A stretch of DNA of 64,000 nt, from assembly GCF_011397635.1 (NCBI RefSeq), contig NC_064759.1:23398428-23462427 (forward strand). The letters are read 5' to 3'. The notes below the pieces were generated by a model. It was not told the DNA's origin. It saw only the letters and a program-made list of their open reading frames with translations, and searched no databases. Each line of letters begins with the position of its first letter. Positions within the stretch are counted from its first letter, which is position 1. Source of the stretch: Epinephelus fuscoguttatus (lineage: Eukaryota > Chordata > Actinopteri > Perciformes > Serranidae). Below, in pieces: positions 1 to 64,000 of this stretch. Made by a program: the position numbers and the translations under genes.

Positions 1-940
1 AACAAAAGTGGTCACATTTCATTAGTCTCAAAGTTTAACGCCTCACTGCACCTGAAAAATAGAGACCTAAAAAGGCAGTGTACATTTTACAATTGGATGC
101 CTCAAGAGTTTTAATTTGTGTCCCTCATTTTGCTGTTACTGTTACTGCTTCACTCTGTATCTTAATGTGACAGCAAAAACCACATCCTTCAGAATGTTTA
201 AAAAAAACCCAGCAACACATATACTGTTTTGTACATTTTTTTAGTCATTTATCATCTGAGTTTGTAGTTGTTTATATCTCATATGTAGTTGGTTCAAGCA
301 TATATAAGTATGCATGCATCAGTAAGTACACTACACACTTTCTTTCCAATATCTTTTGATATTTTATACTGTAACTGAGCACATGCTGTGGTCGTGATCT
401 TAGATGGTCACAGCAACAGTGTTCAGTATTGATAGTTACTCATTAAATGTATACAATGCAGGAATTGTTGGCTACTGTTTGCCAGTATTGCCAGTGAAAG
501 TGAGAGCCACCCTCAGCTTTGACTGCTTGGCATTTCATCTCACTGTATTTGCGTTTTTTCGTCGCTTTATCTGCAGTTTTATTTTTATTATTTTTTTTTT
601 TAACCTTTTACTCTTTTACTTATCCAGAAAGTCTCTTGAGATGGAAAGATAACCGGCACCCGGTCGCTACCTTTTCCTGACCTCACCTGCCACTGTGCTT
701 AGGAGCCAAGTGAACACAGCAAAACAAGAAGAAAACCCAGGCAAAGGGCAGTCAATGCAGGTAAATACACCTCCAGACACTTCAAGTGGACCATATGTGA
801 TGATAGAGATGGATTATTTTTGTGTGAGTCTATACATTGTTTTTTTTTTTAAGAAGTACTGCATAGTATACCTTTCAATTACCAGCTGCAACAACGTCAA
901 GATGGCTGGTCTTGTTTTCAACTTGTGAGTCTTGTAATCC
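1..940. other. Intergenic flank, no gene recognised
   Basis: AT-rich sequence with scattered short open frames and homopolymer runs (for example T-rich at 582-602 and 840-852). I see no protein similarity and no splice-bounded frame. Confidence 0.5.
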
Positions 941-1126
941 AGGTGACCACCAGACTATCACAGGGCTGACACATAGAGACAGACAACCATTCACACTCAC
1001 ATTAACACCTATGGGCAATTTAAAGTCACCAATTAACCTGCATGTCTTTGGACTGTGGGAGAAAACTGGAGTACCTGGAGAAAACCCACGCTGACACGGG
1101 GAGAACATGCAAAGTCCACACAGAAG
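941..1126 (+). repeat. Common teleost interspersed repeat
   Basis: The stretch containing CACACTCACATTAACACC, CTGCATGTCTTTGGACTG and GACACGGGGAGAACATGCAA is a sequence I recognise as very widespread in fish genomes. Its family assignment is not clear to me and no terminal structure is visible in this copy. Confidence 0.6.
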
Positions 1127-2860
1127 AGCTCCCCTGCCACTGTGCTGCCCTCACAAAACTTAAGGGGCAGTTATATCCTTAATACGGATGGACGTGGTCT
1201 GAGCAAGGGGGCCAGAAGTAGTGGGATAAGAAGCATGGCCCCCCACATGACGCCCCTGGCTCACAGAACTTTGCAGGTGGGATCCTCAGCAAGATTGCTG
1301 GAAGTAGGGGAGGGGGTGCACTAGCTCCCCGACTTCACACCCCTGGCCAACATTCGCTTTAAATTGCAGATCGCTGTATCACGGCTGATGTGATCCCATT
1401 GCAAGATGAGCTGTAGTGTTTGCTTCTATAACTGATTGTTAACAGTTTATCTGGGATGAGTCAGATGTTTGAGAAAGAGCTTCAGGTAGATAAACTGACA
1501 GAGAATAATCCCTCTGAATTTACCCCGAGTCCTCTTCAGCTCTCACTCAGACAGTAAACCTTTGTCCTCTGAGTTTAAGTGAGTCTGCTATTAACTGCTG
1601 AAAATGAAGGTATATGACTTAGCAGACTTCTTTCATGTTTTTGGGGAAATGCCATTGTCCAATTCATCTAAAAGTTTTTGCCAAAATCAGGAAATTATAC
1701 ACAAAGGTTAACACTTAATTATGAAGTACAGTTCCCTGATATTTCTTTACTCGCTGCCAGAGAAGTGACATAACTCTGGCTTCCTTTTTGTAATAAAAAG
1801 AAGATGGATACAACGACTGTCAGATGGATGTTTATACAATGTAGTGATTTTAGTAAGAAAAAACTCAGAAGTTACAGGCACATCATTTTTTTCTTGGCGT
1901 CTCACAAAACAAGGGCTTATCATCAGCCCTTACAAATAAAATACAATCTTACAATCACTCTCAGCCTGGAGATTAAATCAGTTCCCTCTGTTGCCTGATA
2001 CCGTTTTCCTTATTTGATTTACTTTTCCCGAGGTGCATTCAGTGAGCCAAAGTAAAGTCAGTGCAGTGTTCTGTGCTCTCTTGTTTGATAGAGAACCTGC
2101 ACACAATGCTCTCAGCTGAAACTAGCTTAAACAAACAGTGTCGGGAAAAACAAACAGTCAGAGAAAATCAGTGGAAAACACTTCAGGGAAAAGTCATTTG
2201 CTTCTATGGTGTGATTTAACACAGCTAAACTGGAAAATAATAAATGCAATGTCACAGTTGCTAAGTAACGTTTTAAACATGTGGGCCTATAGTAGTTTAG
2301 TAGCTGTCTGTCAAATGTTATTAGTTATTTAATCTTCCTATTTAATAGTGAACAGATCAGATAGTTTATTACAGTTCATATTTATTCACATCTCAGGCAA
2401 CACATCTCCATTTGTGTAACATTTCAGTGGCAGAAGGCACTGCGTACTGTACATGGCACCACTCTAAACAATGAGTTTCCATTTGGCGATGAAAACATCA
2501 TAACAAACACAACCATTACACTGCATACCTTTTATGAAATGATCTGCTTTGTACATATCTAAGACATTTCAGTATAAAAAAAAATAGCAAATACACTAAT
2601 ATTTAAGACAACAGTTTATGACACTTGTATTGTAGCATCTTTACGGTTTGTTTACTGGCATCAGGAAACTCTCACTTTGGTAGAACATTCTCATTTCAGC
2701 ACACACACTGATAAAAATGTATGTACTGCGACCCTTCAGATTAATAATAACAGTGTTCACATTATTATAGACTACTTACATTAGATTACAAAGATATTAC
2801 ACATAACAGAGATATTCAATACACTTTTCTTTCTTCACAATGGCTATTCTGATTCCAGAG
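1127..2860. other. Gene-free stretch downstream of macc1
   Basis: No coding sequence recognised. Two minus-strand AATAAA signals occur near 2,365-2,385 (plus-strand TTTATT in TAGTTTATTACAG and CATATTTATTCAC). They could end a long macc1 3' UTR of about 1.9 kb, but two transposon-like repeats lie between them and the stop codon, so this is uncertain. Confidence 0.35.
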
Positions 2861-3320
2861 CTTGCGTATCAACCGATACCAAGTACCAATCTGATACTAT
2901 TGTGTTAAAAACAAATTAACAGTTGTATTTTACTGACCCTGTATGGATGTGAAATGATTGCTATCATTATTGTTTGACATAGCTCAGGTTCAAAAGACAT
3001 GCAGAGAATGAATGTAATAGAACTTACCTTAATTATCTAGTTTGACACTTTGCTAATGGCGAACATTACACTGTTCTGAAACAGTAGTTGCCATATGACT
3101 GCACAGCGCAACTTCCTGTGTAGGCTACTATTTCAAATGCTACTGCTGTTTAAACTGCTGTTTTATCCAGGTGCAAAATTACTTTAATATTTATCAATAA
3201 ATTACATGGTATCAGACTAGTGCATAGATCTGTGTACTTGCGGATACCCGATCCAGCATTTTAGGCATTATCAGAGTATTTCTGATTCTGGTATCGGTGT
3301 TGGAACAACTCCAATACATA
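2860..3320. repeat. Degenerate DNA-transposon-like repeat with GATACC-rich ends
   Basis: The left part contains CAACCGATACCAAGTACC and the right part, read on the other strand, AACACCGATACCAGAATC. Both continue with CTGATA, suggesting eroded inverted ends of a repeat class common in fish. Exact boundaries and target duplication are not visible. Confidence 0.4.
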
Positions 3321-3660
3321 TTACGACAGGCTCCACAAAGGTACCAAGGTGACGGTTATCCTAATAATGTGGATCCTTATTCAAAAAAAGAAACCCAAAC
3401 ACTTAATACAGTCAGTGATTTAAGGAATGTAGTGGAAGAAATCAAATTAGATGCATAAATAATAATTTAGCCTGCTCTTCAGGTGAACAAAACAGTAAAT
3501 GGAATAGGTAATATCAGCATGCTATTACAAGGCAAAGGAATAAATCAAGTGTTGAAACACCGGTTAAGATTATTGATACCCAGAACAGCTGATGTCACTG
3601 GGGAGCTGCTGACCTCATACGCATTTGACTGAAAATGATCTACCAATAGGAACTTAAACA

Positions 3661-3971
3661 TTAAAGGTCCAGTGTGTAGGCTTTAGGGGCATCTATTTGC
3701 ATAGCTATGTTTTCAATGGTGTACAATCACCTGAAACTAAGGATTTTTGCGTTTTTGTTACCTTAAAATCCGCTGTTTATATCTACACACAGAGCGGGTC
3801 CTCTTCCATGGAGTCCATCATGTTGTTTCTACAATAGCCCAGAACAGACAAACCAAACACTGACTCTAGATAGGACTATTTGCATTTTCGTGCAGGCCAC
3901 CGTAGTTCTCTCACTCATTTCTGCAACCGTACCACTACATGCCACTAAATCCTACACACTGGACCTTTTAA
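3661..3971. mobile_element. TTAA-flanked MITE with roughly 30-bp inverted ends
   Basis: The element starts TTAAAGGTCCAGTGTGTAGG and its complement starts TTAAAAGGTCCAGTGTGTAG. The match continues through a TTTAG-GGCA stretch for about 30 bp. TTAA at both outer edges is the target signature of Kolobok and piggyBac elements, and the absence of CCC ends favours a Kolobok-like source. At 311 bp it has no coding capacity and is non-autonomous. It lies 340 bp beyond the macc1 stop codon. Confidence 0.75.
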
Positions 3972-4311
3972 GGCTTCATCACATTTGCACAGAGAAGTGA
4001 CAAACTTCACTTCATTTCCTTCTCTTTGAGACATAAAGTGACATTCCTTCACAGCTCAAAAATTGTAAAAACATATTTTACATTCACCAAGTGAGATCTA
4101 AACATTTAATGCAAGTACCTGATTGAACTTCAATAAAGTAGCTTCTAATGCTTTGCGTAAAAATGAGTGGGCGAAACTATACAAAAAAACAAGAGCAAAG
4201 TAACATCAAAAACAATATCAAAACCTTATTGTGGTCTAACAAAGCTTCTCTGTCTCAGTTTGTCAAGTGCGTGGACGTTGGTGTCGTCACTAGAGTGCGC
4301 TTGCGTAAAGT

Positions 4312-7300
4312 TTAGGAGTTTGGGAACGCAGAGGCTCGAAAGATGTCGAGACAGTTTGCTGTGATGAGGGCACCAGTCAGCTGCCTCCACTGTCTGGTGG
4401 CAGGGTGTTTCATTTTGTCCAGGACCAGGTGCAGATCCTGGATCATGTCCCTGTAGCTGTCTCCGTACCGCAGACTCCAGGAGTACAGGAAGTCGTAGGC
4501 GGGCTTCCACATCGACTGAAACGGAACGGGAATCAATTTAAAATAAAATGTTAATCATATTCACTGCAGAAATTCCACATGATTAGTGTTATATTTGCGA
4601 TATCCACTGCGTAATGTGTCAGTGTGTTCCGTTAAGCTGACCTGTGAACTGACTTCTCCGCTCTTCCCTCGGTGCGGTGCCTCATAGCCCGCTATCTGAG
4701 CACTGGAGAGTTTTCCCATCTTCTCAGCGAGCTCCCGCCATCGCACTCCCAGCTCCACAGCCGTGGACAAAATGACAGTGTTCTGAATCAGCTGGGCCAC
4801 GAGATTCACAGAGTCCATCTTCAACAGACCCTGTGGTGATAAACAGACACACTGTCATAAAAGCATAGAGCATACAGACTGTGAAATTGTCATAATTGGC
4901 ATTTCTGTTACTTTGGGAATTTGCTGTGTTGTCACAAGATTCATTTTTCTCGTATGTAGAGCACACAAAGATTTAAATGTTCAAGAAAAATATTGTTTAA
5001 ATATGTCCTTTACATAAAAGTCTGATAAGTCAATATCTGTTGCCAGGTGAGGCAACACAGCTGTGATTGAGCATACGGACCACTGATGAAAGTATTGCAA
5101 TATTTATATATGCAGTATTATGATGTTGAGGGTGACATTCTCTTAAAAAATGTTGTATTAAGTTATTGCTTATGCGGGGCGTCAGTGGCTTAGTGGTAGA
5201 GCAGGCGCCCCATGTACAAGGCTGTTGCCGCAGCAGCCCGGGTTCGACTCCAGCCTGTGGCCCTTTGCTGCATGTCACTCCCTCTCTCTCTCCCCACTTC
5301 ACGCTTGTCTGTCCTGTCAAATAAAGGCTAAAAATGCCCAAAAAATTTCTTTAAAAAAAAAGTTATTGCTTATGCAAACTGTACATTTCCAGTGTGCTGC
5401 AGCTTCACATTAAAAGCATTTAATTGGCAAAATACAAGTTCACAGGAGATGCAATGTTTGTTTTTTTTTGTGAGTATAGAGCTTACCACTATTGTTAATT
5501 AAAAATATATCTACAAAACAAGATGATGGTCATCTTCAACATTTTTTTGGCAGTGGATCGATTGAAATATTGCAGGGAGTGATGGAACAAGGAGCAGCCA
5601 GAACAAGCTTTTAAAGAGACAGGCTGCACACCTCCAGCTTAGCGAGGTAACCAATGTGACTCAACAATTAATTACAATATTATTGAAAGTGCAATATGGC
5701 CAAGTGCAATATCCAAATCACTTGAATGGGAACTTCTGATAAAGGGTGAAATGTGTCACAACATGCCATTACAAATGAAGCATTGAAGTGCTACAGAGAT
5801 GCTCTGGCCTTCATATCACATAACAGGTGCAAGGGAACATGCTTGTTAGGTACAGACCCCAGCAAAAATCACATTGTCATCATCAGTAAAAATGAAATGC
5901 ATAAAGTACCATTCACTCAAAACTCTACTTGAAACTTATATCACTGTAACAATATCTGTCAAAATAATCACAATATAATTGTTTCTGCATAACCTGTTGC
6001 TCTCGAAACCAACTCCTTTCACTGTGCCCTGCTGTCTGTAGACTGTTGTGCACATCGTAAAATCAGATCACAGTATCTCACAGAATGATGGGAAAAGGCT
6101 AATTATTGACGTCTGTATTAAAACAACAGTAGTTTGTTTTGCTGCCCTCTGTGACCTGAAGTAGTAAACTGCATTTGCTGTTACCACCAGTAACTAAGGG
6201 TGTCATCAAATTACCCAGGACTGACATCATGATAGCCACTTTAAATATATTGTTTTCCTCCACTTACCACCAGGAGCTCATGCAGAAACTTCTTCCTGCT
6301 CTTCTCAGCGTGACAATCCTCCTTCAGCCTCTCCAGTATGCAGGCCACTTTATCGGCCTCGCTTTCAGCGTGCCTCCTCATGATGGCGTCCAGTGACAGT
6401 TTGCTGTACCCTAAAGCATCAGCAAAACCTCTCCAGCTGGTTATGTGTTCAGTGACCAGCGTCTGGATGGCAGAGTACATGTAAGTAAGCTTCTTGAAGG
6501 GCAGTGTCATGTTGTCCAAGAGGACCTCTGTGGTGATGTGAATGCCGGTGAAGTCAATCACTTGGTCTCTGGTTATGAGCTTGACGTTCTTGCAGTGAAC
6601 CAAACCAGTCCTGCCTCGGAGGAATGCGATGTACCACTCCTTTACTTTGGAGTTACCTACTGACCTGACGGTCTCTCTGGACAGGAGAGCCACCGTGTCT
6701 CCCTTGAAATACTCCAGAAGGTAGTCAACACGTGGCTGACGCAGGACTGACTTTAGGGCTACACCGTACCACTGTAGGCTCACAGTTTTGTCTGTGAATT
6801 TGGGGAGATCTGGAAGACTTTCCTCAGGGATAGTTGAGCTTTTTGTCATTTCAATCCGCTTTTCTATCTGCCTGTGCACTCGCTTTTCTAATCTGATGGG
6901 TGCCGCGGGAGGGGAAGGCACCTGGAAATGTGCAAGGGTTGCAGCGTTTTCTTCCTTAACATGTAGATCCAATTTAAAAGGAGTCATTTCTGTATTACTA
7001 GCACAAGATATTGCAACTGGCAGTTGCAAAACTGTCCCTATTTTGAGCTGACTTTGTCTCACTTCTTTCAGTTCGTCCTCAGGTTTGATTTTAAACATCG
7101 AGCCAGCGAGGTTAATCCCGACATGCAGGTTGTGCAGTTTGTCTGGTTTAAACCCATGTTTGCCCCAAAGCTGCAGCACAAGTGGAGGCAGGTTTTTGTT
7201 TCCTGTCACTGAAAATGGAAGCTTTGGCGGAACGTCCTCATGACAGCAAACAACTACTGCGACCTTGAATGATGGATGGATGTACTTGGGGCCATAAACT

Positions 7301-8510
7301 GCTACTGTGATTTTGCGGTCGAGATAATCCCACACTGATGTAGCGGGAGGCTGGATTGCAGAGGCCTCTGCGACTGCAATCACATAAAAATGTGTCCTCA
7401 GGTCCTGCAGCTTCATCTGCATCATATTCTTATAAATGTAACAATCATTCACTTTAACATAAGGTCCCTCTCTTTTGTTGGACACCAGCCCAAACACTGT
7501 GGTCATTACCTGACTCACTGGGTCGCTCTTCACCTCTCCAGCTAGTTTCACCTCCAGAGAGATGCACTCCTTTATGTTGATGTTGCTGAGGACCACCTCG
7601 AGAAGCGGACTCATGGTTGTCACATAGTTGTTATTGAGTCCAGGAGGAGGGTCAAGCATTGCTTTCAGCGTTACTTCCTGGACTTCTCCAGGAGGAACAT
7701 GGCCCTCTGGGATATGGATGCTAACTTCTGATTCTGGCAGCTGTACTGAGCCTCCAGCATGGCCGATCTTACAGATGACCTGAGAGTCAGTGGCCTGCGT
7801 CTGAGCCCACCCTGGACTCTGGCTCATCAGATTTAAGTCCAGACATGAGCGTGTTAGCTGCCTGTGGCTCAGCCAGGCCATCTTGTAGGCCTCCCTGTCA
7901 TTCTTTAGCCACTCAAAATCCGGGATCAGCACGGGCCCAGGTGGTTTGAAGCTGTTCTCCCGCTTTGGCACCTTTCTCTCCAGATCATCCAGGATATCTG
8001 AAGCACTCCTCCATCTCCCAGATCTGTTGCTGGCTTTGTGTTTGTTTTCCAAAAAATTTCCCACATTGCCTTCATCTGAAGATGTGCTAATGGCATCATC
8101 GTTATTTGTGTCCAAGTCGTTTTCATTGTCTGGCTTCACATTTGATGTGTTGGAAATGTGTTTGTCCGTGCCGCTGTGTACAATGTCATCTAGAAAAGGA
8201 TTTGATCCAGACAGTTTGTTCCAAAACGGATTTTTCGACTGAGATGTGCGTGCTACTTCTGGTTGTAAAAGTGGCCACTCAGAGTTCTGTGCCCCATACC
8301 CACCTGTGAAAATATTAAGAATTTGGTTAGGACGTTGTCAGAAGGTTGTCAGATTTAGAGCACAGGCTGCCTCTGCTTCAGAGTGAGAATTTTACCATTC
8401 ACGTTGGGACTGTTTGAGACGTTGTCGTCCAGATCAATCAGTGTCCCCTCAGATTTACTCCGCATGAGACTCCCAACACGACGGAAGGACCTTGCTCTTC
8501 CTGCTGCCAT
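4312..8510 (-). CDS. macc1: macc1, MET transcriptional regulator MACC1 (four coding exons)
   Basis: The coding exons, in transcript order, are 8510-8396, 8303-6268, 4830-4642 and 4515-4312. All introns are GT-AG, and the 2,544 nt joins in frame to 847 residues plus a stop; human MACC1 is 852. The start is the ATG at 8510, followed by [20 protein letters not shown]. Visible parts: NPF motifs at residues 63-65 and 73-75 ([14 protein letters not shown]), the family signature [16 protein letters not shown] near 170, a ZU5 domain at about 215-345, an SH3 domain at about 551-615 ([16 protein letters not shown]), and two C-terminal death-like domains at about 644-717 and 720-847. The family comprises MACC1 and SH3BP4. 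MACC1 is known as a cytoplasmic/nuclear regulator of MET expression, and NPF motifs suggest links to EH-domain endocytic proteins. I chose MACC1 over SH3BP4 because the exon 2 and C-terminal wording matches MACC1 closely. The very long second exon (2,036 nt) is typical. I see no frameshift or stop, so the gene looks intact. Confidence 0.95.
5176..5359 (+). mobile_element. tRNA-derived SINE in macc1 intron, with perfect target duplication
   Basis: A tRNA-like head carries an A box (TGGCTTAGTGGTAGAGCAGG) and a B box (GGTTCGACTCC). It is followed by a TGCATGTCACTCCC body, a CT-rich stretch and an A-rich tail. The insertion is bounded by an exact 16-bp direct repeat, AAGTTATTGCTTATGC, at 5160-5175 and 5360-5375. 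It sits in the macc1 intron between the exons ending at 6268 and starting at 4830. It is a SINE and not a tRNA gene: the body and A tail continue beyond the tRNA-like part. Confidence 0.85.
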
Positions 8511-8646
8511 ATTTTCATCTGTAAACATAAAAACTACATTTTTTCAGTTTCTAAATTTACTTGCAGCTTTTAATACCAAAACAACTTTAACAACAACTCC
8601 TTAAAAAATACCCAATATACTGAAAAAATATTACATCACATTCTTA

Positions 8647-9075
8647 TTAAAGGGACAGTTCACTTTAAAATTAGAAATGTAAATTTTTCCTCTTATCTGT
8701 AGTGCTATTTGTGAATCTAGATTGTTTCGGTGTTGAGTGCTGAGTGCTGGAGATATCTGCCCTCTCTAAAGTATAATGTTACTACGTGGCACTCGGATTG
8801 TGAAACTTAAAGCATCAAAAAAATTTACAGCAAAACTAACAGCAATGTCTATTTCCAGAAGTCATGATCAGGTTACACAAGATAATCCTCAGACCTTGTT
8901 GTGAGCAGCTTCATGCTAAAGTAGTTCAATTGTATCAGAGAGAAGGCAGACATCTCCATGGTCAATATCACCAACTCTCGGCAACTCACACCATAACAGT
9001 TTAAATTGATAAACAGCACTACAGGCAAGAGGGAAAATATGTATTTTTGATTTTGGGGTGGGCTGTCCCTTTTAA
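8647..9075. mobile_element. Fold-back MITE in macc1 intron 1
   Basis: TTAA at both ends (8647-8650 and 9072-9075) encloses arms beginning AAAGGGACAG. The right arm read in reverse complement tracks the left arm for most of its length (for example TGTAGTGCTATTTGTGAATC against TGTAGTGCTGTTTATCAATT, and GGAGATATCTGCCCTCTC against GGAGATGTCTGCCTTCTC). The element is therefore close to one long hairpin. It has no coding capacity. A related copy lies at about 35,063. Confidence 0.75.
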
Positions 9076-9084
9076 TATAACTCA

Positions 9085-9421
9085 CCTAGGAAACAATTAG
9101 TCGATTTACTGATTAGTTGGTCAACAGAAAATGAATCAGCAACAATATTAATAGTGCATAATTAAAGTCGCAAATAATTTTACAGCTTGCCACAGCTTCT
9201 CTAATATGAATATTTGCTGTATTTCCTCTAACCTATAGTGAAACACTGACTGTTGTTTAGATGAAGCAAGCAGTTTGAACATGGTTTATTGTGTTTATAT
9301 GTGTTATTGTAATATGCATATATATTTTTCATTCCTTTTTGACTACATTTTACAACTTAATTCAAGAAATCAACAGGCAGATATATCGATTATATCCAAG
9401 CAACTGTTAGCCGCAGCCCTA
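9085..9421 (-). mobile_element. Degenerate hAT-like MITE (GGCTGCGGCTAAC end)
   Basis: The right edge, read on the minus strand, is TTAGGGCTGCGGCTAACAGT, and the left part contains AATTAGTCGATTTACTGATT. These match a very common fish MITE with GGCTGCAGCTAACGATTA-type ends rich in TCGATTA. The copy is diverged; it lies in macc1 intron 1 directly next to the fold-back MITE. Confidence 0.5.
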
Positions 9422-10182
9422 ACCATTAGCAGACATATATTTTGAAATGCTATGACACATGACAGCCACCAGCTCCTACACAATAAAAGACATAAAGTTA
9501 TTGTTCTGTCTCAACTGTGTTTCCTTCAGCACAGAGCCTCAGGCTTTCTGCAGTCTGTCACAGAAACTGTTCCAAAGTGTGGAATAAAGCCTGAACTCTC
9601 AGTCTGTCACTTGTTTGCGTAAAAGGACACTACCCATTCACGACTTGTCACAGTGAGTCAGTCATTAATAATGTGGTTTCTTACACCAGTGCACAAAAAC
9701 AGGTTGGTCTTGTCAAGCCTATGACACAGTAGTCAGCTCTCTCAGCGCTTCTTCCTATGATAACAGTGCAGGGCCACTGTGCGACTGTCAGTACAAATGT
9801 ATATTCTGAGCATTACTTACTGTGTTGCCTGTCATACAGTGACTCAGTATCAACTAAACTAATCTGACTGTAGCCTAATCTTTTGCATGTCTCATGTTTT
9901 TTTTGTTTATTAATTCATATGCAAATATTCTCAAACAAATGTGGCATTCATTAATAATCCACAGTAAGACATACTCAGTAGCACAGATTCACACTTCCAG
10001 CTTCACTAACCACAGCTGCAACAGCCAATACTGCCAAGTATCAGTGTCAGCGCCTCAACAGGTGTGTATACACTCCGTGGTTACACATGAATACACCTAA
10101 CCTACACAGGCCACTTCCTGTACTGAAAACGCGACAAGAAAAACCACCTATTATGGAAAAGAAAACAAAAGTTTGATCTCAC

Positions 10183-10450
10183 CGTCGGCATGAGATGACT
10201 AGTTTTGCTTCGGAGCGCTGGCAGGAAAAAGAGGCCAACCCACTATCACTTACTGTGTGGTCTGGGGCCTATCTCTGATGTTCACCTCCTCACGTTACAG
10301 CTCTTTACTGTGTTTGCTCTCGGGCACGGAGCATTTTGGGACTGGAAGTTTAAAATAATCAAGGAGCCACGGCGGAGGAGTGGCCTGTCTGGGGGCGGGT
10401 GACTACAATACCCGCAATGCACTTCTGTGTTTACGCACGAGACTTGCAAC
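10183..10450 (-). promoter_or_regulatory. macc1: macc1 promoter and probable non-coding first exon
   Basis: On the minus strand CGACG|GTGAGA at 10183/10182 is a strong splice donor with no reading frame behind it, so it probably ends a 5' UTR exon spliced to the exon carrying the ATG at 8510. Upstream the DNA is distinctly more GC-rich than its surroundings. It contains a GC box (GGGGGCGGG, 10391-10399), a near-consensus ZNF143/THAP11-type site (ACTACAATACCCGCAATGC, from 10402) and a second related sequence in opposite orientation (10330-10346, TCCCAAAATGC on the minus strand). Such sites mark TATA-less vertebrate promoters. The transcription start is not determined. Confidence 0.55.
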
Positions 10451-12269
10451 ACCTGAAACCGAGCGATACCCGTGGTTTCGACAGGAGTCTGAGTTCAGTG
10501 ATAAGCATGTTAACAAGGGAGGTGGAGGTGACTAACAAGACCAGGAGACACTACAAACATGGTTAATCACCCAGTTAGTATTTAAACTAAATATATTATT
10601 AGTCTGGTTATATATATTTACACTAATACAGCTTGTCTAGTCCACACAGCATTGAGAATTTGGCAGCAAAGACACGTGTTTACATGCCATTACTGTATAT
10701 TTATAAGGCATAAACATAGCAAAATAAGCATTATAATAGTGTTTCCTTTTCTTGCATGGTCACTCATGTAATACCTATTTTGTAACAGCGATATTTAGGA
10801 TTTATTGATTTTACTGTCTCATTATCACTGCTGTTTTGAGTGACTCAAAGCCAAAATGACCTTTGAGGTTAATCTCATCAAGGACACAAAGTCATGTTAT
10901 CTCAATGAACAGGTTACACACGTGAATACCTCAATGGATCACTAATTTACACTGTTATGTAGTATTCTTTATAGAAATATTACAGCAAGGAACCATTATT
11001 TCAGCTGCGTATAGCTTTGCAGCTGCGTGCCAAAGTGTATGAAAAGTAATAACTCCAGATACCCCCTTTTGGAGCAGCTTACTGTTTGTGTTTCAGCTGT
11101 TATCTCAGTTGATGAATATCCATGCTGAAGTTTAGATGCTGTATCAGAGCTGTTGTGGTCTTTGGATGCAGGCCCTGGTATCCACAGGCAGTTAGTAACA
11201 AAGGAATGCAACTAAGCACTCTTGAGCAGATTATGATTTTTCATAGCAAATATGGCTGCAGCAGCCTGGACTTTAGCATGACTCATTAAAATCCCCCGAC
11301 TAGAGAAGTTAAAGTGTTTAGTAAAGTATATGATTGAGGACTGGATGTTGAAACGTGTTTATTTTTGTAAAACGTCTCACTGTTTTACACCATTTGTTAT
11401 GACTGTAAGCTGTGCATGCATGATGTTGGTGTTAACTGTTTGGTTATGAAACAAAACAGATGCAATCTACATACCTCCCACATTCCTCACAGTCAAATAA
11501 TTTCATTATCAGCACTGAGTCAGATAATCCAGTAACTGGTATCTGAAACCGAGGACAGATGTGTGTGCAAATTCTGCGCCCTTGTGGCTGCTTTGAGAAC
11601 ATGCATGGGATTAGGCTGGTGGTATGCCCTGCTTTTCTTTGTATTTATTTCTTATTTTCCCATGATTGTTATCTCTGTATCCATAGCCTGCTATAGTTTT
11701 CCCCCCTCTGTGCCCCAGACTTTCATTGTTCTCCCGAAACTATTAAAAAGCACATGAATGTGGCTGTTTACTCATAAGTTAATGTTTGCTAAACGCTAGG
11801 CCACAGTGCTCAGGAAATTACTGAACCTTGTTGAACAGTGGATGTCAGAATGTACTGAAAAACAGACTTAGTTGGTTTTCTTTTTCCTTTTTTCATGCAA
11901 TCGTTGACAAGAAAACAAGAATAACTCCAGACTTTTAGAGAAAATATTTTGATTTGTCACATTGTCATCAGTAACACCTGCTCTTTATTGACAATGACAG
12001 ATAGTCACCAGTGTTAAGATGTGTATTTTGAGGTGCAGTTATTGAAGAAAATGTTCTGTCAGTCAGCTGTACATATTTTTCTGCCCTCTGGTTCATTGGT
12101 AGGCCTATGCTTCAAAATAAGAGTAAGTAAGTAGTAAATATTGACAGTATCCTATCAACAGCCATTCCTTTAAGCTGAAGAACAATGGCTCGTTGTTAAA
12201 TTATTAAAATCAATAAACTTGATAATGTACATAATTCAAATATCAGTAATATAATAATTTTAATTTTAT
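10451..12269. other. Gene-free stretch between macc1 promoter and first SINE
   Basis: AT-rich non-coding sequence. I looked for integrin beta 8 exons here, because that gene sits at this position in tetrapods, and recognised none. No long splice-bounded frame. Confidence 0.5.
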
Positions 12270-12583
12270 ATACTTTATTAATCCCCTGAGGGGAAATTCA
12301 ATTTTTCACTCTGTTGTCAATTACACACAGGTCCGAACACACACATGCACAAACTGGACCTACACATGCACTAAGTGGAGAGTTGTCAGAGTGGGCTGCC
12401 CATGACAGGCGCTCGGTTGGGGGGTTCGGTGCCTTGCTCAGGGGCAACTCGGCAGTGCCCAGGAGGTGAACTGGCACCTCTTCAGCTACCAGTTCATGCT
12501 CCATATTTTGGTCCGGACGGGGACTTGAACAGGCGACCCTCCGGTTCCCAACCCAAGTCCCTTTGGACTCAGCTACTGCCGCG
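12270..12583 (-). mobile_element. tRNA-derived SINE (minus strand)
   Basis: On the minus strand the head reads GCGGCAGTAGCTGAGTCC (A-box region) and then GGTTGGGAACCGGAGGG and TGTTCAAGTCCCCGTCC (B-box region). The element ends in TGAATTTCCCC and TTAATAAAGTATA, a tail shared by fish SINEs and their LINE partners. About 314 bp. No clear target duplication seen. Confidence 0.75.
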
Positions 12584-13526
12584 TATTAGTGTATTACTTT
12601 TAATATTAAGAAGCAGATTATTATATAATTGATTACAACAACAAAAAAACGGTATACCTTTAACAACACTAACTTAAATGACACTTCCTGTCTGGTAATA
12701 TTGCATTTACACCTTGGGGAATTTTATTTTATTTTATCTTATTTACTTGATTATTTATTTTTAGCTGGAAGTTCATTTTTGTGTGAGTACATCTAACGTT
12801 TTTCTTTCAGCAGCAAATTAGATTTGATGATCATTTTGTGTATTTGTTCGAAAAAGAACGAATCAGTTTCAAATTCACATTGAGGTGAAATTTTGTATTT
12901 CACAGCTTTGGAACTTTCTCTATCATTTCCAACTCAGGAAAGATTTTGACAAACTCTGCTAATCTCAGTTTTTTTTGCATAGAAACAGATTTATAGATTC
13001 GAATGATTCAAATATGAGTGATTTTCACAATTTACCAGAGTTGATGATTGACATGAAAGAAAATAACATCCTGCTGTGCAAACCCATGTTTACCCAGTGG
13101 ACAATGAAATGCATGGTCCTCAAGTTAAAGAAAGGGACAAACAAAAAAATTAAGGCTCAAATTTAAAAATGGTGAAACTTACATGTTTGTGCCACTTGGT
13201 GGAGCCATTTCTCTACCGTTCATTAAGTCAGACTTCTCAGTGTTTTTCATTTTAAATCCAGAAAGCAGATATCTATTTGTTTTAGATTTTCACCGCTCCA
13301 ACACATAAGGAACGTTTTGCTAAAACTAAAGCACAAACAGTAATGTGGCTATGGTTATTTTAAAACGCCTAAACAAAGCAGTGTAAAACTTGGTATACAC
13401 TGTCTCTATCAGCTGATGATACAAAGACAACACGTAGGCCTATAAAAAGGTGTCCATGCCTGCATAAAGTCTGCTTTCTTATCATGCAGCATTAACGTTA
13501 CAATGTAATCCTGCCATATGTGATTA
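12584..13526. other. Gene-free stretch
   Basis: AT-rich intergenic sequence. No coding similarity, repeat ends or regulatory cluster that I can support. Confidence 0.4.
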
Positions 13527-13814
13527 AGGCTGCAGCTAAGGATTATTTTGATTTTTGTTTCATCTGTTGATTATTTTTCAACCTATAACACTATAAGCCT
13601 ATGAAAAATGTCCATCACAGTTTTCCATAGTCCAAGTTGATACCTTCAAATGTCTTTTTTGTCCAAAAACCCAGAGATATTCAGTTTATTGTAATGTATG
13701 ATCACGAAAAGCAGCAAATCCTCATATTTAATAAGCTGAACCCCTCAAGTGTTTGTAATTTTTGCTGGACAACCAACTATCAAAATTGTTGATGACAATT
13801 TTCTGTTGCAGCTA
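13527..13814 (+). mobile_element. hAT-like MITE with GGCTGCAGCTAA end
   Basis: Left edge AGGCTGCAGCTAAGGATTAT; right edge ...TTTTCTGTTGCAGCT, whose complement starts AGCTGCAACAGAAAA. Interior phrases such as TCAAATGTCTTTTTTGTCC and GATATTCAGTTTA are those of an abundant fish MITE. It has no coding capacity. Confidence 0.65.
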
Positions 13815-14144
13815 CAGATCTTCCAGTGTATATTGCAGTATAGTGGTCTCTATCAGTGTCACAGAGACAGCAAAGCTTTAGTAAATATGCTCGTATCACC
13901 TTCACCAGGATGGCTCAGGGCTTATACCTGCTGCGGGATCCTTTATCTCGAGTGTCACTTTGCTGTCATCATCTTATTGGGATGGTTTTCATAGAGAATC
14001 ATGGCTGCATTTAATATGATGATGTATTTTAATCTCATGGTTGTAAGTGTCAGCAGTATTTTGAGGTGATATCACAGAGACAATACATGTTTTTGTCTCT
14101 GTTTTATTGACGCTGGTGTTCCCCCAGACATTTGTTTTCAGGTA

Positions 14145-14240
14145 GAGAAGTCGTTCATTTTGATCCTGTGGTTAACTGTGTTTATTCAATAGACACTGAT
14201 GTGATGAAGTCATTATATCAGACTCTGGAAAACCATCAGT
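14145..14240 (+). pseudogene. Possible second relic exon of the same ABCB-type gene
   Basis: A good acceptor (TTGTTTTCAG) is followed by a frame reading REVVHFDPVVNCVYSIDTDV. In ABCB transporters the exon just upstream of the one recognised at 14,735 contains a WFD-x(3)-N motif followed by a TRLATDAAQV-like stretch. HFDPVVN and DTDV sit in the corresponding order, but only a handful of residues agree and the spacing is shortened. It lies about 500 bp upstream on the same strand, as expected. Weak evidence; it may be chance. Confidence 0.25.
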
Positions 14241-14734
14241 TTCCCCCAGTGAGGCTCAGTCTGCAGGTATTCCACTCATCAGATCAGACAGGTGAAACAC
14301 CACCTGTGACGTAAATGAATCTAAATTGCCGAAAGCATTGTATAAGGGCACCGCTGTCAGTGTTGTAGCAATTACTGTTAATTATTTTGACTAACCTCTT
14401 AGCCTCGTCAAATTGCCTTTCCCTGGAGATTGGTTGGTTTGATGACAATGACAGTGCGGTTGGTGGTTTTAACCACAAAATTGGCCACAGATGCATCATC
14501 GGTGAGAGGTGTCACCACAACACTGTGGTTTGCTGGTAGAACTTGAAAACCCAATATATCTCATCATATCAACAGCAGCTGGCGTGTCCGTGGAGCCTCA
14601 GTCAAGACTGCCATGAATTAAGCAGAGTATTATTATATTATTATGTATATATTATTAAGCAGATTACAACCTCCATGTCATTTATACATACAATATCCAG
14701 TGTAGGATGATTATTTCTCTTTCGTGTTTTCTAG

Positions 14735-14927
14735 ATGGATCAAAGCTGGATTTGGCTGCCAACACGCTCTGACCGTAGCTGTTATCGTGGCCTTCATCCA
14801 TAGTTGGCAGCTCACCCTCCTCATCACAGCATGTGTTACCTTCCTCTCTGAGGCCAACTTAATTCAAATGAGGGCAGCGGCGGGTCACTCCTGTGAGGAC
14901 CAGGTGAGACCGCAACGGTCTGGGAAG
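14735..14927 (+). pseudogene. Decayed exon of an ABCB-type ABC transporter (abcb5-like relic)
   Basis: The plus-strand frame reads IKAGFGCQH, then VAFIHSWQLTLLI, then NLIQMRAAAGHSCEDQ and RSGK. This follows, in order, the second transmembrane domain of ABCB1/ABCB5-type P-glycoproteins: the VKG-IGSRL stretch, the helix ending FIYGWQLTLL, and the loop ending with GSGK. Relative to the family about eight residues are missing between GFGC and VAFI. An acceptor (TTTTCTAG) precedes the exon at 14734, and GT follows the SGK codon at 14928, at a family-like phase-0 boundary. No nucleotide-binding domain, Walker motif or intact neighbouring exon can be found nearby, so this is a relic and not a live gene. 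Its place and strand match ABCB5 between MACC1 and SP8 in human. The choice of abcb5 over other ABCB genes rests on that position. Confidence 0.7.
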
Positions 14928-15728
14928 GTGTTAATAACATGACAACACAGAGCCGTGTGCTGTGACATGTGGCCAAAATTATTCTGTTCACGTTTAATGA
15001 TTACTTTTTGACTGTTTAGATTTTACTCATCTGTTTAAGAAGTTGAAGACCATTGTTTTTGGACACAAAATCTTCTCTCAAATGTTTGAGGCCAGTTTGA
15101 GTCAAACTAAAAATGTGTATTACTTTAAACATTTTAATAGCAGTTTGTCTTCCAGTCCTGGTTGATATCAGTTTTATGAAATATATTTTCCATTTTTGAA
15201 ACTTCCCGGGATAAAATCTTCAATAAACCAATCTGAAATAAACAAAAAACAAAACCTAACATGTCAAACCTGATGCTGAAGGGAATGCTTGACTTAAAAT
15301 TTCCCCCACAGTCCTTTGTGTGTGAATATATTTGCTGCTTGAGTGGTGAACAATCTTTGTCTCATGTTTCTGATTTTACTGAAAAATGCAGCGACTCAAA
15401 AACTGAACTATCTTGTTGCAACCAGAGTCACAACAAAGATACAATAAAGCCTGTAACATCTTTACCCTTTAGCTTAATCACTGGCTGTAAATACTTATTA
15501 TTTTGTGAATATTAAAACACGGGTAATTCAAAGGGGATTTGGTGTGTAATTGTGCTGTAGGCCTTATATGTCTCTATAACCTAATCCCAAATAACGCCAG
15601 AGTGCTTCAGTGACCCAGCAAAGGCAGAATTTCCTCAGTCAAAACCTATCTGCTCTGCTATTTCAGTTTCGTGGTCCCACCTGAACTTGTCACTTTCACT
15701 TTGACTGTTTTTGTCCTCACAGCATTTT

Positions 15729-15798
15729 CAGCTTGGCTGCACCATCGCAGAAGAAGTATCAACAGAGAAGAGGAGGAGAAGAAGAAGATATGAAGGTG
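15729..15798 (+). pseudogene. Possible third relic exon of the same ABCB-type gene
   Basis: In the frame continuing from the relic's GSGK boundary, this stretch reads TIAEEVSTEKR and then a run of arginines. The next ABCB exon normally begins with an IATEAIENFR-like sequence. CAG acceptors lie at 15722 and 15730 and a GT donor at about 15799. Agreement is limited to four or five of ten residues, and the arginine run from a GAA/AGG-rich tract is unlike the family. Supportive only because it is collinear with the better-preserved exon. Confidence 0.3.
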
Positions 15799-15799
15799 T

Positions 15800-17820
15800 A
15801 AGTGTCATCCTTCTTAGTATGTGTGTGTGTGTGCACTTTAACATTTTGATGTGTGAAAGAAGATTAATGTTTTATGTCATTATGGGCCTTTTTCAGGAAT
15901 TCCAGCAAAGCATTAGGATGAATATTAGTTGTTCCATTGAGATGTCTTAATGCAGTCCTCAGAGCGAGACCTGTAAGTACTTTAATGTCTAATTTGCTTA
16001 TCATTGATAAAATTTTGAAAGCATCATCTGAGACACCACAGAACATTGTGCTTCAACCCCGACTGACACATATCTACACCTGATCTGATTCAAGAAGTTA
16101 GGTGGGTGAACTGAGGATCGTGATCACCTTATGTTGTTCATATCAATGCACATGTCTCATAGTGCTGAAAAAAGGCATTCATAGTACCGATTGTTCATCT
16201 TTGCAGCTGAATTTGTTGAAATTAAAGCCTCAATTTTTAGTCTCAGAGTTCTGCACAAACAGTTACAAGTTTGAATGTGGTTTGAAAATGCAGTAAAACT
16301 GAAGGAGAGCTTGCTTGAATAACTCAGAATAAGTCTTCTCAGCTATCGGTAAAGTCACCAGAACTCCAAACCATAAATTGCTGGTTAAGTGGATCAAGGT
16401 TGAACTTTAAATTCCTGTTGGTTGAATGTTAAAGCGCTAGATGGCGCTACAGAGCTGCGCTTAGAGAGCAGTCCAACAGAAGTTTGGAAGATACTGGTAT
16501 AGTTTGCCCTTCAAGGATAAGCTCACGAAACAGAAATCACAATACTTAGAGAAATACAATAATTAGATGTGTTGATATTTATCATGCTTATAATGTCTGT
16601 AACACAGTTTAGAGGATGATCTGTCCGTCAGTGCGCACACTATCATGTCATTATAGGTGCGTATATTTGATGCGTAAAAACTCCAGAAACAATAAATAAA
16701 AAATGTAAATAGGAAAACTGAGGTTATCTGTATTAAATGTTGTAACTGACAGAAAATACAAAATACAAGCTGCTTGCTTAAATGGGGAAAAAAGCTCAAT
16801 TGTGTGACCTCAGACAGGCATTTAAGTCCAAATATACATTATTGCAAAGTATAAAAAATAAATAAATAGCAAATAGAGATAAATTGGAAATAAATAAATA
16901 CACATTTGTTCTTGTTTCTGATCTTGTACTGATGATTTTAAACTGGTAATTTTGAATTGTAGCAAGTGATTTAGTGTAACTTGGGATAAAGTCAAATTAA
17001 GCCCAACCTTAAAACGAAACTTTTCGCCACAGAATTATATTTCATTAAATTGTCTTATTGTGTTTAAATATTTACAAACTGCTGTCCATAATGTAGGCAT
17101 ATATCTGTAGAAACTAAATCTACTGCGCATTTATTTCCAGCACACATTTTGGATGAACAAAAGATGTGCGTATTTTGGAGGAAGGTCCGCTGAGCAAGAA
17201 AGTTTGGTTACAAAAAAACTCATTAACATTTTTGGAATTTGGGAAAAAATATGTAAATAACAACCAAATAGAGAACTGACAATATGTACCATTGGAAATA
17301 CAGTTAATAACGTACTGTTTATAATACACATATTAAATAGCATACTATTAAATTGCTGGGTTGACATCATTAGGCGTGTTTGACCTGTTACTTTCGTCCC
17401 TAGATAAATGTTTAGGTTTTATTTTCAGGCTCAACAGAAAAACTGACACAGACCGAGAATTGTGCCTGAATTTAAACCATACATTATTGTTTTTCCGTTT
17501 CTTTTTTTAAACCAGTTGCTCCATTTAATTATTTGATTTTATTACTGAGATGAAAAATAATTTATAGGTGAGGCCTCGTTTCTTGCTTCAGGCCCTTTTT
17601 CACACCCCGGCCTGAAAAACGTGTAAAAACCAGCAGCTGCACACGGAGGTCATGAAACGCAACACCTGTGTTAAATCATCAGTGATGGAAAAATGAAATG
17701 CATGATGTTATAATATAAAAGAATAAATTCTAGGCGATGTAATTATTCCATACTTTCAGGTCTGCCGTTCAAAAATAGATTGTATCGACTCAACAATCAA
17801 ACAAACCGAGTCGATCAACT
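15800..17820. other. Gene-free stretch before the sp8 3' end
   Basis: AT-rich sequence with no recognised coding exon. I searched for further ABC-transporter motifs (Walker A, LSGGQ) and found none. Confidence 0.45.
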
Positions 17821-17824
17821 GCGT

Positions 17825-18927
17825 CTGAATTCATACTGACTTTATTGAGTGGCTCACATAAAAAGCCATTCTCGGAGAGGGGGAAAAAATACCATTGTAA
17901 AATTAAAATCACTTTACAACATGCTTACTTAAATTAAATGAGTGGGTAAACAGTAAATGATTTCAAAACCTTAACAAATAAATTCAAAGTGCGCCTAATG
18001 ATAGACCCCTAAATACAAGAAAAGTCGTGGTTAAATATAACTCCCCACAATACATTTCATATCATGTCAAAGAAAAATCCAAGTACATTTTCCGTATATT
18101 TTCAAATATTTACTAGAGTCCATATACAACTAGAAATACCTATACAAAATCGTCTCCTGGACAAATACATTACTCACCTTTACATCGGGCTGTAATTATT
18201 CTAACCTACATTTCTCATTATATACAACACATTTTGCAGCGAAGTGTAAGTAACCTCCACTGGCCTACTTACAAACTTGGCTTGACGCACATACTGTAGG
18301 CTGTGGAGTGAATAGCAATATGTGATATAAACCTACAACTGCTTCTCCATTATCAAACGCTCGATGGGATCAGGCAGAGAAAACAAACCCATCCTGTATC
18401 TGACCATAACTCTACAGGTATTTGTTTCTACCGAGCAGTCCGTCCACAGGGGACACACAGGAACAATTTCTCCTGCTCGATAATAAAGTGCCAGAGTTTG
18501 GTTTTGAAACAATATGTATGACAGCAGTAGCACAACTTTGCAGGCCTAAAAATGTTCACAGCAGTGTTTGTATATCTTTTGCGACTCCTGTCCTGGGAAA
18601 TAAAACACCAAGGAAGAATTCAGGATCAGATGCAAATCAAAAGTTTGTTGTGCCCTGTTGTGCCCACAATGACTTGATTACACTTTCACACCGCGGATGT
18701 ATTAATGAGAAGTTTCTGATGGTACAGCTATGAAATTATGTAATTAGTAGTCTTAAACACTTGGAAAAAGTCAAAGAAACGTATAGGCCTATTTTTTCAT
18801 TAAATGACGACACTCATTATGAAGCATTGCGCATACACCAGAGTATGTCCACTCCCGTGTCCTCGCGGACAATTCCGTCACAACACTTTGTTGTTTTACA
18901 GTTTTTTTTACTTCACTGAGGGGAGTT
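17825..18927 (-). other. sp8: sp8 3' untranslated region with polyadenylation signal
   Basis: From the sp8 stop codon the minus strand runs through AT-rich, open-frame-free sequence to AATAAA (plus-strand TTTATT at 17841-17846) within CACTCAATAAAGTC. Cleavage would be expected about 15-25 bp beyond. The length (about 1.1 kb) is ordinary for this gene class. The end point is inferred from the signal alone. Confidence 0.5.
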
Positions 18928-20755
18928 TTAGAGGCCGTTCATGCCTACTCCCTGGTTTGACTCGGATTGGTGCAACAGGTCGGGGGAATGGCACGGAGGG
19001 CTTCCCGGCGCGCTGTGCTCGCTGTCGGTATCACTCCCCCTCTTCCCTCCGCTGCCCCCGGAGCCAGAGCCGGCGGATCCTCCGGCGCTGTGAGTTTTTA
19101 CATGTTTACTCAGGTGATCGCTACGCATAAATCTCTTGTTGCACACCGGACAGGCGAATCTTTTCTCGCCGGTGTGTGTGCGTAAATGTCGCTGGAGCTC
19201 GTCGGAGCGCGTGAACCTCTTCCCGCAAAAGAGCCAGTTGCACACAAACGGCCTCTCGCCTGTGTGCCACCTCAAATGCGCCTTGAGGTGCGACGTTTTC
19301 CCGTAAACCTTTCCACAGCCGGGGATGTGACAGCTGTGGAGACCCTTCCTCCGGAGGCTGGCGCCCGCCGGTCCCAGTCTCTCCGCCTCCTGGCAGTTTG
19401 GACAGTCGCAGGTGGCTCTGCCCGAGTACCGCCGGGCAGATGACCTCGGAGACCCCGCTAAAGATGCAGGTGGACCCCCGGAGAGCATAGTGCCCCCTGC
19501 CCCGGCCAATGGAGAGGGGCTTGTGTCCGGATAAGAGGATAACACCGGCTTGAAACCGTCCATCAGGTGCTGGCCGGTTGTCAACAGGTGTGGAGAGGGA
19601 CTTGTACTGAAAGCAGAGTGACTTAAACTCGAGTAATCAGAATTATATCCGCCCAGTGGAGAGTGCAAGGAGGTCTGGAGTCCACTGGAATGTAAGGACG
19701 TTTGTAGTGCTGCTCCATTAGGGTTTTGAACGTCAATCCATCCCGCTCCCACATCCCACCACGCAGAGGCTCCGGTGGTTCCAACCTCTCCTGTGGGGAT
19801 ACCGGGATGAGACGATTTGAACCAGGACTCGTAGGGATGCGCAACGCTCATCCTCGGATAGATGCCCTGCAAACTGTCCACTGAGGTGTGCACCTTGGAG
19901 ATGAAAACCGGCTGGTGGCTGGATTCTTGGGAGCTGCTCGAAACCGACGCTTGGAAAACAGAATAATCGTTTCCGAAGTGTGAACCAGGCGAGGCACCGG
20001 ACGTGAGGGAAAAAGCACTGGATCCGGTGGAGGTGTTGGTGCCGAAAGAGTCCGAGATGCCGGATCCGTTGCGGGACACCCCGAAGCCGGACAGGCCGGA
20101 TCCGAGGCTGCAGCTGCTCGCCGCGGCTCGTTTCCACGGGTGGAAGCCTTTTCCAAAGGACGAGGAATTATCCGAAATGGTCGACGGTGAAGGGCTCGGA
20201 CTCCCTATTTTGTTGCATGTTGCAGCTAACATGGCTAAAGGAGTCGATCCTAATCTCGGCTCCTCCTGAAAGAACAAGAAAAGCTGTGAGTGACTGGTCA
20301 GTCTAACAAGTTGAGCAGGTTCATTACAGACATTTCTATGCAGTATTTCAGCCCCAAAGAGAAGGGTAAGTTAGAAAACTGTTCACCAGGTTATGCAGAT
20401 ACCTAACAAGCCGAGGGTCTACTTTTTGTAAAGTTTAGAAATCATTACAGTAGATTATTTCCTACCTGGACGAACTGAAAGCAGACAACTTAAACGCGAC
20501 ACACAGCGCTTACAAATGCATGCCAAACAGGACACCAAGGAAAACATGCGTGTTTTTGCGCACCGGGTCAAACTTCTCACAGAGCCTCAGCTTTTTCTTA
20601 CAGCCAACCGTTTGCTGAAAATCTAACCAACGCACTGCCTTTGCTGCTACTTTGCGGCCGCTGTAAGTTTAATCCCCCTCCGCCGGACAATGACAAGAAC
20701 TAATTAAACCAGTAAGAAAGTCCTTTCGACTCACCCCTAGAAGTGAAGTTGCCAT
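18928..20755 (-). CDS. sp8: sp8, Sp-family zinc-finger transcription factor (two coding exons)
   Basis: Exons are 20755-20735 (MATSLLG) and 20265-18928, joined in phase 0 through a 469-bp GT-AG intron, giving 452 residues. The short first exon encoding MATSLLG and the following [20 protein letters not shown] are diagnostic of Sp8 (Sp box at about 14-28). The middle is a Ser/Gly/Pro-rich transactivation region. A buttonhead box ([13 protein letters not shown]) lies at about 293-305. Three C2H2 fingers follow at about 319-341, 349-371 and 379-399, with the [24 protein letters not shown] and [12 protein letters not shown] recognition helices that bind GC/GT boxes. Sp8 acts in limb/fin ectodermal ridge and forebrain patterning downstream of Wnt/FGF signals. 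The protein is shorter than mammalian SP8 (about 490-508) because homopolymer expansions are absent. All zinc ligands are present, so it looks functional. The sp8a versus sp8b paralogue cannot be settled here. Confidence 0.95.
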
Positions 20756-21080
20756 CACACAAAAACACTGCCCTCCTCAGAGGATCTTTTTATATTTATG
20801 AATCAGAGCACTGTTTTTTTAGAGGTGTGCAATACAATGATGTGTTCCGCCCATTCTTCCACAATTGTAGGCTCCTCTCCGGCTTTGAAGTGCCGCTGTG
20901 ACACGGGCGACCAATCAGCGGCTCCGTCCCGCCGCACCGCCACATACTACCGTGAGGTCATCAATAGAGCGCCTCAGACAGCTCTCCACCCTCCTCCACC
21001 CCCCACCGCCCCCTCCATAATAAAAGACAGCGGAAGGAAGGTAAAGTTAAATGAGAGTGAATTAGGAAGGAGGAATTAGG
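20756..21080 (-). promoter_or_regulatory. sp8: sp8 proximal promoter region
   Basis: The sequence upstream of the sp8 start codon contains a TATA-like element on the minus strand (TATAAAAAG, 20794-20786), a CCAAT box (plus-strand CCAATCAG near 20910) inside a GC-rich stretch, and a C-rich tract around 20,985-21,015. A start 30 bp downstream of the TATA-like element would leave fewer than ten bases of leader before the ATG, so either another start is used or the TATA match is fortuitous. Confidence 0.45.
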
Positions 21081-24000
21081 GGGCCACTTATTGAAATTTT
21101 ACAGAACATCACGTTCCATAAATTTAAAGAAAGCGGGACGTTGACCAGTGCGTGGTGATGTGGCTGCTGGCAGATGATAAGGTTTGTAAACTATGACCAC
21201 ACCACCACTAAAACCAGCCATTATAATACTGTAAATACAATTAAACTCTCATTTAAGTCCCTTTTTTACATTTTCAAATTACCTCAGTGCACCTTAAAAT
21301 GATCTGAAGTGGAAAGCTTTTACGCAAACTCTCCCCTCAGGTAAAAACACTGTTAAAACTTAAAGTGGGTCAACCTCACTTCATCCTGCACATTTACTCC
21401 AGTGCTGCATTTTCATATCCTTTTACGCATGTTTTTATTTTATAAAAGCCCCCCCCCCCTTATCCTCCTCATATTAAAAACTTATTCTGCCTCTGACATA
21501 AATCATTTTGCACGTTTTGACTTCTTAAGAGTTAATATACACAAACTATTACACGAGCTATAAAGGCTGCATTGTTCTGGTGGTGCGCCTATATTACACC
21601 GTCTCAAACTTCCACATTACTGTAATTGCGTTCAATTATCTTAACAGTTTTTGATTAAAACTGGTAGACGGTGCATTCCGGTGGAGGATTATTCATTTTA
21701 TTATATTAGTCTAAAACATGAGATGATGAAGAAGATGATGAAGGGGTCGATGCAGTTGACTTTGGAGCATTTTCAGCCTGCAAAATGGCAAAATTCAAAA
21801 TGTTTCCCAAGGTGGTTTATTGGCACTATATAGCCTGTTGGTGCCGCAGGTTAACTGAGATTATCTATTAAAGTAAGTGATTGCACTGTGTGTCAGAGTG
21901 AAAATAAAATGATAAGCTGGTTATATTGAATAGGCTCATCACTTTGCTCCGCTGACATTTAGTTAAATGTACGGAGGAAGCTCCTGTTACATAATAAGAA
22001 CTTGTGGGCAAGACGTGCGTTGAACCCTGGGACTCTCTGTGGGCGCTATTAGCATGCAGTGCGCACTGGGAGCATAAATTTCATTTGAATTTCAAATTTA
22101 ATAACGCAGGAGGTTTTTAATCATCCGCAGTTTTATTTGTTTGATATTAACATGCTTATTGACCGGGTCTGTTGACCAGCTTGGTCATTACAGGACAGGG
22201 AAAAGTTAATTAAAACGACCAGGGATTATTCATCACATCATCTGCCTAACCCATGTCGCTTCCTTTATTGCACAGCGTGATAGATGGACTAGCTGATTAA
22301 TTCTTGTGTTTCTAGGATTGGACAACAGCTTTTTGGATTAATTTACACCGCTTTACCTTCAGGTGTAAAAAATGAAGGAGCGGAAAAACTAAAACAGCCC
22401 AAATTATTCATAATGTTGCACAGTTAAAAAAAAAAAACACACTGCGAAACAGATGCAGCAACATTTTACACGCACTTATCTTAATTATTATTCTCGCAGC
22501 ACGTGTTATTTAGCTGCAAATATTTACAAATATTTAGAGACAATTTTAACAATTTTCTGACATTTATACAATTAGTATTTGACATCTATTTATATTTAAA
22601 GTTACTCTTTAAATGCACGCTTGCTCTCACACTAATGCGTAAAGTGTCGATTGGATTATTTAAGGGAAAACGGCAAATCACGATGAGCTTTAAATTTATA
22701 TGAAAGCAAGCACCGATTTTAGATAAACGGGGAAAAAACACAAACACACACATTCACTTGTCTTATTGACGTTGGAAATAAGAAAGGACTTGTATCGATC
22801 TGCTTTCTGCTCATTCATTATTTTATTCCAAACTAACCATTCGCACAAACTATGTAAAAATCATAGCAAGCATGTGGACATTATGCATCCGCGTTTAAAG
22901 GCGAATAAAATGTGACAAAGTAATGACGGAGAATAAAACCTACATACCGTGCTCCTCCGCTCCGCAGTGCATTGATTGACCCTCGACGTTTGCTCTCAGT
23001 AGAGTAAAACACAACATCTCCTGCTGCCGGTGTGACTGTGGACCATGCCAGATAAATGTTACACTGGCAGTTCAATTAGGAATAACTTGGAAAATATCCG
23101 CCGACCCCTGATTCCTCTACCTGCACTAAAAAAACGCCTCACGGCTGCATAAAGATATTATTTGTACATATAATTCGAGTTTATATTTCAGCATCAAACA
23201 ATTAAACACCTGTGTTCAAACTGGTTTTCCCCTTTCCTCTCTTCCTCCTGGAGGATCATTCACAATATTATGCGCAATAGTGATTTTACGCATTTGGAGA
23301 GCAAGGTAAGGGCTGCAGCTACAGGGGACATGTTGGCCTCTGGTGACAAATTACCAAGCGATCATACCAGCAAGACTGATGTCAGAGGTCAGTGTGATAA
23401 CTGCTCGACAGGAAACGGCTTGCTGCTGAAGCTGCAGAGGTACACGATGATATTTAATCCGTGCGCACTTCAAAATGTGATTGTCTAATTTATTCTTGGC
23501 GCACTACACCTCTCCCCCCTAAAAAAATCTTTTGTTGCCTGTTGCGTTCAGCGGCTAGAGGGTCGCTCCTAGTTCATATGGTGTGCACAGGTTGTTCTTA
23601 TCGCGCGGCTGTAACTGTAAGCCGCATTGAACAGATGTCCCCATTGAAGGCTTTCTTCTCCTATACACATGGGCTATATTACCATCATGAAATCAAACTC
23701 AAAACCTGTCCCTTTCGCCACCATAATGACCGAGTTATTCTGGGCCGCTGAGCACGAACAAAGTGTGTTCAATATTGCGTGCTCCAGAATCACTCCGCTT
23801 AGAGAACCGGGAGAAAGGAGTCAAGCCAGAGATGCAGAAATATACTTTAATGTGGAGGTTTACAAAGCACGTCGGTAATCTGAAGGCCTTCCTTTTCAAA
23901 AGATTTTTCTCTGGAAAAAACTGAAGGTAATCACTTGTGGCTTTCACCAGCAATTAGACCGCTGCTGCTCAGGGTGCATTTAGTCATACTTATTACTTGT

Positions 24001-24128
24001 TGTTGTTTTTTCCTGCACAGTTACTTGAAAAATATAAATGCATAGGGCACATTATTAAAACTCTGGCATTTACTTATAAAAATGAAGAAACAGATTATCC
24101 TTAAATGAATTTGGTGCTCTGATTTTAT
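21081..24128. other. sp8 5' flanking desert, low in repeats
   Basis: No protein-coding exon recognised. The sequence contains many homeodomain-type TAATTA/ATTA cores, few recognisable transposons and a C10 run at about 21,451-21,460. A splice-donor-like CACG|GTATGT on the minus strand near 22,946 could belong to an alternative upstream sp8 leader exon, but nothing else supports this. Probably regulatory DNA for sp8, inferred from position only. Confidence 0.35.

Positions 24129-24175
<47 letters not shown>
24129..24175 (+). repeat. GATA tetranucleotide microsatellite
   Basis: An uninterrupted run of about twelve GATA units. The long open frame on the opposite strand across it encodes the repeating ISIYL pattern and is an artefact of the repeat. 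Confidence 0.95.
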
Positions 24176-27100
24176 TTTTGTTGCTGCTGCATCCCAACAC
24201 TGTCACTGTCCTTCCAGACACTGTGTAACTGTATGCAGAGCAGAGAGAGCAGGCTCTGTTGGTTGTTGTTTTCTCTGTTCACCGGGAGGTTGCAAAGAGC
24301 AGATGTCCGTCTGCACTGTGAGCTGCCAAGAGGGTCCGGAGCGGAGCAGCCACAGACACAAGGGCCCAAATGGTGTGACAAAAGATGTGCAGGAAGCCCC
24401 TCTCCGCCTGGGTGAGCCACAGAGAGGGTCTCCCTTCTCTGCCAGCCTGCAGGGACACTCACAACACGAGCCAGAGTGGTGGCAGCAAAGCCATGTGTTG
24501 CCGGCTGGGACGCATGGTACACCCAACACTCATATTCACACAAACATAAATACACATGCATATGCAGGAATGTGCAAATGCAGGCCAATCCCATCCTCTT
24601 CCGCCGCCGTCGATGCACACTCACACCTGCACATTGCACTCAGCCTAAAACAAACATTAATGCCCCCCCCTTCATATAGATAGCCAGTCAGCTATTTCAG
24701 GGTCACTTTTTTTTTTTTTTTTGCAAATGAGCTGCTGTCTGTGACACAAAATGTGGTGACATGAATATTAATGATGTAAATATAGTAGGAAAAATAGCAA
24801 ACATAAATAACCATATCTATCATCTGTCCATCTATCTGTCTATGTCACAATCTGACTTGGAGACGGGTGCCATTTTTCCTTTGAGGTCATGCAGTGTGGC
24901 CTGAAAGTGTTCCAAGCACAGGTGTGCAGCATGGCCTGTACTGAAGGGGTGCGCTGAACCATAAACGATGATATAAATGTCTGGCAAATAAAATGGCTAG
25001 TTAACAATCTTTTGACTGCTCTAACCTCTGAGCCTTTGTCGGGTATCGATCAGGCAGCTGTTCCCGGCTTTGTCTGGCAGGACGGGAGCATCTGGTTCCT
25101 CCTGGGATGAATGGAGAGAGCCGCCAAAAAACTTTTCTTCTGCTTTTCAAGTTGTGTCCGTCGGGAGCAAAAAATCAGAACAAGAAGCCGTTCATCACCC
25201 CCCATAGGTCAAAAAATTATATATTTATTACCTTCACATGAAATAGAATCATAAAGTGAGCTTGTCAAGGCGCTCCAGGCAGTTTGAAAGCTTTAATTTT
25301 AAGTGTTATATTTAACAACCCCGGCAATGGCTCCTTTGTTCACAGTTGCCATGTTGTTGGTTTACATGGAAACCATGTAAATGGTAATTTGGATGGACAT
25401 AATTTGCCTCCCTATATTAAGATAATTGTATGTTAAATGACGAACATCCTCAGATTTGCAGTGGGTGTCATGTGATGGGTCCTGTCACGCAAATATGTCA
25501 AGACAGGGTGCTAATGATCTGTCTCAGCACCTGTCAGTCAGAGCACGCCTGACGGCAGCAGCAGAGAGATTCTCTGGCCAGGACTTTATAGCCTGGGTTA
25601 TATGGCTGCCAGTGCTGCCCTCCTACTGTTAAAGCTCAGCACAGTCTATCTCTTCTCTCACCAAAACTCTGTCTACCAGGGTGTCTTGAATTCAATTTTA
25701 ATAATTATAAGGTTTTAAAAGTCATTAAATTGTCCTAAATTTGAATGCGTGAGGTCTTAATTGCACCAAACATTTTACTTAATTTCATTTAATCATCTTT
25801 TAATTTCTTTTTTTGTTGACATGAGCTGTGTACAAAGTCCACATTTCTGATGTTAAAATCTTTAAACCTACCAGCGAATCTAATGCTGGCTTTTTACTTT
25901 ATACTTGCACTAACTTACTCAATCTAATATCCATATTCCTACATAAAATGTATCTCTATATAGGAGTACATGTATACAGTTTACCTTTACAGTTAACAAA
26001 CTAATGCTTGAGTAAGAAAAAGATGATTTATCAACAAAGATCAGTCTTAAATTTGGTTAAATTATCTTGAAAAGCATTACATTTAACTGTCTAATACCTG
26101 GAGATACTCTGGTCTACCTATTGTCAAAATAAACTTAGCTGAATATTTAATTTCAGCATTTGTTGGATAGCCTTGTTGAGTGTTATGATCTGTAGTGCAG
26201 ACCACTTGTTCGCCTAGCTGAGGTGATAGATTGCAGCGTTTCAAACACAGGCTGTTTATGATAAACAGAGATAACAGTGTATTTTGCCGCCATTTGCCTT
26301 GACTGCTACATCTGTGGGCCATGAGGTCTTCTTATTGACTTTCACTGAGCCCAACATTGCACTTTGTCAGTGTGAGCGGCAGTCTAAGAGACAGGCGGGC
26401 GAGGCAGTCATACAAAGTGAAGTACTTAGGATTAGCCCTGGCTCTTCAAGTTTCAGTAATTATCCTCCTGGAGGCATTCTTGCTGTGTTGGATAATAATG
26501 GAAGTCCGGGTGTACGCCTGTCACCTCTCAAGTGTGGGTGGAGGAAGCCAACGAGAGGCGCAGGACAGAGAAATGTTTGCTTTTTCTGTTATGTCATCCG
26601 AGGAGCACAAGAGTATTGTTGTTGTTGTATTGTTCCCCCGAGCAGAGACGAAGCTTCGCAAACACACACACCGATTCTTCTTCTGCTTAACACGTGAGAC
26701 ACACAACTTGGAATCTTTTCAGCTGTGGATGTGATAATGAAACATGTTCTCCAAAGGTGATAATGTGTTCTGAGATCAGGTGTAATTACCAAGTGTCAGG
26801 CTTGTGTTTTTGATAAACATATCTGTTAAAACACACAGTTGCATTATTTGTTGACAGTGAGTATCATCTGATTGGCGTTGATTGCATTTGCAAGCTGCAC
26901 AAATATGTGATCTTTCTCCTCCTCATGTGTTTTTTTTCCCCTGTTGCGGACGTGTTGCTTCAGTTTGTTTATCACATTATCCTTTAAGTTTCATTCAGAT
27001 GCATGTTGGAATAATGTAAGAGGCCCTTCTATCCAGCAGAGGAAACACAATGCTTTAATTAAGAGTCAGTCCGATTTCCCAGAGGGGAGATTGTCTTCTT

Positions 27101-27513
27101 CCATTAACTTAGTTTATCATATAATAAAGAGGTTGCCTTGTCCTTCTCTACCCAGACAATTGGTTTTAATCAGCCAGCAGGCCTTTCATGGCTGATAATT
27201 TATGCTAAATTGACAAGGGTGGAGGATATCACAGAAAATCATTATGACAGGGCTCAGGTCACTGCCTGTCACCATCTTGTTTTATCCCGTCCATGGAGCT
27301 CACAGACAACAACAAAATTCTGAAGTAAATGGGATGGATATATTAGCCTGGGAGACCTCACGTCCTCAAAAATAATTATATTGTAGATATATATTTAAAT
27401 ATACTGTAATAATTATGCATCAGGTGATGAAGTTTTGGGCACATTCAGAGTTGCAGAAGCCAGTGACGACATAGGTTATTTTAAAGTGAAGGGATGTGTT
27501 CATTATCTGCAGA
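24176..27513. other. Gene-free desert segment
   Basis: No recognised gene. Contains a T run at about 24,707-24,722 and a CA-rich patch near 24,520-24,560. Open frames up to 189 codons occur because stop codons are sparse in GC-rich parts; none shows similarity or splice structure. Confidence 0.4.
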
Positions 27514-28218
27514 CAGTGCATGGGAGTAACTAGTTACATGTCACAGAGTTACGTAATTAAATTACAATGTAAATGTAGCTGTTACAGTCACTGGGAAATA
27601 TATGTTATTAAATTAGTTAGTCATCAAAATGTTGGTGATTACAAAATGGCTATATTCGGGTATTGGCAAAAAGCTAATATAATATTACACTCATTTTGTT
27701 GCTTTGCATCTTTTCACAGTGCAGGAATAACTTTGTTTGGCACAGCCTACTTCTAGACGTTTTCAAAATGATTTAAAAACAATTTCAGAGAAGTAATGAA
27801 AAGTAATTTAATCTATTAGGTTACATTTCTTTGACGTAATTAAAATAGTTACATTACTTATATTTTAAACAGGGTAAGTAGTTAGCTGTAACCTAGTAAT
27901 ACTCAACTTACTGCTTGATTGACATTGGGATTTTGTTTCATATTTTGAATGTAAATAAGGTGCCAGAGTGCTTAAAAAAAAGCAAGAAAAAAAGTGCCAG
28001 GAGGAGACCCCTGATCCCCCGACAGAGGTCCAGGCTAAGCCCTGAATGCTCTCAAATCCTAGAAACGCCCCTGCATACATCTGACCTGCATGGGGCTGCT
28101 GCAACTCAAGTTGTCTTGTTTATATATTTGTTTATCTGATTAATATTAGGAATGTTTGTTTATTCCTAGTTTCTCTCCTGTAACTTGTTACATTTCTAAT
28201 GTAACCTTCCCAACACTG
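27514..28218. mobile_element. hAT-like element with CAGTG ends
   Basis: The left end CAGTGCATGGGAGTAACTAG and the complement of the right end, CAGTGTTGGGAAGGTTAC, are matching imperfect inverted ends followed on both sides by GTTAC-rich sequence, typical of a common fish element. The interior (about 27,960-28,090) is different, GC-richer DNA that may be a nested insertion. No 8-bp target duplication is recognisable and no transposase frame is present. Confidence 0.5.
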
Positions 28219-29394
28219 TGAGTAAACAAAACCTGGACATTAAGTTCTAACTGGAAAATATATTTTACAGCTTTAATTAGTAAAATCTGACAGCAAAAGA
28301 ATCAACAGGTTATTCTACTGATAATAAAATGTATTAATATCATGTATGCGTGATCTGCTACTGACGCGCTAATTTCTGTGTCAAAAGAAAACCACAACAC
28401 ACAGCAACAGATTATTCCGGTGATTGTACGGTCAAGAATGTCTGTTTCGACTTTGCTTTTTAAGTGCGGACTGTGTGAAGTGTGAAAGTACAAATTGTGA
28501 TTTGAAGTGAAGGGGGGTGGCGGGGCGGTGGGGGCGAGGAGAGGGAGAGGCAGGATGAGCACGAGGAGGAAGCAGGGACACACTTCTCGCCTTGCAATTT
28601 AATCACTGTATACCCAGGGAAGTATTGACAGTTGTCCTGTGGAAGCTATTAAAGTTGCTGTCCAAGGTTAAATGAAATTGCAGTTTATCAAGGCAGCATT
28701 GAGAAAATAAGGGAATCTGTTCATGGCTGTTGATTAATGTGGAGCGTGATCAACACAAGGGGTTCATTAAGCTATACATCACCAGGGTAATTTAACATGT
28801 CATCGCGCCTGCTGTCGCTCCCCTTCACACGTTCTGTGCGTCGTGTATGTGCGGCGTACATGTGTGAGCGTTTGCGTGTTGAAATCAGGAACTCTGACCT
28901 CGCATTTCAAGACGTGATTGTGCCTGTGCGCCTTTGTGTTTGCATGATCAAAATTTCAGAATCCCTCCTGTTGCCACACAGCATGTCTCTCTGGAGACAG
29001 GTATCAAATGCAACCCTTCTGTTGTATGAGAGCTGAGTATAAACATAACATGATATGATTTAATTCATGTGCCAGTATTCAGTCAGCCTGGAGGGGAACT
29101 CCTGTCACTGTCATCCAAAATGGTTGTGATTTTAACTCAAATCAGACTTTAACAAGAGCCTGTTTTTCATCCTGATCGTCAGCTCTTCTTATCCTTTTAT
29201 CAGCGTACTGTTCATCTCATCACACCACTCCTTTGATCACTTGTAGTTGCACAGCAGCTGACAAGCATACATAGAGGTATGCTAATCAGGCCTGGGACCT
29301 GGAGCTGTGTTTTTTTTTTTTTTTTTTTTGCCTGGTGGATTTGTTTACTGGTGGATAATTGATGGTGCTTGAGGGACAGGCGTGAGTCGGACAT
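28219..29394. other. Gene-free desert segment
   Basis: Contains a G-rich stretch at 28,511-28,545 and a T18 run near 29,312. No coding sequence recognised. Confidence 0.35.
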
Positions 29395-29520
29395 GAATCA
29401 CAGGCGACATGGCTCATGATAAGGAGCTGAAAGTCGCCTGTAATTAAGCCGGGCACTAGAGACCAATTGTTTGCAGAATGATTTGGTCGGGGCTAATTGA
29501 CACTAATTGTTTAATCAGAT
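29395..29520. promoter_or_regulatory. Candidate enhancer with clustered homeodomain cores
   Basis: Within about 75 bp lie TAATTA (29441), CAATTG (29464), CTAATTGA (29493), CTAATTGT (29503) and TTAATC (29511). The block is moderately GC-balanced, unlike the AT-rich flanks, and lacks repeats. This density is typical of developmental enhancers, but conservation has not been tested. Confidence 0.35.
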
Positions 29521-30047
29521 TTTCTTCCCCTCCATACTGCAAGCAAGTGTGCTCCACACCAGCACCTCGTCCAACAATGCGGTGAAAGAAGCTCTTGATA
29601 TGAGATTCTTGAGGGGGCTGGCCGTGGTTGGAAATCTAGACATGTGTTTATGACATCTCTCAAATACTACAGAACTGTCACGCTTAGTCGTGTGTGCCAT
29701 TTACTACAAGTAATGCACGTGAACATGCATTTAACCCTCGTTTGGGATGTGGTATTTGACTCTGTATATATCATTTATCCCTTTATAGAGAAACTTGGCT
29801 TTTGAAGCAAGTATTTTAATATTACTGTTAGTGACAGGGACACAGAGCAAAGCAGCTCGCCCATGACATGACATAAAATGAGTAGTTGAAAATAAGAAGA
29901 TAAGAGAAAAATAAAGTCGGCATTGCATCCATCCCCAACCTTCATTACCTCCTGCAATCAGACAAAGGCAGCAACAGACAAATAGGCTATACAGACAAAT
30001 GGCAAGGTTATAAGAAGACTGACTTGCAGGAAGTGTCCAGAGACTGG

Positions 30048-30361
30048 CTAAGCTGATTTAGGAAATCCCTCTAATATGAAAGATGACAGTATAGGTCCAG
30101 TGTACTTTAAGTAAGGGTCCCAGACTTTATAAAAAGCCTCTACTGAGGAGTGAAGAGTCCAAGAGATATATTCACTGGGAACACACTGCCAAAATATTGT
30201 GCCAGGACTTTTTTGTCAGAGCAGCATCCATGGTCAAAGAGCAATATATTTTTTAGATTTAAGAGTCTCTTATGTTTGGTATTTGTAATATGACCACCTG
30301 GGAGACCCAGTAAGAGGCACATGGGGTCTAATTCTATTTGAGCACCAAATATAACACACAA
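30048..30361 (-). pseudogene. 3' fragment of a LINE (L1-like) reverse-transcriptase ORF
   Basis: Minus-strand frames read LDPMCLLLGLPGG and then KHKRLLNL; after a frame change, YISWTLHSSVEAFYKVWDPY, ending at a stop at 30,048-30,050. A PxLCLLG motif, a basic KHK stretch and an aromatic FYKVWDPYL-type ending are the C-terminal layout of L1-clade ORF2 proteins. The frame is broken and the upstream polymerase domain is missing, so it is a dead 5'-truncated copy. Confidence 0.5.
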
Positions 30362-30389
30362 TGTGATTTATAGTAAATTATCCCCAGCT

Positions 30390-30680
30390 GGCACCAGACG
30401 TCAATATGACTGGAAGACGTTGGACTCTTGCATCGGACAGTCGGACAAAGTTGTGTGGCCCTTAATGTTATGACATTTGCATTCTTTGGGTTTTGTTCTC
30501 CATACCTTACGACTAAATGTTATTCTACGCAGAGATGATGTTGGCATGAGATGTGTAGAAGATGTTGGATTTTGGTTATTTGACAACACAAATTAAAACC
30601 AACAAAATATCAGCAAGTATTCTACGCCAAATTGACTTGATTTTGGTCACCCAATGTCAAAACCAGCTAAAACAGTGCAG
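30390..30680. repeat. Degenerate interspersed repeat with GACGTTGGA-type motifs
   Basis: The segment repeats phrases such as AGACGTTGGAC, AGATGTTGGATTTTGGTT and GATTTTGGTCACCCAATGTC, resembling a common fish repeat built of related short units. Boundaries are unclear. Confidence 0.35.
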
Positions 30681-32110
30681 TAAAATTACATCACTACAAC
30701 TTTTAAAACCAGAAAAATACAACACCTAACAATAGTATGATATCCAAAATCTAAGACAGTGTCTAGTCTGATATCACAGTATTGTTACAGTATCGGTATA
30801 TTGCACAGCCCTTTTTATCTATATGTATTTTAGCAAATGAGAAACGTGATTGACAGCTCTCTTTTATGAACAGTGACATCACCCAAAAGTATTTTTGGAT
30901 GAAAAGGAGTTGATTGATCTTGTGCGCACACAGTTATTAGGTGCTGTGTTGTTGAACAGAGCAGATTTATGACATTTGGAAAAGGCTCATAAATTTGCAC
31001 AGTAATACCAGCGATCCTCCCACACTCGTATAGGAACTGTCCTGTTTAGTGTACGATTGCACAACAGCTGGATTTGCAGTCTGTTGCAGCACTGACGAAA
31101 TGACACTGCAGAACATTGCAATAGGAGGTCAGTTTGGAAGAATGGCAGATATATGTTTTTTTAAATACTTGTAATAGTTTGAGTGGGTGTCAACATCAAA
31201 GCTATAAGAACTGTATGGCTCATTTACCAAAAGTGTAACTGTAAGATGATAGCTTTTATTCTAGATCTGTTTTTGGTATTCCTTGATCCTCATGTTGTTA
31301 ACTGTGAAACAAGTGACCACTGGAGTAATGCCATACTCACTACATAAATGCTCTCACATAAATATTTGGAAATGAGCTGACACCAGTGAGATCGCTGTTC
31401 TTTTGCTGTGAATTCCTCTCCTAAAATCCAAGTGAGCACTCACTTATTATACATGATACTGTCCTGTCTGCACCCCAAATGTGGTTGATTCTATGTTGAC
31501 AAACAAATTGTGTTTTTATGTATGCTAAGCTAATTCAATGCTGCTTTTCCCACCATGCTCTCACTCACTCTGATTATTGAAAACATTCAAGAAATGAGGG
31601 ACATTTTGCCAAATTGGTGCTATTTGCATGTTGGAACTTTTCAAAGTTAAACTTTTTTCATCTTTTTTGAGCACCATAAATATAATAACAAACATTTAAC
31701 TATTAAAAATGTCTGATGGTCAATCTCAGGCCATGTTTAATGATTTTTCAATAGGTGTATCTCATTTAAGTAACAGGACTGAAGGTAACAGGACTGAGTT
31801 TTTAGCATAGCAACAGCAAATACATGCAATGTAGACACAAGACATCAGTGCCAATAGCATGAGAACACCTTGAAGTTACTTACCAAACCTCTGAGAAAAG
31901 CAATACGAACTATCTAAGAAATAATTACGATAATAGGAATGTACATTGGGATGGACATTCTGAAGACATACAATGTGTCAAAAATCCAAAAAATTAATTG
32001 GGAGACCTTACTTTTGGTCTTCCCATTCATGGATGTTAAAAGAGAACTGGATACACTGTTCATTCCCATGAAAGTTGCTTAGAGGTGCATGACATTTCAA
32101 CTGCTGCGTG
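30681..32110. other. Gene-free desert segment
   Basis: AT-rich sequence without recognised genes or repeat ends. Confidence 0.35.
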
Positions 32111-32119
32111 TAAAATTGC

Positions 32120-32678
32120 TAGCCTGGAAATCCTGACACAAATCTAGAAAGATTTAGGGTTTGGCTATGAGTAATGCAAATGGCACCAAGCATGCATTTG
32201 AGAATATCACTGCACGCAATTGGATAACACTAGGACCAATCAGAACAATACACGGGGTGATGTATCCAGAGCGCTACCAGCGGAGCTAACTGGTAGATTA
32301 GTCTCTTGCCATATCCGGTCGGCAAAACAGCAAAAACGCCCTTCTTGCAAAGGAAAGACTCAAGCGCCGTCTTCTGTTCCTCTTTTAGAGAAAAAGCCAA
32401 GTCTAACTCGTTCATTGTAGCAGCAAAAACCATTTCAAACAACTGGTGTTCATCCGTAGCCGTCTTGCAATGTTTACTGACTGATTCCGGACTTCGTCGT
32501 TGCAGCGCTGTCGTCATCTGTTTAGCTCGCCTCTGGCTTGCCTATATCAGATACACCAATATGATTGGTGCAGCTTGGCTCCAAGGGCATGGGTAATGAG
32601 CATCATTACTGATTGTCAGAGTGACTCGCTGAGCAAATTCAAATTGTTCTCTCGCGAGAACTCTGGATTTCTAGGGTA
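32120..32678 (-). mobile_element. Non-autonomous DNA transposon carrying a RecQ-helicase-like fragment
   Basis: Imperfect 14-bp inverted ends (left TAGCCTGGAAATCC at 32120-32133; right end on the minus strand TACCCTAGAAATCC, 11 of 14 identical) are flanked by an exact 9-bp direct repeat TAAAATTGC (32111-32119 and 32679-32687). A 9-bp duplication fits Mutator-like elements, but the superfamily is not proven. Inside, on the minus strand (32517-32230), an open frame of 95 codons contains SLKEEQKTALESFL followed by VFAVLPTGYGKRLIYQLAPL, the start of a RecQ/DEAD-type helicase core. The Walker A motif has GKR instead of GKS/GKT and the rest of the helicase is missing, so the fragment cannot be an active enzyme. 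Confidence 0.75.
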
Positions 32679-32689
32679 TAAAATTGCGG

Positions 32690-33014
32690 CAATGATCGGC
32701 AAAGCTTCCGCACTGTGTAGCCCATAGAGAAGGCACACTAGAGACTTCTGCCATCCAAGCCGGCTACTTCTGGTTTAATGCTCCATTAACTTGAATGGGC
32801 ATGAGATGTTTCAATCCTTCGGCTCTTCTCGACTTTCCAAATGTTATTGGACCAAAAAGATCACATTCTAATAGTGACAGGAGTCATTTTGAGGGGGTTG
32901 TGACGCTCATGTAAGTCAATGGGGAAAAGTCTTTTCGGGCCACATGGCATCATGTGACGGATGTAATTCCACTATTTGGCCACTATGAAAATTGGCTTCA
33001 CAGTCTAGTGCACT
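32690..33014. repeat. Unclassified interspersed repeat segment
   Basis: Phrases such as TTAACTTGAATGGGCATGAG and AAGTCAATGGGGAAAAGTC are, to my recollection, recurrent in fish genomes. It lies between two transposons and forms part of a 1.3-kb transposon island. No ends found. Confidence 0.4.
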
Positions 33015-33022
33015 TCTTAGAG

Positions 33023-33336
33023 CAGTGGCTCCCGACTGGTGGGTCGTGATCCCATTCAGAATGGACCACAAGGGACTTGTGAACATGTTAAGCTTGTAAA
33101 AAAACACACTTTATTTTTAAGTACTTAAACTTCCAGCACAGAGCTTTTATATTGAAGTGCCATTTTCTGCTGTACAGCGAGTCACTAACCAACAGCTATT
33201 TAACAGTGACAGCAAACTAGCTCAACAACATGGCCAAACGCAAGAATGACGCTGAATGTATTAGACTGTGGGACCTCGAACTAATGACTAAGGAATAATC
33301 TGGACCGCGGGGCTGGACCAGTTGGGAACCAACCTG
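33023..33336. mobile_element. hAT-like MITE
   Basis: Left end CAGTGGCTCCCGACTGGTGG; right end on the minus strand CAGGTTGGTTCCCAACTGGT. These are versions of the CAGTGGTTCCCAACTGG ends of hAT elements. The flanking octamers (TCTTAGAG and TCCCAGTC) agree at only four positions, so the target duplication is decayed or the edge is misplaced. Non-coding. Confidence 0.55.
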
Positions 33337-35062
33337 TCCCAGTCGCCTGTTCCCATGGCCTTCAGGAGACTCAAATGATGCTACTTCCTGTTTATCATGT
33401 GACTTGTGTAATATCCTTAATTTCAAAAGGAGGGAATGTGTCAGGATAACAGGGCTCAGTGAAAACCTGCGGACACCACAAAAATGTGTATTTTAACTTG
33501 CATATTATGAATTTCCAGGTACAAAAATGTATTACATGTTTTTATTGGAAATGGAGTCAAACAGTAATACAGAAAAAGAAAAAGATTTCTGAAGGACTTT
33601 CATCATTATATTTCATAGTGAAGTGTAGTGTTAGAAAGTGAGGATGGGCTAATCTTTTCAGTGTTCTAGCTTTTATTAAAATTTTACATTACGTGTCTTC
33701 AATTTGCAATTAGGACAATGTATGCACCCTTTGCTTGATAATATAATAAAGATACTTATAATGCATATTCATGCAAAAGGCACTGATTGTGTCTCTAAAT
33801 AAACACCCAGTAAAGTATATGTACACTTTTTGCCACGTTTCATTATCAGCATGTATTTCAGTGAAGACGCATTAGAAGTTGAGGCCGCAGCGCACGCGAG
33901 GAGCTTGTTTTAGTAAGATTAAATGATGAAGCGGAGCAGATAATTAGAGACAAGTCTTCCTTCTCTATCTGATTAAATCCAGCAAGTCTGAGTAACGAGC
34001 TGGTGATGGGTGGAGCTGAACACATGAACATGAGATCTAACATCATTACATTTAACGGCAATTAAACCTGTAGCTTTTTTAATTAACACAAACTATGATG
34101 GGAAATTAATGGTTATTACTCGGAGGCCAGCAGAGGGGAACATTGGATACTCCCTCACTTAATGTAAACCACACTGAGCAAGTGTGAAAAATCCCCAGAC
34201 TGTCCTGAGAGGTTCACATACAGCTGGTCATGATGATTACTCAGTGGTATAGATTTATTACAATATTCATCTCAATTTGTAAGCTACGGTACAAATGGCA
34301 AAGATAACCCACAGATTTTTTGATCATACATGTCTATGAGAGACGTGTAGTTTCACAACATGCAGGGGTGGAATTACAAAAAATAATATTACTCGCAACC
34401 AACAGCATCGTCCCATGTACATAGTGTTTTTTGTTTTAGTTTTGAGATATCCATCTATGAAATTTCAGCCACCACCTCAACATGATGAGGTGAATGGAAT
34501 TTCATTTCCCAAAACAATGCTGCCATTACTTGACATAAACCACAGAGCACACTGTCAACAGTTTAAATAAGGAAAGGGATGAATAAGGGAAGCATTTTGT
34601 GGGTAGAAAGAAGCACCATTTAAACTGTGGCACATTTTATACATGTGCTTTACTGTGAGCACCACAAATGAGATTCACATGACCTCACATGCCCACGGAT
34701 ATGTTACATTTTTACATTTCATACCTATTTTATCAACAATTCTAATCTGAAATAATTTCAGTTACATGTATATTCACTAAGTTTCTCAACAGGAGGAGGA
34801 GGGGATGGTGGATGATCTAAGATCTAGGCGAGACGACCATCGAGCCAAGCAGGCTGCCAAGCAGCACACCACTGTTCAAGACCAGTGACATTTCCAGTCA
34901 TGTTTGTGGCAACCAAACTGGGTATTTTAAGCCAGAACAGGATGTTTTTCCAACCCTTACCAAGTGGTTGTTGTAACTAAATCCAACCCCACGTTAACCG
35001 CAGTGTAGTCAAAACACCAAACCGAAATCTGAAATGTAAGGTAACATATGAAATGCACAAAT
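33337..35062. other. Gene-free desert segment
   Basis: No coding exon recognised. A block around 33,870-34,060 is less AT-rich and might be regulatory, but no specific motif cluster stands out. Confidence 0.35.
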
Positions 35063-35590
35063 TTAAAGGGACAGTTCACCCCAAAATCAAGAATACATAT
35101 TTTTCATCTTACCTGTTGTACTATTTATCATTCTGCATTGTTTTGGTGCGAGTTGCCGAGTGTTGGACATATCGGCTGTAGAGATGTCTGCTGTCTCTTG
35201 AATATAATTGAACTAAATGGCACTCAGCTTGTGATGCTCAAAGCCCCCAAATAATACATTTGAAAAACTCAACAGCAATGTCTCTTTTCAGAAATCATGA
35301 CCTGGTTACTCAAGATAATCCACAGACCTTGTTTTGAGCAGTTTCATGTAGGAACTATTTTCTTTCTACCAAATGACAACTGCCAAATGTATCCCCGCAC
35401 AGAAGGAAACGTGCATCTACTCATGGACGAGTGGCTCATGCTTGTTATAGTGTGAGATGTAAACATTAATGGTGTCCTCCTTGGCTGAGCTGTAACATAA
35501 GCTCGGTCATTGGTGCTAAATAAGCAAGCAGTAGATGCACTCTTCCTTCTGTGTGGTGTAGTTCGGTACAAGAAAATAGGTTCCTCTTTT
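35063..35590. mobile_element. Second copy of the AAAGGGACAG fold-back MITE, right arm lost
   Basis: It begins TTTAAAGGGACAGTTCACCC and shares long phrases with the copy at 8,647 (AACAGCAATGTCTCTTTTC against AACAGCAATGTCTATTTCC; CTCAAGATAATCCACAGACC against CACAAGATAATCCTCAGACC). It additionally holds an inner hairpin: AGGAACTATTTTCTTTCTAC at 35350 pairs with sequence ending at 35585, and GTGCATCTACT pairs with AGTAGATGCAC. The outer right arm with its terminal GTCCC is absent. Confidence 0.65.
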
Positions 35591-35769
35591 GGTGACTGGG
35601 TTGCCTTTGTATTGGGGCAAAGGCAGAAATCACTGAGTCACAGATATCAAAAAACATTGACAAATAAATACAAAACTAGGTTTGCTTTTTTTTTTTTTAC
35701 TTAAGTTTGATTTATTTGTGACTAGATAATGCTAGAGGTCAGTCATAAAATATGTTTTTGTTAATTGGA

Positions 35770-36135
35770 GCAGTCTTTGAAAGTAACTAAGTACATTCTC
35801 TCTACTTCTACTCGACTACATTTAACACAGAAATGTTGTACATTTTAACTGTACTGTACTATTTACCAGCTTTAGTTACTTGTTACTTTTCAGATCAGTG
35901 TTATATATACGACACACATGATCAATTTATAAAATATGATGCATTAATTCAGATCGAAGTAACCAACAGTAGGCTACATTGAGCAGTTAAAAAGTGCTTA
36001 TTATATATGAATACATCAGTAACAATATAATGATGTCACACTGACAGGGGCCATTCTGCGTCAGGTGTACTTTTACTTTTGGTACTTTAAGTATATATTT
36101 ATTTGCAAAAGTACATTTATACATATTTTATGGTG
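35770..36135. repeat. Degenerate fish repeat with AGTAACTAAGTAC motif
   Basis: Phrases AAAGTAACTAAGTACATTCT, CTTCTACTCGACTACATTTA and TTTTGGTACTTTAAGTAT match a widespread fish repeat made of AGTAC-rich sequence. No clear ends. Confidence 0.45.
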
Positions 36136-39124
36136 TATATATAACTAACGTGGAATCCAAGTTGGAAACCTCCTAGATGACCGTCTCAAGACTGTTTTAA
36201 TACTATTGTTTTTAGTATCGAACTTATTCACATTCCAATTAGCATTTATCTTGTCTGCGTCGCTTTTCCATAAAGTTTTCTGATTTATCGTGGAAGGCTG
36301 CCTTTACTTTGTGCTAATAATTGGATGCTATTGAAAGGATGAGTTTCATTGATTTTGTGGATGACTGGGAGCATTACTGGCCCAGACCATAGATTGTCAG
36401 CAAGGTCTGTGTTGAGCTGGGATCGATGCCGGTGAATCTTCCCCTCTGGTTTTTATTTACTTCTGTCTCCATTGATTGAAACATGCAATAGTTCAGGGGC
36501 TATTATCACACTGACGCTAAGTTTCTCTGTCTCCCCATTGAAATAGCTCCCTCTGTTCCTCAGCAATATCTCACTCCAGCAAGTGCTCCCATCTTTCCCT
36601 TTCTAACTAATGAGTTAAGAGTATTGCTATGACCTGTAAACATCAATCATGGAGAAAGAGGGAGACAGTGACTAACTGCACCAGCAGGAGGGGGACGAAA
36701 TGAAATGAAAGTGTACAATAAAAGAAACATCCAGCCTGGTATGTGTTGGAGAAACTGAAATAAATAATACCACAAAAGAAGTTGGATAATCATCGAATGA
36801 TTGCTAGTTTTTCGATTTATGGTAAATCATCTCATCTGAGTAGAGAAACTTGAATTGTCTTATCAGTTTAATGGAGGGTGACTAATAATACCCTGAAACT
36901 TTGGCTGCATTAAACAGGAGACAAAGAAACTGAAACTTTTTTTGTTCACTCATTGTGAATTCAGCGGCGTGCTCTTAATCCAATTTAGTGCTCTTCGAGT
37001 TTGAAAAAAGCCATGAATTTCTATTCAACTGTTAAAATTAAACTTCTTTCAAACGGATAACTTGAGCAATCTGCCTTGTAGTGGCTGCCTCGCTAGATTG
37101 TTTCCACAATACAACATAGAGATGGTCCTGTGTCCCGTGTTTACATATCTTATTTCCTGACAACACGGCACAAAAGGTCAGCGTCCTATCCAACTGGGAC
37201 TCTCATGATTGAATGTAATCAGTATGTACTTGTTATTCTGAGTGCCGGGCCTTTTCTTTTATTTGCTGGCCCAGAAGTTAATTTCCCCGGTGACCTTTGT
37301 GTAATAAAACAGTATTATCTGTTTCTGGAGCCACAACAAGGAAGCAAATTAGCTTCCTCAGCAGCGTTTTGTCACTGAGGAGATCAGTTATAAGTTTATT
37401 TACTTTAATTAGATTAAGGGTGCAGTAAAGGCATGTGTCTGTGTGGGCATCATCCCTTGTCTCCTTGCATTATCTGATTGTCCCAGCCAGTGAATTGGAC
37501 AATGGTTACGCATTTTAATGATTGTTCATGCAGTCAATGGAGACACTTGCATATATTAGATAAGTGGTTTTTTGTTGTTGTTGTTGTTGTTGTTTTTTGC
37601 TGCATAAAAGATCAATCCATGCACTTTTTGAGTATTAGCATGCTTGAAGAAGTATTTTAAGTTAACCTGAGCATATAGTGCCAGTAGCTTAGACAAACTG
37701 TGAGCGCACAGACGTAATCAAGCTGTTGATTTCTCACACTTCTGCACGAACATATGTCACCTGATACTGTGGAATTCTTCTAATCCTTCCCCTACTTTTA
37801 GAGGGAGTGACGCTTTTTCTTTTAAACTGGATCCCTTTTTTTCTTAAGTGCACTCAAACAAGCTGCAATGGAACGCCTAACATTTCCTCTCCAACACATT
37901 GTGTACAATTTGTACCAGAACAACTCCTACTAGTACTGCTGCTTGTGACAGCAATGATTAAAAAAAAGTACATTTGCTTTTAAAAAAAAAATAGATTTCT
38001 CTTTTCTACATTCAAAAAAGTGATAAATAATGGGTTAGAAAGTATTTAAATGTTATTTTACTTAGATTTAATTCTAGACAATAGAACAACACTTGCACTT
38101 CACTTCATGTATTTGCTGTTTTAAATATACCCAATAGCTGTTGCAGTTTAGACTAAAGGTGAATGTGTGAGGAGAAGCTGTGAGCTGTGGAGGCCAACGT
38201 GAATGCAATGCTTTACTGACCCGAGGAATCTCTTTTATTATGGGCTCTTTGTGCCTCTCCCTCCGCTGCTCTGTCAGGCCATTCAGACCCAGTGGCAGCC
38301 ACCTACATTATATCCTGGATAGGCAGGACATTCATGCCTTTTTAACCCATTGTCCTTCCCCCTGGGGTGAGGGCCCAGAGCGGGATGTGAGAACCCCAGG
38401 CTGGGCATTGTGTCCCTTTGCGCTCTTCACACACCCGGCGGGGGACTTCCTTTCTGGTGTCACCGAAACCTGTGTGGTGTAATCCGCAGCTCCCTGCTGA
38501 GCAGGATGGGAAGGTTATTAAAAGTGCCTCTAATGTCTCGTTAATAAATCGCTTCCATTTTCCGCTTCATTTCTAAGTAATCGTGTTGGGAGTGTGGATG
38601 GGAAGGAATGTGTACCCGTTCCTGTGTTTTCAGTATCAAAGCAGCATAAAAATTAGCATGTCTTTTTATTGTCAGCTACACATATCGCAGACGCGCGAGT
38701 ACAGATCCATTAGAGATGTGACCCTCACATTAAAGATCAAGTATCTGGACCGCTGTGTGACAGGGTCAACCTACAAGGTGTTGATGCTGCTGTGATTGCC
38801 GGAGGAGAGATTTTTAAACACACTAAGTCCAGGCTGGAGGTTTCGGGTTAATGGTGTCTTATACTGTGACCCGGTGGATACTGCGTTTAGGTCTCCTCTG
38901 GGGGTAGCTCTATAAAGCAGCAGAGGTCACTTCAGTTAAAGTGCTGCTGTGTTAAGAGGTTAGAGAGCAGAGGTCCCCACAGCGTGGTATCACAAGCACT
39001 CTCCATGATGCGTTAAGGATGCTGATGCCTCTGATTGCCACAGTGGGACCTGGAGGTGAGGTTAGGGATGGCTCAGGACTGCTGGGGTAATCCCATTAAC
39101 TGTGACTCCTGTAGCCCTCTCTCC

Positions 39125-39126
<2 letters not shown>
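36136..39126. other. Gene-free desert segment, few repeats
   Basis: No gene recognised. Holds a TTG trinucleotide run (about 37,571-37,594), an A-rich patch near 37,960-37,991 and a GC-richer low-repeat block at about 38,180-39,060 that could be regulatory. Confidence 0.35.

Positions 39127-39204
<78 letters not shown>
39127..39204 (+). repeat. GT dinucleotide microsatellite, 39 units
   Basis: Perfect alternating GT over 78 bp. The open frame through it is an artefact. Confidence 0.97.
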
Positions 39205-39206
<2 letters not shown>

Positions 39207-39639
39207 CAGAGAGAGAACGAAAGAGACAGTGCCTGTCTGTGAGTGTGCAGGGGGTGACCCAAAAGACATTAGCCTGCCCTGGAGGTCAAAGGACAGACGA
39301 AATTAAAATACACGTGAATCATTCATCAAATATGAGCGTCTCTCCTGTTCTCAACAGCCGCTCAGTGTGAGTAATTACCTGTCACACAACTCACGAACCA
39401 TCAAAGCTCCCAAGTTTGTTAGTGATGACCACATTCACCCATCTTTTCTCTTGAACCACCAACTTGTTTAATATTTTACATTTAATCTGTTTTCTTCTCG
39501 CTGATCTTTTGACCTTTTATATCAACGCAAATAAGCACATAATTGTTCGTGACAACGTCTCATGTGTTGCGTATTATACAATATCTTTCTTTTGTGAAGC
39601 AGTAATTTTTGAATGGCTTGTTGTTTGACAGTTGGAAGT

Positions 39640-39960
39640 AAGAGCGGCTCAGACAGTGCGCAGGAAAGCGAGAGATCCTCTCAACAGAATCAAGTTTGTC
39701 AGTTTCATGTGGCAGTGCACATCTTGGTCCTTAGTTAAGCCGCAAATAATCAGTGAGAAATTAGCAACATGTCCAATGTGGCTGGCTTGTAAGGACTGGG
39801 CTTATCGTTGGTTAATTGGTATCAATTATCACGTGTCTCTAATTTTGGTGAGCAACAATTAGCGTGACTCGCACAAAAATATGTATTGACGTCCTTGACA
39901 GCTGCTAAGATGTCGCCATTGAGCTGATTTTAATAGCATTGTTAAAGGCTAAAAGATGGT
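39640..39960. promoter_or_regulatory. Candidate enhancer block
   Basis: A balanced-composition, repeat-free block holding GCAAATAATCAG (39741 onward), GTTAATTGG (39810), TCAATTATC (39822), a CACGTG E-box (39830-39835) and CAATTAGCG (39855). Several homeodomain cores spaced around an E-box suggest a developmental enhancer. Conservation and activity untested. Confidence 0.35.
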
Positions 39961-40933
39961 GGCCATTATGTGCTATACACTGCTAGGCTATCTGCATTTG
40001 CTCCCAGGCAGCCAGTCAATGCAAGACTACGCCTGTGGAAATATAAGTGGGGCAGTTATGGCAAACAAAAAGCTATCAGTGATTCTGAATAGAGAAAAAA
40101 ATACTGAGGGGGTCAAACGTCAATGGCAGGGAGTAGGAGAGTGTTTGGTATTGTCAATAATGGATTCTCTGTTCGAGGGTGGGATGTTCACGGGGAAAAG
40201 CTTTCGGTGGGCGGGATGTGGTGGGCCAAAGTCATTCATGCAAGAACACTATCATGTACATACTGATAAAGCAGAGCAAACACGTGATTAAGATCGAGGA
40301 TGTGGTGTCTTTCTTCCCTCTGTGAGATCAGGTGATGCCGAAGAAAAATATGAGCTTTTGTGTTTCTTTACAAAATCAACTATCCTGAGATTTTACCTTT
40401 TAAAGGTAGTTGTTTTGATAGTTTAAAATATATAAGGTCCAAATCACTTCAAGGGTTTCTGAACAACTGGACACAATCAACCATTTCCACTGCAGTTGTT
40501 GCACTTTTTTTTGTTTTTCATAGCTTTCTTTAGGCAGTGGATTTAATTAGACTGGTAAAATTGTGTTCAGCTGAAAATGTGCAGTGTTCTTGAGAGATGT
40601 TTTGATTAGATCATGACACAGTTACAGTAAAATAAAGTCATATTTTTCCACATATGAGGATCTTTTCTCAGCCTAGATTTATTTATAAACGTTTGACATG
40701 TCGGATCATCCACGTTTAAAAGGGAACATTTAATTATTTGACTGTAACTAATGCAGTTAAGATGGATATTCACAGTTATTGGTATTTGGAACAATATGGT
40801 GAGTGTGTGTATTGATCAGACTGGAGTCTTGTCGCGTCTGTCAATACCAGTAGATGAATCTAATTATGGTTCCTCTCTGTCTACTCAGTTAACTGTCAGC
40901 ATGGGAGCCCTTAGCCTGTATGTCCAGTATGTG

Positions 40934-40939
<6 letters not shown>

Positions 40940-40992
<53 letters not shown>

Positions 40993-41002
40993 ACACAAAC
41001 AC
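40940..41002 (+). repeat. AC dinucleotide microsatellite
   Basis: About 24 uninterrupted CA units followed by an interrupted ACAC/ATAC/AAAC tail. Confidence 0.95.
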
Positions 41003-41715
41003 AGAGCTATCACAACATTAGGACAGCTGGCTTAGAGTCCCACCTCCTTCCTTAACATCCCACCATAAAGCCTTAACAGTGGTGCTAAAGCAAAAGCAGC
41101 TATGATGGTTTATGATACATCTCAGTCGTACATGGATACAGATTTGTCTGGAGGAAGTTGTCTTTCATTGAGTTGCATTTCCTGATGATAACTCTGGATT
41201 TCCTCTGAGAATAATTTAGAGAGACTTAAGATGCTCCATTGTTATTTTTTTTTCATGTCTCACTGTAACAGAATCAACATAATGACCTGTTTATGCAAGT
41301 GTGATCCGAAACAACCTTATTGACACGTCACCAAAGAGTCATTTACTGTGACACTACAGCTCAGGCTGTGTTAGAATAGATACAACACAGGATGTTGTGA
41401 GCCTGTAGATTTAACACATGCAGTAAACAGAGGCGTAGAGGTGGAGACTGTATCCCCATTATAGATAATATGCAAATTATTTTCACTGATAAAATGTCTG
41501 TGTGAGCAAAACTGCAGATCAAAGTATAGAGACACTGAACAGTCTTCAAAAAGTAAACTAAAAAACATAAAAGTGGAGTGAGATTTTTATTTATTTTAGA
41601 TAGACAGGACTTCTGTTGTTTTTATTTTCTGTACTTTTGCTTTTTAGTCATTTTTGCATTGTTCTGACCAATTTATTTTCTTTAAATAACTAAATAAAAA
41701 AACAGAAAAAAACCC
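41003..41715. other. Gene-free desert segment
   Basis: AT-rich sequence; nothing recognised. Confidence 0.35.
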
Positions 41716-42160
41716 CACTGGTTTCCAACCTTGGGATCCCGATGCTTCTAAGGGTCGCCAAAACTTCACATGGGGTCACTAGCCCCTCTTGATTTTAAGG
41801 GGTGTAAGAAAATGAAAATATAAATAAATACAGGAGGCCTGTATCTCAGCATTTCAGTCATTTCTTCAAAGAAAACCACATAAAATTGTTGGTTTTAAAG
41901 TTTGGACTAATATTCAAGAAAAAACCTCCAAGCCTCCAAGGACTGAACAGCTCCAGAGTGTGTGTAAAAAAAGTCCCAGTCCCATTCTACATCTTTGACA
42001 CATTGCGGAGATACAGTACCACCATTGAGCTTGTTTAGTCTCTAAGGGGTATAATATGTGATGTTTAAAATGGTATATTGAATTTGCCTGTGTTCGGTGG
42101 ACATCTGTACAGTGCTTTTTATGGCTACCATCTTCTTGATCTAGCATCACCACCTATTCT
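41716..42160. repeat. hAT-like repeat fragment
   Basis: It begins CACTGGTTTCCAACCTTGGG and continues with GGGTCGCCAAAACTTCACAT and GGGGTCACTAGCCCC, sequence typical of fish hAT-derived repeats that start CACTGGTTCCCAACC. The opposite end is not recognisable. Confidence 0.4.
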
Positions 42161-43900
42161 TTGGATCATCATATCAATAATATATCAGCTTGATAAAACT
42201 GTGCATGTTGTCTACTATGCAAAATAGAAATGGTTCTCATAAAGACATTTTTACACAAACGGATGAAATAAACCAGTGACATGGAGATATAGTGCAAGGG
42301 GTAAAGTCTCACCCTGATGCACTTACAATCATTCCTTTATTTTTTATTTTTTGTCATGCTAAGACTAAGACTTCTGGTCTTGCATCTATAGCGCATGTAC
42401 AAAAAAATGTGGGGGAAAAACAACCCTGAAACAACAAACTAAGAACAAAATGAAAACAAGATCCCAAATAAACTGTTCACACAAGGAACTACCGAATATT
42501 TATAGATTATCTCAATAAAAAAGCTTTTTTTTTCCTTCTCCCAAGCCTTCTCCAGACAGCCAGACACCTCCATGTCACACAAGCATACAGTGCCCCATTT
42601 TTAAGGCTTATTTATTTTCACGCTTTCACACATGTACAAAAAAAGCAAGCTTTACACGTCATCCACAGACAACACTACACACGCACACCCACACATAAGC
42701 TAGTGTCTTTGTTTGTTCAGTCTGTCACTTCACCCAGCCGTGTGTGGCCGTTCAGGGACTCCCCTATCTCCACAGGTTTTTCGAGGGAAAGTCATTTGAG
42801 TTCGAAATCTTCTTTGGCAAGTGCAACACTTCATCAAGGGTGAAGACTCCCTGGCTATCAAAGATGTATCAGTTGGTCTGATAAAGCCCTTGCCCTGGTC
42901 CCCGCACAGCAACATCCCATCATAAATAAAAGCAGCAGAAAAGAGGCCTTTGTCACTGTTTATCTGGACTGCTTTTCTTCCTCGCCCTTGATTTCCTCTT
43001 CAGAAAATTGATGCACCCTTAGATTGAAGCGGAGGGCTTGACAGGTAATGGTTAGTGTGATAACTGCTCAGATTTCATCAGCCGGGGCTTTTTTTTTCTC
43101 TCTCTCTTTTTTTCTTTGTGTGCAATTGTTGGAACTTTCAGCTAGATTACCTGTCATCCAGTGCATCAGATAAAAATGCAGAGTTGAGGAGATATAGCCA
43201 ATACTGGAGCAGATGGGAAGAAAAAGATCTGGATGGAGAATGTTGGATGTGAAAGGAACAGTGAGGACACAAATTTACATTTATCTGATAGTGAGGCAAA
43301 TAGAACATATTATTAACATCACAATCACAGACGGTTTCCTGTTGGCATGGAGATCTGTGATTTATATTATGTGGTTTAAATAGTGTACATGCTACATATG
43401 CATATAATTTAGCAGTTTGCAGGGGGGGGAAATGTCCCTGCTTGAATTGTCGTTTCTGATTTGTCTAAAATACAAAACTCTATAAACCTGTAAGGTTTAA
43501 AATACTCATATTATGACTTCATTTATAAGACGTTCAATCAGAATTTTATTTTTAAGAAATATATAACCATGTATGAATGTTTTCATTATCCACACAAACA
43601 TTTTCATAGATATTTAAAATTGGAATTTCATGCTTTCTGTTGTATGAAAGGTTATTGATGTTTTGTCAGGGAGTGACAACCTCTTCACAGAAAGTCAAAT
43701 CTGCATTTGGTCGTTTGCTCCGTCGATGTTATGGTAACCAATAGAGCCGAAATCTTTGGCAGATGTGTGGCAGCAATTTTTTCTCAGCTATTATAGCATT
43801 ATAAACACTCGGTTAGAGTTACATAAAACATGCATATTTTTGACTGGGAAATTTTCTGATGAGAGAAACAGCTGTGCTGGCCTTACAATGCATTAAGTAT
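42161..43900. other. Gene-free desert segment
   Basis: No gene or clear repeat. Pyrimidine-rich tract at about 43,088-43,118. Confidence 0.35.
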
Positions 43901-44340
43901 TTCATCCCTTTTAGATGGTTAAATTGTGCATGAAATGTTGCTGGCGCAGGGTTCTCCCGAGCTGGACTGATTAGGCAACATCTGTTACATTGGGAGAAAT
44001 CCGTGTCGTTTCTAATTAGCTGTCAGGCTGCGGCTACGTTGTGCCTGATGGTGCCGAGGATCTGCCACAGGTTCCTCTCCTCGTACTGTCACCTGCTTGT
44101 GTGTCCCCCTCCTCCCCTCCTCTAGTTCCCCTTTCCCTCCCCCTCTCCCCCTTACTCTCCCTCACACACACACACACTCATCAGCTGTAATTAGAGAGCA
44201 GGGTCCATACAAAGGAGCGAGCTGGGAGCCAGGCTCGAGCCCATCTGTGCAACCCCATCATCAGCGAGCTCACAACTCCTCCAACGCTGGGGGCCGCTCC
44301 CGAGCCGGGCCCCCGCATGCTGATCATCTGAGCACACAAA
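43901..44340. promoter_or_regulatory. Candidate enhancer block
   Basis: Two balanced or GC-rich, repeat-poor segments flank a CT-rich tract (about 44,100-44,178). The first has CTAATTAGC (44012-44020) and the second an adjoining E-box and homeodomain core, CAGCTGTAATTAG (44182-44194), followed by a GC-rich stretch to about 44,335. Inferred regulatory; not tested. Confidence 0.35.
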
Positions 44341-47300
44341 ACTTTCTTCCTCTGCCTCCCTCCTCCCTGCCTTTATCTTTCTTTTTCACTTTGCTCTCTT
44401 TCACTCTGCGCTGAAAGAAAATCTATCGCAACCAGGCTAATTCATCTTGCTTTAATAAGGCTCAGACGCTGGTAAATATTAAATACACCACAGCGAGGAA
44501 CAGACAACACTGTGACCAGCTATTGACAAAACGCAGCATTAGAGGGATGGAATGAGCTGAAATCTATATGGACAAATTAACAAACACAGGAGCCTCAAAG
44601 AGACACTCACAACTGATGGTGTTTTCATTCACACACTCTGTGCCTTGTTGTTTTAATACCATATATCTTTAAGATTTAGCATCAAATTCCTTAAATCTCA
44701 AATTGTTTATTTTTGTTAGCAGAATGTCAAAAGATCTACTCCCTTTTTAACATCCCAGTGACCTTCTAAACCAGACCAGTTTCATTTCATTCATTACTAA
44801 CTGTGAACACAATATGCCATCGCTATAGGTCAACTCCAGTGCTAGTCATCACAATATCTGTCAGGTAATTCATTTCAGCAGCTAATCAATAATTCCTGTT
44901 TGCGAATGAAAAAATAGTGCAAGGGCCAATACTTTTTCTTCCTTTTCTGTGTTTTATCCATCAAATTATTTGAGTCTTTCTTTCTAAAATTTTCACGTTT
45001 CCTTTGTTTAACCTGGTAATAGTCTTTTAGAATTTAAACATATTTTTAAGAGAGGCCTAGCTAAGAGAGCAGCATTAAAATATTGTTACCAACAACCAAT
45101 GCAAACCACATAAACAGGCTGAGAGAAATGTCACACACAAGAAAAAAGTCAAAATATTCAGTTGAGATGCATCAACAGATATAAGTTTCCAAAACTATGA
45201 AAATAAAAATAAATTCAGAAGCAAAATCATTGAGCAAGTGCTTTAAATCTGACTTGCAGACACCAAACACTCTTTGAAAGTAGTCTCAGATTAATCAGGT
45301 TTCTGTTGCACAGGTGAGGGATTGTCATATTAATCTACAGAGTTTTTTGAATGCTTAAACCCTAAGAGCAATTCTTGTAGCACCATCTCTGAAACCATTA
45401 ACACTTGTATCCAATGCATTTGCTAAGAGTGCCAAACTGAATGCATTTATAACATTTAGAACTTTTTGCAAAACTGTAAACATAACTCTAAACTTTTATT
45501 GTCAGTTTACAACACACTTCTAGCAAAAGTGAAGACTGGTGTCTACATTGCTGCACTATTTTGCCAATTGCCTTTTCACACTGACATGTGCTGCCTAACT
45601 CAAGGAATGAAGGTGAGATTTAGCCTAATTTTAGCCTCATTTTTCCACTGCACTTTTGGTGTTTGAGGAGTGTTAGAAAAGTCTGAGGAAGAAAACACTT
45701 TCCCCCCTTTTTTGTATTTATACATTGTTTATAGTATTGAATACAATCCCATACTTTACACATTTGGATACCTGTGTGTATGCGTGTCCACTAAATGTAT
45801 GCCCTGCAAGCAGAAAATGTGAAAGCCACAAGTGTTCTTCATTTAAACTTTATTTATCCTATCAGTGCTATAGCAGTGCTTCATGTGCTTATTCAAATTG
45901 ACATAAATACACAATTTAAAAAAAAAAAAGTTTAAAAAGTTTTGGAAGTATTGTTTGCTTTTGGAAGAGATGTACAATGTTTTGCTGGTTTGGTACATTT
46001 TTGTAGAGTTTTGCAAAAATAGCTGTAAAAAACTGTAAATCAATCTTTCTTCATGTTAAACAAGAGTTGTCTTGCTTCAGTTGCAGATATTGTCATAGAG
46101 AATTACCCTTGTTGTAATTTTTGATTATGCATCAAATCAGTCGTAACTCTACAGTCAAATGCCTGAAAGAGAGGAATCACTAGCATACAGCTTAGTCCAT
46201 ATACTCTTTATACTCTCACTCTGTTTTCAAATAGCTGACACACAGTAAAACTTCTTTCCATTGCTTAACCTCTCAGTCTGGCTCCCTTGCTCTGTCATGA
46301 CATAGTCAGACAGCATACACATCTGTCCCCTTTGGCAATCTCTGACAAGTTCAACAGGAGAGCCTGCGAGACGAGGGGAGGAGAAGCTGCTGTAGCCGAA
46401 GCCAGAAGTTCTGCTCGAGTGGTGCCTTAAGGCAGCAGATGAGACACAAAGATAATGTAGAGGTGTTATCGAAAGACGCTTAACCGCAACTGAGAGATGC
46501 TCCGGCTGTGCCACCTTAAAAGTCAGATGTTTTATTTGAGAGCTGACAGGTACGACTTGTCATGTACAGCAGAGTATTAGTAACTCGTGTTCTTTCAGGT
46601 GTCATCAGATGTGCTCTTTAACAAGGCACTTGACTACTCAGCTTCCCGTCAGTGTTGAGATAATTTGTTGATGGACTAATCCAATCTGGATCATGTTGTG
46701 TGTGTGTTAGCTACAGTGTGTTGTGGGTGCATGTGAAAGCTCAAATACAGACAAGAGTTCTTTTAAATATGCTTTTTAGTGAGTAATTCATGTTTCACAA
46801 AATATATTTATAGCATTGATAATACTAATAAAATGATATATGCTTTTTTTGAGCATCAAACACTTAATTTCCTGTGTTCTGGTGATTTTTTTATGCACCA
46901 ATTTGTGCATTTTTTGTATTGATTTATCATGTCAATGTCCTTAATTTTGTCAAAATAAGTCCTCAGCTACTGTCATGTTTCGGGGGGAACAAATGCACAT
47001 GCTTTAAATATTTAGGTGGGTGTGTCCCTTGAGAGAGAGTATAGGGACATGCAAGAGAAAGTATAGACCTTACACTGATAGAAAAGAAATGCTTTTTATA
47101 ACACATCTGTCTAGAAAAGCCAAGCATTTTTTAAGCATTTTGCACTTTTAGGTCCAGCACTGTTGTGAGAATATTATTCATATTTAGCTAAAAATGCGTC
47201 AGGTCATCCAGGACCCATTATCTTTGCTGCTCCCATCACCCCTTTATTTCAGTTTCATGTCATTTTATGTGAGAAAAATCAGTGAAGCTACATGAATTGA

Positions 47301-47399
47301 AATGGGAAAAATATCTAAACCGGGACCTGACCCTGCGATACATAATAGTCATGCACTGAGCGGAGGAAAGATGATGAGGGAAAAAAGTTAGAGGAAAAC
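44341..47399. other. Gene-free desert segment
   Basis: Mostly AT-rich with no recognised gene. A block at about 46,200-46,520 is less AT-rich but shows no clear motif cluster. Confidence 0.35.
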
Positions 47400-47680
47400 A
47401 AATTAGTCTCTGAAGTATAGACGCGAGGCTGTCACAATTCGCCGCGAGCAAATCAAGGCAGAGAGGAAAAACAGTCTGTGACCAAGAATGACAGGCCTGA
47501 GAGAATGTCACAGCAATTGTGGGGCCATCACTGGCAAGAGATGATGGGTGATTGCTTTGCGTTCCATGGCAAGTCCATCCTGGAGGACATTGCGCACCCT
47601 TGCTCATCTGTGGCCCAACCTTTGGCGCTGACATTTAAAGTGTTGATTTTGGAGCACTTATGCTAATTGTTGTAATTTTC
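47400..47680. promoter_or_regulatory. Candidate conserved non-coding block
   Basis: Repeat-free, balanced sequence with TGACAG (47489) and its complement-type TGTCA (47506), CAATTG (47513) and GCTAATTG (47662). TGACAG is the core bound by Meis/TGIF-type homeodomain proteins. Candidate only. Confidence 0.3.
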
Positions 47681-48484
47681 CTGATGAAGCGCCATTCTGA
47701 TACCTTGATGTGGCCAAGATAGTTTTACATTTTCTATGTGGTCCTCTTTGCCATTTGCACCGTGTAGTGTCAGCTCAGAGTGCTACTGAAAGCAGACAAA
47801 ATTGCAAGCAAATTGCATCAGATTGCCAACATTGTGAAAAGGTAAATTGCTTGCAAATCTATTTAAACCACTGGCCTATTTTCATCAGCTATGGTACTTG
47901 GTATTCATGATTGCTTAATTGACGACCTTTTCTATTGTGTAGTGCTTTATGGTGCGATGGAAAACAATCTTTACCAAACCAATTACCCTTTTTTTCCTCC
48001 TCACTACTACATTAGAGCTGTGATTGCAACAGCTAGTCCTTTGTAAATGAACTTTCTGGTTTCAGGGAATAAAGTGTCATTTGTTTGATATGATGTTGTT
48101 GAGCTTTTTTTTTTCTTTTTTTTTTCGTAGAAAGCACTGCTTAAATGACGGACTGTTTTAGTTATACCCTGTCCATGTGTGACAGTAATAAGCCTATAAT
48201 AACCTTGTCCATGTGAGAGACTTGTTAAATATAGAAATATTTGGTCACACTATCAATCATGAGCATTTACCTACTGCTTAGGCTTTATAAAGCTTTGGAT
48301 GTGGCCATTTAGATTTGAACATTTGTGGCAGTTTTTGGAGCATTGTCGCAGTCGGCTGTGGAGCTAATAATGACATATGACAATAAACAGAATTTCACCT
48401 AAGGTTCTTGATGCAGAGGTTTCACTTACACTCTTCAGACATACTCTTATACTTTTTTTATTTACAGCGCAATTTTTTTCTACT
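47681..48484. other. Gene-free desert segment
   Basis: AT-rich, with a T-rich run near 48,106-48,125. Nothing else recognised. Confidence 0.35.
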
Positions 48485-49348
48485 CAGTGGTGCGCCAAGA
48501 TATTTTTCCAAGGGGTGGCCGGATGGGGACACTGAAAATCTTGGGGTGGCACACCGAAACAAAAACTGAATTTGGGGAGTTCAGTTATGTTTTAATGTTA
48601 TGTATAAATGTTTGTTGTTCTTCAAATAGGCTGTCCTTTTCCTTATAAGACAAATATACAGCTTTAATCTGGAGGGGTACTGTAACAGTAATAATGATTG
48701 GATGGAATGAGATATTTACTGGGAACAAGCCCTCTCAAGTTTAGATGAGACTCCTGGGTACCTGGGTACAATAGAGTATTACATATCTGGCAAATACACA
48801 AATATTCAAGAAAGAAGTGTTTTCTTTCTTTCTTTTTTTTTTTTTTAAAGATATTTTTGGGGGCATTTTTGCCTTTAATTGACAGGACAGGTAAATGTGA
48901 AGGGCAGAGAAAGAGAGGGAATGCCATGCAGCAAAGGGCCACAGACTGGAGTCGAACCCGGGCCGCTGCTGCAACGGCCTTGTGGGGCGCCGATGCAAGG
49001 CGCCTCTGTGCGTCGGTATCTGATGCAGACATCCACTGACAATGTGGCGGTATTTGACATTTTTGGAGTGAGAATTGGCTGCATATCATGAGTAGAGAGT
49101 TCAAGGGATCCCTTTAAAAAATGGCCATGCCAGTTATTCCCTTGCCAAAATTTAGTTGAAATGGAAAGCTTTATTTAGCCCCTTCCTGACGAGCTATGCC
49201 AACATAGTTTGTATCACTGGGTGCCTTAGGTTGTACTGTATTTTCACAGGATAAATGAGCACAGCTTCTTAAAGACAGTAATGTCAGCCTGGATTTTTGC
49301 CGCTGGGGGTGCATGGCCCTCCCTGGCCCCCCCTTCTGGGCACCACTG
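48485..49348. mobile_element. hAT-like element with 8-bp target duplication and nested SINE
   Basis: Left end CAGTGGTGCGCCAAGA; right end on the minus strand CAGTGGTGCCCAGAAG. Flanking octamers are TTTCTACT (48477-48484) and TTTCTACG (49349-49356), seven of eight identical, as expected for an aged hAT insertion. The interior phrase GGGGTGGCCGGATGGGG is common in fish repeats. There is no transposase frame. A SINE sits inside it in reverse orientation. Confidence 0.7.
48836..49040 (-). mobile_element. tRNA-derived SINE nested in a hAT-like element
   Basis: On the minus strand the B box GGTTCGACTCC, the phrase GGCCCTTTGCTGCATG, the CT-rich stretch and the A-rich tail match the SINE at 5,176. 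The 5' head differs: the A-box region is replaced by diverged sequence containing CGCCTTGCATCGGCGCC. No target duplication found. The open frames across it are artefacts. Confidence 0.75.
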
Positions 49349-52300
49349 TTTCTACGCATGCAGCGTCTGATGGTTTACAAAACACTGTCCAGAGAAAGTC
49401 AGCGCCACGCTCAGAACTTTCTTCTGAATACTGAGAAATTAATTTTTATTCTGCTTCAATCAACACATCTTTCATCTGCTGGGTTGTCAGCCACAAAATT
49501 CCATTTTCATTCATTACTGTCTCAAAAGCATGGTGATGAGAAAGTGCCTCGCTCCCCAGACAGACTTAGTATTCCTGTACTGAATGTACTCAAGTGCTGT
49601 CAGTCTGCTCACATCTCCTCTGCCAGACAGGCCAATAGAATTAACCCTGGATTAACCCTCCAGGCCCGAGTGCAAGGTAATGGCCTCAGCTAATGGCTGT
49701 GTGTGTCCAATGCCAGGTACCATTGACTCTCGCTGGCACAGTTTGCTCCATCTGAGGGGCAGTACGACAGCATGGCCATCTCAGTACAGCTGGTCGCCCG
49801 AGTGCCACTGCCAGGCTGCTATAATACTCAGCCGCACCATCCCGCTAGGATCATAAGGAGCCCTGCTCTCTGGCCTTGTCTCCATTTTGACAAACATGGG
49901 AAAGCGTCCTTTAGGAGAACATGAGCTTTTTTTTCCTCTTCATCCGGTCCAACAGATATCTTCACACACTTGAGAAAGATTATGTACTGCAAACCCAAAC
50001 AGTTTGTCATTTTTTATCTCAGATTGATTCTACACTTGCAGGACTTTGAGACATTATAGTCAATCATCTAAAACAGAAAACTGGCACTTTTTGAGGCTAT
50101 GACAGGCTTTAGTCCAGTCATACTCTGCTCTGGCAGCTCTCTGCGTGTAGTCACTCTCGTATATAAACAGCTCTCATCCTCAGTTCTTTTGTGCTCATGT
50201 CTTTGCCTGAGGTGAGGGAGTGTAATGCAGGCGGGGGGGGGGGGGGGAGGAAGAGGACTCAAATCAGTCTGAACAAGGAAGTGGTCTCCTCCTCTCTTGT
50301 GGATTAGCTTATTTTAACTGCGGTCAGGCTTTTACACAGACAGTGTGTGTATATGTGGGTGTGAGCAGAAGGGGGGGTCATATAACCCCTGCTGCCATTT
50401 TAGCAGGCCAGAGCCCAGTGAATGTGGAGGTTGGGGAGGGGGCTGTAAATTTTCTCTGAGTCAGGGCAAAGCTGATTGATCTCTGAGTGTAAAATCGATA
50501 AGAAGACACTGTCATTTTTGTAAAGGATGAGTTGGAAAGAGAAAATAAATTAAGACTCCCCAGATCGGGTTGGATGTGCACACACGGAAGCTTTGGTCTC
50601 ATTAATTCAGTGCAGTCAGGTATTTTGGTAACGTTGTGTCCACCGCTTCAATCTCACAGGTGCCTAGCTGTGGCAGGCTCTGCTGCCAGCAGCAGGCCCT
50701 TTATTACACTATGTATATTTCATGCAGAGAAATCAGACACTTGCCCTTGCACCCCCTCCATGTCTTGATTCCTGATTAATCTGTTTTGTTATTTTCAGAA
50801 GTACATCATGCCAGGGGTTGATTAAATCAGGAATTGAAAGCCATTGTCTTTCTTGCATGTCCCTTATCAGAACTAATGTACCGGCTGTGGTCATTTGTCT
50901 TGAGTTGTTATAAGAAATAAAGACTGGTGCACTTTTCTCTTCTGCGAGATATTGCAGGAAGATTAATTTACTACTTCTCATCTCTTAGCTCCTCAGTTTA
51001 CTGTCTGCAATGTCTCCTGTGATATTTTTCATGCTTAGATATGCTGTTTTCACTTATTCATTCCTGTTTCACCTTGATCTTCTCATCTATTATATTACAC
51101 TTCTTCCGAGCACTGAGAGAATATAGTCCTCATGGCCTTATTGGATTGATGGTTACAGAAACCATTGCATAATATCAACTTTCAGTGGGCCATTTTTCAC
51201 CATGTGCCCTCCTATGTTTCATTTGATCAGCGCTCATGATTCGCTTCATGCTCACATCTCCGGCTAGTGTCTTTGTTTATACCCTTGTGCTTTGTGTCAT
51301 GTAGGACATCATTGTCTGAGGCGGCGTATACGTGAGCAGTGCGTGTGTGTGTGTACCTTCCTAGTGGCTTTTATCAGCTGGTCTCTAATGTGTCAGTTGT
51401 TGCTGAGGATCCACTCATCACCCCGCTGTCTCTGCTGTTCAGCGGGGCCATTAAGGACACATCAAGCTATCAGGATGCAGCTCTTGGGGACTGGCAGGCA
51501 TAAAATACACCCTTTGGCCTCACTCTGAGTAATCCTCAGGTCAGAGGGGCTTTGCATATAGCTGGGGGCTTTAGAGCAAGCGGGACAGAAACCTGACAGG
51601 TTGAAGACTTAAAGAGTCACACATCATATGTGTGAGTCAACTTTTTCGGTTTACAGACCTTGTGGATTTTTAAAGGCATGACCTTGTGGACAGACGAAGT
51701 GTAGTGTTTGCTCTGAGTTTCATATATCTCTTGACTACACTTGAGAGGAGCAAGACTAACTGGACCAGGTTTATCTGGATGTATAAAACAAAGCAATCAG
51801 AAATGCCCAAGAGGTTCAGAGACATCTGTGTTTTGCAAACCAAGAGAGTAATTCTTTAAACCACAGCAGTGAAAGGAGATAATTTGTATGTGAAATACTC
51901 ATTTAATTCACATTCACTAAGCAGGTTATCAAATTAAATCAGGGCTCTGTTAGGCCTGCCACTTGGGCTTTTGGGCCCGGCTTCATGTGTAAAATTGGCC
52001 AACAAGAGATTTGGGGGAGCGCTTTGCACGCCCCTGTCACGTCATCTCTTGGCTCCCCTCAGGAGGCCGATCCCAGGGTCAGTGCTTGTGGAGAGATGCC
52101 TCTATGGACTGCCACAGGGAGACAGGGCCACAACACCACCTCCAGCTGGGCAACTTATTACAGCCCCGGTCTTTCTCACCCCCTCCTCACCTGCCCCATC
52201 CATTCACAACATCATCAAGCCATCACATATTCATGAAGCTGTGGGCTGGTGGAGTGTGTGTTTGTGAGGGATGGGTGGCGGTGGTGGCGGGTGGGGGGGT

Positions 52301-54912
52301 TACCAGTGCGGTGACACTGTGCGGTGGTTGTGGCAATGGTGCAGTGGTTGGGAGAGTGCAGTTGGAGACTGTAGGGGGGTGAGTCTGCAGGTGGCTGTCA
52401 CATCCGTAATTGCCTCATACTTCCCTCTGCAGCGTAAAATTGTTTTCATTATGTGTCATGCACACAGTGCCAGGCAAGGGCCCCTTGAGAGCATTCCCAA
52501 GAGCCAGAGGGAGGAGGCACTCCACTTAAACAGCCGCTTAGCTTCAAATAAGAAAGGAGAAAAGGAGCGGAGAGAGGAGGTGGAGGAGGAGGACAGGAGA
52601 GAGGGAAGGGGTGTGGAAAAAACAGAGGAAGCTCATCATTAACTGTGTTCGAACAACAGCAGACAAGTGTGAGCTCATGCACAAAAACCAGGCAGAGCTT
52701 ATCCTAAACATCTCAGTTACCAGGGGGGAGTTGTGTGGCTTCAACCACACTGTGAGCTCCTGGAGGGCTTCCGTGGTCAGAGGGGGGAGACAAACAAGGA
52801 GCGGGAAAAGAAAAGGAGAAAAAGTTTCCACCTGACTGGAGTTCCCATGGTTTGCCATGCAGGAGGGTAAGCAGGTTTCAGCAATAAACTCAGGCATTGT
52901 CAGGCAATAATGCTCAGTCAGGTCCCTCCATTGGGATTCAAGGGTGTCTTTTTCTCTGCTCCCTGCGCTGCACTAATCACAGGCCTACTTTGTTTAATTG
53001 CAGCAAAAGGGAGAAAATGTGTTCAAGAAGTCATCCTAATCCCTCCCCTTTACCCCCTGCTCCCTCACAACAGCCCCAGCTTTGCTCCTCCATACTCTGT
53101 CCCTCTCTCCTGCTCCCCACCCCCTTTTCCTTTTTTAATGAGTTGTGGAACTTTACAGAGACAACAAACAGCACCACCATGATAAATAAAGGAAAGAGCA
53201 GAGGGGGAGTGGGATAGGTAAGGGCCTGAGGTGTTGGCTGGTTATCTATGGAGGAAAAAAAAAACACTTCCGCTGGATTCAAGTGCTTGCAACAAGTGCC
53301 ATTACAGTAGTTTTTGGATGCTGCTGATGCACAGGAGGTGGGGTGTAGGAGGATCAGATGGAAAATAAATCCTGCATGCAGCTAGCTGCTGGTAGCCCAT
53401 TGGGCATGCAGCCTCAGAATAATCATCTCTGTAAAAGCATGTCAAAGCTCCCTCAATGGACACAAATTCGCTCCTTCTATTTTTCAATCACAGATTTAGA
53501 AACTTAAGGTGCTGTTCATTGTACTTGATGACTCTGGGGTCACAGGCGCCAGGGGGGCAAGGGAGGGGATTTATCAATCAGGACTCCTCGTCTTTCTAAG
53601 GCTGAATAAAAAGCGACCCATGAAGAGACAAACCAGTCCCCTTTTAACCGAAGGCTTTTCTTATTCATTAGATCCGGATTCTGGCTTCTCCCTCTACCTC
53701 CTTTTCTAGAGAACGAGGCATCTCAAGCATAGAAAACCACTCAGTGGAAGGAGGCAAAATTCAAATAGATCCCTGAACTAAGGTTCAAGATAACGTCATA
53801 GGCTGTCCTCTATGACTGAATGAGTTAAAGTAATAATAACTATTATAATCAGATACGTTTGATCAGTGAAGAGCTCATCACTTAAAATACAAACTCCACA
53901 AATGTCGATATGAAATAGTGTAAGAAAATATTGCCACTATAAATATCCAAGGATTAACAGAAAAAATAATCTATTTTAAAAAATAGTCTGTCGTCATTTG
54001 CCTTCATGATCATTTCACTGTCAGTCACTCTGCTTTTACTTTCTGGCTGATAGAAGGAATATTCAAAAAGGAAGAAAGGTGTAAATACAAGATATATATA
54101 CAGGACACAGTATGAAAACTTTTCCACCAACTCCTGGACAATTGTAGCCACCGTACAATCTCCTCCATCAACATAATTTAGTAAATGTAATCTTCATCAA
54201 CAACATTAACAAGAAAAAAATTAAATACATTTTGAGCAATTAACTACACTGTGCAAGCTGTAGTCATCGCTTCCTATGACGCTTTGTTATAATTTCAACA
54301 GTCCCATACCAGCTTTTATTCATGTTTTAGGGAAATCAAATCCAAGTTATCTCATACTGTTGCAAATGAAAGCGCAAATCATCCCCATAATTATCCAAAA
54401 AAAATGTGATTTTGTAAAACTTCAAAGTGTTATTTCCTGTTTTCTGCAACCAAACAGTCACTTTTAGGCTCTGGAGAAAGACATAAAACATCAATTAACA
54501 GCACACTGTTTAAAGATTTTGACTTAATTTTGAATGGGAACAACAGTAAGAATTCAATAAGCAATCTTTTTCTTAAAGGGATGTTACAGAGAGCCTTCTG
54601 GCCTAAGTGGATGAGGGTTTAGATGAGAAAATCCACCCTAAGTAAACGACTTCCCATGTGACCTGGGGCAAGTCACTTAACCTCTGTCTTCATGCCCACC
54701 ACCCAAGTTTAAACAAGAGGATTGCTCAGTTCCATCCCCATCCACTCCTCGAGTCCCCTTAGACCAAATCATTTTGCTCACAGTGAAAAGCTCTCAACAC
54801 AGAGCTCTCAGAGTAAACAAATATACCATTTTTATTACAATGTGCAACCTCTGACAACAGTTAAAGGTCACATCTGAAATGTAAATAACCCTGCTGACAT
54901 TGCTGCGAATGA
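49349..54912. other. Gene-free desert segment, partly GC-rich
   Basis: No coding exon recognised. GC-richer, repeat-poor parts at about 49,640-49,860, 51,240-51,560 and 51,960-53,220 contain many overlapping open frames on both strands with no similarity. A G15 run lies at 50,233-50,247 and a purine-rich GAGGA tract at about 52,555-52,615. Confidence 0.35.
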
Positions 54913-55400
54913 TTGCTGTTTCTAATCTATTTTAACCACTTAAAAATTATGCAAAATGTGCTCCTGCTGTGGTTTAATCTGTTGAACCAACATTTTAAAG
55001 TTAATGTGTGTCTCTTCCTCTCGCAACAACAAGAGAATCTGGTGCTGTGGTCATCTTATGATATTTGCATTATCTTTATTTTTGTGATCCATCCTCCTGG
55101 TTTGTTCCTTAACTTTTGTGAATCTACAAGAGACTGTTGCAAGCCAATGAGGGCCACCGATGCCTGTGAATGTAGCATTATGGCCCAATCTCTTTCTCAC
55201 TCCCTGAAAGACTGTTTAAATGGTTTGGTTTATTATTGCCCAAGGAAGGCTAAAGGCTTCTGTCAGCATTTGGGAGAGGGGAATCACTGCCTCTTAACTG
55301 GACAGCTGTTCCGGCCTTACCCCACTTTTCATATGGATATGTATGTTAATGACAGGCAATGGACTGGAGATGAAGAGGCCTGAGCGCTAGGCCCTCTCTT
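54913..55400. promoter_or_regulatory. Candidate conserved non-coding block with a chance-like open frame
   Basis: A plus-strand frame of 156 codons runs 54,913-55,383, but its residues resemble no family I know and it has neither a typical start context nor splice-bounded structure. The 3' two thirds (about 55,130-55,390) are balanced, repeat-free sequence of the kind seen in conserved non-coding elements. Confidence 0.3.
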
Positions 55401-56955
55401 CAGCGCACTTCTAAAGCTTCCACAAAAGGAGCAGTAAAAGAGGCTGCAATGGTGAAGCTCCCACTTTTGTGCCCTGAATTAGTTCTGCAAGCAATGAAAG
55501 TGATCTTTTCTGGACGACAGGGGAAGTCTGCCGATGGCTGGACCAGCTCATTAGCACAAAAGTCTGTTGGGACATATAATTGACTGATGCAGATCCCCCG
55601 CCTGTCACAACACAGCACAGGCTGTGGGACCAGAGCACATACTGAAAAAACACCTTTCCTCTTCAAAAACTCACCTAACAGTTTACATTAGAGCAGCCCT
55701 CCCCCCCTATCTTTAGGTGCTGTTGTGTTTACTTCCTTCATGCAAATGTTGCATCCCGCAGCCTGCTGACAGCTATGGAGCGCTGCTTCCTGTTGCTGTC
55801 AGCGCTGTTGATATCACCTCTATTGACTTTACCCAGTGGGAAGAGCTAAACAGATATCACAACCTGTGTTTGGGAGTGCTCTATTTTAAGTCCTCTAGAA
55901 AATTACAAAATTTTGACATTTCCCTATCATTTATTTCAATCCATTACCATGCTATGGAATATATAGAATAATGTGTAGATTTCATTTGTCAGTAGAGATC
56001 CAGTTTTGCGACAAATAGTGTGAATGTTTGGATTTTGTTGTCATGTATTGTGTGGATATTTACTTTGTAGATGCAAATAAAAAGAGGATGAAATAACTAA
56101 TATGTGCATCTACTGGAATATCAAAATCACTTTCCTGATATGCAGCAGAAATCTCTCTCTTTTTGTTTCATTTATAGACTGGAGACCGGAGTAACAAACA
56201 TGCTCAGCACACCAGAAGCCCCTAATGGCTGCATCATGGTTAAATTGACTGGAAAATGCCGTTTTAATTTCCATGTTAATTGAAATGGACTAATTGTTAA
56301 TATATTCTGAGAGCAAAGTACCAAAACGGAATAATTTTCCCAAAATTTAATCCATTTAGAAATGGCTTTGGAACCGATCGTGGTTTCAGAATGTTTGTCT
56401 GGCCATGCATTAAAAATGAATCGAAGATAACGAAATAATTCAAGTCTCATAAAGTTATTTTAACTTTTTGCACGGCAGACATTAATAGAATTTGTTTCTA
56501 GTTAAATTCAGAGACTTGGGACAGTGTAAAGGAGTCCACTTGAAAACAATTGCCTTTGTTTTTCCATTTTTTAGCAAAAGAATTTTGTCAAGCAGCTAAA
56601 TAGGGTATTCTTCATGGTCTCCCTTCTTCACAGGCAACTATAGAAATTAGCCCTACGTTTCTCGGCTCTCACACATGGATACACACGCTTGCATGGACAC
56701 AAGAAAAATTTCTTTTCTTCTGTCAGCATTCCTGGCCAACAATGGCTAGATTAGTGGACGTGAGGGCCCCCTCGGGGGCACGTATTGTGGCACAGAATAC
56801 CCTCGGCAGGAACAGCTGGTAGGGGTTAATGGCTACTGAACCTCTCAGCCGGAGCCCTTTCTCTATTGTGTGTTCCGCTCATGGGAAGGAAGGGGGCCAC
56901 TGACAGCTTCTGGGGTGTGAGGAACCCACAGAACAGCACCCGGGTCACCCCAAAT
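55401..56955. other. Gene-free desert segment
   Basis: No gene recognised. AT-balanced block at about 56,160-56,460 with several ATTA cores. Confidence 0.3.
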
Positions 56956-56979
56956 GGGGAGCAGGGCAGAGGGTGGGGG
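56956..56979 (+). other. Potential G-quadruplex motif
   Basis: Four G tracts (GGGG, GGG, GGG, GGGGG) are separated by loops of 4, 4 and 1 bases, meeting the usual G3+N1-7 rule. More G tracts follow to about 57,000. Confidence 0.6.
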
Positions 56980-57689
56980 AAGGAGTAAGGGGGAGGGGGA
57001 CCTTGATGCTGAGGGTGGTAGGATGGTGGCAATGGGGAAGTCTCTGTGGACTAGGGACCAAAAGCTGCACATCAACACAGCCAACAGTAGAATTAGCATC
57101 AGTGTATATTCAGCAGATAACAATAAGGGCTGGACAATGGGAGGGGCAAACTGTACACAAGGGGGGGGGGGAGTCGGCTCTGCAGAGGCTAAGGTGACAT
57201 CAACACATCATGTGATTTGATGTTTACATGAAAAAAAGCACAAGCAGTTAATTACCAATCATTTTCATTGCAAGATTTTAGATGCACGCTTCAAAACAAC
57301 TAAAGAATAATTCTTAAAATACTATCACTGTTTAAATATTTTCACTCTTTGATGGTAATGTTGGTTTTGTTTTGTATTTTTATTTGAGTAATCATGTGAA
57401 AACAGTGCAGGATAATGAGTCTGCCAGTTTGTATGTAAATGTATACTGGAAAGAAAAGAAAAAAAACACTTTCAGACAGCATTGTCAGGCTCCCTCTCAC
57501 ACAAATGATGTCTGTTTTGCAGTCTTAATGATTCCTCATTTCGGTGATAGCCTGATGTGATCTAGGGCTGGGGTCACTCTGCTGGGGCTTCTATCCTCTG
57601 TAATGGCCCCACACATTAGTATTCAAAGCTGAGGATACACAGGAGTAAGCAGTCCTCAGATGCTGCCTCTTGGCTGTCTGTGTGTTTCA

Positions 57690-58210
57690 GCCATAAGAGC
57701 AGCTCTCCCCTGCAGTCCTGATGTGTGTGTGTGTGTGTGGCCTGTGTCGCCTTGTCTCGTCAGCATCACAGGGCTCGGAGCCTTGCCACCCAGAGGAGCC
57801 CCTCTGTCAGGGCCAGAGGGACTGCACCTCGGATTTAATCCCTCAGCTACTCACCCCCCGCTGGGCAGCGTGGAGAAGCCCTTCTCCCTGATCCATCCAA
57901 GCCCCTCACACCAGCGGCCACACTCATTAGACGGCTGATTATGATAGTGTGCCGGTGTAATGTTTAATCGAGTCTGACACCTGATTCGCCATGTTACAAA
58001 TCCTGTCATGCAAATTGAGCCATTTGTGTTGTTTGATATGGAGAGATGGGCTATGAAATGAAAGACTAGCCCTGAAATGAGGCACGGGGGACGTGTGCCC
58101 TCTGCTCCTGCCGCTGTGATTACAAAGATGAGAACAAGCATCTTTTTCCGTGCTTGGGGTATGGCGTTGGGCCGGGACACATTAAATTAACATGGTGTTT
58201 TTCTCCCCGC
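57690..58210. promoter_or_regulatory. Candidate enhancer block with octamer motif
   Basis: A repeat-poor block containing ATTAGACGGCTGATTATGAT (57926 onward), TTTAATCG and a perfect octamer ATGCAAAT (58008-58015), the POU-factor site, followed by CATTTGTGTTG. Inferred enhancer; conservation and activity unknown. Confidence 0.35.
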
Positions 58211-61200
58211 AGGAATCAGGAAAAGCAGCCTATCACTGAGAAAATGTCTCATCACCTCCTACAAACAAGAGCAGGATAATGGGCCTCTGGGAGCATGTTC
58301 TTTGAAATCACGCCAGTCTGTGACAACTGATGTAAATAATTCAAACGTCCTCAGCCTCTCAGGTTTGGAGCCTTTGCATGATCGAAGCAATATAGCATCT
58401 TATGTGGCTCCAAATCAGTGTATAAGTGAAATATTTCTACAGCAAAGCAAATGTGATTTCAATCTTTTTAATAGAAGTAAAGGAATCATTGGCATGCTGT
58501 GGGAAAGTCTTTCAATTTCATTGCAAAGACAAAACAAATTGCTGATCTGAGTGCTGTATTCATTTGAAATTGTAGGGGGTTGGTTGACATACAGATGGGA
58601 TAAATTAAATGGGGGAAGTGCACAACTTGCCATTTTTCGCTGCCCTGTAATGACACCTGTTTTAAGAATGACCACTCCTCATCTGTAGCAAAAAGTGACA
58701 GTCCGAACAAGTGCTCTCATGTGGCCTCACTTATCAGCCCCCTTACTGTAAACATTTCATTTCCTCGTGCTGTCAGAAATGTCTTTGTTGCTGCTGGTTG
58801 TTGCTTGGGCTTTAATCTGAAAGACAAAGTCAGCCAGATAGCCCCCGCTTTCTATTTGTCTCTCGGCTTCCTCCTCTCTCATCTCTTGTGACAACCTTGT
58901 CTTTAGAGCGGCTTGAGTTCATGTTCCAGTATTTCTTGCCCTTTATTCAGGGTGCAAAGGTCCTCTGAAATATGTTCTTTTAAGTGGCTCACTGTTTGTC
59001 TCTTTGTCAGTCTGAGGTTACAGTGCTGATGTTTATCTCCCGGTCAACAATGGATTACATTACCACAAACACTGTCAGATGCCTTCAGTCACACACAGGG
59101 ACTTTTTTTATATTCCCTCCTGTGAGGATATTTGTGCAAATTAAACACTGCCATGATTTCAGCGTCTCTGGGCAGACGGCCAGAACTCAGTTGTGAGTTA
59201 TTGCAGCAGCAGAAGCCTTTTATGTGAGTCAATTTGCGTTTCAGTGGAAATCTACCTGTTTTTACAAGTCATCTCCTCTGAGAAACACCTGTACTGAGCA
59301 ACAGGCTCATTGTTTTCCTCTCAGCCACATCGTAAAGATTGAGAGACCAGTGAGACAACACCAGGCAGGTTTGCTGAATCACTCATCCTTCCTGGCGCCA
59401 CTCGGCTGACTGAGGAGTTCCTGTCAGAAACACTCCATCATGAGTGATGTTGGACTAGAGAACTTGTAACTTGTTAGTACCATTATATTGAGCTTTTTTG
59501 CTACACAGGAAACATAGGCTCATCTTTGGGAGCCATTAGGATATAAAGTCACTGTGATTGATGATTGCCGAATTTCCATTTTTTTCATTACTCAGTGGGT
59601 TATGTGGCAAAATACAAATGATTTATCTATTTATTGAATATTTTTGGTAAATGGGGATTTTACTGATTGTCAGGTAGATCTGTGCACACAATTTGAATAC
59701 ATCCAAAAAAATTTAATACATAGCATTTCTGGGTAAAAACTGGGTTCAGTCAGACATTATATTTTCAAAAGTTATTGTGAAGGACAACAATTTCTCTCCA
59801 ACAGGCAGCACAAACACACTGTGACTTATTTTCAGCCTAAGTTACAGTCAAGCTCCTTTTACCCGTAGTTTGTGGAGTATAAAATAGTGACTTGCTCTTT
59901 TCTGTTAAATATAAATGTTACTGTTTTCCCAAACTGCCCAGAATATTGTAAAGTTATTGATTAGTTGTCATGTTTGACGGCTCTTATTGATGGCACAAGA
60001 ATGTGAAAGTAGCCCGCAACCTGGATGTAAAGATCAGGATTTATTGCCTAGAATCTCTTGAACAATTTTATCAAAAGCCCATTCCACTGTGACATTTTTT
60101 TTCTCCCATAAATCAGCGAGGGGAAATCTATCAGTGGACAGTAGTGAGAGATAGATGAGCAGGGGGATGAGAGGGTCAGCAGAGATTTTTCACTGGTCCT
60201 CCCCGTCACAGCCGCAGCCTCACTTTTTCACCTTTATGAATTGGTCTTTTACTGACTGGCCGGGCTTTTAATTTGTTCCACACACTCGAAGGGAAAAAAA
60301 ACTCTGAACATTTAGACTTTGCACATAAGATAATGTATTGATTGTTAAAGCACTGGTGCAGTGGGTCTCTGGCTCATATTTAGATAGCACAAACTTTAGA
60401 TAAATGGTTCTCGGGAGATGGATCAACCCCTATATTATTAATATCCTGGATATATTCCACTTTGGCAGCAAAGATATGAAGCATCAGGGGTCTTAATATG
60501 TGTAATTTGTAAAATCCCCCCAGTGTAAATTCAAATCGGTTACATAAAGAGACTAGCAAACAGACAGAGTTTGTGTAGCAGTTATGCAGTAATGACAAGG
60601 TAGTAATGTATGGCATTATTAGTCAGATATGCATCCTTGTCCTCAGGCACATGCAAGAGAAATTGCATTTCTCAATCCGGGGAGAAGTATTCAGGGTGAG
60701 GCATCTGCTGGGAAAATAAAGGGAAAGCACGCACACAGCAGCACTTAGTCAGGTGAGGCTCATTTTGTTTTAATTGTATCAAATTGAGCCTTTAAAAAGA
60801 TGCATATTTGTGCCACAGTAGCCTTAAGCTGAAACTCTTTAGGTGTTTTAAATGGGAGCTGTTTAGCAACGAAAGCATTTCTTTCATTAGAAATAATCCA
60901 GACATGGTGTATTGTCTTTTTAGAAACAGTATCGTGTTGACCCTGAAAGTTTCCTCCTTTTTTTCCCCTTTTATTTGATGGATTTATTTCTTTGTCATTA
61001 CTCTCAGTGCTGTGTTGGTGCACCTATAGTCCATCCACCCAATCTGACTTGATTGAAGGCCTTCATTTGCTATGCGGCCATGTAAAGCAGAAGCCTTGAA
61101 ATATCACACTGACCTTGGTGTTCCTTTCTGATTCATTTTTCCCTGACACCCTGTCCTCAGATGGGATTTCTCAATAGTTAGACATCCGACTGATATACTT

Positions 61201-64000
61201 GGGCTGCAGCTCTTCCCGTAATTCTAAAATATAACTCAACGATGAAATACTATAAAGTTGCAGACATGTAATTTTGCCTTTGTTGATGTAAAATATGGTA
61301 AAATGCATTTTTTGTAAGGTAAATATAGAATTTTAAATGCATTTTTTTGCAGTTATTCTGTACTGTGTTGAAATAATCATCTGTGCTAGAGAAGAAAATT
61401 CAATATTCAGCATGATTTTTATGCTGTGATTCTGACTGAGATTTTTTTTAATGTCTTGTGAATTAATTTGAGGTGGCATGTAGTCAGATTTTCGTTTGTT
61501 TTACAATATGTTTATTGTCCTGAGTGTTGTACCTAGACCAAGAAATTATCATTCAACAGAGCATTTATGTTATTCTTCATCCTGAAAACCTGTTCTCCAT
61601 GGACTTTGCCGATATGAATGATAATGCGGATCTGTTATAGTGAAACATCTTTACAAATGGCCAAGTTAGACCAGAATGATTAAATCCCTTGCACTAGTTT
61701 TTACTGAGGTTAAGATTTTGGTAAGTTTGTAAGTATACCTTAAAAACACAACACTTGCTAAATTGCTCACCTGAAATTACCACTGCTTACAACTTTACAA
61801 TCAGAATTTCCAAGTGTAATTTACATTAAGTAAATAAGTAAAAAGCATTTTACAGTATTTTTTCTATTAAAAACAAATCTGCATTTTCTGTCTTGTGCAG
61901 GATTGACTTTTGTGTGAAGATTTAGCCTTCACTATGTTTTTTTGCACATATCTCGACAACACCTCCTCACCGCAGCCCTGTAAAATGGTTTTGTGGTGAA
62001 ATGGCTCCACAGTGTTGTCAGGTGACATAGTTGGCATATTTGTTTCCTGTGCCTTTGGGGATAGAAGCAGTGAAGACAAGGCATGTGTTAGCCGCCTCGT
62101 GTCGTCTACCCGTCTGATTTACTGTCCTGCTGCGTTTGAAGTAGGACAGGCGGAATTCAGTTCACTCTGGTTCTTTGTGATCAGTCCCTCCCAGATTACA
62201 GCCCAGGTGAGGCCCCTCGCCATCAAGCACAGGATATAGGAAGTACCTGTCTCTCATAGCCCCTGGACATTGCCCCTGAACTGGCTTTCCTAAAGTCAGC
62301 ATGTGTAGTGTTGGACTTATGTTTCAATGCACAAGACACCTCTGCATATCTGTGCATTGCCTAACTTTAACGAACACACTGTGTGGATTTCACAGTCCAC
62401 GATGGGTTAAAATATTCGTGTAGCATGAGAATAGCCTGCAGCTGTGGCACTGTGGTGTTTTAACCTGTTGTGGACCCAGACAGCACAGCGTGTGCCTGGC
62501 GTCAATGATGTTTTCTTTGTCAGACCTGTTTTGCACATGGAATCACAAGCCAATACTTGTGATGTGTTTGGCTGTAGCTCTTTTTGACAACAAGCTTTTT
62601 GACAACAGCAACAGTCACTGCTGCTGGCGCCAAAATCTTACTGTTTATGTTTCAGCATCGAGAGGTGGTGACAGAGTGGAAATGCTTAAAAAAGACCTCA
62701 TCGTGTCAAAACAACCCTACAGAAGTTCAGTTGCTATAGTCCCTGCAGACATGTGACTGTACATGTATGCATCAAAACAGCCTTCCTCATGTTTATAGAG
62801 CATCAAGGCATGCTAAATATTTATGTATTTTTCAATTCCCCAGTCTTCCCACCTAATCAGCCACCAGTGTATACGGGCTTCAGGACAGAGTGATGCTGGC
62901 ATGGTGTGGCTGATTAGAGTCAATCAGCAGGGGGTGAAACCAACATTTCCTTCAAAACAACCACACAGACAGAGGTCTGGAATTTCTCCTCTCGGCACAT
63001 CAGCTAATGGCACAGCCAAATTTTCATAGACCAAATGACAGCTTGATTGTGAGCAGCATGTTCATGTGGAATTGGGATGCTGATTTGGTGCTGTTAGAGG
63101 GGATCCAGAGTGAGGAGAAAAAGGCAGAGTATAATCAGCACCTCTAAAAGTTAAACAGAACACCAGCATCAAAGAAATTGATTGGGGGAAGATGTTGTAA
63201 GGGAGCTGATATATCCCAAGACCAAATCAGCCTTAAACACAGCACAATCAGACTGTTGAATCAACAACATTTTGTATGATCATTGTATAAATTTGAAACA
63301 CTGATATGACATTCAGATTTGATTATTCCAAGCGCATGCAGGGGAATCAGTCTCCTTAGATCAGAAAAGCTTGCAGAAGACACTGTAAGTCAAAGGAAAA
63401 GTAGGTTAAGTACAGGATGAGTTTGTGTTTCGCAAGAATCAGAAAACATAAAAATTTATTTCTGTCAAAGAATCTCATGCCTCACATCTCCCACTGTCTG
63501 AATATCCAGAACATAACATTGAATACATTCAGCAGCGTCAGATTGTGCCAAATGTATTTTGGTAACAGGATAAATTAGGCTGTCATATGAAGGGTGAAAA
63601 CCAGTGATTTTCTAACAGTGTAGAAACAGTAATGAGGTAGCTGTTGGCGTGTGTCGTCTTGGCATGACCAAGTGTCCGTCTTTGCCATGAGTAGCTAGAA
63701 ATACTATTTTTAGAATCCACATACTTATGCCACTTAAAATTGATTTTATTTTTAATTGTATAGAAAAAAAGGTTTAATTTCAGTTCTTTTTTCTCAAACC
63801 CAAGCTATTGTATTTTCATTTCAACTTAGCCAAAATAATGTCTCTCAACAGCACAACAAAAATATTGTCTTTCTGACTGTGATGAGGTCAAAGGTCAAAT
63901 TCACAGTAAGAAATGAGATTTCAGATGCAAAAACAGCCTTTTATTTCACAAAAAAAAGTGAATGACTGCTGTGAAATAAACATCACTACAGTGGCTCGCA
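58211..64000. other. Gene-free desert segment to window end
   Basis: No coding exon, RNA gene or clear transposon recognised. Repeat-poor blocks at about 60,010-60,290 and 61,960-62,230 are possible regulatory DNA. Confidence 0.3.

What the first reader, a model, noticed from the sequence alone, without database searches (positions are those of the whole stretch)
14735..14927. Relic of an abcb5-like ABC transporter between macc1 and sp8
A plus-strand exon still readable as the FIxxWQLTLL transmembrane segment and following loop of an ABCB transporter sits exactly where ABCB5 lies in tetrapods, on the expected strand, with plausible splice borders but an internal deletion and no intact partner exons. 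It indicates local gene decay.
Basis: partly seen in the sequence, partly recalled or inferred. Interest (0 to 1): 0.75.

Follow-up and report, generated by a model that had tools for sequence, protein, structure and literature searches.

The report
Two-exon relic of transporter gene abcb5
Between the fish genes macc1 and sp8 lie two broken neighbouring exons of a dead drug-pump-type transporter gene, most likely abcb5, a gene already reported missing from several spiny-rayed fishes and cod; it is a fossil of a known gene loss.

Summary
14735-14927 (+) is a decayed exon of the second transmembrane domain of an ABCB full transporter (best solved-structure match Abcb4, E 7e-9). It keeps splice-like borders but has lost a net 11 nt near its 5' end, so phase-0 entry meets a stop at 14801. 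0 of 200 shuffles reach either score. Of 18 other exon profiles scanned in the 10.6-kb macc1-sp8 interval, none gives a convincing independent match. Genome-wide, the four best matches to this exon are one abcb4-type gene, two abcb11-type genes and the window; no intact abcb5 was found. ABCB5 belongs to the MACC1-ITGB8-SP8 block and is scored absent in medaka, fugu, stickleback, Tetraodon, tilapia and cod (PMC3655950, passages). Best reading: a unitary pseudogene of abcb5, a remnant of a known loss. The name rests on position; sequence only weakly favours P-glycoproteins over abcb11 and could not be compared with any abcb5.

The parts
14735..14927 (+). Decayed exon of ABCB transmembrane domain 2 (FIxxWQLTLL helix and following loop), 193 nt against 204 in intact abcb4; net -11 nt near the 5' end; phase-0 reading stops at 14801-14803
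14426..14510 (+). Decayed upstream neighbour exon (EIGWFDD...LTTKLATDASSVRG), 85 nt against 84 in abcb4; one extra base around 14465 shifts the frame; acceptor dinucleotide TG instead of AG; donor GTCACC
14511..14734 (+). Former intron between the two relic exons, 224 nt (584 nt in the fish's intact abcb4-type gene)
6244..8337 (-).

Best explanation
It is a unitary pseudogene: the recognisable remainder (two consecutive exons of the second transmembrane domain) of abcb5, which once stood on the + strand between macc1 and sp8 and was lost in this fish. It makes no transporter. Shown: homology, order, strand, a frame-breaking change in each exon, no convincing match for the other 18 scanned exon profiles, no other comparable orphan copy in the genome. 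Inferred: that the dead gene was abcb5 rather than another P-glycoprotein, and that this is the same loss as reported for other acanthomorph fishes.
For: Significant match to P-glycoprotein TMD2. Two neighbouring exons in correct order and strand, 224 nt apart, scores 81.2 and 112.5; 0 of 200 shuffles reach either (maxima 37.5 and 50.5), and 8 control strands give at most 30.8 and 37.0. Frameshift in each, TG acceptor, stop at 14801. The four best genome-wide matches to the exon are abcb4, two abcb11 and this relic. Differences from the fish's abcb4 at codon positions 1/2/3 are 39/20/46 of 78 codons (p1 against p2, Fisher 0.003), so much of the divergence seems to have built up under coding constraint, as expected for an old paralog that died later. 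Tree split puts it with P-glycoproteins and away from abcb11 and TMD1 (aLRT 92.6, ultrafast bootstrap 80, below the usual 95). Published block MACC1, ITGB8, ABCB5, SP8, and abcb5 scored 0 in medaka, fugu, stickleback, Tetraodon, tilapia and cod (passages).
Against: No abcb5 protein was available, so orthology by sequence is untested. Overall identity is about the same to abcb4 (35 of 81) and abcb11 (34 of 81), and the upstream exon alone is slightly closer to abcb11 (19 of 28) than to abcb4 (17 of 28). ITGB8, listed between MACC1 and ABCB5 in the published block, was not looked for. The alignment used for codon positions was made on amino acids, which favours unchanged positions 1 and 2. The 50-codon aligned frame is still free of stops, though that is unremarkable under neutrality (P 0.46 to 0.30 at 0.2 to 0.4 substitutions per site).
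Confidence: 0.88

Rival explanations
1. A fragment of abcb4 (or another ABCB gene) copied into this interval by duplication and dead on arrival, unrelated to abcb5.
For: Identity to abcb4 is as high as to any relative compared; the abcb4-type gene lies on the same chromosome, about 11 Mb away. The intron between the exons excludes a processed copy but not a segmental one.
Against: A dead-on-arrival copy should differ about equally at codon positions 1 and 2; here 39 against 20 of 78. It would also have to land by chance, on the right strand, in the interval where abcb5 is expected (10.6 kb of 1,047 Mb), while no other such orphan was found.
Confidence: 0.07
2. The exons are still used: an alternative exon of some transcript, or DNA kept for regulating sp8 or other neighbours after the gene died.
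For: The second exon keeps acceptor, donor and a stop-free stretch of 50 aligned codons.
Against: Frame broken in both exons, acceptor of the first changed, and 23 of 47 residues invariant in four P-glycoproteins have changed. Absence of stops is expected fairly often at plausible neutral divergence. No conservation or RNA data were available.
Confidence: 0.04

Closest known systems
ABCB5 / abcb5 (full ABCB transporter in the MACC1-ITGB8-SP8 block; reported in zebrafish, catfish, rainbow trout and tetrapods: PMC3655950 and PMC8696203, passages; PMC3765700, one section and passages)
   Same: Interval, strand relative to macc1 and sp8 (the human strand arrangement is recalled), and two consecutive TMD2 exons with the exon limits of P-glycoprotein genes.
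   Different: Only 2 of the 20 scanned exon profiles are recognisable, both frame-broken; no convincing nucleotide-binding-domain exon.
abcb4-type P-glycoprotein gene of the same fish (C8:12.34-12.37 Mb, L013-L015)
   Same: Same exon pair and matching exon borders, 35 of 81 residues identical.
   Different: Open in both exons, elsewhere on the chromosome, intron 584 nt instead of 224.

Membership tests
ABCB5 (abcb5 orthologue) | Lies between macc1 and sp8 | tested here: met
   published block from the figure legend of PMC3655950. itgb8 not looked for; gene names macc1 and sp8 partly recalled.
ABCB5 (abcb5 orthologue) | Groups with ABCB5 proteins in a gene tree | not testable with these tools
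   No ABCB5 among the PDB matches listed; a tree without it leaves the relic unresolved among P-glycoproteins.
ABCB5 (abcb5 orthologue) | Working full transporter, two TMDs and two NBDs | tested here: not met
   2 of 20 exon profiles found, both frame-broken.
P-glycoprotein-type ABCB full transporter, as source of a pseudogene | TMD2 exon homology above chance | tested here: met
P-glycoprotein-type ABCB full transporter, as source of a pseudogene | Closer to P-glycoproteins than to abcb11 | tested here: inconclusive
   35 against 34 of 81 identical; split support 92.6/80.
Unitary pseudogene | Frame-breaking changes and no intact copy found elsewhere in the genome | tested here: met
   only best candidates are scored by the genome search.
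Unitary pseudogene | No functional transcript | not testable with these tools
   No RNA data.

The most novel reading that the evidence does not exclude
abcb5 died late, or separately, in this fish's lineage rather than once in a common ancestor of neoteleosts, so that relics of different ages remain at the macc1-sp8 locus (and perhaps at its duplicate on C13, where one weak match lies on the expected strand) and could date several independent losses; or the surviving exon pair was kept because its DNA gained a regulatory use.
Probability: 0.12. Interest if true: 0.4.

Novelty: new member of a known kind. Interest (0 to 1): 0.2.

Why it matters
Absence of abcb5 from medaka, stickleback, cod, tilapia and pufferfish has been reported from annotation and homology searches (PMC3655950, PMC4607974, PMC8131381, passages). 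A positioned relic turns 'not found' into 'present and then lost' for this fish, supports abcb5 as ancestral at this locus in teleosts, and means that findings on zebrafish Abcb5 (an efflux pump expressed in ionocytes according to the review PMC8696203, passages) should not be carried over to fishes without the gene. It is modest in scope.

Tried and rejected
Other exon profiles, + strand of the interval: N2c 43.0 (12524-12583; 1 of 200 shuffles reach it), N1c 38.2 (9347-9439; 10 of 200), T1e 38.8 (9894-9995; 11 of 200), T2e 31.0 (ending 18829; 21 of 200), N1a 30.2 (8646-8690; 30 of 200). All five slightly exceed the maximum of the 8 control strands. Not counted as exons: with 18 profiles tested a few such ranks are expected; N2c lies upstream of the TMD2 exons (wrong order) and reaches 46.0; T1e lies downstream of N1a and N1c, the reverse of gene order; T2e reaches 39.5. 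N1a and N1c are in order with each other and with the relic, so faint remains of the first half are not excluded. T1c (47.8, ending 14831; 0 of 200) is a cross-match of the paralogous first-domain profile to the main relic exon, and T1b (36.0, ending 14462) lies on the upstream one. The first exon peptide (T1a) was searched only by tblastn. A stretch near 15720-15800 looked like a following exon by eye; the scan did not support it.

TMD1 as source: rejected, 24 of 79 identical. abcb11 as source: identity about equal, weak tree split against it. Second sp8 locus (C13:22.57-22.63 Mb, L031-L036): no match comparable to the window; the best, 46.8, is described under Noticed in passing. Genome-wide search with the exon's own peptide gave six places: itself, abcb4 (E 0.001), C23:18.62 Mb (0.34), C9:28.75 Mb (0.53) and both abcb11 (1.2, 3.9); the C23 and C9 places were not followed up. 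The upstream exon peptide found only the three intact genes, not the relic, whose frame is split. The 66 Pfam PF00664 matches were not all assigned to genes; the relic is not among them.

Dating: extra changes relative to abcb4 with abcb11 as outside group were looked at, but 50 codons and no relatives do not give an age; none is claimed.

Literature: searches (abcb5+percomorph: 0 papers). No title or abstract start listed there, and no passage I read, describes a relic at this locus. Six papers were opened in part; 8 of the 12 listed, and others in the later listings, were not opened. Subscription papers and supplements were not searched.

Full report
Setting. The window is C8:23398428-23462427 of a genome of 1,046,998,120 bases in 26 contigs, a fish by its genes (recall). 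The 10,593-base interval 8338-18930 between the large macc1-type exon (6244-8337, -) and the sp8-type exon (18931-20370, -) holds no N. The macc1 label fits its ZU5, UPA_SH3BP4 and DEATH_SH3BP4 domains; the other two genome-wide matches are only 40% identical (probably sh3bp4 genes, recalled), so macc1 appears single-copy. The sp8-type exon has a 68% identical relative at C13:22.58 Mb and a 65% one on C17.

The exon. The frame from 14736 reads WIKAGFGCQHALTVAVIVAFIHSWQLTLLITACVTFLSEANLIQMRAAAGHSCED. phmmer against the PDB lists 39 distinct sequences at E up to 10, best Abcb4 9oe1/9ody (E 7e-9, residues 841-884), then entries named P-gp, ABCB4 and ABCB1, pgp-1, bile salt export pumps and ABC transporter B family member 19. 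The homologous intact exon of the fish's own abcb4-type gene (L013, C8:12.35 Mb) is 204 nt, phase 0, between CAG| and |GTGGGG. The relic is 193 nt, TAG|14735...14927|GTGTTA: its 3' end aligns to the last codon, the first matched column is 16 of 68, net loss 11 nt in the 5' part. Entered in phase 0 it reads into a stop at 14801-14803.

The missed partner. Searching the window with 21 exon peptides of the abcb4-type gene gave, besides this exon (E 3.3e-10), two overlapping hits of the immediately preceding exon at 14426-14482 and 14469-14510, in two frames of the + strand (E 6e-4 each). The frameshift-tolerant alignment runs from codon 1 to codon 28 of that exon with one extra base around 14465. 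The acceptor position reads TG (an AG lies three bases further in, so a shifted acceptor is conceivable); the donor reads GTCACC. The exons are 224 nt apart, against 584 nt in abcb4.

Statistics. With 20 exon profiles, a frameshift-tolerant scan of the interval gave 81.2 for the upstream exon and 112.5 for the main one. Maxima were 30.8 and 37.0 in 8 control strands of the rest of the window, and 37.5 and 50.5 in 200 dinucleotide shuffles of the interval's + strand, 0 of 200 reaching either observed score. In 18 strands of 9 other 10-kb loci the main exon's profile reached at most 46.8 (four best profiles printed per strand). Of the other 18 profiles, T1c is a cross-match to the same exon; N2c, N1c and T1e rank at 1, 10 and 11 of 200 and are not accepted, for reasons of gene order and number of tests given under Tried and rejected.

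Genome-wide. The exon peptide of the closest structure finds six places at E up to 10: the abcb4-type gene (1.2e-27), abcb11-type genes on C24 and C13 (2e-12, 1.1e-10), the window (9.3e-7), and first-domain exons of the abcb4-type gene and the C13 gene (0.002, 0.24). The upstream exon peptide finds three: the intact genes. So no intact abcb5 was found; the tool scores only the best candidates, so a very divergent copy could be missed.

Which gene. The figure legend of PMC3655950 lists the ABCB5 synteny block as TMEM196, MACC1, ITGB8, ABCB5, SP8, SP4, DNAH11, CDCA7L, RAPGEF5 (passages; the figure itself is not held, so the order is that of the legend and of recall). PMC3765700 reports that zebrafish abcb5 is syntenic with human ABCB5 and that Tetraodon has the synteny but no abcb5 (section 5 read). 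The table of PMC3655950 scores ABCB5 as 0 in medaka, fugu, stickleback, Tetraodon, tilapia and cod and 1 in coelacanth; the names of the first four columns, all 1, are cut off in the passage, and the text says catfish and zebrafish have it. PMC4607974 could not find abcb5 in marine medaka, Japanese medaka, tilapia or Tetraodon (passages). PMC8131381 did not find it in medaka, stickleback and cod (passage). PMC8696203 states that zebrafish and rainbow trout have it (passages). The relic stands where this gene is expected, on the strand opposite to macc1 and sp8 (the human strand arrangement is recalled).

Sequence alone does not name it: 35 of 81 residues match own abcb4, 34 of 81 either abcb11, 24 of 79 either TMD1; the upstream exon is slightly closer to abcb11 (19 against 17 of 28), the main exon to P-glycoproteins (18-21 against 15 of 53). 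In a maximum-likelihood tree of nine sequences the split between P-glycoproteins plus relic and abcb11 plus TMD1 has support 92.6/80, moderate at best; placement within P-glycoproteins is unresolved and the relic branch is long (0.81).

Mode of decay. Of 47 residues invariant in four functional P-glycoproteins, the relic keeps 24. Differences from abcb4 at codon positions 1, 2, 3 are 39, 20, 46 of 78 (p1 against p2, P 0.003; p2 against p3, P 4e-5); abcb4 against the C24 abcb11 gives 25, 13, 28 of 50 for the main exon. That uneven pattern suggests that much of the divergence was laid down while the gene was functional; a copy dead from birth should show positions 1 and 2 about equal. The stop-free 50 aligned codons are not evidence of use: under neutral change of 0.2 to 0.4 per site, 46 to 30% of simulated copies stay free of stops.

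Conclusion. It is a unitary pseudogene of, most likely, abcb5: a physical remnant of a loss already reported for acanthomorph fishes. Interest is modest.

Noticed in passing
L033:4208-4333, minus strand (C13:22604208-22604333): Weak match (46.8, three shifts or gaps) of the main exon's profile about 23 kb from the second sp8-type gene, on the strand expected for a duplicated abcb5. 1 of 200 shuffles of the window interval reaches this score, but it is the best of 18 strands scanned and the two neighbouring exon profiles tried show nothing nearby: a lead only.
   Followed up: partly
L037:6900-7715 (C8, left of the window): Open frame of 272 aa that looks like a nearly complete Tc1/mariner-type transposase (recognised by eye, recall).
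   Followed up: no
L039, minus strand (C8:23368428-23378427): Open frame with a twist-type bHLH domain (recalled as twist1), which fits the human 7p21 neighbourhood of MACC1, ABCB5 and SP8 (recall).
   Followed up: no
window 5033-5350 (-) and L038 minus strand: Similar open stretches ([11 protein letters not shown].../TCSKGSQAGVE...) suggest a dispersed repeat shared across the region.
   Followed up: no
L028 (C13:22.58 Mb): Second sp8-type gene, probably the teleost-duplication partner; no macc1 match within C13:22.57-22.63 Mb (none at E 0.001) nor elsewhere near it.
   Followed up: partly
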